Made by a program: the position numbers and the translations under genes. From Serpentinimonas barnesii (lineage in GTDB: Bacteria > Pseudomonadota > Gammaproteobacteria > Burkholderiales > Burkholderiaceae_C), in contig NZ_BAWN01000021.1 of assembly GCF_000696225.1 (NCBI RefSeq), forward strand, positions 1 to 64,000: a stretch of DNA of 64,000 nt, read 5' to 3'. Shown here one piece after another: positions 1 through 64,000 of the stretch (the stretch's first letter is position 1; each line of letters begins with the position of its first letter). The notes under the pieces were generated by a model. The model did not search any database. It worked only from the letters and a program-made list of their open reading frames with translations, and was not told the DNA's origin.

Positions 1-1281
1 CGCGCCCCTGCCATGCCCTCGGGTGGCCGTCGGCTGCAGCGGCGGGTGCATGGGGTGTGCCGCATCGGGCAGCCGAAACACCGCCACCAGCTCGCTCAGC
101 CGCTGCGCCTGCTCGCGCAAGGCCTGCGCCGCCGCCGCGCTTTGCTCCACCAGCGCCGCGTTTTGCTGCGTCATCTGATCGAGCTCAGAAACCGCGCCAT
201 TGACGGCCGACAGGCCGCTGGCCTGCTCGCCGCTGGCGCTGCTGATCTCGGATATGAAAGCCGATACTTTTTGCGCGTTGGCCACGATCTCTCGGATATT
301 GGCACCCGCTTGGTGCACCAGTTGCGAGCCCGCCCCGACCTTCTCGACGCTGGCGCCGATGAGCTGCTTGATCTCGCGCGCCGCCGCGGCGCTGCGCCCG
401 GCCAGCGAGCGCACCTCGGTGGCCACCACGGCAAAGCCGCGCCCGGCCTCACCGGCGCGCGCCGCTTCCACCGCCGCGTTGAGGGCCAGAATGTTGGTTT
501 GAAAGGCAATGCCGTCGATCACGCCGATGATGTCGTGAATCTTCTGGCTGCTCTGGTTGATCTCGTCCATGGTGCGCACCACCTGGCCCACCACGGTGCC
601 GCCGCGTTCGGCCACCTTGGCGTTGTCTTGCGCCATGCCCAGCGCAGCGTGCGCGGCCTGGCTGGACTGCTGCACCGCAGCCGTGATCTGGTCCATGCTG
701 GAGGCGGTTTGCTGCAAGTTGCCCGCCGTTTGTTCGGTGCGGTCGCTCAGGTCTTGGTTGCCGCTGGCGATTTCGCCGCTGGCTTGGCGGATGCTCTCGG
801 CGGCTAGGCGCACCTCACCCACGGTGCGCGCCAGCGAGGCCTGCATATCGGCCAGATTGCGCATCAGTTGGGCCAGTTCGTCGTTCCCGCTCAGGTCGGG
901 CTGGGTGCCAAGGTCGCCGCGCGCGATCGCCACCGCCAGCCCTTGCGCCTGCTCCAGCGGCCGCGTGATGCTCACCATATTGAGCAGTGTCGAAGGCAAA
1001 ACGATCAGCAGCGCCAAGCCCAGCACCGCCAAAAACAGGCCCAAAGCCCAGCCACTGGTGTTGGCAGAGCGCTGCGCCAGCGCCTCCAAGGCTGCGCGTG
1101 CAGCCGGCTCCTGTGCGCCTTGCTGCGCCAACTGCAGCAGCTCGGCTTGGACCGCACCCAGACTTTGCATACCCCACCAGCCCACCGCCCCCAGCAGCAG
1201 CAACAAAGCAAATACCACTCCAATGGCACCCACCATGCGCAAGCGTATGGAGAAACGGCGCATCAGGGCGGTAGCGCTCAT
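1..1281 (-). CDS. Methyl-accepting chemotaxis protein (C-terminus cut by window edge)
   Basis: Transmembrane chemoreceptor that would control CheA through CheW. The frame is open for 427 codons and leaves the window before a stop. Two hydrophobic segments lie near residues 15-37 and 83-105, with an unusually short periplasmic part of about 45 residues between them. A HAMP-like stretch follows, then a long helical signalling domain with the conserved hairpin tip ([20 protein letters not shown], then [19 protein letters not shown]). So short a sensor region leaves little room for a classical periplasmic ligand domain. The ATG overlaps the stop of cheW as ATGA, so the pair is translationally coupled. 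Any C-terminal CheR-tether pentapeptide would lie outside the window. Confidence 0.95.
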
Positions 1282-1796
1282 GCGCCGCTCGGGGCATCGA
1301 TCAGGCCCATGTCGGCGCTGGCCATGAGGGCCTCGATGTCCATCAAAATCAGCATGCGCTCGTTGACGCTGGCAATGCCGGTGATGAAGGAGGTATCCAC
1401 CGCCGCATTGGCCATGTCGGGCGCCGGACGGATCTGGTCGCGCGCCAGCTCCAGCACGTCCGAGACCGAATCGACCACCGCCCCCACCACCCGGCCCTTG
1501 ACGTTGAGCACGATCACCACCGTAAAGCCGTTGTATTCCACCTTTTCGCAGCCGAGCTTGATGCGCAAGTCCACCACCGGCACGATCACGCCGCGCAGAT
1601 TGACCACGCCCTTGAGGTGCGGCGGTGAGTTGGCGATGCGCGTGGGTTCCTCGAAGGAACGGATTTCCTGCACACGCAAGATGTCGATCCCGTACTCCTC
1701 GGCACCGAGCCGAAAACTAAGAAATTCGGCGCTGCCGCCAGCGGCACCTGTAGAACCGGACTTGGCTTGGGAGGGTGATTGCTCAAAGGTATTCAT
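1278..1796 (-). CDS. cheW: Chemotaxis coupling protein CheW
   Basis: Cytoplasmic adaptor that links chemoreceptors to the histidine kinase CheA. The 172-residue product has the usual CheW length after a short Ser/Gly-rich start, and shows family blocks such as [20 protein letters not shown], a stretch [18 protein letters not shown] and the C-terminal [20 protein letters not shown]. The ATG at 1796 is preceded by GGAG at 5 nt. A TTG eight codons upstream is possible but has no ribosome-binding site. Its TGA overlaps the receptor gene's ATG, so both are co-translated. Only one receptor and CheW are in view; the rest of the che cluster is not. Confidence 0.95.
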
Positions 1797-1875
1797 GCAA
1801 ACTCCATAAAATGATGGCAATATAGCAAAAATTCAAGACGATGGCATGTCGTAGCCGGGATTTTTTAAAACACAT

Positions 1876-2421
1876 TCAGCCGTTGTCGAATTCGACCAAG
1901 GTGTGCAAGGCCAAGCCGTTGTCGCGCAAGCGCTGCATCCCCCCCAGACTGGGCAGCGCCACGATCGCCGCGCCCTCGAGCACGTGGGCACCGAGCTTTT
2001 CCAGCAAGCGCTTGCCCGCCAGCATGGTGCCGCCGGTGGCGATCAGGTCGTCGATCAGCAGCACCCGTTCGCCCGCCTGCACCGCGTCGGCGTGCAGCTC
2101 CACGGTGGCGCTGCCGTATTCCAGCTCGTAGCTTTCCTGCACCGTGGTGTAGGGCAGTTTGCCCTTTTTGCGAATCGGCACGAACCCTAGCCCCAGTTCA
2201 TAAGCCAGCACGGCACCGATGATGAAGCCGCGTGCGTCCAGCCCCGCCACCACGTCGGGGCGCAGACCGCGCACCATATAGCGGTGCACAAAGGCATCGA
2301 TCAAGACCCGAAACACCTTCGGGTCTTGCAGCAGCGGCGTGATGTCGCGAAATTGCACCCCCGGGGCGGGCCAGTCGGGCACGGTGCGGATGTGGGCCTT
2401 GAGGTAAGCGGATGTATCCAT
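1876..2421 (-). CDS. apt: Adenine phosphoribosyltransferase
   Basis: Purine-salvage enzyme that converts adenine plus PRPP to AMP and pyrophosphate in the cytoplasm. The 181-residue product has the type I PRTase fold signature: N-terminal [15 protein letters not shown], a flexible-loop region [20 protein letters not shown] near residues 84-103, and the PRPP-binding motif [12 protein letters not shown] near 121-132. The start is the ATG at 2421, which matches the usual Apt N-terminus. The frame stays open far upstream, but that part is the shadow of kdsD. A CATAAT hexamer lies 6 nt before the ATG. It is transcribed divergently from kdsD. Confidence 0.96.
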
Positions 2422-2427
2422 TGAAGC

Positions 2428-2502
2428 ATTATGACTGCTACAGTGCCCGCTAGGCCGCCTTCTGCGCCCTGCTGCCGACGGGGTTGGGTTGATAATGCGG
2501 TC
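2428..2502. promoter_or_regulatory. Divergent -10 elements of apt and kdsD
   Basis: On the minus strand CATAAT (2433-2428) ends 6 nt before the apt ATG. On the plus strand GATAAT (2491-2496) ends 6 nt before the kdsD ATG. With usual sigma-70 geometry both transcripts would begin at or within a base or two of the start codon, so both mRNAs would be leaderless. No convincing -35 was identified for either side. Confidence 0.45.
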
Positions 2503-3540
2503 ATGGCTTCGACACCCCCCCTCGCCACCCCCGCTGCCCAACCCGATCCCGCACCCGCCAACGCCCCGGCCACCGCCCAGCGCCTGCTGCAACTGGCGCG
2601 CGAGACGCTGCTCATCGAGGCGCAGGCGCTGCACGACATGGCGGCCCGGCTCAATGGCCGCTTTGCCGAGGCGGTGCTGCGCATGCTGGCCTGCCGCGGC
2701 CGCGTGGTGGTGAGCGGCATGGGCAAAAGCGGGCACGTGGGGCGCAAGATCGCCGCCACCCTGGCCTCCACCGGCACCCCGGCGCTGTTCATGCACCCGG
2801 GCGAGGCCAGCCACGGCGACTTGGGCATGATCACCAGCGCCGACGTGCTGCTGGCCATCAGCAACAGCGGCGAGAGCGAGGAGCTGAGCGCCATTTTGCC
2901 GCTGATCAAGCGCATGGGCGTGCCGCTGCTGGCCATGACCGGCCGCCCAGACTCCAACTTGGGCCGCCACGCCGACGTGCTGCTCGACACCAGCGTGGCC
3001 AAAGAAGCCTGCCCGCACAACCTGGCTCCCACCGCCAGCACCACGGCGCAACTGGCCATGGGCGACGCGCTGGCGGTGGCGCTGCTGGACGCGCGCGGCT
3101 TCAAGGCCGAAGACTTTGCCCGCTCGCACCCCGGTGGCGCGCTGGGGCGCAAGCTGCTCACCCTGGTGGCCGATGTGATGCGCCCGGCCGAGCAAGCCCC
3201 GCGCGTGGGCCTGCAAGCCAGCCTGCCCGAGCTCATGCGCGAAATCAGCGCCAAAGGGCTGGGTGCCACCGCCGTGGTCGACGCCGACGGGGTGCCGGTC
3301 GGCATCTTCACTGACGGCGACTTGCGCCGCCTGATCGAGCGCGGCGCCGACCTGCAAAGCCTCACCGCCGCGCTGGTGATGCACCCGACCCCGCACACCG
3401 TGCGCCCGCAGGCGCTGGCGGTCGAAGCGGCCGAGCGCATGGAGACGCACCGCATCACCAGCGTGCTGGTGGTCGATGAAGCGGGGCGCCTGTGCGGCGC
3501 CCTCAACAGCCACGACCTGATGCGCGCCAAGGTCATTTGA
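2503..3540 (+). CDS. kdsD: Arabinose-5-phosphate isomerase (KpsF/GutQ family)
   Basis: Interconverts ribulose-5-phosphate and arabinose-5-phosphate, the first step towards Kdo for the LPS core. The 345-residue protein has an SIS sugar-isomerase domain, with [20 protein letters not shown] near residues 71-90 and the ISNSGESEE block, followed by a C-terminal pair of CBS domains ([19 protein letters not shown] and [20 protein letters not shown]). A Pro/Ala-rich stretch of about 20 residues precedes the fold. The ATG at 2503 is chosen because GATAAT sits 6 nt upstream; an earlier in-frame start would lie inside the promoter. kdsC follows after 12 nt, then lptC, forming one LPS-biogenesis operon. 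Confidence 0.95.
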
Positions 3541-3552
3541 TCCCCGCTCCTC

Positions 3553-4176
3553 ATGCCCAACCCACCCCACACCTCGCTGCCGCAGCCGTCAACGCCCCCG
3601 GGCGCGCCCGCCCTGCCCGCCCTGCCCGCCCTGCTCCCAACGCTCGGTTTCGACCCGGCCCTGTTGCTGCGCGCCCAAGGCATACGGGTGGTGTTTTTCG
3701 ACATCGACGGCGTGCTCACCGACGCCGGCCTGTACTTTAGCGAAGCGGGCGAGACCCTCAAGCGCTTTCACAGCCTCGACGGCCACGGCATCAAACTGCT
3801 GCAACGCGCCGGCATCGTGGTGGCGGTGGTGAGCGGGCGCGACTCGGCGCCCTTGCGCACGCGCTTGCAGGCGCTGGGTGTGACGCATTTGCGGCTCGGC
3901 CACGAAAACAAGCGGCCTGCCGCCGAAGCCCTCTTGGCTGAACTGGGCCTGGGCTGGCACGAAGCCGCCGCCATGGGCGACGACTGGCCCGACTTGCCCT
4001 TGCTGCGCCGCTGCGCCTTGGCCGTCGCGCCGCCCAACGCCCACCCCGAGGTGTTGCGGCTGGCGCACCACGTCACCACCCGACCGGGTGGACAAGGCGC
4101 GGCGCGCGAACTGTGCGACCTGCTGCTGGTGGCCAGCGGCCAGTACGCCCGCCTGTTGCAGGAGGCCGGTGCTTGA
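3553..4176 (+). CDS. kdsC: 3-deoxy-D-manno-octulosonate 8-phosphate phosphatase
   Basis: HAD-superfamily phosphatase that releases Kdo from Kdo-8-phosphate. At 207 residues it is longer than the roughly 180 typical for KdsC because of a Pro/Ala-rich N-terminus. The catalytic motif [12 protein letters not shown] gives the nucleophile D50 and acid/base D52. VVSGRDS carries motif II, K120 lies in [10 protein letters not shown], and [10 protein letters not shown] near 142-150 is the metal-binding motif. The gene lies 12 nt after kdsD, and its stop overlaps the TTG start of lptC, so the three are co-transcribed. Confidence 0.94.
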
Positions 4177-4859
4177 CTGCCCGCGCCAACTTGGGGCCAC
4201 TGCCCGCAACCGCGCCGGCTGCGGCGCTGCGGCGGCATTCGGCGCGCGCGCTCAAGCGCGCCTGGGATCAGGCCTCGCTGTACCTGCCGGTGATATTGAT
4301 GGGTTTGTTGGCGCTTGGGAGTTACTGGATCATTGGTCGCAGCCCCGCGCCAGCCGAACCGGCTGCAGCACGCGCCCCAGTGCAAGGCCCCGGCGCCACC
4401 ATGCAGGATTTTTTGCTGCGTGACTTTGACGCTGACGGGCAGTTGCTGCTCAAAATCGAAGGGCGTCAACTGCACCATTACCCGGGCCAGGCGCAACTGG
4501 TGGTCGAGCAGGTGCGCATGCAGCAGCGCGACGTCCAGGGCCAGCTCAATTTCTTGCAAGCCGACCGCCTCGAGAGCAGCACCGATCGGACCGTGCACCG
4601 GCTCAGTGGCAACGTGGTGCTGCAACGGCCAGCCCGTGCGGCCACAACCACTCAGGCTGCCGCGCCGGCAGAGGAATTTCGCAGCCAGGCGCTGACCCTC
4701 TACACCCAAGCCCACCGGATTGAATCGGACCAGCCGGTAGAAATTTTGCGCGGCCCCCACCACCTGCGCGCCCAGCGCATGCGCTACGACCAGCAGACCG
4801 GGCGGCTCGAGTTGCAGGGTCAGGTGCGCGCCACGCTGGCGCCTGCCTCGGCGAGCTAA
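4173..4859 (+). CDS. lptC: LPS export ABC transporter periplasmic protein LptC
   Basis: Bitopic inner-membrane protein that passes LPS from LptBFG to LptA in the periplasm. The start is TTG at 4173, overlapping the kdsC stop as TTGA. It is well supported by a perfect AGGAGG at 4160-4165 with 7-nt spacing. The 228-residue product has one membrane segment near residues 36-54 and then a beta-rich LptC domain (FLLRDFDADGQLLLKIEGRQ, and later SQALTLYTQAHRIESDQPVE). In relatives lptA, lptB and rpoN normally follow; here a terminator and an unrelated gene follow instead. Confidence 0.9.
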   Translation: MTARANLGPLPATAPAAALRRHSARALKRAWDQASLYLPVILMGLLALGSYWIIGRSPAPAEPAAARAPVQGPGATMQDFLLRDFDADGQLLLKIEGRQLHHYPGQAQLVVEQVRMQQRDVQGQLNFLQADRLESSTDRTVHRLSGNVVLQRPARAATTTQAAAPAEEFRSQALTLYTQAHRIESDQPVEILRGPHHLRAQRMRYDQQTGRLELQGQVRATLAPASAS

Positions 4860-4906
4860 ACCGCTAGTCTCGCCAAACACCCCGCCCACAACTCTTTTGG
4901 ACCCAT

Positions 4907-4948
4907 AAAAAACTCAACCCCGCAGGCCAATGGCATGCGGGGTTGAGT
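4907..4948 (-). terminator. Intrinsic terminator of the RRM gene
   Basis: A perfect 13-bp inverted repeat, ACTCAACCCCGCA (4912-4924) and its complement (4936-4948), surrounds an 11-nt loop. On the minus strand the stem is followed directly by six T (A at 4907-4912). It ends the RRM gene transcribed from 5437; the stem may also slow transcripts arriving from lptC. Confidence 0.88.
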
Positions 4949-4996
4949 GCTGGCTTTGCTTGAGCGGGTTATGGGCTCAAGCCGTCAGGGGTGCGA

Positions 4997-5437
4997 TCAG
5001 TAGCCGCGGCCACCGCCGCCGCCGCCTTCACGACGGCCACCACCACCGCCGCCGCCACCACCGTAGGGGCTGCGGAACTGGCCTTCGCCGCCGCCTTCAC
5101 GACGGCCACCGCCGCCGCCGCCACCACCGTAGCCGCCACCACCACCGCCGCCACCAAAGCCGCCGCCACCGCTACGGGGCGGGCGCGACTCCATCGGACG
5201 CGCTTCGTTGACCACCAAGCTGCGGCCACCGAGCGACTGGCCATTCATGCCCTCGATCGCCGATTGGGCGTCCGAGTCGCTGCCCATTTCTACGAAACCA
5301 AAGCCTTTGGAACGACCGGTGTCGCGCTCCATCATGACTTTAGCGCTGCTCACTTGGCCGAATTCGCCAAAAGCCTTCTGCAGATCTTCGTCGCGCACCG
5401 TGTAGGGAAGATTGCCGACGTACAGTTTGTTGCCCAT
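4997..5437 (-). CDS. Glycine-rich RRM RNA-binding protein
   Basis: Small RNA-binding protein of 146 residues. A single RRM contains RNP2 (LYVGNL, residues 5-10) and RNP1 (KGFGFVEM, 44-51). The tail from about residue 89 is almost only glycine with RREGG islands and ends in RGY. Bacterial proteins of this type, best known in cyanobacteria, are cold-inducible and act on RNA structure or stability; the exact role here is inferred. The ATG at 5437 has AGGAG 10 nt upstream and removes a non-conserved extension. A promoter and a leader of about 140 nt precede the gene. The glycine tail is encoded by low-complexity GGC/GGT repeats at about 5000-5175. Confidence 0.92.
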   Translation of the reverse strand: MGNKLYVGNLPYTVRDEDLQKAFGEFGQVSSAKVMMERDTGRSKGFGFVEMGSDSDAQSAIEGMNGQSLGGRSLVVNEARPMESRPPRSGGGGFGGGGGGGGYGGGGGGGGRREGGGEGQFRSPYGGGGGGGGGRREGGGGGGRGY

Positions 5438-5585
5438 TGAACCGGGACTCCTGAAAACACGAAAAAACAATAGCGATGGACACCCCGTTGGCACGAAGAA
5501 AGCACTTGGCTGGCTGCAGTGGCACGCGAAACTGACCGATCACCTGAAATGCGTGGCAACACCCGTGAGTGAGCCGCGCCTAGCT

Positions 5586-5613
5586 ATTATGCGCTGCCGG
5601 GCTGGAATGGCAA
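5586..5613 (-). promoter_or_regulatory. Sigma-70-type promoter of the RRM gene
   Basis: On the minus strand TTGCCA (5613-5608) and CATAAT (5591-5586) are separated by 16 nt. Each matches five of six consensus bases. Transcription would start near 5579, giving a 5' leader of about 140 nt before the ATG at 5437. A long leader is typical of cold-shock mRNAs. Confidence 0.5.
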
Positions 5614-5726
5614 GTGTTTTCTGGCCTCGACAGCCCGAAAATCGGGAAAGCCCTGGTACAAAGGGCGTTGCGCACCCACTATTGCTCGCTTTCGTTGCTG
5701 GCTCGCAACAGCGCCCGCCCATCCCC

Positions 5727-5789
5727 TATACTTTGGCGATGCCGCTCCCCTGCCCATCAACCTGCGGCCTGCGCCACACAGCCCCGTGA
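5727..5789 (+). promoter_or_regulatory. -10 element and short leader ORF before metX
   Basis: TATACT (5727-5732) is followed after 6 nt by an ATG (5739) that opens a 16-codon frame, [16 protein letters not shown], ending in TGA at 5787-5789. This is 7 nt before the metX GTG and out of frame with it. The layout suits a leaderless uORF whose terminating ribosomes reinitiate at metX. The 11-mer AGCCCCGTGAT is duplicated in tandem at 5780-5801, spanning the uORF stop and the metX start. Translation of the uORF is an inference. Confidence 0.35.
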
Positions 5790-5796
5790 TAGCCCC

Positions 5797-7035
5797 GTGA
5801 TCGCCACCCCACAAACGCTGCATTTTGATGCCCCCCTGCCCTTGAGCAGCGGCGCGCAACTGCCCGCCTTCGAACTGGTCTATGAAACCTACGGCCAGCT
5901 CAACGCCGCGCGCTCCAACGCGGTGCTGGTCTGCCACGCCCTCAACGCCAGCCACCACGTGGCCGGCCGCCACGCCGACGCCGCCGGGCAGCCCATCCCC
6001 AAAAGCGAAGGCTGGTGGGACAACCTGATCGGCCCCGGCAAGCCGATCGACACCGAGCGCTGGTTTGTGGTCGGCGTCAACAACCTCGGCTCCTGCTTTG
6101 GCAGCACCGGCCCCACGCACCCCAACCCCGCCACCGGCCAGCCCTGGGGCGCCGACTTCCCGGTCGTCACCGTGGAGGATTGGGTCAACGCCCAAGCACG
6201 CCTGCTCGACGCACTGGGCATCGAGCAACTGGCGGCGGTGGTGGGCGGCAGCCTGGGCGGCATGCAGGCGCTCTCCTGGACGCTGCAATACCCGCAGCGC
6301 GTGCGCCACGCCGTGGTCATCGCCAGCGCGCCCAACCTGACGGCCGAAAACATCGCCTTCAACGAGGTGGCGCGGCGCGCCATCGTCACCGACCCCGACT
6401 TTCACGGCGGCCACTACCTGCGCCACGGCACCAAGCCGCGCCGGGGCTTGCGCATCGCGCGCATGATCGGCCACATCACCTACCTGAGCGACGACGTGAT
6501 GAACGAGAAGTTCGGCCGCCGCCTGCAGGCCCTGTCCGAGCTCTCCGACGCCGCTGCGGCGGCAACGCAAGACGGCGCGCTCGATGCGCTCGAGCGCCTG
6601 GCCTACCGCTACAGCACGCAAGAGGTCGAGTTCCAGATCGAGAGCTACCTGCGCCACCAAGGCAACAAGTTCAGCGACTACTTCGACGCCAACACCTACC
6701 TGCTCATCACCCGGGCGCTGGACTATTTCGACCCGGCGCGCGACTACGACGGGCACTTGAGCGCGGCACTGGCGCGCACCGAGGCGCGTTTTTTGCTCAT
6801 CAGCTTCAGCACCGACTGGCGCTTTGCCCCGGCGCGCTCGCGCGAGATCGTCAAGGCGCTGCTGGACAACAAGCGCGACGTGAGCTATGCCGAAATCGAC
6901 GCCCCGCACGGCCACGACGCCTTTTTGCTCGACGACGCGCGCTACCACGCCGCCGTGCGCAGCTATTTCGAGCAGCAGATCGCGCCCGCTGTGGGCCTAG
7001 GCAGCGCGCCAGAAACCGAGCGGGGGGCACCATGA
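5797..7035 (+). CDS. metX: Homoserine O-acyltransferase MetX
   Basis: Alpha/beta-hydrolase-fold enzyme that acylates homoserine in methionine biosynthesis. Relatives in this order are usually reported to use succinyl-CoA; that is inferred from lineage, not read from residues. The 412-residue protein carries the nucleophile elbow GGSLGGMQ with S152, D340 in [10 protein letters not shown] and H373 in HGHDAFL. The start is GTG at 5797, because no ATG lies in frame until far upstream and the family begins close to here. No Shine-Dalgarno is seen; reinitiation from the preceding short ORF is possible. Its TGA overlaps the metW ATG. Confidence 0.93.
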
Positions 7036-7616
7036 GCGACCGCCTGACCTTGGAATCCATCGCCCGCTTGGTGCCGGTCGGGGCGCGCGTGCTCGATCTG
7101 GGCTGTGGCGACGGCAGCCTGTTGGCGCACCTGCGCCAGCACCGGGCTTGCAGCGGTTACGGGGTCGAGATCGACGACACCAAGCTGCAAGCCTGCCTGC
7201 GCCGCGGCATCAACGTGTTGCAACTCAACCTCGAAGACGGGCTGGCGATGTTCGAAGACAACAGCTTCGACCTGGTGCTGCAGATCGACACCCTGCAACA
7301 CCTGCGCAACACCGAGGTGATGCTGCGCGAGACCGCCCGCGTCGGGCGCCAAGCCATCGTGGCCTTCCCCAACTTTGCCCACTGGCCGAACCGCCTGCGC
7401 GTGCTGCAAGGCCGCATGCCGGTGACCAAGCGCCTGCCCTACCAGTGGTACGACACGCCCAACATCCGCGTCGGCACCTACACCGACTTTGAGGTGCTGG
7501 CGCAGCGCCTCGGGCTGCAGGTGAGCGACAGCTTTGGCCTGCACGAGGGGCGCGAGCTGCGCTGGGCCCCGAATTGGCGCGCCAGCACGGCGGTGTTCAA
7601 GCTGGTCAAGGGCTGA
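7032..7616 (+). CDS. metW: Methionine biosynthesis protein MetW
   Basis: SAM-methyltransferase-fold protein of 194 residues that accompanies MetX in proteobacteria and is thought to support its activity. Motif I is [12 protein letters not shown] (residues 20-31), followed by GVEIDD and the family block [20 protein letters not shown] with [12 protein letters not shown]. The ATG overlaps the metX stop (ATGA), so the two are translated together. The next gene, tetR, converges after 31 nt with no evident hairpin. Confidence 0.95.
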
Positions 7617-7647
7617 GCTCTCGCGGGGATTTCTGGCGCAAGGCGCT

Positions 7648-8289
7648 TCATTGGGCTTCGATCAGGTCGTCGAGCCCGAGACCACGGAAAAATACGCGCA
7701 AGGTCTGCGGCCCCAGCTGCAACAGATCGAATCGGCTGCGGTCGATCAGCCAGTTGGAAATGAGCCCGTCGAACAGCACGAACAGGGCTTCAGCCACCTG
7801 ACCGGCTGGCATCGGCAAGCTGCGCCCGGTGGCGGCGCAAACCGCCTGCAGCACCTGCTGCGTCTGCGCAGCGGCCTGTTGCAGGCACACGCGGCGGCGC
7901 TCGAACACCGCATCGAGCTCCGAGACGAATTCGATCTTGTGGCTGGCGATGGCAAACACGCGCTGCGTGCGCGCATCGTGCACCACGGCGCCCAACGCCC
8001 CCACCAAGGCCGCAAACAGGCTGCGCAGCCGCACGCGCGGCTCCATGCCTTGTTCGTCCAACGCAGCAAAAGCCTGCTCCAGCGGCAGCGTGGCGCGCTC
8101 CATCATGGCGTTGAAGAGGTCGGCCTTGTCTTGGAAATGCCAGTAAATCGCGCCCCGGGTGGCCCCGGCTGCGGCGGCGATGTCGTGCAGCGAGGTGCGC
8201 GAGACGCCGCGCTCAAGAAACAGCAACTCGGCCGCATCGAGCAGGCGCTGGCGGGTGAGTTCGGCTTCGGCTTTGGTTTGGCGGGGCAT
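7648..8289 (-). CDS. TetR/AcrR-family repressor of the efflux operon
   Basis: One-component repressor of 213 residues. The N-terminal helix-turn-helix (about residues 10-57) contains SRTSLHDIAAAAGATRGAIY followed by WHFQDKADLF, closely resembling AcrR and TtgR. The C-terminal helical region is the AcrR-type ligand domain. It is divergent from the RND adaptor gene, with an AcrR-like palindrome in the intergenic gap, which strongly suggests local repression relieved by an efflux substrate. No Shine-Dalgarno is obvious before the ATG. Confidence 0.93.
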   Translation of the reverse strand: MPRQTKAEAELTRQRLLDAAELLFLERGVSRTSLHDIAAAAGATRGAIYWHFQDKADLFNAMMERATLPLEQAFAALDEQGMEPRVRLRSLFAALVGALGAVVHDARTQRVFAIASHKIEFVSELDAVFERRRVCLQQAAAQTQQVLQAVCAATGRSLPMPAGQVAEALFVLFDGLISNWLIDRSRFDLLQLGPQTLRVFFRGLGLDDLIEAQ

Positions 8290-8354
8290 GGTGGGTGACG
8301 GGAATTTTGCAGAGCTTTTCTAAACTTTTGAATCCCCCACAGCGAAAAAGTTTA

Positions 8355-8376
8355 ACATACATCCACGGATGCATGT
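8355..8376. promoter_or_regulatory. AcrR/TtgR-like operator
   Basis: Inverted repeat with 11-bp half-sites, ACATACATCCA and CGGATGCATGT, in which nine of eleven positions pair. The outer parts reproduce the known E. coli AcrR operator halves (TACATACATT and AATGTATGTA), with only the centre differing. It overlaps a plausible -10 of the efflux promoter (TTGAAT at 8328-8333, 17 nt, TTTAAC at 8351-8356), so a bound repressor would block transcription. Confidence 0.65.
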
Positions 8377-8482
8377 ATCATCGCGTTTCTGATTTTTCGG
8401 CTGCGCTTTGTCTGTGCCCTCAAGCCCAGATGCCCAAGCCGCCGCCTGCCGCTTTGCCCACCACGACCAAACCCTGCACGCC

Positions 8483-9697
8483 ATGCCTGCCACCGCCCCA
8501 CTCGACTCGGCCCCACAGGGCCGCCCTACCCCCCGCTGGGGCCTATTGAGCACTGGCCTGCTGGCGCTGGTTTTGGCGGCCTGCAGCGGCTCCGGCGCTG
8601 CGCCTCAGGCCGGGGCCGCCGGGGCGGCAGCGCCTGCGCCCGAGGTCGGGGTGCTGCAAGTGCAACCCACTGCAACCGCGCTGGAACTGGAGCTGCCCGG
8701 GCGCCTAGAAGCGGCGCGGGTGGCCCAGGTGCGGGCCCGCAGCAGCGGCATCGTGCAACAGCGCCTGTTTACCGAAGGCAGCCAGGTGCGTGCCGGTCAG
8801 GTGCTGTTTCGCATCGAGTCGGCCAGCGCCGACGCCGCCTTGGCCAGCGCCCGGGCGCAGCAAAGCCGCGCCGAGGCCCAGCTCAGCCAGGCGCGTTCGG
8901 TGCTGGCGCGCTACCGGCCGCTGGCGGCGGAGCAGGCCATCAGCCAACAAGAGCTGGTCCAAGCCGAAGTCGCGCTCCAGTTGGCACAGGCCGAATTGGA
9001 GCTGGCCCAGGCCGCGGTGCAAACGGCGCGCATCCAGCGCAGCCACTCCGACGTGACCGCGCCCATCGCCGGCCGCGTGGGCCGCGCCTTGGTGAGCGAG
9101 GGGGCGCTGGTCGGCCAAGCCGACGCCACCCCGATGGCGCTGATCCAGCAGACCGACACGCTCTACCTCAACTTCACCCGCAGCGCCAACGAGGTGCTGC
9201 AGATGCAGCAGGCGCTGCGCGCCGGGCAGTTGCAGCGCGCCGCAGGCGGCGCGGCGGTGGCGGTGGCGCTGCTGCTGCCCGACAGCAGCCTGTACCCACA
9301 CCCGGGGCGTTTGCTTTTTACCGACCTCAATGTGGACCCGGGCACCGGTCAGGTGACGCTGCGCGCATCCATCCCCAACCCGGATGGCCTGCTGCTGCCG
9401 GGCCTGTACGTGCGGGTGCGGCTGGCGCAGGCACAGGCCAGCGCTGCCGTGCGCCTGCCAACCCAAGCCATCCAGCGCGGCCCGCGCGGCGACCACGTGC
9501 TGCTGGTCGATGCCGCCGGACTGGTGAGCGAGCGCCCGGTCACACTGGGGCCACCCCAAGGCGGGCAGGTGCTGGTGCTGGCGGGCCTGAACGCCGGCGA
9601 GCAGGTGGTGGTGGACGGTTTCCAGCGCATCGGCGTGGGCGCCACGGTGCGCCCGGTTCCTTGGCAAGCCCGCGCCGATGCGGCCCCCAACCGCTGA
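8483..9697 (+). CDS. RND efflux periplasmic adaptor lipoprotein (AcrA/MexA type)
   Basis: Membrane-fusion protein that bridges the inner-membrane pump and the outer-membrane channel. The ATG at 8483 gives 404 residues with a charged start, a hydrophobic segment and a lipobox LVLAAC, so it is probably lipid-anchored. The order is a barrel-sandwich half (VRARSSGIVQQRLFTEGSQV), a coiled-coil hairpin rich in AQ/AE, the second lipoyl half (SDVTAPIAGRVGRALVSEGA), then the beta-barrel and membrane-proximal domains. An upstream GTG at 8414 is possible. It is the first gene of a three-gene efflux operon opposite the tetR gene. Confidence 0.93.
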   Translation: MPATAPLDSAPQGRPTPRWGLLSTGLLALVLAACSGSGAAPQAGAAGAAAPAPEVGVLQVQPTATALELELPGRLEAARVAQVRARSSGIVQQRLFTEGSQVRAGQVLFRIESASADAALASARAQQSRAEAQLSQARSVLARYRPLAAEQAISQQELVQAEVALQLAQAELELAQAAVQTARIQRSHSDVTAPIAGRVGRALVSEGALVGQADATPMALIQQTDTLYLNFTRSANEVLQMQQALRAGQLQRAAGGAAVAVALLLPDSSLYPHPGRLLFTDLNVDPGTGQVTLRASIPNPDGLLLPGLYVRVRLAQAQASAAVRLPTQAIQRGPRGDHVLLVDAAGLVSERPVTLGPPQGGQVLVLAGLNAGEQVVVDGFQRIGVGATVRPVPWQARADAAPNR

Positions 9698-9711
9698 TCG
9701 GGTAACAAGCC

Positions 9712-12700
9712 ATGAGCCGATTTTTTATTGACCGCCCCATTTTTGCCTGGGTCATCGCGCTGTTCGTGATGATCGCCGGTGCGCTCTCCCTGACCCAACT
9801 GCCGGTGACGCAGTACCCCGCCGTGGCTCCGCCCGCGATCCAGATCGCTGTCGCCTACCCCGGCGCTTCGGCGCAGACGCTCGACGACAGCGTGCTGTCG
9901 ATCATCGAGCGCGAGATGAACGGCGCGCCCGGGTTGATGTACATGGAGTCGGTGGCGCAGGCCGACGGCAGCGGCACCCTGACACTGAGCTTTGAGCAAG
10001 GCACCAACGCGCAACTGGCGCAAGTGGATGTGCAAAACCGACTCAACCGCGCCACCCCGAGGCTGCCCGCCGCCGTGGCGCAGCAGGGGGTGCGTGTGGA
10101 GCAGGCCAACAACAACTTTTTGTTGTTCGTCATGCTCTCGTCCACCGACGGCGGCACCGATCCGGTGGCGCTGGGCGACTACGCCGCACGCAGCGTGGTG
10201 CCGGTGTTGCAGCGCGTGCCCGGCGTGGGGCAGGCGCAATTGTTTGGCACCGAGCAGGCGATGCGCATCTGGCTCGACCCAGCCCGTCTGCAAGGCCTGG
10301 GCCTGAGCAGCGCCGAGGTGCTCAACGCCATCCGCAACCAAAACATCCAGGTGCCGGCGGGCGAGATCGGGGCCTTGCCCAATGTGGCCGGCCAAGGCAT
10401 CGTGGCCACCGTGGTCGTCGATGGGCAGTTGCGCAACGTGGCCGATTTTGAGCGCCTGCTGCTGCGCGCCAACCCAGACGGCTCCACCGTGCGGCTGGGC
10501 GATGTGGCCCGGGTCGAGCTCGGCGGACAGCTCTACGCCACCAGTGCGCGCCTCAATGGCCAACCGGCGGTGGGCATCGGCATCCAGCTCGCCGCTGGCG
10601 GCAACGCGCTGGCCGCAGCGCAGGCGGTGCGCGAGCAGCTGCAGCAGCTCGAACCCCAATTCCCAGCCGGGGTGCAGTGGGCCATCCCCTACGACAGCTC
10701 GCGCTTCGTCGAGATCTCGATCCAGCAAGTGGCCCTGACGCTGGCCGAGGCGGTGCTGCTGGTGTTTTTGGTGATGTTTCTGTTTCTGCAGAACTGGCGC
10801 TACACCTTGATTCCCACCATCGTGGTGCCCATCGCCCTACTCGGCACGCTGGCCAGCTTGCTGGCGCTGGGTTTTTCAATCAACGTGCTGACGCTCTTTG
10901 GCATGGTGCTGGTGATCGGCATCGTGGTCGATGACGCGATCGTGGTGGTGGAAAACGTCGAGCGCATCATGCGCGAGGAAGGTTTGGCGGCGCGCGAGGC
11001 CACCTACAAGGCGATGCGCCAGATCTCCGGGGCGATCGTGGGCATCACGGTGGTGCTGGTGTCGGTGTTCGTTCCGCTGGCGTTTTTTGATGGCGCAGTT
11101 GGCAACATCTTTCGCCAGTTCGCCGCCGTCATGGGCCTGTCGATCGCTTTTTCCGGCTTCTTTGCCCTCACGCTCACGCCGGCGTTGTGCGCCACTTTGC
11201 TCAAACACGCTCCGGCTGGCCATGCCCAGCAAAAGGGGTTTTTTGGCTGGTTCAACCGCGGTTTTGACCGCACCACGCAACGCTATCAGGGGCTGGTGGG
11301 CATTTTGCTGGGGCGGCCCGGGCGCACCTTGGTGGTATATCTGGCGGTGATTGCGGCCGCCTTGGTGGTCTATCAGCGCCTGCCCACCTCGTTTTTGCCC
11401 AATGAAGACCAAGGCACCCTGCTCATCAACGTGCAGCTGCCGCCGGGCGCCACCCAAGAGCGCACACTGGCTGTGATGGAGCAAGTCGAGCAGTTCATGC
11501 TGCAGCAGCCCGAGGTGCACAGCATGGTCGGGGTGCTGGGTTTTAGTTTTTCTGGACAGGGGCAAAACGCCGCGCTGGCCTTCGTGACCCTGACCGATTG
11601 GAGCGAGCGCAGCGCGCCCGAAAACAGTGCGCAGGCGCTGGCCGGCCGCGCTTTCGTGGCCTTGTCGGGGGTGCGCGATGCCATCATCTTCCCCTTGAGC
11701 CCGCCGCCGATCCCGGAGCTGGGCAGCGCCTCGGGCTTCAATTTCAGGCTGCAAGACCGGGCCGGCCAAGGGCACGACGCGCTTTTCGCGGCGCGCAACC
11801 AGCTGCTGGGGCTGGCCGCGCAAAGCCCGCTGCTGGCGCAGGTGCGCCCCGACGGGCTGGAGCCGGCGCCGCAGTTGCAGCTCGACATCGACCGCGAACG
11901 GGCGGCAGCGCTGGGCGTGGGCTTCGAGCAGATCGCGCAAACGCTGGCGGTGGCCTTGGGCTCGGCCTACGTGAACGACTTTCCCAATGCCGGGCGGCTG
12001 CAGCGGGTGCTGGTGCAGGCCGATGCACCGGCGCGCATGCAGCCCGACGACCTGTTGCGCCTGACGGTGCCAAACCAGCGGGGCCAGGCAGTGCCCATGT
12101 CGGCCTTTGCGCGCACGCAGTGGGTGGTCGGGCCGATGCAGTCGGTGCGCTACAACGGCTTTCCTGCCATGCGCATCAACGGCGAGGCGGCACCAGGCTT
12201 TAGCAGTGGCGAGGCGATGGCCGAAATGGAGCGCCTGGTGGGGCAGTTGCCGCCCGGTTTTGGCTTTGAGTGGACTGGGCAGTCGCTCGAAGAACAGCGC
12301 GCCGGTGCCCAAGCCTATCTCGTCTATGCGCTGGCGATTTTGGCCGTGTTCCTGGTCCTAGCGGCCTTGTACGAGAGCTGGTCGATCCCGCTGGCGGTGA
12401 TTCTGGTGGTGCCGCTGGGCGTGCTCGGGGTGTTGCTGGCGGTGCTGCTGCGCGGGCTCGACGCCGATGTGTATTTCCAAATCGGGCTCATCACCATCAT
12501 TGGCTTATCGGCCAAGAACGCCATTTTGATCGTGGAATTTGCCAAGGATTTGCAGGCCCAGGGCCGCAGCGTGCGCGACGCGGCGCTGGAGGCGGCGCGG
12601 CTGCGGCTGCGCCCCATCATCATGACGTCGCTGGCCTTTACCGCCGGGGTGGTGCCGCTGGCGATCGCCACCGGAGCCGGGGCGCAAAGCCAGCAGGCGA

Positions 12701-12861
12701 TAGGCACCGGCGTGATCGGCGGCATGATCACTGGCACCGTGCTGGCGATCGCCTTCGTGCCGGTTTTCTTCTTGGTGGTGCGCACCGTCTTCAAGGGCAA
12801 TCTGCGCCAGCATTTTGTGCATCAAGACGATGCCCAACAGATTGGAGTGCGCCATGACTAA
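9712..12861 (+). CDS. RND multidrug efflux pump, AcrB/MexB (HAE1) family
   Basis: Proton-driven inner-membrane exporter of 1049 residues, the normal length for HAE1 pumps. The N-terminus MSRFFIDRPIFAWVIALFVM is the family hallmark. The proton-relay pair D407-D408 lies in VVDDAIVVVENVE of TM4, and the partner lysine K935 in IIGLSAKNAILIVEFAKDL of TM10. Two large periplasmic loops and twelve TM segments follow the usual pattern. It lies 14 nt after the adaptor gene, and its stop overlaps the outer-membrane-factor start by 8 nt. Hydrophobic drug or organic-solvent export is likely; the substrate cannot be read from the sequence. Confidence 0.97.
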   Translation: MSRFFIDRPIFAWVIALFVMIAGALSLTQLPVTQYPAVAPPAIQIAVAYPGASAQTLDDSVLSIIEREMNGAPGLMYMESVAQADGSGTLTLSFEQGTNAQLAQVDVQNRLNRATPRLPAAVAQQGVRVEQANNNFLLFVMLSSTDGGTDPVALGDYAARSVVPVLQRVPGVGQAQLFGTEQAMRIWLDPARLQGLGLSSAEVLNAIRNQNIQVPAGEIGALPNVAGQGIVATVVVDGQLRNVADFERLLLRANPDGSTVRLGDVARVELGGQLYATSARLNGQPAVGIGIQLAAGGNALAAAQAVREQLQQLEPQFPAGVQWAIPYDSSRFVEISIQQVALTLAEAVLLVFLVMFLFLQNWRYTLIPTIVVPIALLGTLASLLALGFSINVLTLFGMVLVIGIVVDDAIVVVENVERIMREEGLAAREATYKAMRQISGAIVGITVVLVSVFVPLAFFDGAVGNIFRQFAAVMGLSIAFSGFFALTLTPALCATLLKHAPAGHAQQKGFFGWFNRGFDRTTQRYQGLVGILLGRPGRTLVVYLAVIAAALVVYQRLPTSFLPNEDQGTLLINVQLPPGATQERTLAVMEQVEQFMLQQPEVHSMVGVLGFSFSGQGQNAALAFVTLTDWSERSAPENSAQALAGRAFVALSGVRDAIIFPLSPPPIPELGSASGFNFRLQDRAGQGHDALFAARNQLLGLAAQSPLLAQVRPDGLEPAPQLQLDIDRERAAALGVGFEQIAQTLAVALGSAYVNDFPNAGRLQRVLVQADAPARMQPDDLLRLTVPNQRGQAVPMSAFARTQWVVGPMQSVRYNGFPAMRINGEAAPGFSSGEAMAEMERLVGQLPPGFGFEWTGQSLEEQRAGAQAYLVYALAILAVFLVLAALYESWSIPLAVILVVPLGVLGVLLAVLLRGLDADVYFQIGLITIIGLSAKNAILIVEFAKDLQAQGRSVRDAALEAARLRLRPIIMTSLAFTAGVVPLAIATGAGAQSQQAIGTGVIGGMITGTVLAIAFVPVFFLVVRTVFKGNLRQHFVHQDDAQQIGVRHD

Positions 12862-14275
12862 TCGCCTGTCTGCCACGCTGCGCCCGCGCCTGTGGGGCGC
12901 GACTGCGCTGGCCCTGCTGCTGGGTGGCTGCTCCCAGTTCGAGCCCTACCAGCGCGCCGACCTAGCCCTGCCCAGCCAATGGGCCACTGCGCCCAGCGAG
13001 GGACCACGCACCACCAGTGGGGTGCCTGCCGCCGCGCCGCTGCCGTGGCAGGATTTTGTCCAGCATGAACCTTTGCAAGCGCTGATCGAACAGGCGCTGC
13101 GGCACAACCTCGATGCCCGCCTGGCCCAGCGCCAAATGGCGCAACTGCAAGCGCAGTGGCAACAGCGCCAAGCCGCCCAAGCGCCCGCGCTGCAGGCAGC
13201 GGCCCAATCGCAGCTCCAAGGCAACGCAGACGGTGCGGCGCAAGCCAACCGCTACCAAGCCGGCTTGCAGGTGGCGAACTGGGAACTGGATTTCTTCGGG
13301 CGGCTGCAGAGCCTTTCCGAGGCGGCGCGGGCCCAGTATCTGGCATCGGCCGAGGCCGAGCGTTTTGTGCGCGTGAGCCTGGTGGCCGGGGTGGTGGCGG
13401 CATGGCTGGAGGTGCAAAGCGCGCACGCCCTGCTCGAGGTGTCGCAGCGCAGCGTGGCCAACCACGAAGCCAGTTTGCGGCTGGTGCAACTGCGGCTGCA
13501 ACACGGCACCGCCTCGGCGCTGCAACGCCAGCACAGCGAGGCGCTGCTGCAAGCGGCCCGGGTGGCGCAGGCGCGCCAGCAGCGCCAGTTGCAGTTGGCC
13601 CTGCACCAGTTGCAGCAACTCGCGGGGCCGCTGCACGACCCGGCCGCCAGCACGCCCGCGCCGCTGCCCAGCGGCACCGACGCGCTGTCGCTGTTGCAAC
13701 CCGTGGCCGTTGGCCTGCCCTCAGAGGTGCTGCTGCTGCGCCCCGACGTGCAAGCAGCCGAAAACCGGCTGGCCGCTGCGCAAGCGCAGATCGGCGTTGC
13801 GCGGGCGGCCTTCTTTCCGCGCATCTCGCTCACGGCTCAACTGGGCAGCGCCAGCACCGAACTGGCCGGCCTGTTTGCCGGGGGCAGTTGGGGCTGGACA
13901 CTGGCCCCGCAAGCCCTGCTGCCGCTGTTCGACCAAGGGGCCAACCGGGCGGGTCTGGTGGCGGCAGAGGCCGAGCGCGACATCGCCCGCTTGCAGTACG
14001 AACAAGCCATCCAGACCGCCTTTAGGGAGGTGCGTGACGCGCTCGCCAGCCAAGCCTTTTTGCAAGCCGAATACACCGCACAACAGGCGCTGTGGCAGGC
14101 CGAAAGCCAGCGCGCCCAGCTCAGCGCCCGGCTGCTGGCATTGGGCAGCACCAGCCAACTGGAACTGCTCGACGCCCAGCGCAGCGCCTTTGCCGCCGAA
14201 CAGCAATGGGTGCAACTGCGCTTTGCCCTGCTGCACAACCGGCTCGCCCTGTACCGCGCCACCGGCGGGCACTAA
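12854..14275 (+). CDS. Outer-membrane efflux lipoprotein (OprM/NodT family)
   Basis: TolC-like outer-membrane channel of 473 residues that completes the tripartite pump. The signal sequence ends in a lipobox LLLGGC, so an acylated N-terminus is expected. The two structural repeats are visible, with long glutamine- and alanine-rich helices and the conserved LLLRPDVQAAENRLAAAQAQ followed by IGVARAAFFPRISLTAQLG. The ATG at 12854 has GGAG at 6 nt and overlaps the end of the pump gene (ATGACTAA). The gene ends at a hairpin facing the convergent patatin gene. Confidence 0.94.
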   Translation: MTNRLSATLRPRLWGATALALLLGGCSQFEPYQRADLALPSQWATAPSEGPRTTSGVPAAAPLPWQDFVQHEPLQALIEQALRHNLDARLAQRQMAQLQAQWQQRQAAQAPALQAAAQSQLQGNADGAAQANRYQAGLQVANWELDFFGRLQSLSEAARAQYLASAEAERFVRVSLVAGVVAAWLEVQSAHALLEVSQRSVANHEASLRLVQLRLQHGTASALQRQHSEALLQAARVAQARQQRQLQLALHQLQQLAGPLHDPAASTPAPLPSGTDALSLLQPVAVGLPSEVLLLRPDVQAAENRLAAAQAQIGVARAAFFPRISLTAQLGSASTELAGLFAGGSWGWTLAPQALLPLFDQGANRAGLVAAEAERDIARLQYEQAIQTAFREVRDALASQAFLQAEYTAQQALWQAESQRAQLSARLLALGSTSQLELLDAQRSAFAAEQQWVQLRFALLHNRLALYRATGGH

Positions 14276-14281
14276 AGACCT

Positions 14282-14302
14282 GCTGCGCCAGAGGGGCGCA
14301 GC
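14282..14302. terminator. Hairpin between convergent genes
   Basis: GCTGCGCC (14282-14289) and GGCGCAGC (14295-14302) form a perfect 8-bp stem with a 5-nt loop, 6 nt after the efflux operon's last stop. Neither side has a good T tract; the minus strand has only TCTTT a few bases later. It may act as a weak two-way terminator or a 3'-end stabiliser. Confidence 0.35.
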
Positions 14303-14327
14303 CACAAGCAAGGCCCGAGGCAGGCTC

Positions 14328-15434
14328 TTACAAGCTCTCGCTCCCCATCTGGCAGGCGCGGCGCAAATCGAGCGTGGCACGCTGGCCCAAGTCGGCTCGG
14401 TGCGCTTGCAGCCAAGCCTCGGCGCTGGCGTGGCCGCGGGTGTATAAATCTTGCAAAAAAAGCGGGTCGGTGCGCAGCTTGGAAGCGGCACCCAGCGCCT
14501 GCAGCGCGGCGCCGCCGTCGATGCGGTGTGTGCGCAAGGCTTGGATGCGGGCAAACAAGGGGTCGCGCCCGGGGTGTTGGGCCGCCGGCCCGTCTTGTTC
14601 GAGCAGGTTTTTCAGCAGCTGCAGTGTGCGCAGCTCTTTGAGCACGCTGGCGTTGAAAGTGATTTCGCTGATTCGATCCATGATGTCGGCCACCTGCTGC
14701 GGCGCCTCGGGGCGCAGCATCGGGTTGATCTGCACCAGCAGCAAGTCGTCGGCCGGGCTTTCGCGGATGAGCGGCATGAGCGAGGGGTTGCCGGCGTAGC
14801 CGCCGTCCCAGTAGGGCTCGCCGTCGATCTCGACCGCCTGAAACAGCGTGGGCAGACAGGCCGAGGCCAGCGCCACCTCGGCGCTGAGCTCGTGCTGGCG
14901 AAACACGCGCAAGTCACCGGTGCGCACGTTCGTGGCCGCGATGAACAACTGCGTTTTGTTGCAAGCGCGCACGCGCTCGAAATCGACCGTGCGCTCCAAG
15001 ATGGTGCGCAGCGGATTCAGATTGAGCGGGTTGAACTGATAGGGCGAAAACGGCTGCCCGACGGCCTTGCTCCACCAGCGCATCGATTCTTGGCTGGCCT
15101 GCTGCCACGCCTGCACACCCGGCAGGTGCGCCGCCAAGGCACTGAACCCACCCAAAGCCGGCTGCAGCATGGCAAAGGGCGATTGCGCCCCGACCTGGGT
15201 CCAGAATTCGCGCAAGGTTTTGCGCGCGCCCTCGCGGCCGCCATCCATGAGGCCGGCGGCCAGCGCCACCGCGTTCATGGCCCCGGCGCTGGTGCCGCTG
15301 ATGCCAGCGATTTCGAGGGACTCCTCTTGCAGCAGCCGGTCCAGCACGCCCCACGTGAAGGCCCCGTGCGAGCCACCGCCTTGCAGGGCGAGGTCGATGG
15401 GCAGGGGTTTGGTGCGGCTCATAGGGGTGTTCAT
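14328..15434 (-). CDS. Patatin-like phospholipase family protein
   Basis: Predicted lipid acyl hydrolase of 368 residues with the patatin Ser-Asp dyad. The oxyanion loop is GGGSHG (19-24), the nucleophile elbow GISGTSAG (S49), and the catalytic aspartate D210 lies in YWDGGYAGNP. It resembles the RssA/YlbK-like bacterial group; the natural substrate is unknown. The ATG at 15434 is chosen because CATAAT ends 6 nt upstream; an ATG four codons later is the alternative. radA lies upstream on the same strand, separated by 37 nt. Confidence 0.92.
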   Translation of the reverse strand: MNTPMSRTKPLPIDLALQGGGSHGAFTWGVLDRLLQEESLEIAGISGTSAGAMNAVALAAGLMDGGREGARKTLREFWTQVGAQSPFAMLQPALGGFSALAAHLPGVQAWQQASQESMRWWSKAVGQPFSPYQFNPLNLNPLRTILERTVDFERVRACNKTQLFIAATNVRTGDLRVFRQHELSAEVALASACLPTLFQAVEIDGEPYWDGGYAGNPSLMPLIRESPADDLLLVQINPMLRPEAPQQVADIMDRISEITFNASVLKELRTLQLLKNLLEQDGPAAQHPGRDPLFARIQALRTHRIDGGAALQALGAASKLRTDPLFLQDLYTRGHASAEAWLQAHRADLGQRATLDLRRACQMGSESL

Positions 15435-15471
15435 GGACGCATTATGCTGCACAGCAGCAAGCACGCACCAT

Positions 15472-16878
15472 TCAAAAACCACGCGCCAGCTCGAGCGCGT
15501 CTTCGATGCGCTCGACCGGGTGCAGCGCCATGCCGGCGAGCGCCTTGTGCAGCGCCGCATCCGACTTTTTGGGCATGTTCGCCTGCGGCAGCAGCGCGGC
15601 CTTAAAGCCCAGCTTGGCGGCTTCGCGCAGCCGCTCTTGGCCGCGTGGAGCCGGGCGCACTTCGCCCGCCAGCCCCACTTCGCCAAAAGCCAGAAAGCCT
15701 TGAGGCAGGGCGCGGTTGCGCAGCGACGACGCAATCGCCAGCAGCACCGCCAGATCGGCCGCCGGCTCGCTGATGCGAACCCCGCCCACGGCGTTGACGA
15801 ATACGTCTTGGTCCATGCACGAGACCCCGGCGTGACGGTGCAGCACCGCCAGCAGCATGGCCAGGCGCTCGCGCTCCAGTCCCACGCTCAGGCGCCGCGG
15901 GCTGGGGCCGCCGCTATCGACCAGCGCCTGAATTTCGACCAGCAGCGGGCGCGTGCCCTCCAGCGTCACCAGCACGCAACTGCCGGGCACCGGCTGGCTG
16001 TGCTGGCTCAAAAAGATTGCGCTCGGGTTGCTCACGCCTTTGAGGCCGCGCTCGGTCATGGCAAACACGCCGATCTCGTTCACCGCGCCAAAGCGGTTCT
16101 TCACGGCCCGGATCAGGCGGTAGGGGCTGTGCGTGTCGCCCTCAAAGTACAGCACGGTGTCCACCATGTGTTCCAGCACGCGCGGCCCGGCCAGCGCGCC
16201 TTCCTTGGTCACGTGGCCGACCAGCACGATGGCGCTGCCGCTGGCCTTGGCGGCGCGCGTCAGGTGCGCGGCGCATTCGCGCACCTGCGACACCGAACCC
16301 GGCGCCGAGCTGAGCTGGTTGGAGTACAGGGTCTGGATCGAGTCGATCACCGCCACCGCCGGGCGCGTGCGCTCGAGCGTGGCCAAAATCTGCTCCAACT
16401 GGATTTCCACCAACACCGGCACCTGGCTGCCCGCCAGCCCGAGGCGGCGCGCGCGCAGCGCCACCTGGGCCGCGCTTTCTTCGCCGCTCACGTACAGCGT
16501 GGGCTGGCCCTGGCGCTGCAAGGCGTCCAGCGCCTGCAGCAGCAGCGTCGATTTGCCAATGCCGGGGTCGCCGCCGATCAGCACCACCGCGCCCGCCACC
16601 ACACCGCCGCCGAGCACGCGGTCCAGCTCCTCGTGGCCGGTGGGGGTGCGCTCCACTTCGCTGGCGTGAATCTCGGCAATCGGGGTCGATTCGCTGGCCG
16701 CGGCCAGCCCCAGCAGCCCAGCGGGTGCGGCCGCTAGGCTGAGCCGGTTTTTGCTCGCCGGTGTGGCTTCGAGCACGGTCTCGATCAGGCTGTTCCAAGC
16801 CCCGCAGTGCGGGCATTTGCCGAGCCAGCGCGGTGCCGTGCCGCCGCATTGCTGGCAGGTGTAAAGGGTTTTGCTCAT
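15472..16878 (-). CDS. radA: DNA repair protein RadA
   Basis: RecA-like ATPase that promotes branch migration and recombination-intermediate processing. The 468-residue protein has all family parts: an N-terminal four-cysteine zinc finger (C8, C11, C22, C25), Walker A IGGDPGIGKST near 101-111, the RadA-specific KNRFG motif within AVKNRFGAVNEIGVF, and a C-terminal Lon-protease-like domain. TACATT ends 7 nt before the ATG, suggesting a leaderless transcript. It is divergent from rodA. Confidence 0.97.
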   Translation of the reverse strand: MSKTLYTCQQCGGTAPRWLGKCPHCGAWNSLIETVLEATPASKNRLSLAAAPAGLLGLAAASESTPIAEIHASEVERTPTGHEELDRVLGGGVVAGAVVLIGGDPGIGKSTLLLQALDALQRQGQPTLYVSGEESAAQVALRARRLGLAGSQVPVLVEIQLEQILATLERTRPAVAVIDSIQTLYSNQLSSAPGSVSQVRECAAHLTRAAKASGSAIVLVGHVTKEGALAGPRVLEHMVDTVLYFEGDTHSPYRLIRAVKNRFGAVNEIGVFAMTERGLKGVSNPSAIFLSQHSQPVPGSCVLVTLEGTRPLLVEIQALVDSGGPSPRRLSVGLERERLAMLLAVLHRHAGVSCMDQDVFVNAVGGVRISEPAADLAVLLAIASSLRNRALPQGFLAFGEVGLAGEVRPAPRGQERLREAAKLGFKAALLPQANMPKKSDAALHKALAGMALHPVERIEDALELARGF

Positions 16879-16950
16879 GGCTTGCAATGTAGCAGCGCGC
16901 AGCCAGCAGCCCGAGCGCTGTGCGCCGCTCGCAGAGGATAATGCGCGGCC

Positions 16951-18108
16951 ATGGCCGTCGTGATTCAAACCCCCCCGCTCTGGCGCCGCGCCTTGCCCTT
17001 GGTGCAAGGCTTCGATGGCCCTTTGCTGCTGGCCATTGCGTTTTTGAGCGCGCTCGGGCTGCTGACCATGTATTCGGCCGCCTTCGAAATGCCGGGGCGC
17101 TTTGATCTGCATGTGCGCAACCTGCTGATCGCCGCCGGGGTGCTGTTCGTGGTGGCGCAAATCCCGCCGCAGCGCTGGCTGGCCTTGGCGGCGCCGCTGT
17201 ACCTGCTGGGCGTGGCGCTGCTGCTGGCGGTGGAACTGGTGGGCATCGAGCGCAACGGCTCGCAGCGCTGGCTCGACCTGGGCCTGATCGTGATGCAACC
17301 CAGCGAACTCATGAAGCTGGCCATGCCGCTCATGCTGGCGTGGTGGTTTCACAAGCGCGAGGGGCAGTTGAGTGGGCGCGACTTTGTGGTGGCGGCCGTG
17401 ATCGTCGCCGTGCCCACCGCGCTCATCCTGAACCAGCCCGATCTGGGCACCAGCCTGCTCATCGCCTCATCGGGTCTGTTCGTGATTTATTTTGCGGGCT
17501 TAAGCTGGAAGCTGATCGTGCCGCCGGCGCTGCTGGGGCTGGCCGGCATCGTGGCGCTGGTGTGGATGGAGCCACACTGGTGCCGGCCCGGGGTGGACTG
17601 GGTGTTGTTGCACGACTACCAAAAGGTGCGCGTCTGCACCTTGCTCAACCCCACCGCCGACCCGCTGGGCAGCGGTTTTCACATCATCCAGAGCATGATC
17701 GCCATCGGCTCGGGCGGGCTGTGGGGCCAGGGTTTGCTGCAAGGCACGCAGACCCAGCTCGACTTCGTGCTCGAGCGCACCACCGATTTCATATTCGCCG
17801 CCTACGCCGAGGAGTTTGGCTTTCTGGGCGTGCTGCTGCTGCTGGGGGGCTACTTTTACCTGGTCTGGCGCGGGCTCAAAATCGCCGTCGAAGCCCCGAC
17901 CCTGTTCACCCGCCTGCTGGCGGGCGCCCTCACGCTGGTGCATTTCGTCTACGCCTTCGTCAACATCGGCATGGTCAGCGGCATCTTGCCGGTGGTCGGG
18001 CTGCCGCTGCCCTTTTTGAGCTTTGGCGGCACCGCCATGGTCACGCTCGGGGCCAGTCTGGGCATTTTGTTGGCCATAGCGCGCGCCAAGCGGCTCAATC
18101 AGTCCTGA
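16951..18108 (+). CDS. rodA: Rod-shape peptidoglycan polymerase RodA (SEDS family)
   Basis: Polytopic glycosyltransferase that polymerises lipid II for lateral wall growth with its partner PBP2. The 385-residue product has about ten membrane segments. SEDS landmarks include [31 protein letters not shown], the conserved [19 protein letters not shown] stretch and a C-terminal [25 protein letters not shown] ends 8 nt before the ATG. No PBP2 gene (mrdA) is in view next to it, although the two genes are often adjacent; mrdA could lie outside this window. Confidence 0.95.
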
Positions 18109-18179
18109 ACGCTGCCGCCGCCGCAGCCCACTGGCCGCCTGCGCAGCACGATCCGGCGCAACTTCCTACAATGGGGCCC

Positions 18180-19640
18180 ATGACCGCACGCGAACCCACC
18201 CTGGCCCGGCTGGCCACTGCCCACAGCCTGTTGCTCGAACCCTATGGGCTCGACGAAACCCATCTGCGCCGCACCCTGAGCCACATCATGGCGCCCGGCG
18301 TAGACGACGCCGATCTGTACTTTCAATACACCCGCGCCGAAGGCTGGAGCCTGGAAGAAGGCATCGTCAAGAGCGGCAGCTTCAGCATCGACCAAGGCGT
18401 GGGCGTGCGCGCCGTCAGCGGCGACAAAACCGCCTTTGCCTATTCCGACGACCTGTCCTGGACCGCCTTGCAAGACGCGGCGCAAAACGTGCGCGCCATT
18501 GCCGCCCAAGGGCAGCAGCGCCAGGTCAAGCTGGGGGCGCGCAAGGTCGCCAAGGCGCGCTCGCTCTACCAGGAGTTTGACCCGATCGCCAGCCTCGACA
18601 GCGCCGCCAAGGTCGCGCTGCTTGAGCGCGTGGAGCAGTTGGCCAAGGCGCAGGACCCGCGCATCGTGCAGGTCATGGCCAGCCTAGCCAGCGAGTACGA
18701 CGTGGTGCTGGTGGCACGCGCCGACGGCACCTTGGCCGCCGACGTGCGCCCGCTGGTGCGCCTGTCGCTCACCGTGATCGCCGAGCAGGGCGGGCGACGC
18801 GAGTCCGGCTCCTCCGGCGGTGGCGGCCGCTTTGGGCTGGCGCGCTTCGACGAGGCGCAAATCGGGCTCTATGTGAACGAAGCGGTGCAGGCCGCGCTCA
18901 CCAACCTAGAAAGCCGCCCGGCCCCGGCGGGCGAGATGACGGTGGTGCTCGGCCCCGGCTGGCCCGGTGTGCTGCTGCACGAAGCGGTCGGGCACGGGCT
19001 GGAGGGCGACTTCAACCGCAAGGGCTCCAGCGCCTTCAGCGGCTGCATCGGCCAGCGCGTAGCGGCCAAGGGCGTGACGGTGCTCGACGACGGCACCCTG
19101 GCGGACCGGCGCGGCTCGCTCAATGTGGATGACGAAGGCTGCGCCAGCCAACGCAATGTGCTGATCGAAGACGGCATTTTGCGCGGCTACCTGCAAGACA
19201 GCCTGAACGCGCGCCTGCTCGGCGTCAAGCCCACCGGCAACGGACGGCGCGAGAGCTACGCCCACCTGCCGCTGCCGCGCATGACCAACACCTACATGCT
19301 GGCGGGCGACAAAGACCCGCAGGAGATCATCGCCAGCATCAAGCGCGGCCTCTACGCCAGCAACTTCGGTGGCGGCCAGGTGGACATCACCAGCGGCAAG
19401 TTTGTGTTCAGCGCCAGCCAAGCCTGGTGGGTGGAAGACGGCAAGCTGCAATACCCGGTCAAGGGCGCCACGCTGGTGGGCAGCGGCCCGCAAGCGCTCA
19501 AAAAAGTGAGCCTGATCGGCAACGACCTGGCGCTCGACAGCGGCGTGGGCACCTGCGGCAAAGAAGGCCAAAGCCTGCCGGTGGGGGTGGGCCAGCCCAC
19601 GCTGCGCATCGACGGTTTGACGGTGGGTGGCACGGCTTAA
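18180..19640 (+). CDS. tldD: Metalloprotease TldD
   Basis: TldD subunit of the TldD/TldE (PmbA) zinc protease, known for microcin B17 maturation, CcdA turnover and modified-peptide degradation. The 486-residue protein has the HExxxH zinc motif as [11 protein letters not shown] (H267, E268, H272) and the conserved C-terminal [26 protein letters not shown] ends 7 nt before the ATG. The partner gene tldE/pmbA is not in this window, which is common because the two are often unlinked. Confidence 0.96.
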
Positions 19641-19651
19641 ACCCGGTTGAC

Positions 19652-19686
19652 AAAAAAAACCGCCAGTCCCTGTGCAGGTCTGGCGG
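19652..19686 (-). terminator. Intrinsic terminator of the PhoA-like gene
   Basis: CCGCCAG (19660-19666) pairs with CTGGCGG (19680-19686), and the 13-nt interior can extend the stem through CCTG/CAGG. On the minus strand eight T follow the stem (A at 19652-19659). It ends the phosphatase gene and also sits 11 nt after the tldD stop on the other strand, where it lacks a T tract. Confidence 0.85.
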
Positions 19687-19735
19687 CTTGAAGGCGTGGG
19701 GCTTGCTGGCCCCGCGCACTTTCCCGAAATTGAAC

Positions 19736-21478
19736 TCAGCGCCGGGTCGGGGCCAAGGTGCTGGGGTGGTTGAGCATGCGGCCAAACAGGGTGGCGTGCT
19801 TCAAGCGGTACACATCGACGTTGTCGAAGCGGGCGCTGAAGCGGCTGTTAAGCAGGCCGGCGTTCAGGCCCGCCGCGCGCGACAGGACGCCGCCGTGGTA
19901 GTCCGCCGTGCCGGGCCAAGCGATGCCAAACTGCATCCGGTTCCCAAACTGATCGGGCTCGGTGACGAACATCGGCGACTGGCGGCCTTCCACTCCGTCG
20001 AGGAAGTTGTTGACCGTGGCCGAATCGGGCGCGGTGCCACCGGCCGGGGCGGCGGCCGAGGGGTTGGTGGCCACGGTGGCCACGTTGTCGGGGGCGCGCC
20101 CGGCGGGCAGGATGTTGGTCGGCGGGGCAATGCCGGCCACTTGGCCCGAGACCACCGTCATGCCACCGGCGTCGCTGTCGGCGGCGGTGACGATCAGGGT
20201 GCGCTCATTGCGGCGCTGGAAATCCAGCGCTTTGCCGATGGCGCGGTCGGTGTCCTCCATGGCGTGCAACATGCCGATGGCGTTGGTGTTGTTGCCAAAG
20301 TTGTCGATCGACTCTTGCTCTGCCACCAAGAAGAAGCGGCGCTGCGCCGGGTTGCGCTGCTGCGCTGCGGCGCGGTTCAGGATGGTGAGCGCGACCTCGG
20401 TCATCTCGGCAAAGGTGGGCGGGTTGAAGCCCGGTTCGGCGGCATCGTGATCGCCCCACAGCACCAAGCGGCTGGGTTTTTGTGGCCCCGGCCCGGTGCT
20501 GCCAGCGGCCATGCCCGCGCGCACGAAGCCGCGGTTGATCAGGTCTTGCTCGTTGCGATCGTTGAAGGTGTCTTGGAAAGCGAACAGGCCCAGCACGCGC
20601 GGGGCGTAGCGTGGGTTGGCTTGCAGCGCTTGCTTGAGGCGCTCGAATTCGGCCCGGGTGCGCACGACGATGAAGTCGTCGCGCTGCGTCGGGTCGTTGC
20701 TCAGGTTGCCGCTGCCCATGGCGTTCCAGGCGGCAACCAGGTTCAGGTCGTCGGTGCGCAGGCTCTGGCGGCTGTTGACTGGGGCGCGGCGCTCTTCGTT
20801 GACGTTGCGGTGCAGGGTGGTGGTGCCTTGGGGCAGCGCGTCGGCCTCGCCGCCGCCCATGATCACCCACGGAGCGGTGTCGTTCATGCCGGTGCGGCCC
20901 AAAATCATCTGGCGCGTGATTTCCTGCCAGTTGTCGCGGTTGCCCACTTCGGCCAAAAAGGCACCGGTGCCGGGCTCGCCGATGTGGCCGTCGTTGACCA
21001 CGCCCACCGGAATGCCGGCGTTGGCGGCTTCGCGCATCAAAGAGCCCCGAAAGCCCGACAGGCTGTTGATGGGCCGGTTGGCGGGCGGCGTCAGGTTGCC
21101 GTCGCCGTCCATGCCAAAAGAGCCAAAGGCATCGACCTTGTAGCCAAAGGCGTGCGTGGTGGCCCCGGCGTGCGAGGTGCCGTTGATCAGGTTGGCCAAG
21201 TGGCCGCGATAGACCGCCTTATTGGGCAAACGGTCCATGTTCGAAATGCCATCGAGCCCATGGAAATACATGCGGTGCGCGGCCCAGTGGTTTAGGCCGG
21301 TGCCGTCGGGGTGAAAGAAGATCACGTTGCCGGTGGGCACGGCCTGCGTCATGGCGGCGCGACCGGGGTCGGCGGCGGCGGGGGCGCGGGTCGCGCTGGC
21401 GGTGCTGGCGCTGGCCAGACCGGCTGCCAGTGTGAGGGCGCAGGCGGCAGAAACCGCACGTAGGCTCAAATTCATCAT
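19736..21478 (-). CDS. Secreted alkaline phosphatase-family protein with altered zinc ligands
   Basis: A 580-residue protein with a cleavable-looking signal peptide (residues 2-29, ending ASASTASA) and the alkaline phosphatase fold. Aligned by eye with E. coli PhoA, retained positions are D58 (PhoA D51, in FHPDGTG), S102 (nucleophile, in NGTSHAGATTHAFGYK), T171, R181, E387, D392, D434 and H528. Two zinc ligands differ: PhoA H331 is N396 (in EQESIDNFGNN) and H370 is S435 (in TAADSDAGG). Phosphomonoesterase activity is therefore probable but metal use may differ. The ATG at 21478 has GGAG at 8 nt; a second ATG follows immediately. It is longer than PhoA (about 470). Confidence 0.85.
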   Translation of the reverse strand: MMNLSLRAVSAACALTLAAGLASASTASATRAPAAADPGRAAMTQAVPTGNVIFFHPDGTGLNHWAAHRMYFHGLDGISNMDRLPNKAVYRGHLANLINGTSHAGATTHAFGYKVDAFGSFGMDGDGNLTPPANRPINSLSGFRGSLMREAANAGIPVGVVNDGHIGEPGTGAFLAEVGNRDNWQEITRQMILGRTGMNDTAPWVIMGGGEADALPQGTTTLHRNVNEERRAPVNSRQSLRTDDLNLVAAWNAMGSGNLSNDPTQRDDFIVVRTRAEFERLKQALQANPRYAPRVLGLFAFQDTFNDRNEQDLINRGFVRAGMAAGSTGPGPQKPSRLVLWGDHDAAEPGFNPPTFAEMTEVALTILNRAAAQQRNPAQRRFFLVAEQESIDNFGNNTNAIGMLHAMEDTDRAIGKALDFQRRNERTLIVTAADSDAGGMTVVSGQVAGIAPPTNILPAGRAPDNVATVATNPSAAAPAGGTAPDSATVNNFLDGVEGRQSPMFVTEPDQFGNRMQFGIAWPGTADYHGGVLSRAAGLNAGLLNSRFSARFDNVDVYRLKHATLFGRMLNHPSTLAPTRR

Positions 21479-21662
21479 CCATTCACTCCAAACTTGGGGA
21501 TTGTTGCGTTGTGGCAAATTGGTGCGGCAACCCACGCAGCCCAAGGGTGAACGACCCACAGGCTGCCTAAGCACCGCAACCCCGCAACCTTAAGTGTGGA
21601 GGATGTAAGCCTGATGAAGCTTGAATGACAAAATCGTGAAACGCTAGCAAGTGCGGGCCGCC

Positions 21663-22157
21663 TCAGGCCGCCAACCGGCGCGCTTCGGCCTCCAGCCGCA
21701 GCCGATCGACCCCGGCCAGCGGCAATTGCACCAACAGTTCCATGCGCAGATGCAAGGCATGCAGGGTTTGGCGAAAGGCTTCGAATTGCTGCTCGGGGTC
21801 GCCTTCGACCTTGGATGGGTCGGGGTAGCTCCAGTGTGCAATGGCCGGATGTCCGGGCCAGACCGGACAAGGCTCGCCCGCGGCCTGGTCGCAAACGGTG
21901 ACGACCAAGTCCATCTGCGGTGCGTCGGCGTGGCTGAACTCCTGCTGGTTTTTGCTGCGCAAACCACGGGTCTCGATGCCTGCGGCGTGCAGCACTTCCA
22001 GCGTCAGCGGGTGTGGCTTCTGGTCGGCGCGCGCTTGCGTACCGGCCGAGTAGGCCCGAAAGCGGTGTCCGCCCAAGTGGTTCAAAACCGCCTCAGCCAT
22101 GATGCTGCGCGCCGCGTTGTGTGTGCACAAAAACAAGACATTAAGGGGCTTTTGCAT
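21663..22157 (-). CDS. arsC: Arsenate reductase ArsC (LMW-PTPase fold)
   Basis: A 164-residue protein of the low-molecular-weight phosphotyrosine phosphatase fold. The P-loop CTHNAARS (C11 to R17) has the CX5R pattern. The later VTVCDQAAGEPCP holds the resolving cysteines typical of ArsC enzymes coupled to glutathione/glutaredoxin or thioredoxin. The ATG at 22157 has GGAGG with 6-nt spacing; an ATG two codons earlier abuts that GGAGG and cannot use it. No arsR, arsB or acr3 gene is nearby, so a general phosphatase role is not excluded. Divergent from the small membrane gene. Confidence 0.88.
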   Translation of the reverse strand: MQKPLNVLFLCTHNAARSIMAEAVLNHLGGHRFRAYSAGTQARADQKPHPLTLEVLHAAGIETRGLRSKNQQEFSHADAPQMDLVVTVCDQAAGEPCPVWPGHPAIAHWSYPDPSKVEGDPEQQFEAFRQTLHALHLRMELLVQLPLAGVDRLRLEAEARRLAA

Positions 22158-22189
22158 GGCCATCCTCCAATCGGTTGAACTCGCCGACC

Positions 22190-22218
22190 AGTATAAGTGG
22201 ACAGCGTGACAGGGCCAA
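22190..22218 (-). promoter_or_regulatory. Promoter of arsC
   Basis: On the minus strand TTGGCC (22218-22213) and TATACT (22195-22190) are separated by 17 nt. The start would fall near 22183, about 25 nt before the ATG at 22157, leaving room for the GGAGG ribosome-binding site. Confidence 0.5.
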
Positions 22219-22235
22219 GTAGGATGCGCCATAAT
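22206..22235 (+). promoter_or_regulatory. Promoter of the DUF2892 gene
   Basis: GTGACA (22206-22211) and CATAAT (22230-22235) are separated by 18 nt, each with five of six consensus bases. Transcription would start near 22242, with the AAGGAG ribosome-binding site at 22254-22259. The -35 region overlaps that of arsC on the other strand, so the two promoters compete or share a regulator. Confidence 0.5.
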
Positions 22236-22265
22236 GGGCTTCCGTTATGCACCAAGGAGTATGCG

Positions 22266-22457
22266 ATGCAAACCAACGTAGGCAGTGTAGACAGAGTCGT
22301 TCGTGTGGTGGGTGGGGTGGCGCTGATCGCGCTGGCCGCCACAGGTACCGTGGGGGCTTGGGGTTATATTGGGATCGTGCCCATCCTCACCGCCGCCATA
22401 GGCTGGTGCCCGGCGTACCTGCCGTTCGGCATCAACACCTGCAAGACCAAAAACTGA
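22266..22457 (+). CDS. Small membrane protein, DUF2892/YgaP C-terminal type
   Basis: A 63-residue protein with the DUF2892 pattern: an N-terminal NVGSVDRVVRVVGGVALI, two membrane segments, then a WCPAYLPFGINTC tail with two cysteines. This module forms the C-terminal membrane part of rhodanese proteins such as YgaP, but here stands alone. Function unknown. AAGGAG lies 6 nt before the ATG. The gene faces arsC across overlapping divergent promoters. Confidence 0.85.
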   Translation: MQTNVGSVDRVVRVVGGVALIALAATGTVGAWGYIGIVPILTAAIGWCPAYLPFGINTCKTKN

Positions 22458-22482
22458 GCGGCTGATTCAGCGCCCAGGACAG

Positions 22483-22508
22483 AAAAAAGGCCAGCATTGA
22501 GCTGGCCT
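22483..22508 (-). terminator. Intrinsic terminator after tRNA-Asn
   Basis: AGGCCAGC (22488-22495) and GCTGGCCT (22501-22508) form an 8-bp stem with a 5-nt loop. On the minus strand six T follow (A at 22483-22488). It ends the tRNA-Asn transcript. Confidence 0.85.
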
Positions 22509-22524
22509 GAATTCTTGCTTGATT

Positions 22525-22600
22525 TGGCTCCCCGACCTGGGCTCGAACCAGGGACCTACGGATTAACAGTCCGGCGCTCTACCGACTGAGCTATCGGGGA
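22525..22600 (-). tRNA. tRNA-Asn (GTT)
   Basis: The complement folds into a standard cloverleaf of 76 nt with encoded CCA. Acceptor TCCCCGA pairs with TCGGGGA, the D arm is AGCTCAGTCGGTAGAGC, the anticodon loop is CTGTTAA with anticodon GTT, and the T loop is TTCGAGC. It decodes AAC/AAU. An intrinsic terminator follows closely, so it is a single-gene unit. Confidence 0.97.
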
Positions 22601-22738
22601 AAGACCCGCATTGTAGCACGCTTTCAGCCACTTTCTGACGCCGTGCCCAAGGGGGCTTGCTGCTTGGCAGCCCCACTCCAAGAGCGATGCCGGACCAAGC
22701 ACCGGGCTTGGGGTGCCCCGTGCCCTACACTGCCCGCC

Positions 22739-24319
22739 ATGACCGTTTGCATCGAGACCCACATTTCGCGCGTGCTGCTGCACGGCGAGCGCGCCTACAA
22801 GGTCAAAAAGCCGCTGCGCCTGCCGTTTCTGGACTTTTCCAGCCCCGAGCGGCGGCGCTGGTTTGGCCAAGAAGAGTTGCGCCTGAACCGGCGCACCGCC
22901 CCCGAGATCTACTTGGGCCTGCGCCCGCTGAGTGTGGATTGGGCCACTTTTTGCGCCGACCCCGAAGCCGCGCTCGACGCCAGCCACGCCGACACGGCCT
23001 TGGACTGGGTGCTGTGCATGCACCGTTTTGACGCCGATGCGCTGCTGGCCGAGCAGGCCCGCTGCGGCCGCCTACAACCGGAATTGATTGACGCCCTGGC
23101 CGCGCACGTGGCGGGTTTTCACCAGTCGCTGCCGCCGCTGCCGCCCGAGGCGCTGCCGCAGCGCGACACCCTGCACTGGGCCCAAGAATGCGTGCAGGCG
23201 TTGCAACAACAGCCCGGGCTGGCTCCGCCGCAACGAGCCGAAGTCCAAGCGCTGGGCGCTGCGCTGCTGGCGCAATTGCAGGCGCGGCGGCCTTGGATGC
23301 AGCAGCGTGCCACGCAAGGCTTTGCGCGCGAATGCCACGGCGATCTGCACCTGGGCAACCTGATCGAATGGGAAGGCGGAGTGCGCGCTTTCGACGCGCT
23401 CGAATTCGAGCCCGATCTGCGCGCCATCGACGTGCTGAGCGATGCCACCTTTGCCTTCATGGACTTGCTCCAGTACCGGCAGCCGGAGCTGGCTTGGCGT
23501 TTTCTGAACGGCTATCTGGACATCACGGGCGACTTCGAGGGCTTGCGCGGCCTGCGCGCTTGGGCTGCCTACCGCGCCTTGGTGCGCGCCCGCGTGGCGT
23601 GGTTGAACAGCGCAAGCAACGGCAGCGAAGCGGGCGGCAAGGGCAGTGGCGAAGGCATGGGCGACGCTGATGCACAGGCCTTGGCCCTGCACGAGCGCTA
23701 CTGCGCCTGCGCCCAGGCGCTGCTGGCCGCGCCCGCGCCGCCCGGTCTGTGGCTGCTCATGGGCCTGAGCGGCAGCGGCAAATCGACCGTGGCGCAGATG
23801 CTGCGCGATGCCCTGGTGCAGCAGGGGCGCGCCGCCCTGTGCCTGCGCTCCGACCTTGAGCGCAAGCGCTTGCTGGGCGTGGCCGCCACGGCGCGCCCGA
23901 GCGCGGCGCAGCAGGCGCACTGGTACAGCCCGGCGCTGACGCAGCAAACCTACGCACGCTTGCAGCAGGCGGCGCAGCAGGGCCTGCAAGCCGGTTGCTC
24001 GGTGCTGATCGACGCCGCCAGCCTGCGCCGCCACGAGCGCCAGGCGCTGCGCGCACTGGCCGCACAGCAGCAGGTGCCGTTTTATTTGTGGGAGTGCCGC
24101 GCAGGCAGCACCCAAGCGCAACGCCGCCTTGCCGTGCGCCAGGCCGACAACCGCGACCCCTCCGACGCCGACGCCGCCGTGCGCGCGCTGCAAGCGGGGT
24201 TTTTCGAGCCCATCGACGCCAGCGAACAAGCCGGGCACCGGCTGCTGCACAACGACGGCGATTTGGCGGCCCTGCAAGCGCAAGTGCGCGCCGCGCTGCA
24301 CGAGGACGAGTCCAGATGA
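22739..24319 (+). CDS. Fused aminoglycoside phosphotransferase-like / P-loop kinase protein
   Basis: A 526-residue two-domain protein. The N-terminal half resembles the APH kinase-like fold, with the catalytic loop CHGDLHLGNLIEW near residues 199-211 and the metal-binding region FDALEFEPDLRAIDV. The C-terminal half is a P-loop kinase of the zeta-toxin/AAA_33 kind, with [10 protein letters not shown] (P-loop at 342-350). This fusion is a recurring uncharacterised bacterial family; substrates are unknown and antibiotic resistance should not be assumed. TACACT ends 7 nt before the ATG. The stop overlaps the next gene's start (ATGA). Confidence 0.88.
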   Translation: MTVCIETHISRVLLHGERAYKVKKPLRLPFLDFSSPERRRWFGQEELRLNRRTAPEIYLGLRPLSVDWATFCADPEAALDASHADTALDWVLCMHRFDADALLAEQARCGRLQPELIDALAAHVAGFHQSLPPLPPEALPQRDTLHWAQECVQALQQQPGLAPPQRAEVQALGAALLAQLQARRPWMQQRATQGFARECHGDLHLGNLIEWEGGVRAFDALEFEPDLRAIDVLSDATFAFMDLLQYRQPELAWRFLNGYLDITGDFEGLRGLRAWAAYRALVRARVAWLNSASNGSEAGGKGSGEGMGDADAQALALHERYCACAQALLAAPAPPGLWLLMGLSGSGKSTVAQMLRDALVQQGRAALCLRSDLERKRLLGVAATARPSAAQQAHWYSPALTQQTYARLQQAAQQGLQAGCSVLIDAASLRRHERQALRALAAQQQVPFYLWECRAGSTQAQRRLAVRQADNRDPSDADAAVRALQAGFFEPIDASEQAGHRLLHNDGDLAALQAQVRAALHEDESR

Positions 24320-25740
24320 ATAGCGCAAGCAACCCCATCGGCACCCCGATCGAGCACCCCCACGCCACCCCGCTCCCCCACACGCCCATCCTGCACTGCC
24401 CGGTGGCGATCGTCGGTGCCGGGCCGGCCGGGTTGATGGCGGCCGAGGTGCTGAGCGCCGCCGGGGTGGAGGTGCATTTGTTCGACGCCATGCCCTCGGT
24501 GGGGCGCAAGTTCCTGCTGGCCGGCATCGGCGGGCTCAACCTCACCCACGCCGAGCCGCTGCCCGCCTTCACGGCCCGCTACGGCCCGCGCGCCAACATT
24601 TGTGGCCGCTGGCTGGATGCCTTTGGCCCGCAGGCGGTGCGCGACTGGGCCGCTGGGCTGGGCATCGAGACCTTCGTGGGCAGCTCGCAGCGCGTGTTTC
24701 CGCTGGAGATGAAGGCCGCCCCCTTGCTGCGCGCCTGGTTGCAGCGGCTGCGCCATCCGGCCAGCGGGGTGCCGGTGCGCTTGCATATGCGCCAGCGCTG
24801 GAACGGCCACTTGCAGCCGCTGGCACCCGAAGCACCCGGCTACCGCCTGCAGCTGCACGGCCCGCAAGGCCAGACCGAGGTGCGGGCGACCGCGCTGCTG
24901 CTGGCGCTCGGGGGTGGAAGCTGGCCGCAGCTTGGCTCCGACGGCGCCTGGATGCCGTGGCTGGCTCAGCACGGGGTGACGCTGCAGCCGCTGCGCCCCA
25001 GCAACTGCGGTTTTGAGGTGGCCGTGGGCGCGCGCCTGGGCTGGAGCGCGCACCTGCGCCAGCGCTGCGCCGGGGCCGCGCTCAAGGGGGTGCTGCTGCG
25101 CTTCACCGATGCCGCCGGGCAGCTTTTCGAGCGCCGTGGCGAATGCGTGCTCACCGAAACCGGCCTCGAAGGCAGCCTGATCTACGCCGCCTCGGCGCGC
25201 CTGCGCGAGGCGATCGAGGCCCAGGGCCGGGTGCGCATCGAACTCGACCTGAAACCCGACTGGAGCCGCAGCCGTTTGCAGGCCGAGCTGGCACGCGAAC
25301 GCGGCGGCCAGTCGCTGGGCACGCTGTTGCGCAAACGCATAGCCCTCACGCCCGCGCAGGTGGCGCTGCTGCACGAGGTGCGGCCCTCGGCGCCGGGCAG
25401 CGACGCGGCCCCATCAGCGCCCGCCCAATCAGCCGCCGATTGGGCAGCCCTCATCCAAGGCCTGCCGCTCGACCTGGTGGCCACGCGCCCGCTGGCCGAG
25501 GCCATCAGCAGCGCCGGTGGGGTGGCGCTGGAAGGCCTGAACGAGGCGCTGATGCTGCACCCGCTGCCCGGCGTGTTCTGCGCCGGCGAGATGCTGGACT
25601 GGGACGCCCCTACCGGCGGCTACCTGCTCACCGCCTGCCTGGCCAGCGGGCGCGTGGCGGGCCAAGGGTTGCTGACCTACTTGCAAGCGCTGTCCAGCCA
25701 TCTAACCGCCTCAAGCCCAAGCCCAAGCGATACGCCCTAA
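24316..25740 (+). CDS. NAD(P)/FAD-dependent oxidoreductase (HI0933/TIGR03862-like)
   Basis: Flavoprotein of 474 residues of the HI0933-like family. The dinucleotide-binding motif VAIVGAGPAGLMAAEVLSAA spans about residues 30-49. The C-terminal FAD contact region VFCAGEMLDWDAPTGGYLLT closes the fold. SVGRKFLLAGIGGLNLTHAE is also typical of the family. The reaction is not established. It overlaps the preceding kinase-fusion gene by 4 nt, so they are co-translated. A low-complexity Ser/Pro tail ends the protein. Confidence 0.9.
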   Translation: MNSASNPIGTPIEHPHATPLPHTPILHCPVAIVGAGPAGLMAAEVLSAAGVEVHLFDAMPSVGRKFLLAGIGGLNLTHAEPLPAFTARYGPRANICGRWLDAFGPQAVRDWAAGLGIETFVGSSQRVFPLEMKAAPLLRAWLQRLRHPASGVPVRLHMRQRWNGHLQPLAPEAPGYRLQLHGPQGQTEVRATALLLALGGGSWPQLGSDGAWMPWLAQHGVTLQPLRPSNCGFEVAVGARLGWSAHLRQRCAGAALKGVLLRFTDAAGQLFERRGECVLTETGLEGSLIYAASARLREAIEAQGRVRIELDLKPDWSRSRLQAELARERGGQSLGTLLRKRIALTPAQVALLHEVRPSAPGSDAAPSAPAQSAADWAALIQGLPLDLVATRPLAEAISSAGGVALEGLNEALMLHPLPGVFCAGEMLDWDAPTGGYLLTACLASGRVAGQGLLTYLQALSSHLTASSPSPSDTP

Positions 25741-25826
25741 TCAACCCGGCCCCCTCAAACCCTGCTGCACCCGCCCCGACCCAGACCGCAACGCCAACTG
25801 AAGCGCGCCCTGCCTACAATGCACCC

Positions 25827-26468
25827 ATGCTGCACTACCACACCGTTCCCGTTACGCCGTTTCAGCAAAACTGCTCCCTGCTCTGGTGCGACCAGACCTT
25901 GGCCGCTGCCGTGATCGACCCCGGTGGCGACCTCGATGACATTCTGGCCGAGGCCAAGCGGCTCGGGCTGGCCTTGCAGCAGATCTGGCTCACGCACGCC
26001 CACATCGACCACGCCGGTGCCGCCGGTGAGCTGGCGCAGCGGCTCGGGCTGCCGATCATCGGGCCGCACCCCGGCGACCAGTTCTGGATCGACGGGCTGG
26101 TGCAGCAGAGCCAGATGTTTGGTTTCCCGCCTGCGCGCCCCTTCACCCCCACGCGCTGGCTGCACGATGGCGACACGGTCACGCTGGGCCACAGCAGCCT
26201 GCAAGTGCGCCACTGCCCCGGCCACACCCCGGGGCACGTGGTGTTTTACGCGCCCGAAATCCGGCGCGCCTTTGTGGGCGATGTGTTGTTTGCGGGCAGC
26301 ATTGGGCGCACCGATTTTCCCCAGGGCGACCACGCGCAGCTCGTCTCCAGCATCCGCGAGCGCCTGTGGCCCATGGGCGACGACACCGTGTTCATCCCCG
26401 GCCACGGGCCCGAGAGCAGCTTTGGGCGCGAGCGCCGCAGCAACCCCTACGTGGGCGACCGGGCCTGA
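25827..26468 (+). CDS. MBL-fold metallo-hydrolase (GloB/YcbL-like)
   Basis: Glyoxalase II-like hydrolase of 213 residues. The metal motif is THAHIDHAG (H57, H59, D61, H62), followed by HCPGHTPGHVVF, a GDVLFAGSIGRTDFPQGD block and the final HGPESSFGRER. Members such as YcbL hydrolyse S-lactoylglutathione or related thioesters. TACAAT ends 6 nt before the ATG, which fixes the start and suggests a leaderless mRNA independent of the upstream flavoprotein. Confidence 0.92.
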   Translation: MLHYHTVPVTPFQQNCSLLWCDQTLAAAVIDPGGDLDDILAEAKRLGLALQQIWLTHAHIDHAGAAGELAQRLGLPIIGPHPGDQFWIDGLVQQSQMFGFPPARPFTPTRWLHDGDTVTLGHSSLQVRHCPGHTPGHVVFYAPEIRRAFVGDVLFAGSIGRTDFPQGDHAQLVSSIRERLWPMGDDTVFIPGHGPESSFGRERRSNPYVGDRA

Positions 26469-26489
26469 GCGCGCCCGCAGCAGGCCAAA

Positions 26490-27368
26490 TCAGCCGCGTC
26501 GCCGCGCCTGCTCGTACAGGCCCATCACGTTGCCGATATTGGCCTGCAACTCGCGGATGCGATCCGGCCCGGCCGGGTGCGTGGAGAGGAAGTTGAGCCC
26601 GCTGCTGCGGTTGCGCGCGATCATCTTTTCCCACAGCGTCACGCTGGCTTGCGGGTGGTGCCCGGCGCGGGCGGCGATTTCAAGCCCGACCAGATCGGCG
26701 TCGGATTCGTCTTCGCGGCTAAAGCGCAGGCTCAGCAACTGGGTGCCGAGGTTGGCCGCCACGTTGCCCAAATCACCCAAGCCCAGCAACTGCGCCCCGA
26801 GCGAGAGCCCGATGCCAACGGTCTGCGTCTTGGCCATTCGCGCCCGGGCGTGTTCGCGCACCGCGTGCGCCATTTCGTGGCCCATGATCATCCCGACTTC
26901 GTCGTCGGTCAGGCGCAGCGCATCCAAAATGCCGGTGTAGAAAGCAATTTTGCCGCCAGGCATGACAAAGGCGTTGATCTGCTCGCTGCGGATCAGGTTC
27001 ACCTCCCACTGCCACTGGCGCGCGCGCGGGTTCCAAGGCTGGGCAAAGGGAATCTGGCGCTGCGCAATGGCGCGCAGGCGGCGCAGTTGGCGGTCGGTAT
27101 CGGGGGCCAGCACGCCCTGCTGGCGCGCCTGCTGCATCATCTGCTGGTACTGCTGGGCGGCGGCGGCTTCGAGCTGCTCGGCCGGCACCAGATGCCGCAG
27201 CCGCGACCCTTCGCCGACCGCCACCTGCGCCTCGGCCTGCACCGGCAGCAAGCCGACCGCCGCCGTGGCCGTGGCCGCACCGGCCGCCAACAAAAATCCG
27301 CGCCGCGACGACCACCGGTGCGTCGCAGGCTCGGTCAGGGGAGTTTTTGCATCACATAGCCAGCACAT
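26490..27368 (-). CDS. M48-family metallopeptidase, exported
   Basis: Zinc peptidase of 292 residues similar to the LoiP/YcaL quality-control group. The zinc motif is GHEMAHAVREH (H164, E165, H168) and the third-ligand region is SREDESDADLVGLEI. The N-terminus has RRGFLLAAGAATATAAV, which resembles a Tat-type or lipid-free signal sequence, so action in the periplasm is likely. TATGAT ends 6 nt before the ATG at 27368. It is divergent from the ampG-like gene with only 26 nt between start codons. Confidence 0.92.
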   Translation of the reverse strand: MCWLCDAKTPLTEPATHRWSSRRGFLLAAGAATATAAVGLLPVQAEAQVAVGEGSRLRHLVPAEQLEAAAAQQYQQMMQQARQQGVLAPDTDRQLRRLRAIAQRQIPFAQPWNPRARQWQWEVNLIRSEQINAFVMPGGKIAFYTGILDALRLTDDEVGMIMGHEMAHAVREHARARMAKTQTVGIGLSLGAQLLGLGDLGNVAANLGTQLLSLRFSREDESDADLVGLEIAARAGHHPQASVTLWEKMIARNRSSGLNFLSTHPAGPDRIRELQANIGNVMGLYEQARRRG

Positions 27369-27394
27369 GGCGCAATCATAGGCAAAATCGGGTC

Positions 27395-29035
27395 ATGCGT
27401 GTGTCAACATCTGTAACAAATCCGGCGCTTGGCGCGGCGCCCCTGGGCGCCCCTGTAAGCGTGCCGGTAGGCGAGCCTTTGGAAGCCCCGCAAGCCCGCC
27501 CCCAAGCCCTGCACACCTGGCGCGAAACCCTGCAGGCGCTGTGGGATTGGCGCATCCTGAGCCTGCTGATGCTGGGTTTTTCAGCCGGGCTGCCGCTGCT
27601 GCTGATTTTCTCTTCGCTCTCGCTGTGGCTGATGGAGGCCGGGGTGGAGCGCCGCGCCGTCACCTTCTTTAGCTGGGCCGCGCTGGGTTACTCCTTCAAG
27701 TTCGTCTGGGCGCCGCTGGTGGACCGGCTGCCGCTGCCGTGGCTGACCGGGCGTTTGGGGCGGCGCCGCGCCTACATGCTGCTGGCGCAGATCGGGGTGG
27801 CGGGGGCGATCGTCGGCATGGCCCTCACCGACCCGGCCTCGGGCGGCTGGGCGCTGACGCAGATGGCGCTGTTTGCGGTGCTGCTGGGCTTTATGTCGGC
27901 CACGCAAGACATCGTGATCGACGCCTACCGCATCGAAATCGCCCGCCCCGAGCAGCAGGGCCTGCTGTCGGCGGCCTACATCGCGGGCTACCGCGTGGGC
28001 ATGATCGTGGCCGGGGCCGGGGTGCTGTTTCTGGCGGCGCACTGGGGCACGGCGCGCGGCAACTACCAGTTCGAGGCCTGGCAGTCGGCCTACCTGATCA
28101 TGGCCTGCGTGATGGGCATCGGCATGCTGACCACGCTGCTCACGCCCGAGCCCGACTCCTCCCAGCAGCAGGCGCAGCTCGCCCCGGCCGGACAGCACCT
28201 GCGCCTGCTGGTGGTGTTTTTGTTCAGCGTGCTGGGCCTGGTGCTGGTGTTTTGGGGCGTGGGGCGGGTGGGCGCACCCCTTGTGGCGGGCAATGGTCCG
28301 CTCTGGAGCCTGCTGTTCGAGGCCAGCCGGATGGCGCTGGCGCTGGGGGCCGCCTTCGCCCTGGGCTGGACCCTGATCCGCATCGGGCTGGCCAGCGCCG
28401 ACCAAGCGCGCATCACTTGGGTGGAACCGGTGCTCGATTTTTGGCAGCGCTACGGCTGGCGCACCGCGGCGCTGCTGCTGGCGCTGGTGGGGCTGTACCG
28501 CATCTCCGACATCGTGCTCGGTGTGATCTCCAACATTTTTTACCAGGACATGGGCTTTACCAAGCCCGAGATCGCCACCGCCGTCAAGACCTATGGCCTG
28601 GTGATCACCATCGCCGGTGGGTTTCTGGGCGGCATCTTGGCCTACCGGATCGGCGTCATGCGCGCGCTGATGTGGGGCGCGATCCTTTCCGCCGCCACCA
28701 ACCTGGCCTTCATCGGCCTTGCCCTGGTGGGGCGCGACCTCACCTGGCTGTATTGGGTGGTGTCGATCGACAACCTGGCGGCCGGATTTGCCAGCGCCGC
28801 CTTCGTGGCCTTTTTGTCCAGCCTGACCAACATCCAGTTCACGGCGGTGCAGTACGCGATCTTTAGCTCGCTCATGACGCTGCTGCCCAAAACGCTGGGC
28901 GGCTACTCGGGCGCCATGGTCGATGGCATGGGCTACCCCGGCTTTTTCACGCTCACGGCGCTGCTCGGGGTACCGGTGATCGCGCTGGTCTGGCTGGCTG
29001 GGCGGCGGCTGCAAATCGCCGAGCGCCCGCCTTGA
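27395..29035 (+). CDS. ampG: AmpG-family muropeptide MFS permease
   Basis: Inner-membrane transporter of 546 residues with about fourteen hydrophobic segments. The family blocks AGLPLLLIFSSLSLWLMEAGV, FKFVWAPLVDRLPLPWLTGRLGRRR, SATQDIVIDAYRIE and ALMWGAILSAATNL match AmpG, which imports GlcNAc-anhMurNAc peptides during wall recycling. mpl elsewhere in this window belongs to the same recycling pathway. The ATG at 27395 is preceded at 6 nt by CAAAAT, a weak -10. A terminator lies about 200 nt downstream. Confidence 0.92.
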   Translation: MRVSTSVTNPALGAAPLGAPVSVPVGEPLEAPQARPQALHTWRETLQALWDWRILSLLMLGFSAGLPLLLIFSSLSLWLMEAGVERRAVTFFSWAALGYSFKFVWAPLVDRLPLPWLTGRLGRRRAYMLLAQIGVAGAIVGMALTDPASGGWALTQMALFAVLLGFMSATQDIVIDAYRIEIARPEQQGLLSAAYIAGYRVGMIVAGAGVLFLAAHWGTARGNYQFEAWQSAYLIMACVMGIGMLTTLLTPEPDSSQQQAQLAPAGQHLRLLVVFLFSVLGLVLVFWGVGRVGAPLVAGNGPLWSLLFEASRMALALGAAFALGWTLIRIGLASADQARITWVEPVLDFWQRYGWRTAALLLALVGLYRISDIVLGVISNIFYQDMGFTKPEIATAVKTYGLVITIAGGFLGGILAYRIGVMRALMWGAILSAATNLAFIGLALVGRDLTWLYWVVSIDNLAAGFASAAFVAFLSSLTNIQFTAVQYAIFSSLMTLLPKTLGGYSGAMVDGMGYPGFFTLTALLGVPVIALVWLAGRRLQIAERPP

Positions 29036-29231
29036 AGCCCTGCACCCGATTGGGCTGCCCTCCCCCAAACAGGGGATAGGCAAAGCCGTGCTGCACCTGC
29101 ACAATCAAGCCCAGTCGCTGTCAACACAGTCAGATCAAGGGCGCATAAGACAGCCCACAGGGTGTGGCGGCCGCCAAACGGACCAGCCACTTTGGATCAC
29201 AGTTTCCCAACGACGTCCTGATGGACTTCAC

Positions 29232-29255
29232 GCCGCCTTCGGGCGGCTTTTTTTT
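29232..29255 (+). terminator. Intrinsic terminator in the ampG/thioesterase gap
   Basis: GCCGCC, a TTCG tetraloop and GGCGGC (29232-29247) are followed by eight T. It lies 196 nt after the ampG stop and 64 nt before the convergent thioesterase end. The 283-nt gap 29036-29318 holds no gene I can support. The terminator either ends a long ampG 3' tail or a small RNA. Confidence 0.88.
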
Positions 29256-29318
29256 GGCCCATCCCTGGGTGGCACGGCTGGGTTGTGCGGCCACACGCCA
29301 GCCCAGCGCCAGCAAAGG

Positions 29319-29783
29319 CTAAGCCGCCTTGGGCACCTGGCGCGGTCGACCCTGGTCGTCGATCGCCACGTAGGTCAGCGAAGCCTCGGTCACTTTCACG
29401 TAGCGGCCCTGGGCCGAGAAGCGCTCGGCGTACACCTCCACCTGCACCGTGATCGAGGTGTTGCCGATGCGCGTCAAGGTGGCGTAAAAGCTCAGGATGT
29501 CGCCCACCCGCACCGGCTGTTTGAAGATGAACTGGTTCACCGCCACGGTGGCGATGCGCCCCTGCGCCAGCCGCGCCGGCAGCACCGAACCGGCCAGATC
29601 GACCTGGGCCATGACCCAGCCGCCAAAAATGTCGCCGTTGGGGTTGCAGTCGGCCGGCATCGGGATCACCTTGAGCACCAGCTCGTGCTCGCAGGCGGGT
29701 TGGGGAATGCTGCTGGGATTGGTTCCGGGCCGGGCGGCGGCACCGGCTGCGGGGGTTGCGGGGTCTGCGTTTGTGCTCATCAT
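29319..29783 (-). CDS. Acyl-CoA thioesterase, YciA-type hot-dog protein
   Basis: Hot-dog-fold thioesterase of 154 residues. The catalytic helix region is NPNGDIFGGWVMAQVD, followed by VAVNQFIFKQPVRVGDILSF and a TEASLTYVAID strand, matching YciA, which hydrolyses a broad range of acyl-CoAs. The start at 29783 (one of two adjacent ATGs) is favoured because GACAAT ends 7 nt upstream. About 25 N-terminal residues rich in Ala/Pro precede the fold. Confidence 0.92.
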   Translation of the reverse strand: MMSTNADPATPAAGAAARPGTNPSSIPQPACEHELVLKVIPMPADCNPNGDIFGGWVMAQVDLAGSVLPARLAQGRIATVAVNQFIFKQPVRVGDILSFYATLTRIGNTSITVQVEVYAERFSAQGRYVKVTEASLTYVAIDDQGRPRQVPKAA

Positions 29784-29874
29784 GGGCCGCATTGTCGGGC
29801 ATCGCCGCCCCACCCCCCTCTTGCCTGCGCCTGCAGCACCCAAACCGCACCGACGGGCACTGGCCCCTTTCGGC

Positions 29875-30816
29875 TCACCCCACCCCCGCCCCACTACCCG
29901 CTTGGAACGCCACCGGCAGCGAGGCGCGCAAATGCTCGATCCAGGCGCTGGCCGCCAGCGGCAGCCGGCGGTCGCGCCGCCACACCAGTTGCCACAGGCG
30001 CAGGATCGGGAAGCCCGTCATGGGCAACAGCGCCAGCCCCTCCTGCGCCGGGTCGGGGTCGAGCGCGTGGCGCGACAGCACCGCCAGCCCCAGCCCTGCG
30101 GCCACCGCATGCTTGATGGCCTCGTTGCTGCCCAGGGTCAGGCGCTCGTCGGGCTCAAGGCCGTTGGCGCGCAAGTGCTCAAGCACCACCTGGCGCGTGC
30201 CGGAACCGCTCTCGCGCCACAGCAGCGTCTGGCCCTTGAGCGCGCTCAGCGGCAGGCGGCGCCGTTGCGCCCACGGGTGCCCGGCCGGGCCAATCAGCAC
30301 CAGTGGGTTGTCCAGCACCGGCAGCGTGTGCAGCGGCGGGAAGGTGGGTGGGCGCATCATCAGCGCCAGATCGACGCGCTCGCTGCGCAGCAGCTCCACC
30401 ACGGCGTCGCGGTTGTGCACCGCCAGCTCGATGTCAATGCCCGGGTGCGTGCGCGCAAAGGCGCTGATCCACTGGGCGATGAAGTACTCGGTGGTGGTGA
30501 CCCCCGCAATGCGCAGCGTGCCGCGCTTGAGCCCCTGCAGCGCCTGCAGCCCTTCTTCCAGCGCCTGCCAGCGCGTGAACACATCCAGCACCGCCTCGCG
30601 CAGCAGCGTGCCGCCCTCGGTGATCTGGATGCCGCGCCCGGCCGGCGCCAGCAGCGCCTGCCCCAGCGCGGCCTGCATCTCGTGCACCTGCGACGACACC
30701 GTGGGCTGCGCCAGGTGCAGCTCGCGCGCCGCAGCGGTGATCGAGCCCAGGCGCGCCACCGCCTCCCAGGTGCGCATCTGGGCAAAGCTGATACGGGGCG
30801 GGCGCAGCTTATTCAT
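29875..30816 (-). CDS. LysR-family transcriptional regulator
   Basis: 313-residue LTTR. The winged HTH occupies residues 8-66, with MRTWEAVARLGSITAAAREL followed by HLAQPTVSSQVHEMQ. The effector domain begins with LRIAGVTTTEYFIAQW and keeps the type 2 periplasmic-binding fold, resembling CbbR/CysB-like members. It is divergent from the isocitrate dehydrogenase gene, so control of that gene is the simplest inference. The effector is unknown. Confidence 0.93.
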   Translation of the reverse strand: MNKLRPPRISFAQMRTWEAVARLGSITAAARELHLAQPTVSSQVHEMQAALGQALLAPAGRGIQITEGGTLLREAVLDVFTRWQALEEGLQALQGLKRGTLRIAGVTTTEYFIAQWISAFARTHPGIDIELAVHNRDAVVELLRSERVDLALMMRPPTFPPLHTLPVLDNPLVLIGPAGHPWAQRRRLPLSALKGQTLLWRESGSGTRQVVLEHLRANGLEPDERLTLGSNEAIKHAVAAGLGLAVLSRHALDPDPAQEGLALLPMTGFPILRLWQLVWRRDRRLPLAASAWIEHLRASLPVAFQAGSGAGVG

Positions 30817-30821
30817 CGATA

Positions 30822-30881
30822 TCGGTCTATGGGTCGCATACCGAATGATAATTTGATTACGATGAAAATTCGCGCCATACT
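30822..30881 (+). promoter_or_regulatory. Candidate LysR operator and icd promoter
   Basis: TCGGT (30822-30826) and ACCGA (30840-30844) form an inverted repeat with 13 nt between, in the usual LTTR spacing and position. Downstream, TTGATT (30853-30858), 17 nt and CATACT (30876-30881) form a plausible sigma-70 promoter towards icd. The operator lies just upstream of the -35, as for an LTTR activator site. Confidence 0.4.
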
Positions 30882-30960
30882 ACGAAATGGCCCGCAGCCC
30901 ACAAGCGCTGCCGCGTCGAAGTTTGCAACGGTTCATCCACCCCAAGAGGAGCATCCCCCC

Positions 30961-32433
<1,473 letters not shown>

Positions 32434-32512
32434 GGGCGCACCCAGTCTGGGCGGAGGCGCGGGCATGGCCAGACCAGTGACCCGTTACAGGGCCCGATAA
32501 GCCCAGAGCTTC

Positions 32513-32537
32513 TATGATCGGGGGTTGCCCCCCGATC
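32513..32537 (+). promoter_or_regulatory. -10-like element overlapping a strong hairpin before uvrA
   Basis: TATGAT (32513-32518) overlaps a perfect 9-bp inverted repeat, GATCGGGGG (32516-32524) and CCCCCGATC (32529-32537), with a TTGC loop. It could be the uvrA promoter with a structured start, or the 3' end of icd without a T tract. No LexA box (CTGT-N8-ACAG) is visible nearby. Confidence 0.3.
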
Positions 32538-32645
32538 GAGTCGCTGCGCCCCTTGAACCCAGACCACCCCTCCACCGCTGCCCATCCTGCTGCCGCCATC
32601 GACTGCGGCACCCCGCTGGCGCAGGCCTTGCGCCAGCCTGCCGCG

Positions 32646-35596
<2,951 letters not shown>

Positions 35597-35600
<4 letters not shown>

Positions 35601-37021
35601 ACCCCTACGACTTCGACCTTTTTGTCATCGGCGGCGGCAGCGGCGGCGTGCGCGCCGCGCGCATGGCGGCGCAGCGCGGCGCACGCGTGGCGCTGGCCGA
35701 GGCCAGTGGCCAGGCCGGGCTGGGCGGCACCTGCGTCAACGCCGGCTGCATCCCCAAAAAACTCTACGGCTACGCCGCCCACTATGCCACGGCGCAGCGC
35801 GAGTCGCAGGGCTACGGCTGGGAGGGGCCGGCGGCGCGGCTGAACTGGGCCACCCTCAAGGCGAACCGGGCGCGCGAGCTGGCGCGGCTCAACGCCGTCT
35901 ATGCCGATATGCTGCGCGCCAGCGGCGTGACGCTGCTAGAGGGCAGCGCGCGCCTGCTCGACCCGCACACCCTGAGCCTGGCCAGCCTGAACGCCGACGG
36001 CTCGCCGGGGCAGCGCACCTTCAGCGCCGAGCGCATCCTCATCGCCACCGGGGCCGCGCCCTTCTTGCCGCATTTTCAGGGGCGCGAACACGCCCTGAGC
36101 TCGACCGAGCTGTTCGAGATCGAGCCCTTTCCGCAGCGGCTGCTGGTGGTCGGCGGCGGCTACATTGCTTGCGAGCTGGCTTCCATCTTTCACGGCCTGG
36201 GCGCGCAGGTGACGCAGCTCTACCGGGGCGAGCAGATTTTGCGCGGCTTCGACGACGAGCTGCGCCACTTCCTGGCCGCCGAGCTGCTCAAGCAGGGGCT
36301 GGACTTGCGCCTGCAAGCCGGCGTGCTGAGCCTGGAGCGCCACGCCGACGGCCTGCACGCCGCGCTCGAAGACGGTAACACCCTGGTGGTGGATGCGGCG
36401 CTCTACGCCACCGGGCGCCGCCCCAATGTGCAGGGGCTGGGGCTGGAAGCGCTCGGTGTGGCCCAGGGTCCACAGGGCGAGATCGTGGTTGATGCGCGGT
36501 ATCAGACCAGCGTGCCCAGCGTCTATGCCGTGGGCGACGTGACGGCGCAACTGCAACTCACGCCGGTGGCGCTGGCGCAGGCCATGCGCATGGTCGAGCA
36601 CCTGTATGGCCCAGACCCGAACCGCCCCGGCCACTCCTCCCCAGCGCCCGATTTCGACCTGGTTCCCACCGCCGTGTTCACCCACCCCTGCCTTGCCAGT
36701 GTGGGCCTGAGCGAAGCGCAGGCGCGCCAACGCTACGGGCAGGTGAGCATTTACCGCAGCGAATTCCGTGCCCTGCGCCACACCCTGAGCGGCAGCAGCG
36801 AGCGCACGCTGATCAAGCTCATCGTCCACGACGACACCGACCGCGTGCTCGGCCTGCACATGGTCGGCGCGGAAGCGGGCGAGATCGTGCAAGGCTTTGC
36901 CGTGGCGCTGCAAGCCGGGGCCACCAAGGCGGTGTTCGATGCCACACTCGGCATCCACCCCACCGCCGCCGAGGAATTTGTGACCCTGCGCACGCCGCTG
37001 CGGCGCGCGGCCACGCCCTGA
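35597..37021 (+). CDS. gor: Glutathione-disulfide reductase
   Basis: FAD- and NADPH-dependent flavoprotein that regenerates reduced glutathione. 474 residues: FAD motif [16 protein letters not shown] (10-25), redox-active [13 protein letters not shown] (C46 and C51), NADPH motif [23 protein letters not shown] motif VYAVGDV and the C-terminal active-site [17 protein letters not shown] is typical of Gor rather than of lipoamide dehydrogenase. Its ATG overlaps the uvrA stop, an uncommon operon partner suggesting joint stress-linked expression. Confidence 0.93.
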
Positions 37022-37036
37022 GCGCAAGGTTTGGGC

Positions 37037-38332
37037 CTAGCGCCGCAACAGCGCGGCGGCTTCGTCGCTCTGTGCGTGCTCGAAAGCAGGTGCGAAATCA
37101 TCCAGCTCCTGCGCGCGCAAACCCACCGTTGGGTCGAGCGCCAGCGGGCGCCAGTGCGACACCGCCGCCTGCACCTGAGCCAGCACGGTCAGGGCTTGCT
37201 CGGTGTCCAGCGCGAAGTAGGCCGCTCGGGCCAGCAACATCCGCACATCGGTGATGGGCCCGTCCTGCTCCGACAGCCAGGTCTTGGATTCGCGCTCCTT
37301 GTCAGGAAAGGGGTTGAGGTCAAAAGCCGGTGCCAGGCGCCACAGTCCTTGCCCCACGTGCAGAAAACCAAGGTTTTGCAGGTGATCGTCCACGTTGCTG
37401 ATGAGCAGATTGAACACCAGGCGGCGCCAGAGCTGCTGCACATCCTGGGTGGGGGCATGGCCGTGCGCGCGGATGGCATCGGCGATCTCGGTGTAGCTGC
37501 GCTCCTCTTGGCGCGAGGCCTGCAACAGGGTGGCCGCCGACTGATAGGGGATGCGGCCATCTGCGCCATGGCGATCGAAACGGCGGATGACGGCCACCGG
37601 CACCTCGTCGATTTGCACGATGCGCGCGGATGCGGCCTCAAGCCCCGCTTTGGCCGCCAGCTTGAGGGCCAACACCTCCCCACGGGTCACGCTGCGCGCA
37701 TCGCCCACGCTCGGGAACTTGCCGATGGCCAGCCAGCCGTCCTCTTCCAGAATGGTGCACTTGGGGCGCATCCCCCCGAGCGAAGTGCCCTTGCCTTGCA
37801 GGTAGCGCAAGTCCTCGGTGGTTTCATGCCCCCGCTCGATGGCGCGGCTGGCCCGGAACACCCGCTCCAGCTCGATCAACGGCGGTGTGCTGCGCCGCCC
37901 GGCGGCGGCCGTCTGCTGAAAGTGCCCCCCGGCATCGCGCAGCCGCAAGGCACCCACCCGGCTAAAGTCATCGACCGCCAACAGGTAGTCCAGCTCGGTG
38001 AGCGCGGGCAGGCTGGGATCGTTTTTCCGGCGCCTGGCATGGTCGCGGGCGATCACGCGCCGTCCCCAGGCATCCGGGCTGGTGTCGGCGAGGGCACCGT
38101 AAAAAACCGAATCGTGCGCCGAAGCCGCCTTGCGGCTCTGGTAGCCCGGCACCAGTTGCAAATCGGCCGAGACGTTGAAGCGCTCTGGATGGGCCAGCCA
38201 GGCTGCATCGTAGGCGAAGGCGCTGTGCTCGCGCTGGCCTTGCCGCACATACACGAGCGCACCCAGCGGCAGGCCGGCTTGGCCGATGCACAGCTCGACC
38301 TGACGGCGCACCGGCACGGACTCGGCCTTCAC
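37037..38332 (-). CDS. hipA: HipA-family toxin (serine/threonine kinase)
   Basis: 431-residue HipA-like kinase of a type II toxin-antitoxin system; E. coli HipA phosphorylates GltX, while targets in other subfamilies vary. Visible parts: the N-terminal HipA subdomain, the P-loop-like GTSLGGMRPKC, the catalytic loop LLISNVDDHLQNLGFL with D and N in place, and the metal-binding AFDLNPFP. So the kinase looks intact. The start is GTG at 38332, overlapping the hipB stop (GTGA). It converges on gor with 15 nt between stops. Confidence 0.93.
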   Translation of the reverse strand: MKAESVPVRRQVELCIGQAGLPLGALVYVRQGQREHSAFAYDAAWLAHPERFNVSADLQLVPGYQSRKAASAHDSVFYGALADTSPDAWGRRVIARDHARRRKNDPSLPALTELDYLLAVDDFSRVGALRLRDAGGHFQQTAAAGRRSTPPLIELERVFRASRAIERGHETTEDLRYLQGKGTSLGGMRPKCTILEEDGWLAIGKFPSVGDARSVTRGEVLALKLAAKAGLEAASARIVQIDEVPVAVIRRFDRHGADGRIPYQSAATLLQASRQEERSYTEIADAIRAHGHAPTQDVQQLWRRLVFNLLISNVDDHLQNLGFLHVGQGLWRLAPAFDLNPFPDKERESKTWLSEQDGPITDVRMLLARAAYFALDTEQALTVLAQVQAAVSHWRPLALDPTVGLRAQELDDFAPAFEHAQSDEAAALLRR

Positions 38333-38652
38333 AGCGCCCCCGAACCGTGGGGCCTGCTGCGCACGCGCTTGGGCAGTTGCTCGTCCATCAGCAGCAGTCC
38401 GATGTCGTCGTTTGCGGTATCGAGCAAGCGCTCCAGTGCCTGAATCTCGCCAAAAACGTACAAGGCGCGGGCAAAGAAGTGGATCGGCACGCGCGCATCC
38501 CCCTTTTCCATGCGCCGCACCGTGGACAGGGAAGCCCCCATGCGTTCGGCCAGCGAGGCCTGCGAGAAGTGGCGCCGCCGACGCGCCAGCGAAACATCGC
38601 TGCCAAGCTTTTGCAGCGCCCGCTGGACCGGCAAAGGAATCTGGGATTCCAT
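38329..38652 (-). CDS. hipB: HipB-like XRE antitoxin
   Basis: 107-residue DNA-binding antitoxin. The HTH is SLARRRRHFSQASLAERMGA followed by SLSTVRRMEKGDARVPIHF (about residues 21-59). The start is ATG at 38652, with GAGG about 11 nt upstream; a TTG at 38667 is less likely. It lies directly upstream of and overlaps hipA, the standard hipBA order, and would repress its own promoter, which is well formed here. The tail after the HTH is Arg-rich and may contact HipA. Confidence 0.92.
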   Translation of the reverse strand: MESQIPLPVQRALQKLGSDVSLARRRRHFSQASLAERMGASLSTVRRMEKGDARVPIHFFARALYVFGEIQALERLLDTANDDIGLLLMDEQLPKRVRSRPHGSGAL

Positions 38653-38692
38653 CTTAGGAAACCTCAAGAGAATTGTTATTTGGCATTAGCAA

Positions 38693-38734
38693 TCCATTTG
38701 GAACGATTATAAACAATGCCGGCCAGCGTCACAA
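38693..38734 (-). promoter_or_regulatory. hipBA promoter with candidate HipB operator
   Basis: On the minus strand TTGTGA (38734-38729), 17 nt and a perfect TATAAT (38711-38706) form the best sigma-70 promoter in the window. The palindrome TCCATTTGGA (38693-38702; TCCA/TGGA halves) lies just downstream, around the transcription start, a natural autorepression site. The surrounding 38650-38715 is notably AT-rich for this genome. Confidence 0.6.
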
Positions 38735-38776
38735 CGCTCTCTGCACCTATTCACAATCCCGCGCCACAATCGCCCC

Positions 38777-40354
38777 ATGCAGCACCGCCCACCCCACAGC
38801 CCGCCCTTTAGCCCTCCGCAAAGCTACACCGACGCCGCCGCCGCGCTGGCCCAGGTGCAAGCCCTGTACCAGCGCGCCGTGGCGCACCTGCGCGGGGCTC
38901 TGCACGAATTCGTGCGCGCCAGCCAAAACAGCCCGGGCACGGCAGCAGATCCCGATAGAGGCCCCCATGCGGCCGCGCAACGCATCCGCGCCTGCTACCC
39001 CTTCGTGCGCCTGCACTGCCACAGCGCCCACGGCGGCCCCAGCCTGGGCGCACACAGCCGCCTGAGCTACGGCTTCGTCGCTGGCCCCGGCCGCTACGAA
39101 ACCACCCTGACCCGGCCCGACCTGTACGCCGGCTACTACCTGGAGCAGTTCCAGTTGCTGCTGCTCAACCACGGCGGCGCGCTCGAAGTGGGGGTGAGCA
39201 ACCAGCCCATTCCGCTGCACTTTGCGCTGGCCGAGCACGAGCACTTGGAGGGCGACCTGAGCCCGGCCCAGCGCGCCGCGCTGCGCGAGCGCTTCGACCT
39301 GCCCGACCTGAGCCAGATGGACGACGGCATCGCCAACGGCACCCACGTGAGCGCCAGCCACGAAGCGCAGCCGCTGGCGCTCTTTACGGCGGCCCGGGTC
39401 GATTACTCGCTGCAACGGCTGCGCCACTACAGCGGCACCGCCCCGGCCTGGTTCCAGAACTTCGTGCTCCTGACCAACTACCCCTTTTATGTGGATGAGT
39501 TCATCCGCCTCGGGCAGGCCGAGCTGGCGCGCCCAGGCAGCGCCTACCTGGCCTTGGTCGAGCCCGGCAACCTGATCACCCCACGCGCCAATTTAAGCGC
39601 CGCCGAGCAGCAACTGCTGCACGATTTAAGCCAAGGCCAGCCCGGCAGCGCCCTGCCGCGCCTGCCACAAATGCCGGCCTACCACCTGCTGCGCGCCGAC
39701 GGCAGCGGCATCACGCTGATCAACATCGGCGTCGGGCCCAGCAACGCCAAGACCATCACCGACCACGTCGCCGTGCTGCGCCCGCACGCCTGGCTGATGC
39801 TGGGCCACTGCGCGGGCTTGCGCAACAGCCAGCAACTGGGCGACTACGTGCTGGCCCACGCCTACGTGCGCGAAGACCACGTGCTCGACGAAGAGCTGCC
39901 GCTGTGGGTGCCCATTCCGGCGCTGGCCGAAATCCAGCTCGCCTTGGAGGGCGCCGTGGCCGACGTGACCGGTTTGGAGGGGCCCGAGCTCAAGCGCATC
40001 CTGCGCACCGGCACCGTGGCCAGCACCGACAACCGCAACTGGGAGCTGCTGCCCGACCAGACCCCGCAGCGCCGCTTCAGCCAGAGCCGCGCCGTGGCGC
40101 TCGACATGGAGAGCGCCACCGTCGCCGCCAACGGCTTTCGCTTTCGCGTGCCGTACGGCACCTTGCTGTGCGTGAGCGACAAGCCGCTGCACGGCGAAAT
40201 CAAGCTGCCCGGCATGGCCAACGCCTTTTACCGCGAGCGCGTGGACCAACACCTGCGCATCGGCCTGCGCGCCATCGAGCGCCTGCGCGCCGGTGGCGTC
40301 GACCAGTTGCACAGCCGCAAGCTGCGCAGCTTTGCCGAAGTGGCGTTTCAGTAG
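38777..40354 (+). CDS. amn: AMP nucleosidase
   Basis: Hydrolyses AMP to adenine and ribose-5-phosphate, controlling the adenylate pool; the adenine can re-enter through apt, also in this window. 525 residues with the N-terminal AMN domain (YPFVRLHCHSAHGGPSLGAH) and a C-terminal nucleoside-phosphorylase-like domain containing LMLGHCAGLRNSQQLGDYVL, ALDMESATVAANGFRFRVPY and LCVSDKPLHGEIKLPG. CACAAT ends 6 nt before the ATG. The 5' part has a short Pro/His-rich lead. Confidence 0.95.
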   Translation: MQHRPPHSPPFSPPQSYTDAAAALAQVQALYQRAVAHLRGALHEFVRASQNSPGTAADPDRGPHAAAQRIRACYPFVRLHCHSAHGGPSLGAHSRLSYGFVAGPGRYETTLTRPDLYAGYYLEQFQLLLLNHGGALEVGVSNQPIPLHFALAEHEHLEGDLSPAQRAALRERFDLPDLSQMDDGIANGTHVSASHEAQPLALFTAARVDYSLQRLRHYSGTAPAWFQNFVLLTNYPFYVDEFIRLGQAELARPGSAYLALVEPGNLITPRANLSAAEQQLLHDLSQGQPGSALPRLPQMPAYHLLRADGSGITLINIGVGPSNAKTITDHVAVLRPHAWLMLGHCAGLRNSQQLGDYVLAHAYVREDHVLDEELPLWVPIPALAEIQLALEGAVADVTGLEGPELKRILRTGTVASTDNRNWELLPDQTPQRRFSQSRAVALDMESATVAANGFRFRVPYGTLLCVSDKPLHGEIKLPGMANAFYRERVDQHLRIGLRAIERLRAGGVDQLHSRKLRSFAEVAFQ

Positions 40355-40376
40355 CGGCCCACCCTACAATGCGCGC

Positions 40377-41513
40377 ATGAACAAAACGTACGACGTGGCC
40401 GTTCTGGGGAGCGGCGTGGTGGCGCACGCGCTGGCGCTGTTGCTGGCGCGCGAGCGGCTGCGGGTGGCCCTGCTGCGCCAGCCCGCAAGCCCTGCGGCCG
40501 GCCCCGACATCCGCGCCTACGCCCTCAACCAGGCCGCGCACGACTTGCTGACCGATTTGCGCGTCTGGCCCCAAGCCCCGGCCGTGACACCGGTGCGCCA
40601 GATGTGGGTCTGCGAACCCGACGACGAGCGCGCCGCCACCCTCAAGCTGCAGCCCCCGGTGGCCACCCAGCCGCTGGCATGGATCGTCGATGTGCCGGCG
40701 CTGGAGCAGCACCTGCAGCAGGCCGTGGCGTATCAGGGCACGATCGAACCGGTCGACCAGCCCGTCCCGGCCGCGCTGACCGTGATCTGCGAGGGCAAGC
40801 ACAGCCGCACCCGGGCCCAATACGGGATCGAGTACGAGGTGCAAGCCTACGCCCACACGGCCGTGGCGGCGCGGCTGCGCTGTGCGCTCCCCCACGAGGG
40901 CGTGGCGCGCCAATGGTTCCAAAACGGCGACGTGTTGGCGCTGCTGCCCATGGATGGCCCCGAGGGCAACTTGGTGGCCTTGGTCTGGTCGGTGCAACAC
41001 GCACGCGCCGCCGAGTTGCTGGCCCTGTCGGCGCCCGCCTTCGCCGACGCCGTGGGCCAGGCTTGCGGCCACGCGCTGGGGGCCATGAGCACCGAAGGCC
41101 AGCCCGCGGGTTGGCCCCTGCAACTGTCGCGCGCCCGCCACTGGGTTCGGCCCGGCGTGGCGCTGGCCGGTGACGCCGCCCACGCCATGCACCCCTTGGC
41201 CGGCCAAGGCCTGAACATGGGCCTGGGCGATGTGGCCGAACTTGGCCGGGTGCTGCGCGAGCGCGAATACTGGCGCAGCCCAGGCGACTGGCGCCTGCTG
41301 CGCCGCTACGAGCGCGCCCGGCGCGCCGATTTCGACCGCATGGCCACGCTCACCGACGGCCTCTACGGCCTGTTTGGCCACAGCGACACCCGCATCCAGG
41401 CGCTGCGGCGCTGGGGGCTGCGTGCGTTTGACCAACTCAAACCGCTCAAGCACTTGGCCATTCGCCAAGCCCAGGGCAGCGGCCCTGTCCGCCCTGCACC
41501 CGGCCCCCTCTAA
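40377..41513 (+). CDS. UbiH/UbiF-type FAD-dependent monooxygenase
   Basis: 378-residue flavin hydroxylase probably acting on the ubiquinone ring. The N-terminal motif reads VAVLGSGVVAHALALLLARE, where the third glycine of GxGxxG is an alanine. The second FAD motif is intact and characteristic: VALAGDAAHAMHPLAGQGLN followed by MGLGDVAELG. Which ring position is hydroxylated cannot be told. TACAAT ends 6 nt before the ATG. dsbC follows after 13 nt and may be co-transcribed. Confidence 0.88.
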   Translation: MNKTYDVAVLGSGVVAHALALLLARERLRVALLRQPASPAAGPDIRAYALNQAAHDLLTDLRVWPQAPAVTPVRQMWVCEPDDERAATLKLQPPVATQPLAWIVDVPALEQHLQQAVAYQGTIEPVDQPVPAALTVICEGKHSRTRAQYGIEYEVQAYAHTAVAARLRCALPHEGVARQWFQNGDVLALLPMDGPEGNLVALVWSVQHARAAELLALSAPAFADAVGQACGHALGAMSTEGQPAGWPLQLSRARHWVRPGVALAGDAAHAMHPLAGQGLNMGLGDVAELGRVLREREYWRSPGDWRLLRRYERARRADFDRMATLTDGLYGLFGHSDTRIQALRRWGLRAFDQLKPLKHLAIRQAQGSGPVRPAPGPL

Positions 41514-41526
41514 ACCACCAAGCACC

Positions 41527-42291
41527 ATGCACACTTTCACCGGGTCTGCCACGGGCCTTTTGCTGCGTCACCTCACCGGGCTCACCTTTGTGCTGTGCCT
41601 GCTGCTGGGTGCCAGCGCCACCGCCTCGGCCAACGAAGCCGCCATCCGCGCCAACCTGGCCGAGCGCCTGCCCAACCTGCCGCGCATCGACGAAGTGCGC
41701 CCCACCCCAATGCGCGGGCTGTTCGAGGTGCGCGTCAATCAAAACCAGATTTTTTACACCGACGCCGAGGGCAGCTTCATCCTGCAGGGCCAACTGATCG
41801 ACACCCGCAGCCGCAACAACCTGACCGAGCAGCGCGTCGAGCAGCTCAGCGCCATCGCCTTCGATCAGTTGCCGCTGCGCGATGCCTTCACCATCGTGCG
41901 TGGCAACGGCCAGCGCCGGCTGGCGGTGTTCCAAGACCCCAACTGCGGCTTTTGCAAACGGCTGGAACGCGACCTGAGCCGCCTCAACCACGTCACCATC
42001 CACATCTTTTTGTACCCCATACTGGGGCGCGACTCGCTTGCCAAATCCAAGCGCATCTGGTGCGCCCGCAACCGCGCCCAGGTGTGGGAAAACTGGATGC
42101 TGCGCAACGCCGAGCCGCCGGCGGCCAATTGCGACACGGCGGCCTTACAACGCAACATCGCCTTTGGCCAGCGGCACCAGATCACCGGCACCCCCACCAC
42201 CTTTTTTGCCGACGGCACGCGCCTCTCGGGCGCGGCCGGGTTCGAGGCGATTGAGCAGCGCCTGGTTGCGGCAGCGGCGCCAGCGCGTTGA
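41527..42291 (+). CDS. dsbC: Thiol:disulfide isomerase DsbC
   Basis: Periplasmic disulfide isomerase of 254 residues. A signal peptide (about residues 1-36, ending ASATASA) precedes the N-terminal dimerisation domain. The thioredoxin domain has the active site CGFC (C140, C143) in FQDPNCGFCKRLERDL, the second cysteine pair and the cis-Pro loop ITGTPTTFFADG. The substrate proteins and the reductant DsbD are not in view. Confidence 0.94.
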   Translation: MHTFTGSATGLLLRHLTGLTFVLCLLLGASATASANEAAIRANLAERLPNLPRIDEVRPTPMRGLFEVRVNQNQIFYTDAEGSFILQGQLIDTRSRNNLTEQRVEQLSAIAFDQLPLRDAFTIVRGNGQRRLAVFQDPNCGFCKRLERDLSRLNHVTIHIFLYPILGRDSLAKSKRIWCARNRAQVWENWMLRNAEPPAANCDTAALQRNIAFGQRHQITGTPTTFFADGTRLSGAAGFEAIEQRLVAAAAPAR

Positions 42292-42316
42292 ACGGGCCAC
42301 GAGCCCCATCCTGACC

Positions 42317-44368
42317 ATGCCCAAGCCCGCCCCCACGGTCCACGCCGCTGCACCCGCCCTCCCCACCCTCCCCCCCAGCGCCCCCGGCCCGCGCTACCGC
42401 GTCGATCTCGTCGACCTGCACGCCCACCTATACCAGCTCAGCTTGTTCGTAACGCAGCCAGCGCGGCTGCAGCGCCTGAGCCTGCCGGTGTGGATTCCGG
42501 GCAGCTACTTGGTGCGTGAATTTTCCCAGCACCTGCAAGGCTTGAGCGCCGATTGCGACGGCCACGCCGTGCCGCTGCGCCAGCTCAACAAAAACACCTG
42601 GGAGGCCGCCACCCCGGCCGGTGCGCAGGTGCTGCGGCTGCGCTACCAGGTCTATGCCTTTGATGCCTCGGTGCGCAGCGCCTGGCTGGATGCCGAGCGC
42701 GCCTTCTTCAACCCCACCAGCCTGTGCCTGCGCGTGCACGGGCAAGAGGCGCTGGCGCACCGGATCGAGGTCTATGGCAGCGCGGCCACCCAAGGCTGGC
42801 AAGCCGCCACCGCCTTGCCCGATGCCGATGCCGATGCCGCCAGCCCTGCGACTTCCCCGGCGCAAACCCACGCCACCCCTGCCCCCCACTGCCTAGGCCG
42901 CTGGCAGGCCGCCGACTACGACGAACTGGCCGACAGCCCCTTCGAGCTGGGCCGGTTTTGGAGCGCCGCCTTCACCGTGCGCGGGGTGCCGCACCGGCTG
43001 GTCGTCAGCGGGGCCGGGCCGGGCTTTGACGGCGCGCGCCTGCTGCGCGACACCGAGGCCATTTGCCAGGCCGGCATCGCGTTCTGGCACGGCGCACAGG
43101 AAGCGCCACCCTTTGGGCACTACCTGTTTTTGCTCAACGCCCGCTTTGATGGCTACGGCGGGCTGGAACACCGCCACAGCACCGCCCTGATCTGCCGCCG
43201 CAACGACCTGCCGCAGTGCAGCGCCCCAAGCACCCAGGCCGGCGCGGCCAGCCCCGCAGCGCTCAGCGCCAGCGAGGGCTACACCGCCCTGCTCGGCCTC
43301 ATCAGCCACGAATACTTCCACACCTGGCACGTCAAGCGCCTGCGCCCGCAAGCGTTCGCCCGCTACGACTACGACGGTGAAAACTACACCGAGCTGCTGT
43401 GGCTGTTCGAAGGCTTCACCAGCTATTACGACGACCTGCTGCTGCGCCGCGCCGGCCTGATCGACGAGGCCTGCCACCTGCAACTGTTGAGCAAGACCCT
43501 CAACCAGGTGCTGCAAAGCCCAGGCCGCTTGGTGCACAGCCTGGCCCAAGCCAGCTTCGAGGCTTGGACCAAGTACTACCGCGTCACCGAAAACAGCCCC
43601 AACGCCACCGTGAGTTACTACGCCAAGGGCGCGCTGGTGGCGCTGGCGCTCGATTTGCAGTTGCGCGCCGAAGGCCGCAGCACCCTCGACGAGGTGCTGC
43701 GCGCCCTCTACCGGCGCTGCCAAGGCGGCCCCATGCAAGAGGCCGACCTGCTGGCCGTGTTGGAGCAATGCGCCGGGCGCAGCTACGCCGCCGAAATTCA
43801 GGCCTGGGTGCATGGCTGCGCCGACCTGCTCACGGCCTCTGGCGCCGTGCCCGGCTTGCCCGAGTTGCTGCGCGCCCAAGGCATAGACTGGCAGACCGAA
43901 CCCGCGCGGCTGGCCCAGCGCCTGGGGCTGCGCGTGAGCGAAACCGAGGGCCTGCAGATCAAAAACGTGCTGCGCGGCTCGCTGGCCGAGCAGGCCGGGC
44001 TGGCTGCGGGCGACGAATGGCTGGGCATAGAAGTCGAGGCCGCCCCGCCCCCAGCAGGGGATACCACCCTGGGCGCAACGCCCACACCCACCAGCGCCTG
44101 GCGCGTGCGCAAACTCGACGACGTGGCGCAATGCGCCCATGGACTAAGCCAGATCGTGGCCTTGGTGGCGCGCGACGGCCGGCTGCTGCGCCTGCCGCTG
44201 CGCTGGCCCGATCCGGCCAGCCCCGAAACGCAGACCGTGCGTCTGGTGCGCGCAGCCCTGCTGGGTTCGGCCACCGAGGCCGCCCCGGCCGCACGCACCG
44301 CCACGGCCCCAGCCCATCCCCACCCAGATAACGCCATCGCCCCCACCCGCCCTTGGTGGCCCGAGTGA
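42317..44368 (+). CDS. M61-family metallopeptidase (glycyl aminopeptidase-like) with PDZ domain
   Basis: 683-residue peptidase. The N-terminal beta domain contains [18 protein letters not shown]; the thermolysin-like domain has the zinc motif [15 protein letters not shown] (H331, E332, H335) and the third ligand in [19 protein letters not shown]-like C-terminal region ([20 protein letters not shown]) follows, then a disordered Pro/Ala tail. Family members remove N-terminal Gly or Ala or act as endopeptidases. No signal peptide is seen. It lies 25 nt after dsbC. Confidence 0.92.
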
Positions 44369-44432
44369 GCAGCGCGCCGCCATGCACCCGCGTTATAGTG
44401 GCGCCTTAGCCATACCCTTAGCGAGACCACCC

Positions 44433-45215
44433 ATGAGCCAGCCCTACGAATTGATCCTGGTGCGCAGCGAAGGCCGCGTCGGCCTCATCACCCTCAACCG
44501 CCCCAAGCAACTCAACGCCCTCAACGATGCGCTGATGGACGAGCTCGGCGCCGCCCTCAAGGCCTTCGATGCCGACGAGGGCATCGGCTGCATCGTCCTC
44601 ACCGGCAGCGAAAAAGCCTTTGCCGCCGGGGCCGACATCGGGGCCATGGCCAGCTACAGCTTTGCCGATGTGTACAAGGGCGACTACATCACGCGCAACT
44701 GGGAGGCCATGCGCAGCATTCGCAAGCCCATCATCGCCGCGGTGAGCGGCTTTGCCTTGGGCGGCGGCTGCGAGCTGGCCATGATGTGCGACTTCATCAT
44801 CGCCGCCGACAACGCCAAATTCGGCCAGCCCGAAATCAAGCTCGGCATCATCCCCGGCGCCGGCGGCACCCAGCGCCTGCCGCGCGCCGTGGGCAAATCC
44901 AAAGCCATGGACCTAGCCCTCACCGGCCGCATGATGGACGCCAGCGAGGCCGAACGCGCCGGCCTAGTGAGCCGCGTGGTGCCGCTGGACAAGCTGCAAG
45001 ACGAGGCGTTGGCCGTCGCCCTGACCATCGCCGGTTTCTCGCAAATCGCCGTCATGGCCGCCAAAGAGGCCGTCAACAAGGCCTTCGAGGGCAGCTTGGC
45101 CGACGGCATGGCCTTCGAGCGCCGCCTGTTCCACGCCCTGTTTGCCACCGCCGACCAAAAAGAAGGCATGGCCGCCTTCGTCGAAAAGCGCCCGGCGCAG
45201 TTTCGGCACCAGTAA
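44433..45215 (+). CDS. Enoyl-CoA hydratase
   Basis: Crotonase-fold enzyme of 260 residues hydrating trans-2-enoyl-CoA. The oxyanion-hole segments [11 protein letters not shown] and [17 protein letters not shown] are present, and both catalytic glutamates appear, in GGGCELA and [20 protein letters not shown]. It looks fully active and most like short-chain EchA/PaaF enzymes. A TATAGT hexamer at 44394-44399 gives a leader of about 27 nt before the ATG. The tRNA gene follows 25 nt after the stop. Confidence 0.94.
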
Positions 45216-45240
45216 AGCCTGCTACAATGCTGGGCTTCAA

Positions 45241-45317
<77 letters not shown>

Positions 45318-45333
45318 AACAACTCAAAAATCA

Positions 45334-45358
45334 AGCCAGCTTTCGAGCTGGCTTTTTT
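45334..45358 (+). terminator. Intrinsic terminator after the CAT tRNA
   Basis: AGCCAGCT (45334-45341), a TTCG loop and AGCTGGCT (45346-45353) form a perfect stem followed by a run of T to 45358. The tRNA is therefore a single-gene transcript. Confidence 0.93.
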
Positions 45359-45412
45359 ATTGATCAGCCCTAAGCCGGTCAGCCGAAAAAATCAGGGTTT
45401 ACACCTACTCCG

Positions 45413-45447
45413 AAATCCCTGCACATTGATAGATATGCAGGATTTTT
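45413..45447 (+). terminator. Imperfect hairpin with T tract upstream of the acyl-CoA synthetase gene
   Basis: AAATCCCTGCA (45413-45423) pairs, with one bulged C, with TGCAGGATTT (45436-45445), leaving a 12-nt AT-rich loop; five T end the structure. It could be a backup terminator behind the tRNA or a structured operator ahead of the fatty-acid gene. Evidence is only the fold. Confidence 0.3.
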
Positions 45448-45481
45448 CCGCGCCACGCCGCTGCGCTTAAGGCAAAATAGC

Positions 45482-45489
45482 ACGATCGT
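45482..45489. promoter_or_regulatory. Palindrome ACGATCGT at the acyl-CoA synthetase promoter
   Basis: A perfect 8-bp palindrome lies 22 nt before the ATG at 45512, just after a CAAAAT hexamer that could serve as -10. TetR-type fatty-acid regulators of betaproteobacteria bind palindromes centred on CGATCG or similar, so repression of fatty-acid activation is a possibility. The match is short. Confidence 0.25.
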
Positions 45490-45511
45490 TCGTTTCATCC
45501 ACTCACCGATC

Positions 45512-47302
45512 ATGCAACACCCGTTCGCCAACACGCCCCGCCCTTGGGTCGCTGTGTATCGAGCAGTCGGTATCACGCCCGAGCTGCCACCGCTGAGCCA
45601 CCCCAACCTGGGGGCTTTCGTGCACGACGCCTGCACGCGCTGGGCGCGCGAGAGCCAAGTCAAGGCGGCGTTCACCTGCGTCGTGCCCAACGGCATGAAC
45701 GGCAGCCTGAGTTTTGCCAAGGTCGATGAGCTGTCGGACTACTTCGCCGCCTACCTGCGCGAGGTGCTGGGTCTGCATGCGGGCGACCGGGTGGCGGTGC
45801 AGATGCCCAACGGCTTGGCCTATCCGGTGGTGGCGTTTGGCATTTTGAAGGCCGGCTGCGTGCTGGTCAACACCAACCCGCTCTACACCCCGGCAGAAAT
45901 GGTGCATCAGTACAAAGACGCCGGCGTCAAGGCCTTGGTGCTGATCGACATGTTTGCCGACAAGCTGCCCTCGGTGCTGTCCATGACCACCATCAAGCAC
46001 GTGGTGCTGGCCGGAGTGCCGGAGTTTTTCCCGATCATCCCCAAGGCCATCATTCGTGGCGTGCAAAAGGTTTGGGCGCAGGTGCTGCCGCCGGTCACGG
46101 TGCCGCACACGCGCATTGCCGCTGCGCTGGCGCAGGGCCGCGCCGCACTGCAAAAGGCCGGTGGCCGCCTGCACGCGCAGAACTACTGGAAAGCCATCCA
46201 GCCGCACGAACTGGCGCTGCTGCAATACACCGGTGGCACCACTGGCGTGAGCAAAGGTGCCATGATCAGCCACGGCAACCTGCTCAACAACGTGCAGCAA
46301 ATGCTGGCCATGGGCGGCACCCACATGGAGCCCGGCAAGGAATGCGTGCTGACGGCGCTGCCCATTTATCACATCTTTGCATTTACGGCCAATTTGCTCG
46401 GTTTTCTGGCCATCGGCGCGCAAAACATCCTCATCCCCAGCCCGCGTCCGGTGCAAAACCTGCAGCGCGCGGTCGAAAACTACCCCATCACCTGGATGAC
46501 GGGCGTCAACACGCTCTACAACGGCTTGCTCAACGAAGAGTGGTTCGTGGCCTACCCGCCGCGCAAGCTCAAAGCCTCCATTGCCGGCGGTACCTCGCTG
46601 CACAACGCCGTCGCCAAGCGCTGGCGCGAAGTGACCCAAACCCCGATCGCCGAGGGCTACGGCCTGACCGAGACCTCGCCCGTGGTGAGCTTCAACCCCT
46701 TGCACGGCGAGCCGCGCCTAGGCAGCATCGGCATTCCGGCGCCGGGCACCGACATTCGTCTGGTGGATGAAAATGGCGTTGACGTGAGCTTTGGCCAAGG
46801 GGGTGAGATTTACGTCAAAGGCCCGCAAGTCATGCAGGGCTACTGGAACCAGCCGGCCGAAACCGCTGCGGTGCTGCGCGACGGCTGGCTCGCCACCGGC
46901 GACGTGGCCGAGATGGACGACCAAGGCTTTATGCACATCGTCGATCGCAAAAAGGACATGATCCTAGTTTCGGGCTTCAACGTCTACCCCAACGAGATCG
47001 AAGAAGTAATCGCCGAGATGGACGCGGTGCTCGAAGTGGCCGTGGTCGGCACCCCGGACGAAAAAACCGGCGAGGCGGTGCGCGCCTACGTGGTGCACAA
47101 CCCTGAGCACGACGGGGAACTGCAGCCCGAGGCCGTGATCGCCCACTGCCGCAAGTTCTTGGCCGCCTACAAGGTGCCCAAGTCGATCGTGATCCGCGAA
47201 GAACTGCCCAAAACGGTGGTCGGCAAGGTGCTGCGCAAAAACCTCAAGGCCGAAGTCAAGGCCGAGTGGCAAGAGCAGCTCCGGGCCAACCTGCACCCTT
47301 GA
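45512..47302 (+). CDS. fadD: Long-chain fatty-acid--CoA ligase (FadD-like)
   Basis: Acyl-adenylate-forming enzyme of 596 residues that activates fatty acids with ATP and CoA. The P-loop is LLQYTGGTTGVSKGAMISHGN is split here as YTGGTTGVSKGA (near 236); the adenylate motif is AEGYGLTETSPVVSFNP, the hinge region DVAEMDDQGFMHIVDRKKDM, and the C-terminal catalytic lysine lies in LPKTVVGKVLRKNL. It feeds the beta-oxidation genes at 58.8-64 kb. Start ATG 45512 lacks a strong Shine-Dalgarno. Confidence 0.92.
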   Translation: MQHPFANTPRPWVAVYRAVGITPELPPLSHPNLGAFVHDACTRWARESQVKAAFTCVVPNGMNGSLSFAKVDELSDYFAAYLREVLGLHAGDRVAVQMPNGLAYPVVAFGILKAGCVLVNTNPLYTPAEMVHQYKDAGVKALVLIDMFADKLPSVLSMTTIKHVVLAGVPEFFPIIPKAIIRGVQKVWAQVLPPVTVPHTRIAAALAQGRAALQKAGGRLHAQNYWKAIQPHELALLQYTGGTTGVSKGAMISHGNLLNNVQQMLAMGGTHMEPGKECVLTALPIYHIFAFTANLLGFLAIGAQNILIPSPRPVQNLQRAVENYPITWMTGVNTLYNGLLNEEWFVAYPPRKLKASIAGGTSLHNAVAKRWREVTQTPIAEGYGLTETSPVVSFNPLHGEPRLGSIGIPAPGTDIRLVDENGVDVSFGQGGEIYVKGPQVMQGYWNQPAETAAVLRDGWLATGDVAEMDDQGFMHIVDRKKDMILVSGFNVYPNEIEEVIAEMDAVLEVAVVGTPDEKTGEAVRAYVVHNPEHDGELQPEAVIAHCRKFLAAYKVPKSIVIREELPKTVVGKVLRKNLKAEVKAEWQEQLRANLHP

Positions 47303-47341
47303 GCGCTGCCAGCCATCGAATGAAACCGGAGACCGAATCCC

Positions 47342-48259
47342 ATGATCACCGAATTTGAAACCCAATTGCTCGGCCTAATGATGATGGTCATCATGCTGGG
47401 CATGGGCGCCTCGCTCACCTACCGCGATTTCCTGATTGCCTTTCGCCGCCCCAAAGGCGTGCTGGTGGGCATGGTGTGCCAGTACGGCATCATGCCTTTT
47501 CTGGGCTTTTCGCTGGCCATCGTGCTCGATTTCCCGCCCGCCATCGCTGCCGGCCTGATCCTCATGGCCTGCATGCCCGGCGGCACCACCTCCAACATTT
47601 TCAGCTATTTCAGCAAGGGCGTGCTGGCGCTGTCGATCATGATGACCAGCGTCTCGACCTTGGTGGCCCTGGTCATGGTGCCGGCGCTGCTGGCCTTCTA
47701 CACCGGGGCGGCCGGCATTGGCGGCGAATTCAGCGTGCCGGCCACCAACGTGGCCCAGGTGTTGGTGGTGCTGCTGGTGCCCACCATGATCGGCATGGTG
47801 CTGCGCAAGGTCAACCCCAACATCGGGGCCACGATGGAGCTCATCGGCAGCTTCATGGGCATCGTGGTGATTGTGTTCCTGCTTGCCACCTGGGTGCCGC
47901 GCAACCACGAGCTGTTGGCTATCACGCCCTTTAGTGTCTATTTTGCTTCCATCGGGCTGGGTTTGATTGGCATGGCGCTGGGCTTTGGCTTGGCGCGCCT
48001 GCTGCGCCAAGACCGCAACCGCAGCCGCACCATCGCGCTCGAAACCGGCATTCAGAACGGGCCGCTGGCGGTGTTGATCGTGACCTTAAGCTTCAGCGGC
48101 GCCATCCAGCAAGATGTGCTGCTGATCCCGGTGCTGTACTCGCTCTTCATCGTGATTTCCAGCACCTTCGTCACGCTGTACTTCCGCCGCTTGGCCGACC
48201 GCGAAGCGCTGGCACGCGACCAGGCCAAAACGGGTACCGTGCTGCAAGCCTCGCGCTAA
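47342..48259 (+). CDS. Bile acid:sodium symporter (BASS)-family transporter
   Basis: 305-residue membrane protein with nine to ten hydrophobic segments. BASS hallmarks are ACMPGGTTSNIFSYFSKGVL (cross-over region) and ALETGIQNGPLAVLIV. Family members carry organic anions such as pantoate or 2-oxoacids with sodium; here the substrate is unknown and bile acids are unlikely. CGGAG lies about 10 nt before the ATG. It is 39 nt after the acyl-CoA ligase and probably co-transcribed. Confidence 0.88.
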   Translation: MITEFETQLLGLMMMVIMLGMGASLTYRDFLIAFRRPKGVLVGMVCQYGIMPFLGFSLAIVLDFPPAIAAGLILMACMPGGTTSNIFSYFSKGVLALSIMMTSVSTLVALVMVPALLAFYTGAAGIGGEFSVPATNVAQVLVVLLVPTMIGMVLRKVNPNIGATMELIGSFMGIVVIVFLLATWVPRNHELLAITPFSVYFASIGLGLIGMALGFGLARLLRQDRNRSRTIALETGIQNGPLAVLIVTLSFSGAIQQDVLLIPVLYSLFIVISSTFVTLYFRRLADREALARDQAKTGTVLQASR

Positions 48260-48269
48260 ACTGCGGCGC

Positions 48270-48800
48270 ATGACCGCCGTTTGCGCTGCACCCAAGCTGT
48301 TGCACTGGCTGCTGCTGGCCACCGCGCTGGCACTGGCCAGCGCGCCCGCTAGGTCCCAGTCCAGCCCACTGGAGGGCCGCGTGATTGCGGTGGCCGACGG
48401 CGACACCGTGACCGTGCTCGACGCGCAACAGCGCCGGCACCGGGTGCGCTTGCTCGGCATCGACGCGCCCGAGCGCGCGCAGCCTTGGGGCGCAGAATCG
48501 GGGGCCTACCTAGAAGCCAAAGTCATGCAGCAAGACGTGCAGGTGGCCTTTGCCAAGACCGACCGCCATGGGCGCCTGATCGGCACCGTGCGCCTACAGG
48601 GGCTAGACGTGAACCTGCAAATGCTGCGTGCCGGTCTGGCCTGGCACCACAAACCCTATGCCGCCGACCAGTGGCTGCTGGAGCGCTGGCGCTACGCCCG
48701 CGCCGAACGCCAGGCGCAGCGCGAGCAGCGCGGTCTGTGGGCCGACCCCGCCCCCACCCCTCCTTGGGAGTTTCGCCAACAGCAGCGCGCCAGGCGCTAA
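48270..48800 (+). CDS. Thermonuclease-family (SNase-like) secreted nuclease
   Basis: 176 residues with a signal peptide (about 1-29, ending ASAPARSQ). The staphylococcal nuclease fold is recognisable: AVADGDTVTVLD with the calcium-binding aspartates, VRLLGIDAPERAQPWG with catalytic Arg and Glu, and KTDRHGRLIGTV with the second Arg. It probably acts on DNA or RNA outside the cytoplasm. TAAACT, overlapping the previous stop, ends 7 nt before the ATG. Confidence 0.9.
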   Translation: MTAVCAAPKLLHWLLLATALALASAPARSQSSPLEGRVIAVADGDTVTVLDAQQRRHRVRLLGIDAPERAQPWGAESGAYLEAKVMQQDVQVAFAKTDRHGRLIGTVRLQGLDVNLQMLRAGLAWHHKPYAADQWLLERWRYARAERQAQREQRGLWADPAPTPPWEFRQQQRARR

Positions 48801-48818
48801 GCCTTTGCGCCGCCCCAT

Positions 48819-50024
48819 CTACAGCCGCGCCAGCAGCCTAGATGGGTTGACGCGCACCCGCACCTCGTCTGCCGCCACGCCAGCCTTGACCTGAAACGCC
48901 GCCTCCGAGGTATCGCGCAGGGCCGGCTCTCCCAAAGGCAGGCCTTGGCGCCCCACCAAGGCAAAAACCAGTGGGGCGTTGGCGCGGCGACCGCGGCGCA
49001 CCACCACCGCCAATTCTCCATTCTCCAATTGCACGTAGCTACCCGGTATATGCACCCCCACCGTTTTGATGAAAGCCGCTCCCAGCGGCGCCGCCTGCCC
49101 GTTTTCGGTCAGATAGGCGTCACGAGCGGCCACGTGTGCCGGCTGGCTGCGCCGGCTGGCGCGCGGGCTGATGCGTGCCACAAACACGTCGGCCATGGCC
49201 AGCAAATGCGCCGCCAGTTCAGAGGGGGCGCAACCGGCCAAGTTAAGCAAATCGGGCCGGCGCTGGTGGTGGTGGCGCACCAGGTCCAACCACGCTCCGT
49301 CACCCACTCCCAGCGCCTGCAAAATGCGCACCCCATCGAGCGGATGGCGGTGGACGCGCGCGCGCATGGCTTCATCCAAAGGCTCCAGACGCAGCGCGAG
49401 CTCGTCTTGCAGCCTCGTCATGCCTATGTTCATGGTCAGCGCAGCGCGCATCAGGCTGCGCTGCAGCGGCTCGTGGCTGGCCAGCAAGGGCGTACCCACC
49501 AGCCGGCACAACACGGTGCTCAGCAGGGCATGGCTGGCGCTGTAGCCCTGCGTTCGGTCAAGCAGCAACTGCACCAGAACAAACAGGCTGTCATCGACAC
49601 GGGCGCGCAAAATGTCGTCGATGCGGCTCTCGATCTGCTCCAGACGGCGCCCAAAATCCTGCGCCTGTTCACCTTGGACAAGCAGCAGCGACAAACGGGC
49701 GTGCAGATCGGTCCAACGCTCCAGCACCGAGCGCTCTTGCTCATTGCGCACGGGCTGCACGCCCATGGGCCGCGCCACCCCAGCAATCGCCTCCAGCCGC
49801 TCGTTGCTGCGCAGCTTGCGATCAATGGCCGCGGTGTAGCGAAAAGTCCACTGTCGATAATCCTCCTCGTCCACCATCGGCCCATGGGTCTTGAGCAAAT
49901 CGCGGTGGGCTTCGTTGCGTATCATTTCGCCACGGCGCAGCAACAGCACACCGTGCGGGTCAAGCACGTCGACAGGCAACGGGGCATTGAGTTCGACTTG
50001 TTCGATCGGGAACGGCACCTTCAT
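48819..50024 (-). CDS. Degenerate HD-GYP-domain protein, probably catalytically inactive
   Basis: 401 residues with an N-terminal domain of about 150 residues and an HD-GYP-like helical core. Against canonical HD-GYP, the first His (YSASHALLSTVL), RHPLDGVRIL, a HH pair (VRHHHQRRPD) and the last Asp (MADVFVARISPRA) persist. The central HD-x-GK is replaced by MNIGM, HHE by HHQ, and DGxGYP is absent. It should not hydrolyse cyclic di-GMP, but could bind it or a partner. Divergent from an intact HD-GYP gene. The C-terminal domain (VGVHIPGSYVQLENGELAVV) is shared with that neighbour. Confidence 0.8.
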   Translation of the reverse strand: MKVPFPIEQVELNAPLPVDVLDPHGVLLLRRGEMIRNEAHRDLLKTHGPMVDEEDYRQWTFRYTAAIDRKLRSNERLEAIAGVARPMGVQPVRNEQERSVLERWTDLHARLSLLLVQGEQAQDFGRRLEQIESRIDDILRARVDDSLFVLVQLLLDRTQGYSASHALLSTVLCRLVGTPLLASHEPLQRSLMRAALTMNIGMTRLQDELALRLEPLDEAMRARVHRHPLDGVRILQALGVGDGAWLDLVRHHHQRRPDLLNLAGCAPSELAAHLLAMADVFVARISPRASRRSQPAHVAARDAYLTENGQAAPLGAAFIKTVGVHIPGSYVQLENGELAVVVRRGRRANAPLVFALVGRQGLPLGEPALRDTSEAAFQVKAGVAADEVRVRVNPSRLLARL

Positions 50025-50155
50025 TTCGCTATGCTACCAGTCAGCGTCACCCGTCAGGGTTGGCACCCACACCCACAGCCAAAAATGCACGCCGCGCTGC
50101 CTTTGGCGATAATCAGCCCACCACCCTCCCACTTATACGCTGAGGGACTGCAGCC

Positions 50156-51478
50156 ATGACCGACACCAGCCCTCCCACTGTCCCAGTTTCTGAACTGCGG
50201 GTGGGTCTTTATGTGCATTTAGACCTGGCTTGGGTGGACCACCCCTTTGCCAGCAGCAGCTTTAAAATCAGCACGCTGCAGCAGATCGACACCATCCGCT
50301 CACTTGGCTTGCAACGGCTGCGCTACAGCCCCGAGCGCAGCGACCCCCCTGCTAGCGCCGAAAGCGCCGCCGCCGCAGCGGCTTGTGCACCGCCTCCTGC
50401 GCAACCGGATGCCGCTGCCGCACCAGACCCAGTCGCCGGCACCAACGCCCTGCCCCCACCTGCCGCGGCGCCATCTGCCGCCCAATGGGCGCAGATGCAG
50501 CGCCAAGCCCAACTCCAATGCGAGCGCCAGTATGCCGAAAGCAGCCGCGCGGTCAAAGCCCTGTTCGAGCAAGTGCAGGCGGCCCCGCAACAAGCCGGGC
50601 AGGCCAGTGCCGCGCTCGTGCACAGCATGGTGTCGCAACTGACCCAGAACGCCGAATCGGCGCTGCGCCTGCTGGCCGATGGCGCAGGAGACCGCTCGTC
50701 TCAGCACGCCATCAACGTGGCCGTGCTGAGCGTGCTGCTGGGCCAAGCCATGGGGCATGGTGCCGAGGACCTGCAAGCGCTGGCCTTGGCCGCCCTGTGG
50801 CACGATGTCGGCAAACTGGAGCTGCCGCAGCGGGTGCGGCTGCGCGACGACGGCTTCGGCCCCAGCCACCTCAAGCTCTACCAAGAGCACGTGATGCACA
50901 GTGTGGTGTGGGGCAAGCGCCTCGGGCTGCCTGCGGCTGCCTTGCTGGGCATCGCGCAGCACCACGAGCTGGCCGACGGGAGTGGCTTTCCGTTGGGCTT
51001 GGTGGCCGACAAAATCGCCCCCATTTCGCACATCCTGGCGCTGGTGAACCGCTACGACGGCTTGTGCAACCCGGCCAACCCGATCAAGGCCCTGACGCCG
51101 CACGAAGCGCTGGCCCAGATTTTCGCCACCCTGAAAACGCGCTTCGAGGTGCGCACCCTGAGCGCTTTTATCCGCATGATGGGCATCTACCCGCCTGGCT
51201 CGGTGGTGCAGCTCAGCGACAGCCGCTACGCGCTGGTGATGTCGGTCAACGCGGCGCGGCCGCTCAAGCCCAAGCTGCGGGTTTACGATGCGCAGCCCGG
51301 CGCCGACGAACCGACGTGGCTGGACTTGCAACAAGAACCCCATTTGAACATCCAACGCAGCCTGCGTCCCGACCAACTGCCGCGCCCGGCGCTGAACCAA
51401 CTCTCACCCCGCCCCCGGGTTTGCTACTACTTTGAACGCGCGGTCGATCTGCATCCGCCAGATGGAGCGGGCGCATGA
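50156..51478 (+). CDS. HD-GYP cyclic-di-GMP phosphodiesterase with N-terminal DUF3391-like region
   Basis: 440 residues. The N-terminus (PVSELRVGLYVHLDLAWVDH) is the DUF3391 type common before HD-GYP domains; an Ala/Pro linker follows. The catalytic core is intact: SSQHAINVAVLS, LWHDVGKLELP, QEHVMHSVVWGKRL, IAQHHELADGSGFPLGL (GYP read as GFP) and LVNRYDGLCNP. It should degrade cyclic di-GMP to pGpG or GMP. GAGGGA precedes the ATG by about 9 nt, and GATAAT at 50107-50112 may be its -10. The stop overlaps the next gene (ATGA), coupling it to the GGDEF-EAL protein. Confidence 0.93.
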   Translation: MTDTSPPTVPVSELRVGLYVHLDLAWVDHPFASSSFKISTLQQIDTIRSLGLQRLRYSPERSDPPASAESAAAAAACAPPPAQPDAAAAPDPVAGTNALPPPAAAPSAAQWAQMQRQAQLQCERQYAESSRAVKALFEQVQAAPQQAGQASAALVHSMVSQLTQNAESALRLLADGAGDRSSQHAINVAVLSVLLGQAMGHGAEDLQALALAALWHDVGKLELPQRVRLRDDGFGPSHLKLYQEHVMHSVVWGKRLGLPAAALLGIAQHHELADGSGFPLGLVADKIAPISHILALVNRYDGLCNPANPIKALTPHEALAQIFATLKTRFEVRTLSAFIRMMGIYPPGSVVQLSDSRYALVMSVNAARPLKPKLRVYDAQPGADEPTWLDLQQEPHLNIQRSLRPDQLPRPALNQLSPRPRVCYYFERAVDLHPPDGAGA

Positions 51479-53877
51479 ACCACATCCAGTGGGAGCCGCT
51501 GCTCGAACGTCTGCTGGAAGCGGTCTGGCTGGTCGATCCGCACACGCTGCGCATTGTGGCGGCCAACCCCTGCGCGGCCGATTTGCTTAAGCTGCCGCTG
51601 CAGCGCTTGCGCGGCAGCCTGGCCAGCGACCATTCGGCCAGCCCGCAAGACCTCCATTTCTGGTCCACCTTGGCGCAAGACGGGCTGGGCAGCCTGCAGG
51701 CCGAGGCCCTGTTGCGCCGCGCCGACGGCCAGACGGTGCGGGTGTTGCGCCGCATCTCGGCCTTGCCCAACACCGAGGGGGCGCCGCTGCACCTGGTGGC
51801 CATGCAAGACCAAACGCAGCAGCACCAAACCGAGCAGCAACTCGAGCACCTGCTGGCTGAGCTGCGCGCCACGCTGGAGTCGACCGCCGACGGGATTTTG
51901 GTGTGCGACCTCGACGGCCGCATCCGCGCCTTCAACCGGCTCTTTGCCCAACTGTGGGATCTTCCCGCCACCCTGCTCAGCCAGCAAGACGACGAGGCCA
52001 TCCACACCTGGATGAGCGGCCGCGTGACCGATGCCGACAGCTACGCCCAGCGCCTAGGCCAGATTCAGCGCCTGCCGCTGCTCGAATGCACCGACGCGCT
52101 GGTGCTGCAGAGTGGGCGCGTGCTCGAGCGCATTGCCCGACCCCAGTACGCGCGCGGACGCCCGATCGGGCGCGTCTACGCCTATCGCGACGTCACCGAG
52201 CGCACCGCCATCGAGGCCAAACTTCGGCTGGCCTCCAAGGTGTTCGATTCCAGCTTGGATGCGATCTTTATCACCGACCCACAGCAGCGGGTGCTGGTCT
52301 GCAACCCGGCGGCTGAGCGGCTCACTGGCCAGCCGCACGCTGCACTGGCCCAATGCGAGGCCGCCGGGCTGTTTTTCTCCCCCACCCGGCCCGACTGGTC
52401 GGCCGATTTGTCGCTGCAATTGCAGCAGCAGGGCTACTGGGAGGGCGAGCTCTGGCACCGGCGCCCCGACCAGTCGGCGCTGGCGCTGCACGTGTCGTGG
52501 GTGGTGCTGCGCGATGCGCATGGACAAGCGCTCAACACCTTGCTGTTTGCCAAAGATTTGTCTGAAAAACTGGCGGCGCAGCAACGCATCGAGCAGCTCG
52601 CCTACACCGACGCCCTGACCGGCCTGCCCAACCGCCTGACCCTGACCGAGCGCGTCGGGCACGCGATACGGGTGGCGCAGCGCAGCGGCAGCGGCTTTGC
52701 CGTGATGTTTCTCGATCTGGACCGTTTCAAGCACATCAACGATTCGCTCGGGCATCTGTTTGGCGACAAGGTGCTGATCGAGATCGCCTCCCGGCTCCAG
52801 ACCTGCCTGCGCCAGACCGACACCCTGTGCCGCTTGGGCGGCGACGAGTTTGTCATCCACCTGCACGAAGCCGACGCGGCCGGGGCCGAAATCACCGCCC
52901 AGCGCCTGATCGAGGCCGTGGTGCAGCCGGTGGAAATCGAGGGCCTGTACTTCAACCTCTCGTGCAGCCTCGGCATTGCGCTCTACCCAGACGACGGCGC
53001 ATCGCTCGACGAACTGATCCGCCTGTCTGACACCGCCATGTACGAAGTGAAGGAGCGCGGCAAGGGCCACTACCGCTTCTACCGGCCCGAAATGAACGCC
53101 AACCTGTTGGCGCGCATCCATCTCGACCACGCCCTGCGCGAGGGCCTGCGCGCCCAGCAATTTTTGCTGCACTACCAGCCGCGCATCGATCTGCGCAGCG
53201 GTCAGTTGCGCTCCTGCGAGGCGCTGCTGCGCTGGCAAGACCCGGAACAGGGCCTGGTGCTGCCGGGGGAGTTCATCGGCGTGGCCGAAGAAACCGGCTT
53301 CATCGTCGCGCTGGGCGACTGGGTGCTCGATAGCGCCGTGCAGCAGGCCGCTGCCTGGCTGCGTGCCGGAACCCCCTGCCCGGTGGCGGTCAATGTTTCG
53401 GCGCTGCAGTTTCACCAAGCCGACTGGGTGGCGCGCGTGGCGCGGGCCTTGAACGCGCACGCGCTGCCAGCCGAGCTGCTGGAGCTTGAGCTGACCGAAT
53501 CGATCCTGATTCGGGACGCCGACGAAGCGCTGGAGCGCCTGCTGGCCTTGCGCAACTTGGGCGTGCGGCTGTCGCTGGACGACTTTGGCACCGGCTACTC
53601 CAGCCTGACCTACCTGAAACGCTTTCCGCTGCAGCAGCTCAAAATCGACCGCTGCTTCATCGCCACCATGCACTCCGACCCCGTCGACGCCGCGATTGTG
53701 GCGGCCATCATCCAGATGGGCCAGGCGCTGCAAATGGAGGTGGTGGCCGAAGGGGTGGAGTTGCCCGAACAGCATGCGCGCCTGCAAGCCCTGGGCTGCG
53801 ACCAGTTCCAGGGCTTTTTGTGCTCACCGGCCGTGCCGCCAGACGCATTCGGCCAGCTCCTGCGGCAAGCCCGATAA
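51475..53877 (+). CDS. PAS-GGDEF-EAL cyclic-di-GMP turnover protein
   Basis: 800 residues, cytoplasmic, no TM segments. Three PAS-like repeats (about 8-115, 125-245, 255-375) lead to GGDEF (about 385-545) and EAL (about 555-800). The cyclase site LGGDEFVIHL is intact with an I-site RQTD five residues before it, so product inhibition is expected. The phosphodiesterase site also looks intact: CEALLRW, NVSALQF, ELTES, DDFGTGYSSL, KIDRCFI, EGVE. Both activities are possible; the PAS ligand decides. Co-translated with the HD-GYP protein. Confidence 0.95.
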   Translation: MNHIQWEPLLERLLEAVWLVDPHTLRIVAANPCAADLLKLPLQRLRGSLASDHSASPQDLHFWSTLAQDGLGSLQAEALLRRADGQTVRVLRRISALPNTEGAPLHLVAMQDQTQQHQTEQQLEHLLAELRATLESTADGILVCDLDGRIRAFNRLFAQLWDLPATLLSQQDDEAIHTWMSGRVTDADSYAQRLGQIQRLPLLECTDALVLQSGRVLERIARPQYARGRPIGRVYAYRDVTERTAIEAKLRLASKVFDSSLDAIFITDPQQRVLVCNPAAERLTGQPHAALAQCEAAGLFFSPTRPDWSADLSLQLQQQGYWEGELWHRRPDQSALALHVSWVVLRDAHGQALNTLLFAKDLSEKLAAQQRIEQLAYTDALTGLPNRLTLTERVGHAIRVAQRSGSGFAVMFLDLDRFKHINDSLGHLFGDKVLIEIASRLQTCLRQTDTLCRLGGDEFVIHLHEADAAGAEITAQRLIEAVVQPVEIEGLYFNLSCSLGIALYPDDGASLDELIRLSDTAMYEVKERGKGHYRFYRPEMNANLLARIHLDHALREGLRAQQFLLHYQPRIDLRSGQLRSCEALLRWQDPEQGLVLPGEFIGVAEETGFIVALGDWVLDSAVQQAAAWLRAGTPCPVAVNVSALQFHQADWVARVARALNAHALPAELLELELTESILIRDADEALERLLALRNLGVRLSLDDFGTGYSSLTYLKRFPLQQLKIDRCFIATMHSDPVDAAIVAAIIQMGQALQMEVVAEGVELPEQHARLQALGCDQFQGFLCSPAVPPDAFGQLLRQAR

Positions 53878-53899
53878 GCAGGCCCGATAATTGCGCCCC

Positions 53900-55324
53900 A
53901 TGCACATTCACATCTTAGGCATTTGCGGCACTTTCATGGGTGGTTTGGCCGCCTTGGCACGCGCGGCGGGGCACCGCGTCACCGGTTGCGACGCCGGCGT
54001 CTATCCACCCATGAGCGATCAGTTGCAGGCCTTGGGCATCGAGCTGATCGAAGGCTTTGGGGCCGAGCAGATGGCGCTGCAGCCCGATCTGTACGTGGTC
54101 GGCAACGTGGTGTCGCGCGCCTTGGGGCCAGACGGTGCGCCCAAATTCCCGCTCATGGAAGCGATTTTGGATGCGGGTGCGCGCTACAGCAGCGGCCCGC
54201 AGTGGCTGAGCGAGCACATTTTGCACGGCCGCCACGTGCTGGCGGTAGCGGGCACGCACGGCAAAACCAGCACCAGCGCCATGCTGGCTTGGATTTTGGA
54301 TCAGGCCGGGTTGCAACCGGGTTTTTTGATTGGCGGCGTGCCGCAAAACTTTGGCGTCTCGGCGCGCCTAGGCGCGGCGCAGGCCCCGTTCGTGATCGAA
54401 GCCGACGAATACGACACCGCCTTTTTCGACAAGCGCAGCAAGTTTGTGCACTACCGGCCGCGCACCGCCGTGCTCAACAACCTCGAATTCGACCACGCCG
54501 ACATTTTCGACGACCTGGCCGCCATCGAGCGCCAGTTCCACCACCTGCTGCGCACCGTGCCCGCCAGCGGGCGCGTGATTGTCAACGGCCTCGAAGAAAG
54601 CCTGGCGCGCGTGCTCAACATGGGCTGCTGGAGCGAGCAGCGCAGCTTTGGCAGCACCGTGAGCGATTTTTATGCCGAAGGCGAGGCCGACGATTTTTTG
54701 CTGCGCCAGCGCGGGCAGGCAGCCGGCCGGGTGCGCTGGGGCTTGAGCGGGGTGCACAACCAGCTCAACGCGCTGGCCGCCAGCGCCGCCGCCGAGCACT
54801 TGGGCGTGCCGCTGGCGCAGGCCGCCGAGGCGCTGGGCCGCTTTGAAGGGGTAAAACGCCGGCTCGAAGTGCGCGGGCAGGTGGCGGTGGCAGGCGGCGC
54901 AGCGCTCACGGTCTATGACGACTTTGCGCACCACCCCAGCGCCATGCGCACCACCCTAGACGGGCTGCGGCGCCAGCTCGACCGCCAAGGTGGCCGCGGG
55001 CAGCGCATTCTGGCGCTGTTTGAGCCGCGCTCCAACACCATGAAGCTGGGCACCATGAAGGCGCAACTGCCTTGGAGCCTGGAGCAGGCCGACCTGGCTT
55101 TTTGTCACAGCGGTGGCCTGGGCTGGGACGCCGCTGCCGCCTTGGCCCCCATGGGCGCCCGGGCCTTGGTGGCAGCCGACATCGACACCCTGGTGCAGCA
55201 GGCCGTGGCCGCCGCGCAAGCAGGCGACCACCTGCTGTGCATGAGCAACGGCGGCTTTGGTGGCGTGCACGGCAAGCTGCTGGCGGCGCTGCAGCAGCGC
55301 TTTGGCGCGCCGCCCTGCGCTTAA
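53900..55324 (+). CDS. mpl: UDP-N-acetylmuramate:tripeptide ligase Mpl
   Basis: Murein-recycling ligase that attaches L-Ala-D-Glu-mDAP to UDP-MurNAc. 474 residues; the N-terminus MHIHILGICGTFMGGLAALA and the P-loop VAVAGTHGKTSTSAMLAW (ATP site) are characteristic, with VIEADEYDTAFFDKRSKFVH and LTVYDDFAHHPSAMRTTLDG further on. It complements the AmpG-like importer at 27 kb. GATAAT ends 8 nt before the ATG at 53900; an ATG three codons earlier is inside that window and unlikely. Confidence 0.95.
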   Translation: MHIHILGICGTFMGGLAALARAAGHRVTGCDAGVYPPMSDQLQALGIELIEGFGAEQMALQPDLYVVGNVVSRALGPDGAPKFPLMEAILDAGARYSSGPQWLSEHILHGRHVLAVAGTHGKTSTSAMLAWILDQAGLQPGFLIGGVPQNFGVSARLGAAQAPFVIEADEYDTAFFDKRSKFVHYRPRTAVLNNLEFDHADIFDDLAAIERQFHHLLRTVPASGRVIVNGLEESLARVLNMGCWSEQRSFGSTVSDFYAEGEADDFLLRQRGQAAGRVRWGLSGVHNQLNALAASAAAEHLGVPLAQAAEALGRFEGVKRRLEVRGQVAVAGGAALTVYDDFAHHPSAMRTTLDGLRRQLDRQGGRGQRILALFEPRSNTMKLGTMKAQLPWSLEQADLAFCHSGGLGWDAAAALAPMGARALVAADIDTLVQQAVAAAQAGDHLLCMSNGGFGGVHGKLLAALQQRFGAPPCA

Positions 55325-55376
55325 GCCCTAAGGGCGCGGCCCCCCAATGGGCGCACCCAATGCAGCCAAGGCGCTT

Positions 55377-55697
55377 TTAGTAGCTCACGGTCATCGAAGG
55401 CACATCGATGTGCAGCACCGGCTTGGCCAAGCTGGCGCTGGCGGCTTGGGCAAAAGCCAGCGCCCATTGCCGGTGTGCGGGTTCAGCAAAATGCTGCTCA
55501 CCCGCCGTGCGCGCAATCACCGCCACTTTATCGGCCGTCAGCACCTTGCCACTTAGGCGCAGCGGCTCGCAATCGAGCTCGATGAACTGCTGATCGAGCC
55601 AGCTGCGCGCCACGTCGCTGGGCATGGGCTGCATTTCTTCCAGATCGAAGGCGTACTGTTGGGCTTCGCCCCAACTGACGATGACTTGGCTGCGCAT
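55377..55697 (-). CDS. Hypothetical protein, 106 residues
   Basis: Not recognised. The ATG at 55697 is well supported by AGGAG at 8 nt. The product is soluble, of mixed composition, with SQVIVSWGEAQQYAFDLEEM at the start, a middle LRLSGKVLTADKVAVIARTA and an Ala-rich helical part before LHIDVPSMTVSY at the end. No signal peptide or membrane segment. It lies between mpl (convergent) and the porin gene (same strand, 70 nt upstream). Confidence 0.7.
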   Translation of the reverse strand: MRSQVIVSWGEAQQYAFDLEEMQPMPSDVARSWLDQQFIELDCEPLRLSGKVLTADKVAVIARTAGEQHFAEPAHRQWALAFAQAASASLAKPVLHIDVPSMTVSY

Positions 55698-55767
55698 GAA
55701 ATCGGCTCCTGCAATAGAGGGGGGTTTGCAGCCGCACCCATCGCACGGCCGCGCACCCCTCATTGTG

Positions 55768-56451
55768 TCAGAACGATTGTGTCAAACCCAGCACCAAGCG
55801 GCCCGTTCCGGCCTGACCGGCGCGGTCGGTGTCGGCACCGGACCAGACCGCCGAGGTGCTCAAACTCTCGGTGAGGGCGTAGCTGAGGCCGAGCCGGTAG
55901 TCGGTGGCGCCGCTGTTGTTGTTGGAGGTGTTGCGAAAGCCCACCCCGGCCTCGAGCGTGAGGCGCTCGCTCAGGGGCTGCTCGATCAAAAAGCTCAGGC
56001 GTGCGTGCTCGTCGATCGCGCCGCTGGTGCCCCAGCTCAGCTTGGTGGTCAGAATGCCGTAGCTCAGGCTGCCATAGACCTCGCTGCCGTTCAAACTGCC
56101 TTGACTGGGATAGAGGTACTTGATGTAGCCCACGTCGAACCCGAGGCCGTTGCCCAGCTCGCCGCTGTAGCCGCCGTAGAGGTTGATCTCGAGGTTGGCC
56201 TCGCCAAAACGGCCAGTGGAGTTCCAGTTGCCAATGTACAAACCATTGCCAAAATCGTAATCCACCCCGCCTTGCAGCGCCGGGCGGACATCGCGCTCGC
56301 GCTCGCTTTGGCGCGAGTCTTGATCGATGCCGTTGGATTTGTAGAGCGATACCACGCCCAAGTTGAACGAGAGCTGGGCCTGCGCGGCGAGCGGCAGCGC
56401 CAAGGCGGCCGCAGCAGCCAAGCAAGTGAGGGCAAAGGGAACGGTGCGCAT
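55768..56451 (-). CDS. TorF-family putative porin (TIGR02001-like)
   Basis: 227-residue outer-membrane beta-barrel. The signal peptide (1-26, ending AAQA) is followed by LSFNLGVVSLYKSNGIDQDS, alternating aromatic beta strands (FGNGLYIGNWNSTGRF, LEINLYGGYSGELG, VGYIKYLYPS) and a C-terminal phenylalanine, all typical of the TorF group, for which the solute is unknown. AGGAG lies 6 nt before ATG 56451. A sigma-54-type promoter lies 44 nt further upstream, suggesting nitrogen- or activator-dependent control. Confidence 0.88.
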   Translation of the reverse strand: MRTVPFALTCLAAAAALALPLAAQAQLSFNLGVVSLYKSNGIDQDSRQSERERDVRPALQGGVDYDFGNGLYIGNWNSTGRFGEANLEINLYGGYSGELGNGLGFDVGYIKYLYPSQGSLNGSEVYGSLSYGILTTKLSWGTSGAIDEHARLSFLIEQPLSERLTLEAGVGFRNTSNNNSGATDYRLGLSYALTESLSTSAVWSGADTDRAGQAGTGRLVLGLTQSF

Positions 56452-56494
56452 GGAGGGCTCCTGGTAAGGTTTCGGGAAAACGCAGCTTAATTTA

Positions 56495-56510
56495 AGCAAA
56501 GACAATGCCA
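56495..56510 (-). promoter_or_regulatory. Sigma-54-type promoter of the porin gene
   Basis: The minus strand reads TGGCATTGTCTTTGCT, matching the RpoN consensus TGGCAC-N5-TTGCW at all invariant positions (GG and GC with correct spacing) and missing only the C of CAC. The start would lie near 56484, about 33 nt before the porin ATG. No activator site was identified. Confidence 0.55.
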
Positions 56511-56638
56511 GGATGAAATATTTTTCGCACACCTTGCGGCGGATCTGGTTTGATTTTCACAGTGCAGTGCAAGGCAGGCCTAACCGCGGGGTCTTTCGGC
56601 CGCATGGCGCAGGCTCAAAGGCCTAAGGCATTAGGGGC

Positions 56639-58177
56639 TTAAAAACGGGCCAGCGCCAACAACACCCCGCTCAGCCCGATGGCGGCCAGCACCAATACCG
56701 GCCAGCGCGGCATGGCCCCGCCCTGGGCCATGGCGCGACCAAACATAAAAAACACGAAAGGATGCACCAAAAAGGGCATGGAGAAGATGAGCGCGATCAG
56801 CCCCGCCGCTTCCGGGCCAAACATGCCGCCCTGGGTGGCGGCAAAGAGCCCAAAATGCGATAGCGAGGCCGCCTTGGCCAGCGCCGCATGCTCCAGCGGC
56901 ATGGCAAACAGCGCCAGCAGCAGCAAGCCGCCGAACATGGCCGTGAGCTGCCAGCCGAGCGAGAACTGCATCAGGCCCTTAACCTCTTGCGCGTCGGCCC
57001 CAGCGGCGCGCCCAAGGGTGCGCAGCGCCAGCGCCGTGAGCAACAGCCCGCCCATGAACACCGCCAGCGCCGCCCCCCACAGCAACTGCCCCTGCTCCAT
57101 GCTGATGGCCAGAATGGAGAAAACGAAGAGGTGGCCGATGAAGGGCACGTTGATCATGATCGGGGCGCGCTGCGCCGCCGTGGGCCCCAAGTCGCCGGCG
57201 GTGCAGGCCCCGGTGAGCCCGGCGTGCGAGAGTGCACCGGCCATGCCCGGGGCCAGGTTGCGCACCTGATTGGTGCGCCCGAGCCACATCAGCAGCGCAA
57301 TGCCGCCAAACATCCACAGCATCTGGCCAAAGAAGCCGTAGGCCAGCACGGCGTCCATGCCCTCGATAGCAAAGGCGTCTGCGATGCGCGAGCCGCCAAT
57401 CACAAAATTGGCCGCCAGCACCACCGGGATGCCGGCAAACAGCAGCGCACGCAGCGTGGGGCCGAACTGCCAGCGCCAAGCCAGTGCGCCCAAGCCACAA
57501 GCCAGCAGCATGGCAAAGAAGATGGTGGGCAGCGCGAGCAGCGGGCGCAGCGTGTGCGCCAGCAGCCCCGCCAGCAGCAGCACCAGCGCCAACACCCCGA
57601 TCTCGACCAGCCCCCGGCCCAGGTACTCGCGCTTGTTGCGCAGCGTGGCCTTGTGGTCGATCAAAATAAAGGCCAGCAGCAGGCCGATGTAGGCGATCAG
57701 CGGGTAGTAGGCCACCAGCGGGCCGCTGTCGGCCCCCATCAGCACGCGCCGCGCGGCTTCGATGCCGAGCAGCAAAAACACCGAGCGCAACACAAACATG
57801 AGCTGGGTGCGGTTGGTGCCCAGCAGCGTTTCTTCGGTGCAAGGCTGCATTGAGTCATCGGGCGGCACCTGCAGCGCGCCAAAAAGGCGCCGCAACTGCT
57901 GCCCACCGGCAAAAAAGGCCGCTGTGAGCACCACCACCGTGGTGCCGCTGAGCAGCGAAAGCAGCGTAAAGCCGGGCAGGCCCGGTTGCGCGGCCCCGGT
58001 GGCCACCAGCACATGGCCCAGCGCCAGCCCAAAAATGACGATGATCAGGATGGGCGAGTAGCAACTGCCCGCCACCACGGTGCGCGCAATCAGCACCATG
58101 GGGATGACCAGAAACAGCGTCAGCCAGAGCTGGTTGAACAGGTCGAAATGCGGGGCGGTGTGCAGCAGCGGTTCCAT
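56639..58177 (-). CDS. Polytopic membrane protein of unknown function
   Basis: 512 residues and about thirteen to fourteen hydrophobic segments covering the whole chain. I do not recognise the family. A loop near 305-335 (NLAPGMAGALSHAGLTGACT, then AGDLGPTAAQRAPIMINVPF) is polar and glycine-rich, as in re-entrant substrate loops of secondary transporters; a cytoplasmic insertion lies near 105-125. A sodium- or proton-coupled carrier is the best guess. No signal or soluble domain. TACCAT ends 6 nt before the ATG. Same orientation as the porin and the fatty-acid cluster. Confidence 0.75.
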   Translation of the reverse strand: MEPLLHTAPHFDLFNQLWLTLFLVIPMVLIARTVVAGSCYSPILIIVIFGLALGHVLVATGAAQPGLPGFTLLSLLSGTTVVVLTAAFFAGGQQLRRLFGALQVPPDDSMQPCTEETLLGTNRTQLMFVLRSVFLLLGIEAARRVLMGADSGPLVAYYPLIAYIGLLLAFILIDHKATLRNKREYLGRGLVEIGVLALVLLLAGLLAHTLRPLLALPTIFFAMLLACGLGALAWRWQFGPTLRALLFAGIPVVLAANFVIGGSRIADAFAIEGMDAVLAYGFFGQMLWMFGGIALLMWLGRTNQVRNLAPGMAGALSHAGLTGACTAGDLGPTAAQRAPIMINVPFIGHLFVFSILAISMEQGQLLWGAALAVFMGGLLLTALALRTLGRAAGADAQEVKGLMQFSLGWQLTAMFGGLLLLALFAMPLEHAALAKAASLSHFGLFAATQGGMFGPEAAGLIALIFSMPFLVHPFVFFMFGRAMAQGGAMPRWPVLVLAAIGLSGVLLALARF

Positions 58178-58297
58178 GCGGGCATGGTAGCAGCCCGATG
58201 CAAGGCCCCGATGACAGCGCGCCGCCTGCCCATCAAGGGCCGGTGCGCGCCCTGGCCAGACGGGAAGCGCGAGCGCTCAAGCCGACGGGCTGCCCCC

Positions 58298-58792
58298 TCA
58301 GGAGACGATGTAGGCCGCCGCGCCGGTGGCCAAGAGCTTGCCGTCGGCAGCATGAAAGCCCATGCGGGTGGAGGCCACGCGCGAGCCCAGGCGCAGCACC
58401 TCGGCACGCAACTCGAAGCGCTCGCCGATGCCGGGGCGCAGGTAGTCGATGCGCAAATCGATGGTGCCCAGCTTGCCAAAGCGGTGCAGGCGCGCCAGCG
58501 GCGGCTCGTCGAGGTGGCGCGCCCCGATGGCGGCCATCACCGCCAGCCCGCCCATGGCGTCGAGCCCGGCGCTGATCACGCCGCCGTGGATGCGGTTGTG
58601 GGCAAAGTGCCCGATCAGGTCGGCGCGCATGGCGATTTGCGCCGTCACGGCCTCGGGGCTGATGTGCGTGATCTGCAAGCCCAACAAGGCGTTGAACAGG
58701 ATGCGGCGCTCAAAAATTTCGCGCACGCCCTCGATGAATTCGGGTTCGAACACGTGCGCCTGTGGGGCTGCGCTGGCTGGGCTTTTGCTCAT
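58298..58792 (-). CDS. PaaI-family hot-dog thioesterase
   Basis: 164-residue thioesterase-fold protein. HFAHNRIHGGVISAGLDAMG is the catalytic helix region with the HGG signature; TIDLRIDYLRPGIGERF is the following strand. Probable role: release of CoA from stalled acyl-CoAs. It lies 17 nt after the enoyl-CoA hydratase stop on the same strand, so the two form a unit. No strong ribosome-binding site precedes ATG 58792. Confidence 0.9.
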   Translation of the reverse strand: MSKSPASAAPQAHVFEPEFIEGVREIFERRILFNALLGLQITHISPEAVTAQIAMRADLIGHFAHNRIHGGVISAGLDAMGGLAVMAAIGARHLDEPPLARLHRFGKLGTIDLRIDYLRPGIGERFELRAEVLRLGSRVASTRMGFHAADGKLLATGAAAYIVS

Positions 58793-58809
58793 GGATGGGT
58801 CTGCGCGGC

Positions 58810-59574
58810 TCAAAGGCGTGAAAAATCGGGCTGGCGTTTTTGCAAAAAGGCGCTGAAGGCCTCTTTGGCGGCGGGCTCGCGCAGCATGCGGCCAAACACC
58901 GTGGCCTCTTGCACGATGGTCTGCTGCACCAGCGCCTGCTGGCCCTGCTTCATCAGGCGCTTGGTTTCGAGCAGCGAAGTGGGCGGCTTGGCGGCGAGCT
59001 TGCGCGCCACGCTCTGGGCGTAGCCGTTGACCTCGGTTGGGGGCAGCACCTTGTTGAGCAGCCCGGCTTCGAGCGCGGCTTCGGCATAGAAGGGTTCGCC
59101 CAACAGCAGCGCCTCGGCGGCGCGCTGGTGCCCCATGAGCTGCGCCAGCAGCAGGCTGGAGGCCCCTTCGGCGCACAGCCCGAGGTTGACAAAGGGCATC
59201 GAGAAGGCCGCGTTGTCGCCCGCATAGACCAGATCGCAATGCAGCAGCATCGTGGTGCCGATGCCCACGGCTGGGCCGCACACCGCCGCCAGCAAAGGCT
59301 TGGGGAAATCCGCCAGAGCGCGCAGGAAGCGCAGCACCGGCGAATCGGCCCCCATGGGTGGCGAGTTCAGGAAGTCGTTGAGGTCGTTGCCGGCGCAAAA
59401 CACCGCCACATCGCCTTGCAGCAGCAGCACGCGCACCTTGGGATCGGCTGCCGCCTGCTCCAGCCCATCGGCCAGGCTGGTGTACATGGCGCCGGTGAGC
59501 GCGTTTTTGCGCTCAACGCGGTTGATGGTGAGGGTTTGCACCCCGTCTTCGAAGTGGCTCAGAATGTCGGACAT
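58810..59574 (-). CDS. Enoyl-CoA hydratase/isomerase family protein
   Basis: 254-residue crotonase. The first oxyanion segment is FCAGNDLNDFLNSPPMG and the second CGPAVGIGTTMLLHCDL. The usual GGGxE reads GIGTT, so the first catalytic glutamate is a threonine, and the second-glutamate region reads FVNLGLCAEGASSLLL. This pattern fits the PaaG/ECI (isomerase-like) subgroup rather than a standard hydratase. AAGGAG lies 9 nt before the ATG. The thioesterase follows. Confidence 0.9.
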   Translation of the reverse strand: MSDILSHFEDGVQTLTINRVERKNALTGAMYTSLADGLEQAAADPKVRVLLLQGDVAVFCAGNDLNDFLNSPPMGADSPVLRFLRALADFPKPLLAAVCGPAVGIGTTMLLHCDLVYAGDNAAFSMPFVNLGLCAEGASSLLLAQLMGHQRAAEALLLGEPFYAEAALEAGLLNKVLPPTEVNGYAQSVARKLAAKPPTSLLETKRLMKQGQQALVQQTIVQEATVFGRMLREPAAKEAFSAFLQKRQPDFSRL

Positions 59575-59594
59575 GGTTTTAGTCTCCTTGCAAT

Positions 59595-59620
59595 AAAAAA
59601 ACGGCGCCGTGGTCTACGGC
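59595..59620 (-). terminator. Probable terminator after the alpha/beta hydrolase gene
   Basis: On the minus strand GCCGT (59620-59616) and ACGGC (59610-59606) form a short stem; GCCG and then seven T follow (A at 59595-59601). It lies 23 nt after the hydrolase stop and before the Shine-Dalgarno of the next gene, so the hydratase may need its own promoter or read-through. Confidence 0.5.
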
Positions 59621-59642
59621 ACTCCAATGAAATCGGTGGCCT

Positions 59643-60524
59643 TCAATCTTGGCCCAGCGTCACAGGCCGCTGCAGCAGTTCGGCCAGGCTTTGCTGCAGC
59701 AGCGGCCACAGCCCGGCTTCGTGCTCGGCCTTGAACGGCCCAAAATGCCCAATGCGCCGCACGCCCACATCCGCCGGGACGATGCGGCGCACCTCGCGCG
59801 GGGCGTTTTCGTACCAGCCCAGCAAGCTGCGCGTGCCTTGCAGGGTCATCATCTCGTCGTCGCTGATGGAGAGCGCCAGCACCGGAAAGCGCACACCGGC
59901 GTAGCGCAGGCGCGCCGCCTCGCCCTCGACCCCCACGCCGTAGCGCGGGTGCAGACACCAGCGCCGCCACTGCCGCATGGCGGCGGCGGGGATGTCACCC
60001 ACCAGGCGCAGACTGCGCCCAGGAAAGTAGCCGCACAGGCGCGTGGCCAGCGGCACCACGAAAAACCAGAAGTAAGGCACCACGAGGCGCAGCCGCGGCG
60101 TGTTTTCGCGCCAGTAGCCGCTGCCCGCAGCCACACAGAGCAGGCCGCTGACCTTGTCGGCATTGGCCAGCAGGCCCGGCAGTTGAGCGCCCAGGCTGTG
60201 GCCCAGCAGCAGCAGCGGCAGCTTGGGGCGCTCGGCGTGGGCCAGGTCGATCACGGCCTCGTAGTCGCGCACCCAGTCGTGCAGATCGGCTTGGAAACCA
60301 CGCAGCCGCACCCCGGCGGGCAGGGAGTCGCCCATGCCCCGGTAGTCGAAGGTGAACACGCGCCAGCCCTGCGCCGCCAGCCACTGGGCCAAGGGGGCGT
60401 AGAAATCTTGGCGCACGCCCATGGCCGCGGCGATGACGACGCTGGCGCGCGCCTGCCCCTTGGATTCGAACACCCGCACCCCGAGCTTGTGGCCGTCGCT
60501 GGCCTTGATCTGCTGCGTTCTCAC
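59643..60524 (-). CDS. Alpha/beta hydrolase (serine aminopeptidase S33-like)
   Basis: 293 residues. The nucleophile elbow is LLLGHSLGAQLPGLLA; the oxyanion region VVIAAAMGVRQDFYAPLAQW and FTFDYRGMGDS are typical, and a late HFGPFKAEH supplies the histidine. Similar proteins act as esterases or lipases on small acyl esters. The start is GTG at 60524, with GAGG about 10 nt upstream; there is no ATG in frame nearby. Terminators flank the gene, so it may be monocistronic. Confidence 0.85.
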   Translation of the reverse strand: MRTQQIKASDGHKLGVRVFESKGQARASVVIAAAMGVRQDFYAPLAQWLAAQGWRVFTFDYRGMGDSLPAGVRLRGFQADLHDWVRDYEAVIDLAHAERPKLPLLLLGHSLGAQLPGLLANADKVSGLLCVAAGSGYWRENTPRLRLVVPYFWFFVVPLATRLCGYFPGRSLRLVGDIPAAAMRQWRRWCLHPRYGVGVEGEAARLRYAGVRFPVLALSISDDEMMTLQGTRSLLGWYENAPREVRRIVPADVGVRRIGHFGPFKAEHEAGLWPLLQQSLAELLQRPVTLGQD

Positions 60525-60546
60525 CTGGCTGGCACCTCGCGTGAAT

Positions 60547-60577
60547 AAAACAGGCCGCCTGCAAAGGCGAGGCGGCC
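60547..60577 (-). terminator. Intrinsic terminator of the thiolase gene
   Basis: GGCCGCCT (60553-60560) and AGGCGGCC (60570-60577) form an 8-bp stem with a 9-nt loop; on the minus strand TGTTTTATT follows. It lies 23 nt after the thiolase stop and closes the fadN-like/thiolase operon. Confidence 0.75.
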
Positions 60578-60600
60578 CGGTGCACCATCTTAAACCGGGC

Positions 60601-61836
60601 TTAAACCCGCTCGAAGATGCCGGCGGCACCTTGCCCCATGCCCACGCACATGGTCACCATGCCGTAGCGCAGCTGGTGCCGCTGCAAGGCGTGCACCACG
60701 GTGGCGGCGCGGATGGCGCCAGTAGCGCCCAGCGGGTGCCCGAGCGCAATCGCCCCGCCCATGGGGTTGACGCGCGCCGGATCCAGCCCGAGCGTGTTGA
60801 GCACCGCCAGCGCCTGCGCGGCAAAAGCTTCGTTGAGCTCGATCCAGCCCAAATCGTGCTGGGCGATGCCAACGGCCTTGAGCGCAGCCGGAATGGCCTC
60901 GATCGGGCCGATGCCCATCAGGTGCGGCGGCACGCCGCGCGAGGCGTAGCCAACGAAGCGCGCCAGCGGCTTGAGGCCAAAGCGCTGCACCGCGGCACCA
61001 CTGGCCAGCACCAGCGCCCCCGCACCGTCGGAGGTCTGCGAGCTGTTGCCCGCCGTAACCGAGCCGAGCCCGGTTGGGGTGCCGTCGGCACGGCGTGGCA
61101 CCGCAAAGGGCGGTTTCAGCTTGGCCAGCCCTTCGAGCGAGGTGTCGGGGCGGGCGCCTTCGTCTTGGCTCACCACGCGCTGCTTTTGTTGCACCTGGCC
61201 GCTGGCGAGGTCGAGCGTGCGCTCGGTCACCGTGACCGGGGTGATTTCGGCGCTGAACTCGCCGGCGGCCTGCGCCGCCAGCGCGCGCTGGTGCGATTGC
61301 AGCGCAAAGGCGTCTTGGGCCGCGCGGCTCACCTTCCACTGCTGCGCCACTTTCTCGGCCGTGAGGCCCATGCCGTAGGCGATGCCGTAGTCTTCCACGC
61401 GCTCGGTGTTGTGAAAAGCGGCGGGCGAGAGGCTGGGCGCATTGCCCATCATGGGCACCATGCTCATGCTCTCGACCCCGGCGGCGATCATCACATCGGA
61501 CTCGCCCACGCGGATGCGGTCGGCGGCCATTTGCACCGCGCTCAAGCCCGAGGCGCAAAAGCGGTTCACGGTGATGCCGCCCACGCTGTTGGGCAAGCCG
61601 GCCAGCACGGCGCCGATGCGCGCCACGTTCAGGCCCTGCTGCGCTTCGGGTATGGCGCAGCCGCAGATCACGTCTTCAATGGCGGCCGGGTCTAGGTTGG
61701 GCACCTCGGCCAGCACGGCGCGCAGCACGTGCGCCAGCAGGTCGTCGGGGCGGGTGTGCTTGAAAAAGCCACGGTGCGATTTGCCGATCGGCGTGCGCTT
61801 GGCAGCGACGATGTAGGCGTCTTGTAGGGGTTTCAT
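60601..61836 (-). CDS. fadA: Acetyl-CoA C-acyltransferase (thiolase, FadA-like)
   Basis: 411-residue thiolase that cleaves 3-ketoacyl-CoA in the last step of beta-oxidation. The nucleophilic cysteine lies in GITVNRFCASGLSAVQMAAD, the histidine in NPMGGAIALGHPLGATGAIR, and the second cysteine in MVTMCVGMGQGAAGIFERV. GGAG lies 9 nt before ATG 61836. It follows the HAD-ECH gene by 20 nt and forms the beta-oxidation pair with it. Confidence 0.94.
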   Translation of the reverse strand: MKPLQDAYIVAAKRTPIGKSHRGFFKHTRPDDLLAHVLRAVLAEVPNLDPAAIEDVICGCAIPEAQQGLNVARIGAVLAGLPNSVGGITVNRFCASGLSAVQMAADRIRVGESDVMIAAGVESMSMVPMMGNAPSLSPAAFHNTERVEDYGIAYGMGLTAEKVAQQWKVSRAAQDAFALQSHQRALAAQAAGEFSAEITPVTVTERTLDLASGQVQQKQRVVSQDEGARPDTSLEGLAKLKPPFAVPRRADGTPTGLGSVTAGNSSQTSDGAGALVLASGAAVQRFGLKPLARFVGYASRGVPPHLMGIGPIEAIPAALKAVGIAQHDLGWIELNEAFAAQALAVLNTLGLDPARVNPMGGAIALGHPLGATGAIRAATVVHALQRHQLRYGMVTMCVGMGQGAAGIFERV

Positions 61837-61856
61837 CGGGGAGGGCTCCGGGTTTT

Positions 61857-64000
61857 TTAGTTGCGCAGCGGTTTGCCGGTTTGCAGCATGCCCATGATGC
61901 GCGCCTGCGTTTTGGGGTGCTCGATCAGGCTGCAAAATGCCTGGCGCTCCAGTTGCATCAGGTACTCTTCGTTGACCAGCGTACCGGCTTCGACCTCGCC
62001 GCCGCACAGCACGTTGGCAATCAGGCTGGCGATGTGGAAATCGTGCTGGCTGATGAAGCCGCCGTCGCGCATGTTCAGGAGTGAACCCAGAATGGTCGCC
62101 TTGGCCGAGCGCCCCGCCACCGGGAACAGGCTCTTGTGCGGCGGCCGGTAACCGGCGCGTTGCAGCGCCTGCGCTTGGCCGATGGCCACATACAACAGCT
62201 CGTCTTTGTGCGCCACGAGGGTGTCGCTGGGCAGCAGGTAGCCGAGCTTGCGGCTTTCCAGCGCGCTGGTGCCCACGCTGGCCATGGCGGCGGCCTTGAA
62301 GCCTTCGCCGAGGAAGGGCAGCAAGTCGGTGCCGGTGCTGGCGCGGGCATTTTCGGCGGCGCGGCGGGCGATGTAGGTCAGGCCGCCGGCGCCGGGGATC
62401 AGGCCCACGCCCACTTCCACCAGCCCTATGTAGCTTTCCAGGTGCACCACCCGGTGCGCGCAGTGAACCAGCAGCTCGCAGCCGCCACCCAGCGCCATGC
62501 CGCGCACGGCGGCCACCACCGGCACCTGGGCATAGCGCAGCTTGAGCATGACGCGCTGCAATTCGGCTTCCACATCGTCTATGGCCGACACGCCTGCAGC
62601 CAAGAAGGCCGGCATCACGGCCTGCAGATCGGCCCCGACGCTAAAGGGCTCGTCGCCCGACCACAGCACCAGGCCTTGGTAGTCGCTCTCGGCCAGATCG
62701 ACGGCGCGGCTCAGGCCCTCGGTGACACCGGGGCCAATGGCGTGCATCTTGCTCTTGATGCTGGCGATCAGCACCCCGGCCTGCTCGGGCTGCTCCAGCG
62801 TCCAGAGCCGGATGTCGGCGTCTTCAAACACGGTGCGGCCGGCGCGCTCGAAGCGCGTGGCACCCTCGCCGAGCAGGGTTTCGCGGAAAATCTGGCGCCC
62901 ATACACCGGCAGCTCGCGCCGGGGCTGGAAGCGGCCCTCGGCCGGGTTCCACGAGCCTTCGGGCTGGTGCACCCCGCCGCGCTCGGCCACCGGGCCATGA
63001 AACACCCAGTCGGGCAGCGGCGTGCGGCACAGGGCGTGGCCGGCGTCGATGTCGGCTTGCACCATCTGCGCCACTTCGAGCCAGCCGGCCTCTTGCCAGA
63101 GCTCGAACGGGCCTTGCTGCATGCCAAAGCCCCAGCGCATGGCCTGGTCCACGTCGCGCGCGCAGTCGGCAATCGTGGCCAGGTGCAGCGCGGCGTAGTG
63201 AAAGGCGTTGCGCAAAATGGCCCACAAAAAGCGCCCTTGCGGCCCTTCGGCGTTGCGCAGCAGCTTGAGGCGCTCGGGCGCAGGCTTTTTCAGCATGCGG
63301 CCATAGACTTCGTCGGCCTTCTGGCCCTTGCCGTCGGCGCAGGGCACGTAGTCGCGGCTGGCGAGCTCGAAGCGGTAAATGTCGCGCCCAACCTTCTTAA
63401 AGAATCCGGCCTTGCTCTTTTGCCCCAGATGCCCCAGCTCCAGCAGCGCCTTGAGCACCTCGGGGGTCTGGAAGCTGGCGTAGAAGGGGTCGGTGGCGGG
63501 GCTGAGCGTGTCTTGCAGCGTCTTGATGACGTGCGCCATGGTGTCCAGTCCCACCACGTCGGCGGTGCGGAAGGTGCCGCTGCTGGCGCGCCCCAGGCGC
63601 TTGCCGGTGAGGTCATCGACCACATCAAAACCCAGGCCATAGCGCTCGGCCTCGTGCATGGTCGAGAGCATGCCGGCGATGCCGATGCGGTTGGCAATGA
63701 AGTTGGGCGTGTCTTTGGCGCGCACCACGCTTTTGCCCAGCACGCGGGTGACGAAGGTTTCGAGCTGGTCCAGCACCTGCGGGCCAGTGGCCGGGGTGGA
63801 AATGAGCTCGACCAGCGGCATGTAGCGCGGCGGGTTGAAGAAGTGGATGCCGCAAAAGCGTGCGCGCAACTGCGCTGGCAGCGCATCCGAGAGCGCACCG
63901 ATCGACAGGCCCGAGGTGTTGGAAGCCAGCAACGCGCCTTCGGCCACAAAGGGCGCGATCTTGGCGTAGAGCTCGCGCTTCCAGTCCATGCGCTCGGCAA
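61857..64000 (-). CDS. 3-hydroxyacyl-CoA dehydrogenase / enoyl-CoA hydratase, FadN-type (N-terminus beyond window)
   Basis: At least 714 residues in view; the start lies past the right edge. The chain begins inside the dehydrogenase Rossmann domain (SNTSGLSIGALSDALPAQLR, HFFNPPRYMPLVELI), continues through the dehydrogenase C-terminal domains (AKDTPNFIANRIG, GLDTMAHVIKTL) and ends with a crotonase domain ([20 protein letters not shown], then EVGVGLIPGAGGLTYIARR, with both Glu present). This dehydrogenase-first order is that of FadN-like proteins, reversed relative to FadB/FadJ. It performs steps two and three of beta-oxidation with the adjacent thiolase. Confidence 0.93.
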   Translation of the reverse strand, partial: AERMDWKRELYAKIAPFVAEGALLASNTSGLSIGALSDALPAQLRARFCGIHFFNPPRYMPLVELISTPATGPQVLDQLETFVTRVLGKSVVRAKDTPNFIANRIGIAGMLSTMHEAERYGLGFDVVDDLTGKRLGRASSGTFRTADVVGLDTMAHVIKTLQDTLSPATDPFYASFQTPEVLKALLELGHLGQKSKAGFFKKVGRDIYRFELASRDYVPCADGKGQKADEVYGRMLKKPAPERLKLLRNAEGPQGRFLWAILRNAFHYAALHLATIADCARDVDQAMRWGFGMQQGPFELWQEAGWLEVAQMVQADIDAGHALCRTPLPDWVFHGPVAERGGVHQPEGSWNPAEGRFQPRRELPVYGRQIFRETLLGEGATRFERAGRTVFEDADIRLWTLEQPEQAGVLIASIKSKMHAIGPGVTEGLSRAVDLAESDYQGLVLWSGDEPFSVGADLQAVMPAFLAAGVSAIDDVEAELQRVMLKLRYAQVPVVAAVRGMALGGGCELLVHCAHRVVHLESYIGLVEVGVGLIPGAGGLTYIARRAAENARASTGTDLLPFLGEGFKAAAMASVGTSALESRKLGYLLPSDTLVAHKDELLYVAIGQAQALQRAGYRPPHKSLFPVAGRSAKATILGSLLNMRDGGFISQHDFHIASLIANVLCGGEVEAGTLVNEEYLMQLERQAFCSLIEHPKTQARIMGMLQTGKPLRN

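Follow-up and report, generated by a model that had tools for sequence, protein, structure and literature searches.

The gene of interest lies on the minus strand of a 64-kb stretch of the Serpentinimonas barnesii genome (the window, by which we mean the whole stretch of DNA that was analyzed). It is an intact reading frame of 580 codons that begins with an ATG at position 21478 and is preceded, at a distance of seven bases, by the sequence GGAG. Judged by eye, the N terminus of the encoded protein is a Sec-type signal peptide. Two further genomes of the genus, designated G001 and G002 (G000 being that of the window), also carry the gene, with G002 encoding two copies, a and b. The features at and upstream of the locus are as follows.

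19736..21478, minus strand: gene of the PhoA-like phosphatase (580 aa and a stop codon); the frame is also conserved in G001 and G002
21603..21642, minus strand: Pho-box-like array, comprising four half sites spaced by 11 bases, that begins 164 bases ahead of the start codon
21663..22232, minus strand: gene of the LMWPc family directly upstream on the same strand, given as context with no shared function claimed

From its motif, read by eye, we take the LMWPc-family neighbor to be arsenate-reductase-like. It also adjoins the phosphatase gene in G002, and what appears by eye to be its end is found upstream of the G001 gene.

In a Pfam profile search the protein matched PF00245 with 90.2 bits, where the cut-off is 24.4, and it is the sole PF00245 match in its genome. 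The open frame and this score bear out the first-pass annotation, which had described a PhoA-like phosphatase of 580 residues. The profile likewise matches 7/7 aligned family members and, at 111.1 bits, the distant member L020 introduced below. PF00245 was the only Pfam match at E ≤0.001, and a sulfatase-family identity was rejected on that ground. A structure model of residues 44–580, built with nine sequences, reached a pLDDT of 65.6 and a pTM of 0.77 and was used in place of an earlier AlphaFold model (pLDDT 45.8, pTM 0.58). The best VIA-align matches of the model are PhoA structures (7tm9, Z 35.5, rmsd 3.4, 356 aligned residues, 25% identity; 1kh5, Z 35.3), and solved alkaline phosphatases among the best 50 matches score Z 32.1–35.5. 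Foldseek also ranks alkaline phosphatases first, with TM values of 0.45–0.55 by model length and rmsd of 6.7–10.7 among its best 50 matches. The loops that hold S102 and D526 have pLDDT values below 50. Taken as a prediction, the model supports the alkaline phosphatase fold of PhoA for the window protein.

The catalytic and metal-binding positions were compared in an L-INS-i alignment of eight family members, E. coli PhoA (NC_000913) and seven other canonical members, and in a profile-profile alignment of the family with eight canonical members (probability 99.9). The L-INS-i alignment places D58, S102, R181, E387, D392 and D434 of the window protein at D51, S102, R166, E322, D327 and D369 of PhoA, as the first-pass annotation had it, and the equivalents of these six PhoA residues are invariant in all eight members. 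Both alignments also place N396 at the Zn1 ligand H331 and S435 at the Zn2 ligand H370, again in agreement with the earlier assignment. They depart from it at the remaining Zn1 ligand, H412, for which H528 had been proposed: D526 occupies this position in both. The default MAFFT setting, run on a different set of rows, opened one extra gap and put Y527 there. D526 is favored over its two neighbors because it is invariant in the eight members, whereas position 527 varies among Y, F and V, and position 528 has H in three members (the window protein included), S in three, and F or A in one each. Even the G001 protein, which is 90% identical to that of the window, already lacks H528. Given the alignments and this poor conservation, H528 was rejected as the H412 ligand. 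By misreading the third position, the first-pass annotation had understated the finding, since three histidines rather than two appear to be lost. The codons concerned are listed here, with counts for the eight family members and for the PF00245 comparison rows that cover each site.

21305..21307, minus strand: D58 codon, equivalent to PhoA D51, a shared metal ligand
21173..21175, minus strand: S102 codon, equivalent to the PhoA nucleophile S102
20291..20293, minus strand: N396 codon, at PhoA H331 (Zn1); Asn in 8/8 members, His in 49/49 comparison rows
20174..20176, minus strand: S435 codon, at PhoA H370 (Zn2); Ser in 8/8 members, His in 48/48 covering rows
19901..19903, minus strand: D526 codon, at PhoA H412 (Zn1) with Y527 there in default MAFFT; Asp in 8/8 members, His in 48/48 covering rows
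19895..19897, minus strand: H528 codon, the earlier candidate for H412; His in 3/8 members

The substitutions at H331 and H370 are thus found throughout the family, and the alignments support D526 as the occupant of the H412 position. Measured against a classical zinc PhoA, all eight members have the serine nucleophile, Arg166 and the carboxylates D51, D327, D369 and E322, but they appear to have Asn, Ser and Asp in place of the three zinc histidines, position 412 being read from sequence alignment with one setting a residue off. The titles of structure entries record that the E. coli PhoA single mutants H412N, H412Q and H331Q were crystallized, so loss of a single histidine does not stop folding.

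Changes in the family extend beyond the histidines. All eight members have T101, E168 and G170 at PhoA positions D101, D153 and T155. Among the comparison rows, D101 is Asp in 47 of the 48 that cover it, D153 is Asp in 12 and His in 37, and T155 is Thr in 47 and Ser in 2. K328 is replaced by N393 in every member, at a site that also varies among the comparison rows (K, T, E, W or H). The first-pass annotation had equated T171 with T155, which is doubtful in view of the L-INS-i alignment, where G170, the preceding residue, stands in the T155 column. It had also described an insertion at about residues 440–500; this is present relative to PhoA but is mostly missing in L020. Five further histidines of the window protein (H56, H64, H93, H109 and H223) are invariant in the eight members.

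The comparison set comprises 49 rows that represent 48 distinct proteins (L009 lies inside L013), 41 of the rows having been added from other loci. Because 30 rows are best PF00245 matches, the set leans toward canonical enzymes and is not a random sample. Three rows (L057, L059 and L060) are near-copies of each other, and a few lack particular sites: L006 lacks 369, 370 and 412, L012 lacks 51, 101 and 102, and L074 lacks 51. With L006 and L012 omitted, a 55-row tree was computed in IQ-TREE under LG+C20+F+G4 and drawn with a midpoint root. The eight members are set apart from all other rows by a single branch (support 100/100; stem length 2.57 changes per column), in a tree that has long end branches, long branches that meet (none of those named being in the family), and six rows of unusual letter make-up, two of which (G002 copy a and L015) are family members.

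The family looks rare and patchy. Within the genus, copy a of G002 is 95% identical to the window protein, and copy b, which lies beside it, is 80% identical. A search for relatives matched 8/40 genomes, the remaining ones weakly and in part. Exact short peptide patterns, applied to one genome per species, brought up three metagenome-assembled members with 66–72% identity to the window protein: L014 (Burkholderiaceae), L015 (Steroidobacteraceae) and L016 (Methylococcaceae). Further members could be missed by patterns of this kind. The eighth member, L020, is a distant protein of 436 residues from an IMG/VR scan, with 38% identity in its best tblastn segment and 46–47% in global alignments. Among 399 genomes of the order (E ≤1e-10) only the window's own genome and one canonical protein (L017) were returned, and among 398 genomes of the phylum (E ≤1e-20) only the window's own genome; neither sample brought up G001 or G002, and it is the lack of other members in these samples that gives the impression of rarity. 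The eight members represent five lineages, and it is on these five that the invariance rests because four of the eight sequences are from Serpentinimonas.

L020 lies at 4133–5440 (plus strand) of its IMG/VR contig, between an FkbM-type methyltransferase gene and genes for a GpA-type terminase and a lambda-type portal protein. It is apparently a phage-borne phosphatase, and the protein itself has no PHROGs match. No relative came up when the Streptomyces protein was used in a viral scan, and L020 and L044 as queries retrieved only themselves or identical copies. A DNA pattern for the motif DNFGNxxNA hit 12 stretches, one of which encodes a family member, once more on the L020 contig. Among plasmid records the window protein had one match and L020 had 127, all of them below 60% identity, and all three histidines are present in the six plasmid matches L021 and L023–L027. 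Two phage records gave partial matches. Canonical PF00245 phosphatases with all three histidines are also encoded on four IMG/VR contigs (L042, L043, L044 and L045), and three of these group with E. coli PhoA in the tree.

The family is under purifying selection, as indicated by pairwise dN/dS values of 0.07–0.25 across eight pairs. The window gene has a value of 0.13 against both G001 and copy a of G002. Comparisons with copy b gave higher values (0.25 versus 0.13). The dN/dS values and the intact frame rule out a decaying pseudogene.

The Pho-box-like array upstream of the window gene scores 20 of 28, which is the best score on both strands of the 64 kb (the next is 18), and none of 500 dinucleotide shuffles of the 260-base upstream region reached it. 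Arrays were also found at copy a of G002 (1/500 shuffles) and at G001 (2/500), in each case the best of a 19-kb stretch. The E. coli phoA control gave 0/500, and the pstS controls in G000, G001 and G002 have arrays scoring 19, 21 and 22, each upstream of the match and the best of 3.9 kb. No array was detected upstream of copy b of G002, L014, L015, L016 or L020. The four-site score is an ad hoc measure that was picked after the window sequence had been seen; a score for two half sites was reached by 7, 20 and 71 of 500 shuffles for the window, copy a of G002 and G001, respectively. Copy a is nearly identical in sequence to the window gene, so that G001 and the pstS genes provide a more independent check. 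These matches support putative Pho control of the phosphatase gene.

Several neighborhoods of other family members were also inspected. In G002, the two PhoA-like copies stand in tandem with a gene for a 5'-nucleotidase-C protein (L028:4788–10599, minus strand). Copy b has a different N terminus with a lipobox, and the 5'-nucleotidase-C protein also has a lipobox, both as seen by eye. Genes for DUF1826 proteins and CobW-type GTPases are often linked to zinc shortage. A DUF1826 gene and two CobW-type GTPase genes lie upstream of the L016 family member (L016:1671–4341, plus strand), an arrangement that amounts to proximity only since opposite-strand ORFs intervene.

Serpentinimonas strain A1 is S. 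raichei. This strain has its growth optimum at pH 11, and the fluids of the Serpentinimonas habitat are reported to be highly alkaline and calcium-enriched (excerpts of PMC8513617). Usable zinc is assumed to be scarce in such spring water. Among other phosphatases, PhoD is present in G002 and absent from G000 and G001. PhoX had no match in any of the three Serpentinimonas genomes, and a PhoX identity for the window protein was rejected accordingly.

The ligand changes are best read as altered metal use, as the first-pass annotation, which is supported in part, had already suggested. The case is stronger than presented there: three histidines, and not two, appear to have been lost in the same way throughout a separate group that is under purifying selection. 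We consider it somewhat probable that the protein is an active phosphatase whose metal center is oxygen-ligated and holds a metal other than zinc. A center whose ligands are limited to Asp, Asn, Ser and Glu is suited to hard ions, for example calcium, magnesium and manganese. We infer the metal, activity, mechanism and substrate of the window phosphatase, and zinc scarcity around it, along the following lines. The protein would be secreted and would act as an alkaline phosphatase with the fold of PhoA and a metal center rebuilt from oxygen ligands, and hard divalent metals (calcium, magnesium or manganese) would be bound in place of zinc. Site 1 would consist of D392, N396 and D526, site 2 of D58, D434, S435 and the nucleophile S102, and site 3 of D58, E387, E168 and perhaps T171. 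The two-step mechanism of PhoA would be kept, with S102 taking the phosphate, aided by R181 and the site-2 metal, and with a site-1-activated water then freeing the phosphate from S102. Expression would occur under phosphate starvation and would serve phosphate scavenging in calcium-rich, highly alkaline spring water. Catalysis may differ from that of PhoA beyond ligand chemistry because D101 and T155 are also changed. For site 3, we take His135 of the TAB5 phosphatase to be equivalent to PhoA D153, and hence to E168 of the window protein. According to the title of its structure entry, the His135Glu variant of TAB5 phosphatase was solved with magnesium at the third site.

One alternative is that zinc is still bound, through Asp, Asn and Ser oxygens together with other histidines such as H56, H109 and H528. 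The five invariant histidines are compatible with this idea, and H56 and H109, which lie near catalytic residues in the sequence, are candidate alternative ligands. In the Sphingomonas enzyme, a histidine bridges the nucleophile to Ser47, which precedes Asp49 by two residues (excerpt of PMC3145672). H56 precedes D58 by the same distance and would match Ser47 in position. However, H528 is a histidine in only three members, and every comparison row has kept its histidine at each of the three sites that it covers. We regard retained zinc as unlikely.

A second alternative, to which we give a similarly low probability, is that the enzyme hydrolyzes another substrate (a phosphodiester, a phosphonate ester or a sulfate ester) and that the changed ligands and pocket are an adaptation to it. 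D101, D153 and T155 lie near PhoA's pocket, and their replacement in every member, along with large inserts that flank the active site, would fit such a change. So would the Asp-Asn pair in the calcium site of sulfatases of the same superfamily (PMC5066984, in part), and the only two matches with E <0.001 among BFVD viral models, both of them weak, are sulfatase-domain proteins. On the other hand, PhoA R166 and E322 are tied to phosphate monoester hydrolysis and their equivalents are invariant in the family, the window protein has no sulfatase Pfam match, and the Pho-box-like array together with the 5'-nucleotidase neighbor in G002 points to phosphate scavenging. More improbable still is a protein that is catalytically dead or very weak and has been retained to bind phosphate or a metal. 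A zinc enzyme would presumably be crippled once all three of its zinc histidines are gone, but S102, R181, D58, E387, D392 and D434 are unchanged in all eight members, and the purifying selection and second copy in G002 also argue against it.

An active phosphatase with an oxygen-ligated, non-zinc center remains our preferred reading, and a more specific form of it can be put forward tentatively, namely that the family is a natural PhoA-fold clade in which all imidazole ligands have been exchanged for oxygen and which runs on calcium in calcium-rich springs at pH 11. PhoA is a textbook example of a zinc enzyme and serves as a model of phosphoryl transfer assisted by metals. If this reading is true, a natural clade shows a metal swap on one scaffold without a change of fold and offers a direct test of what the zinc histidines do. 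It would also add to PhoX, PhoD, Psip1 and PhoAaty a zinc-free phosphatase from a genus of serpentinizing springs.

Compared with known systems, the family is closest to the classical PhoA/PF00245 enzymes (E. coli, Klebsiella, TAB5 and mammalian), with which it shares the fold, the serine nucleophile, the arginine and the carboxylates D51, D327, D369 and E322, and from which it differs in having N, S and D for the three zinc histidines and in the changed D101, D153 and T155. PhoK/SPAP of Sphingomonas resembles it as another divergent active site within the superfamily, but that enzyme, as described in excerpts of PMC3145672, has kept the bimetal zinc site (His304, His346 and His491) and lost the third metal and the arginine. 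The Ca-Fe enzymes PhoX and Psip1 are likewise non-zinc phosphatases of phosphate-poor waters, but they have beta-propeller folds (PMC11098088, in part). PhoAaty of dinoflagellates and cyanobacteria is a zinc-independent phosphatase as well: excerpts of PMC6723241 report that calcium, magnesium or manganese restores its activity in a species-dependent manner and that zinc does not. Its motifs have been described (PMC4548154, in part), and the excerpted text of PMC11098088 gives it no sequence similarity to classical PhoA; by that description PhoAaty is set apart from the window family, which matches PF00245. An N/S/D variant of PhoA was not found in the titles and abstracts among the matches listed for zinc-free PhoA-family enzymes. 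Zinc-free function thus has precedent, and its N/S/D realization inside the classical family, as suggested by the alignments, is absent from those listings. We take the sulfatase Asn318 to correspond to PhoA H370. A parallel in ligand chemistry is provided by the formylglycine sulfatases of the same superfamily, which hold calcium by Asp13, Asp14, Asp317 and Asn318, four ligands that include no histidine (PMC5066984, in part). The window protein differs from them in its lack of a sulfatase Pfam match, its serine nucleophile in a PhoA-type context and its retained site-1 carboxylate. On the calcium reading, which we hold as a possibility short of an expectation, the classical family might itself have given rise to a PhoA equivalent of the calcium sulfatases.
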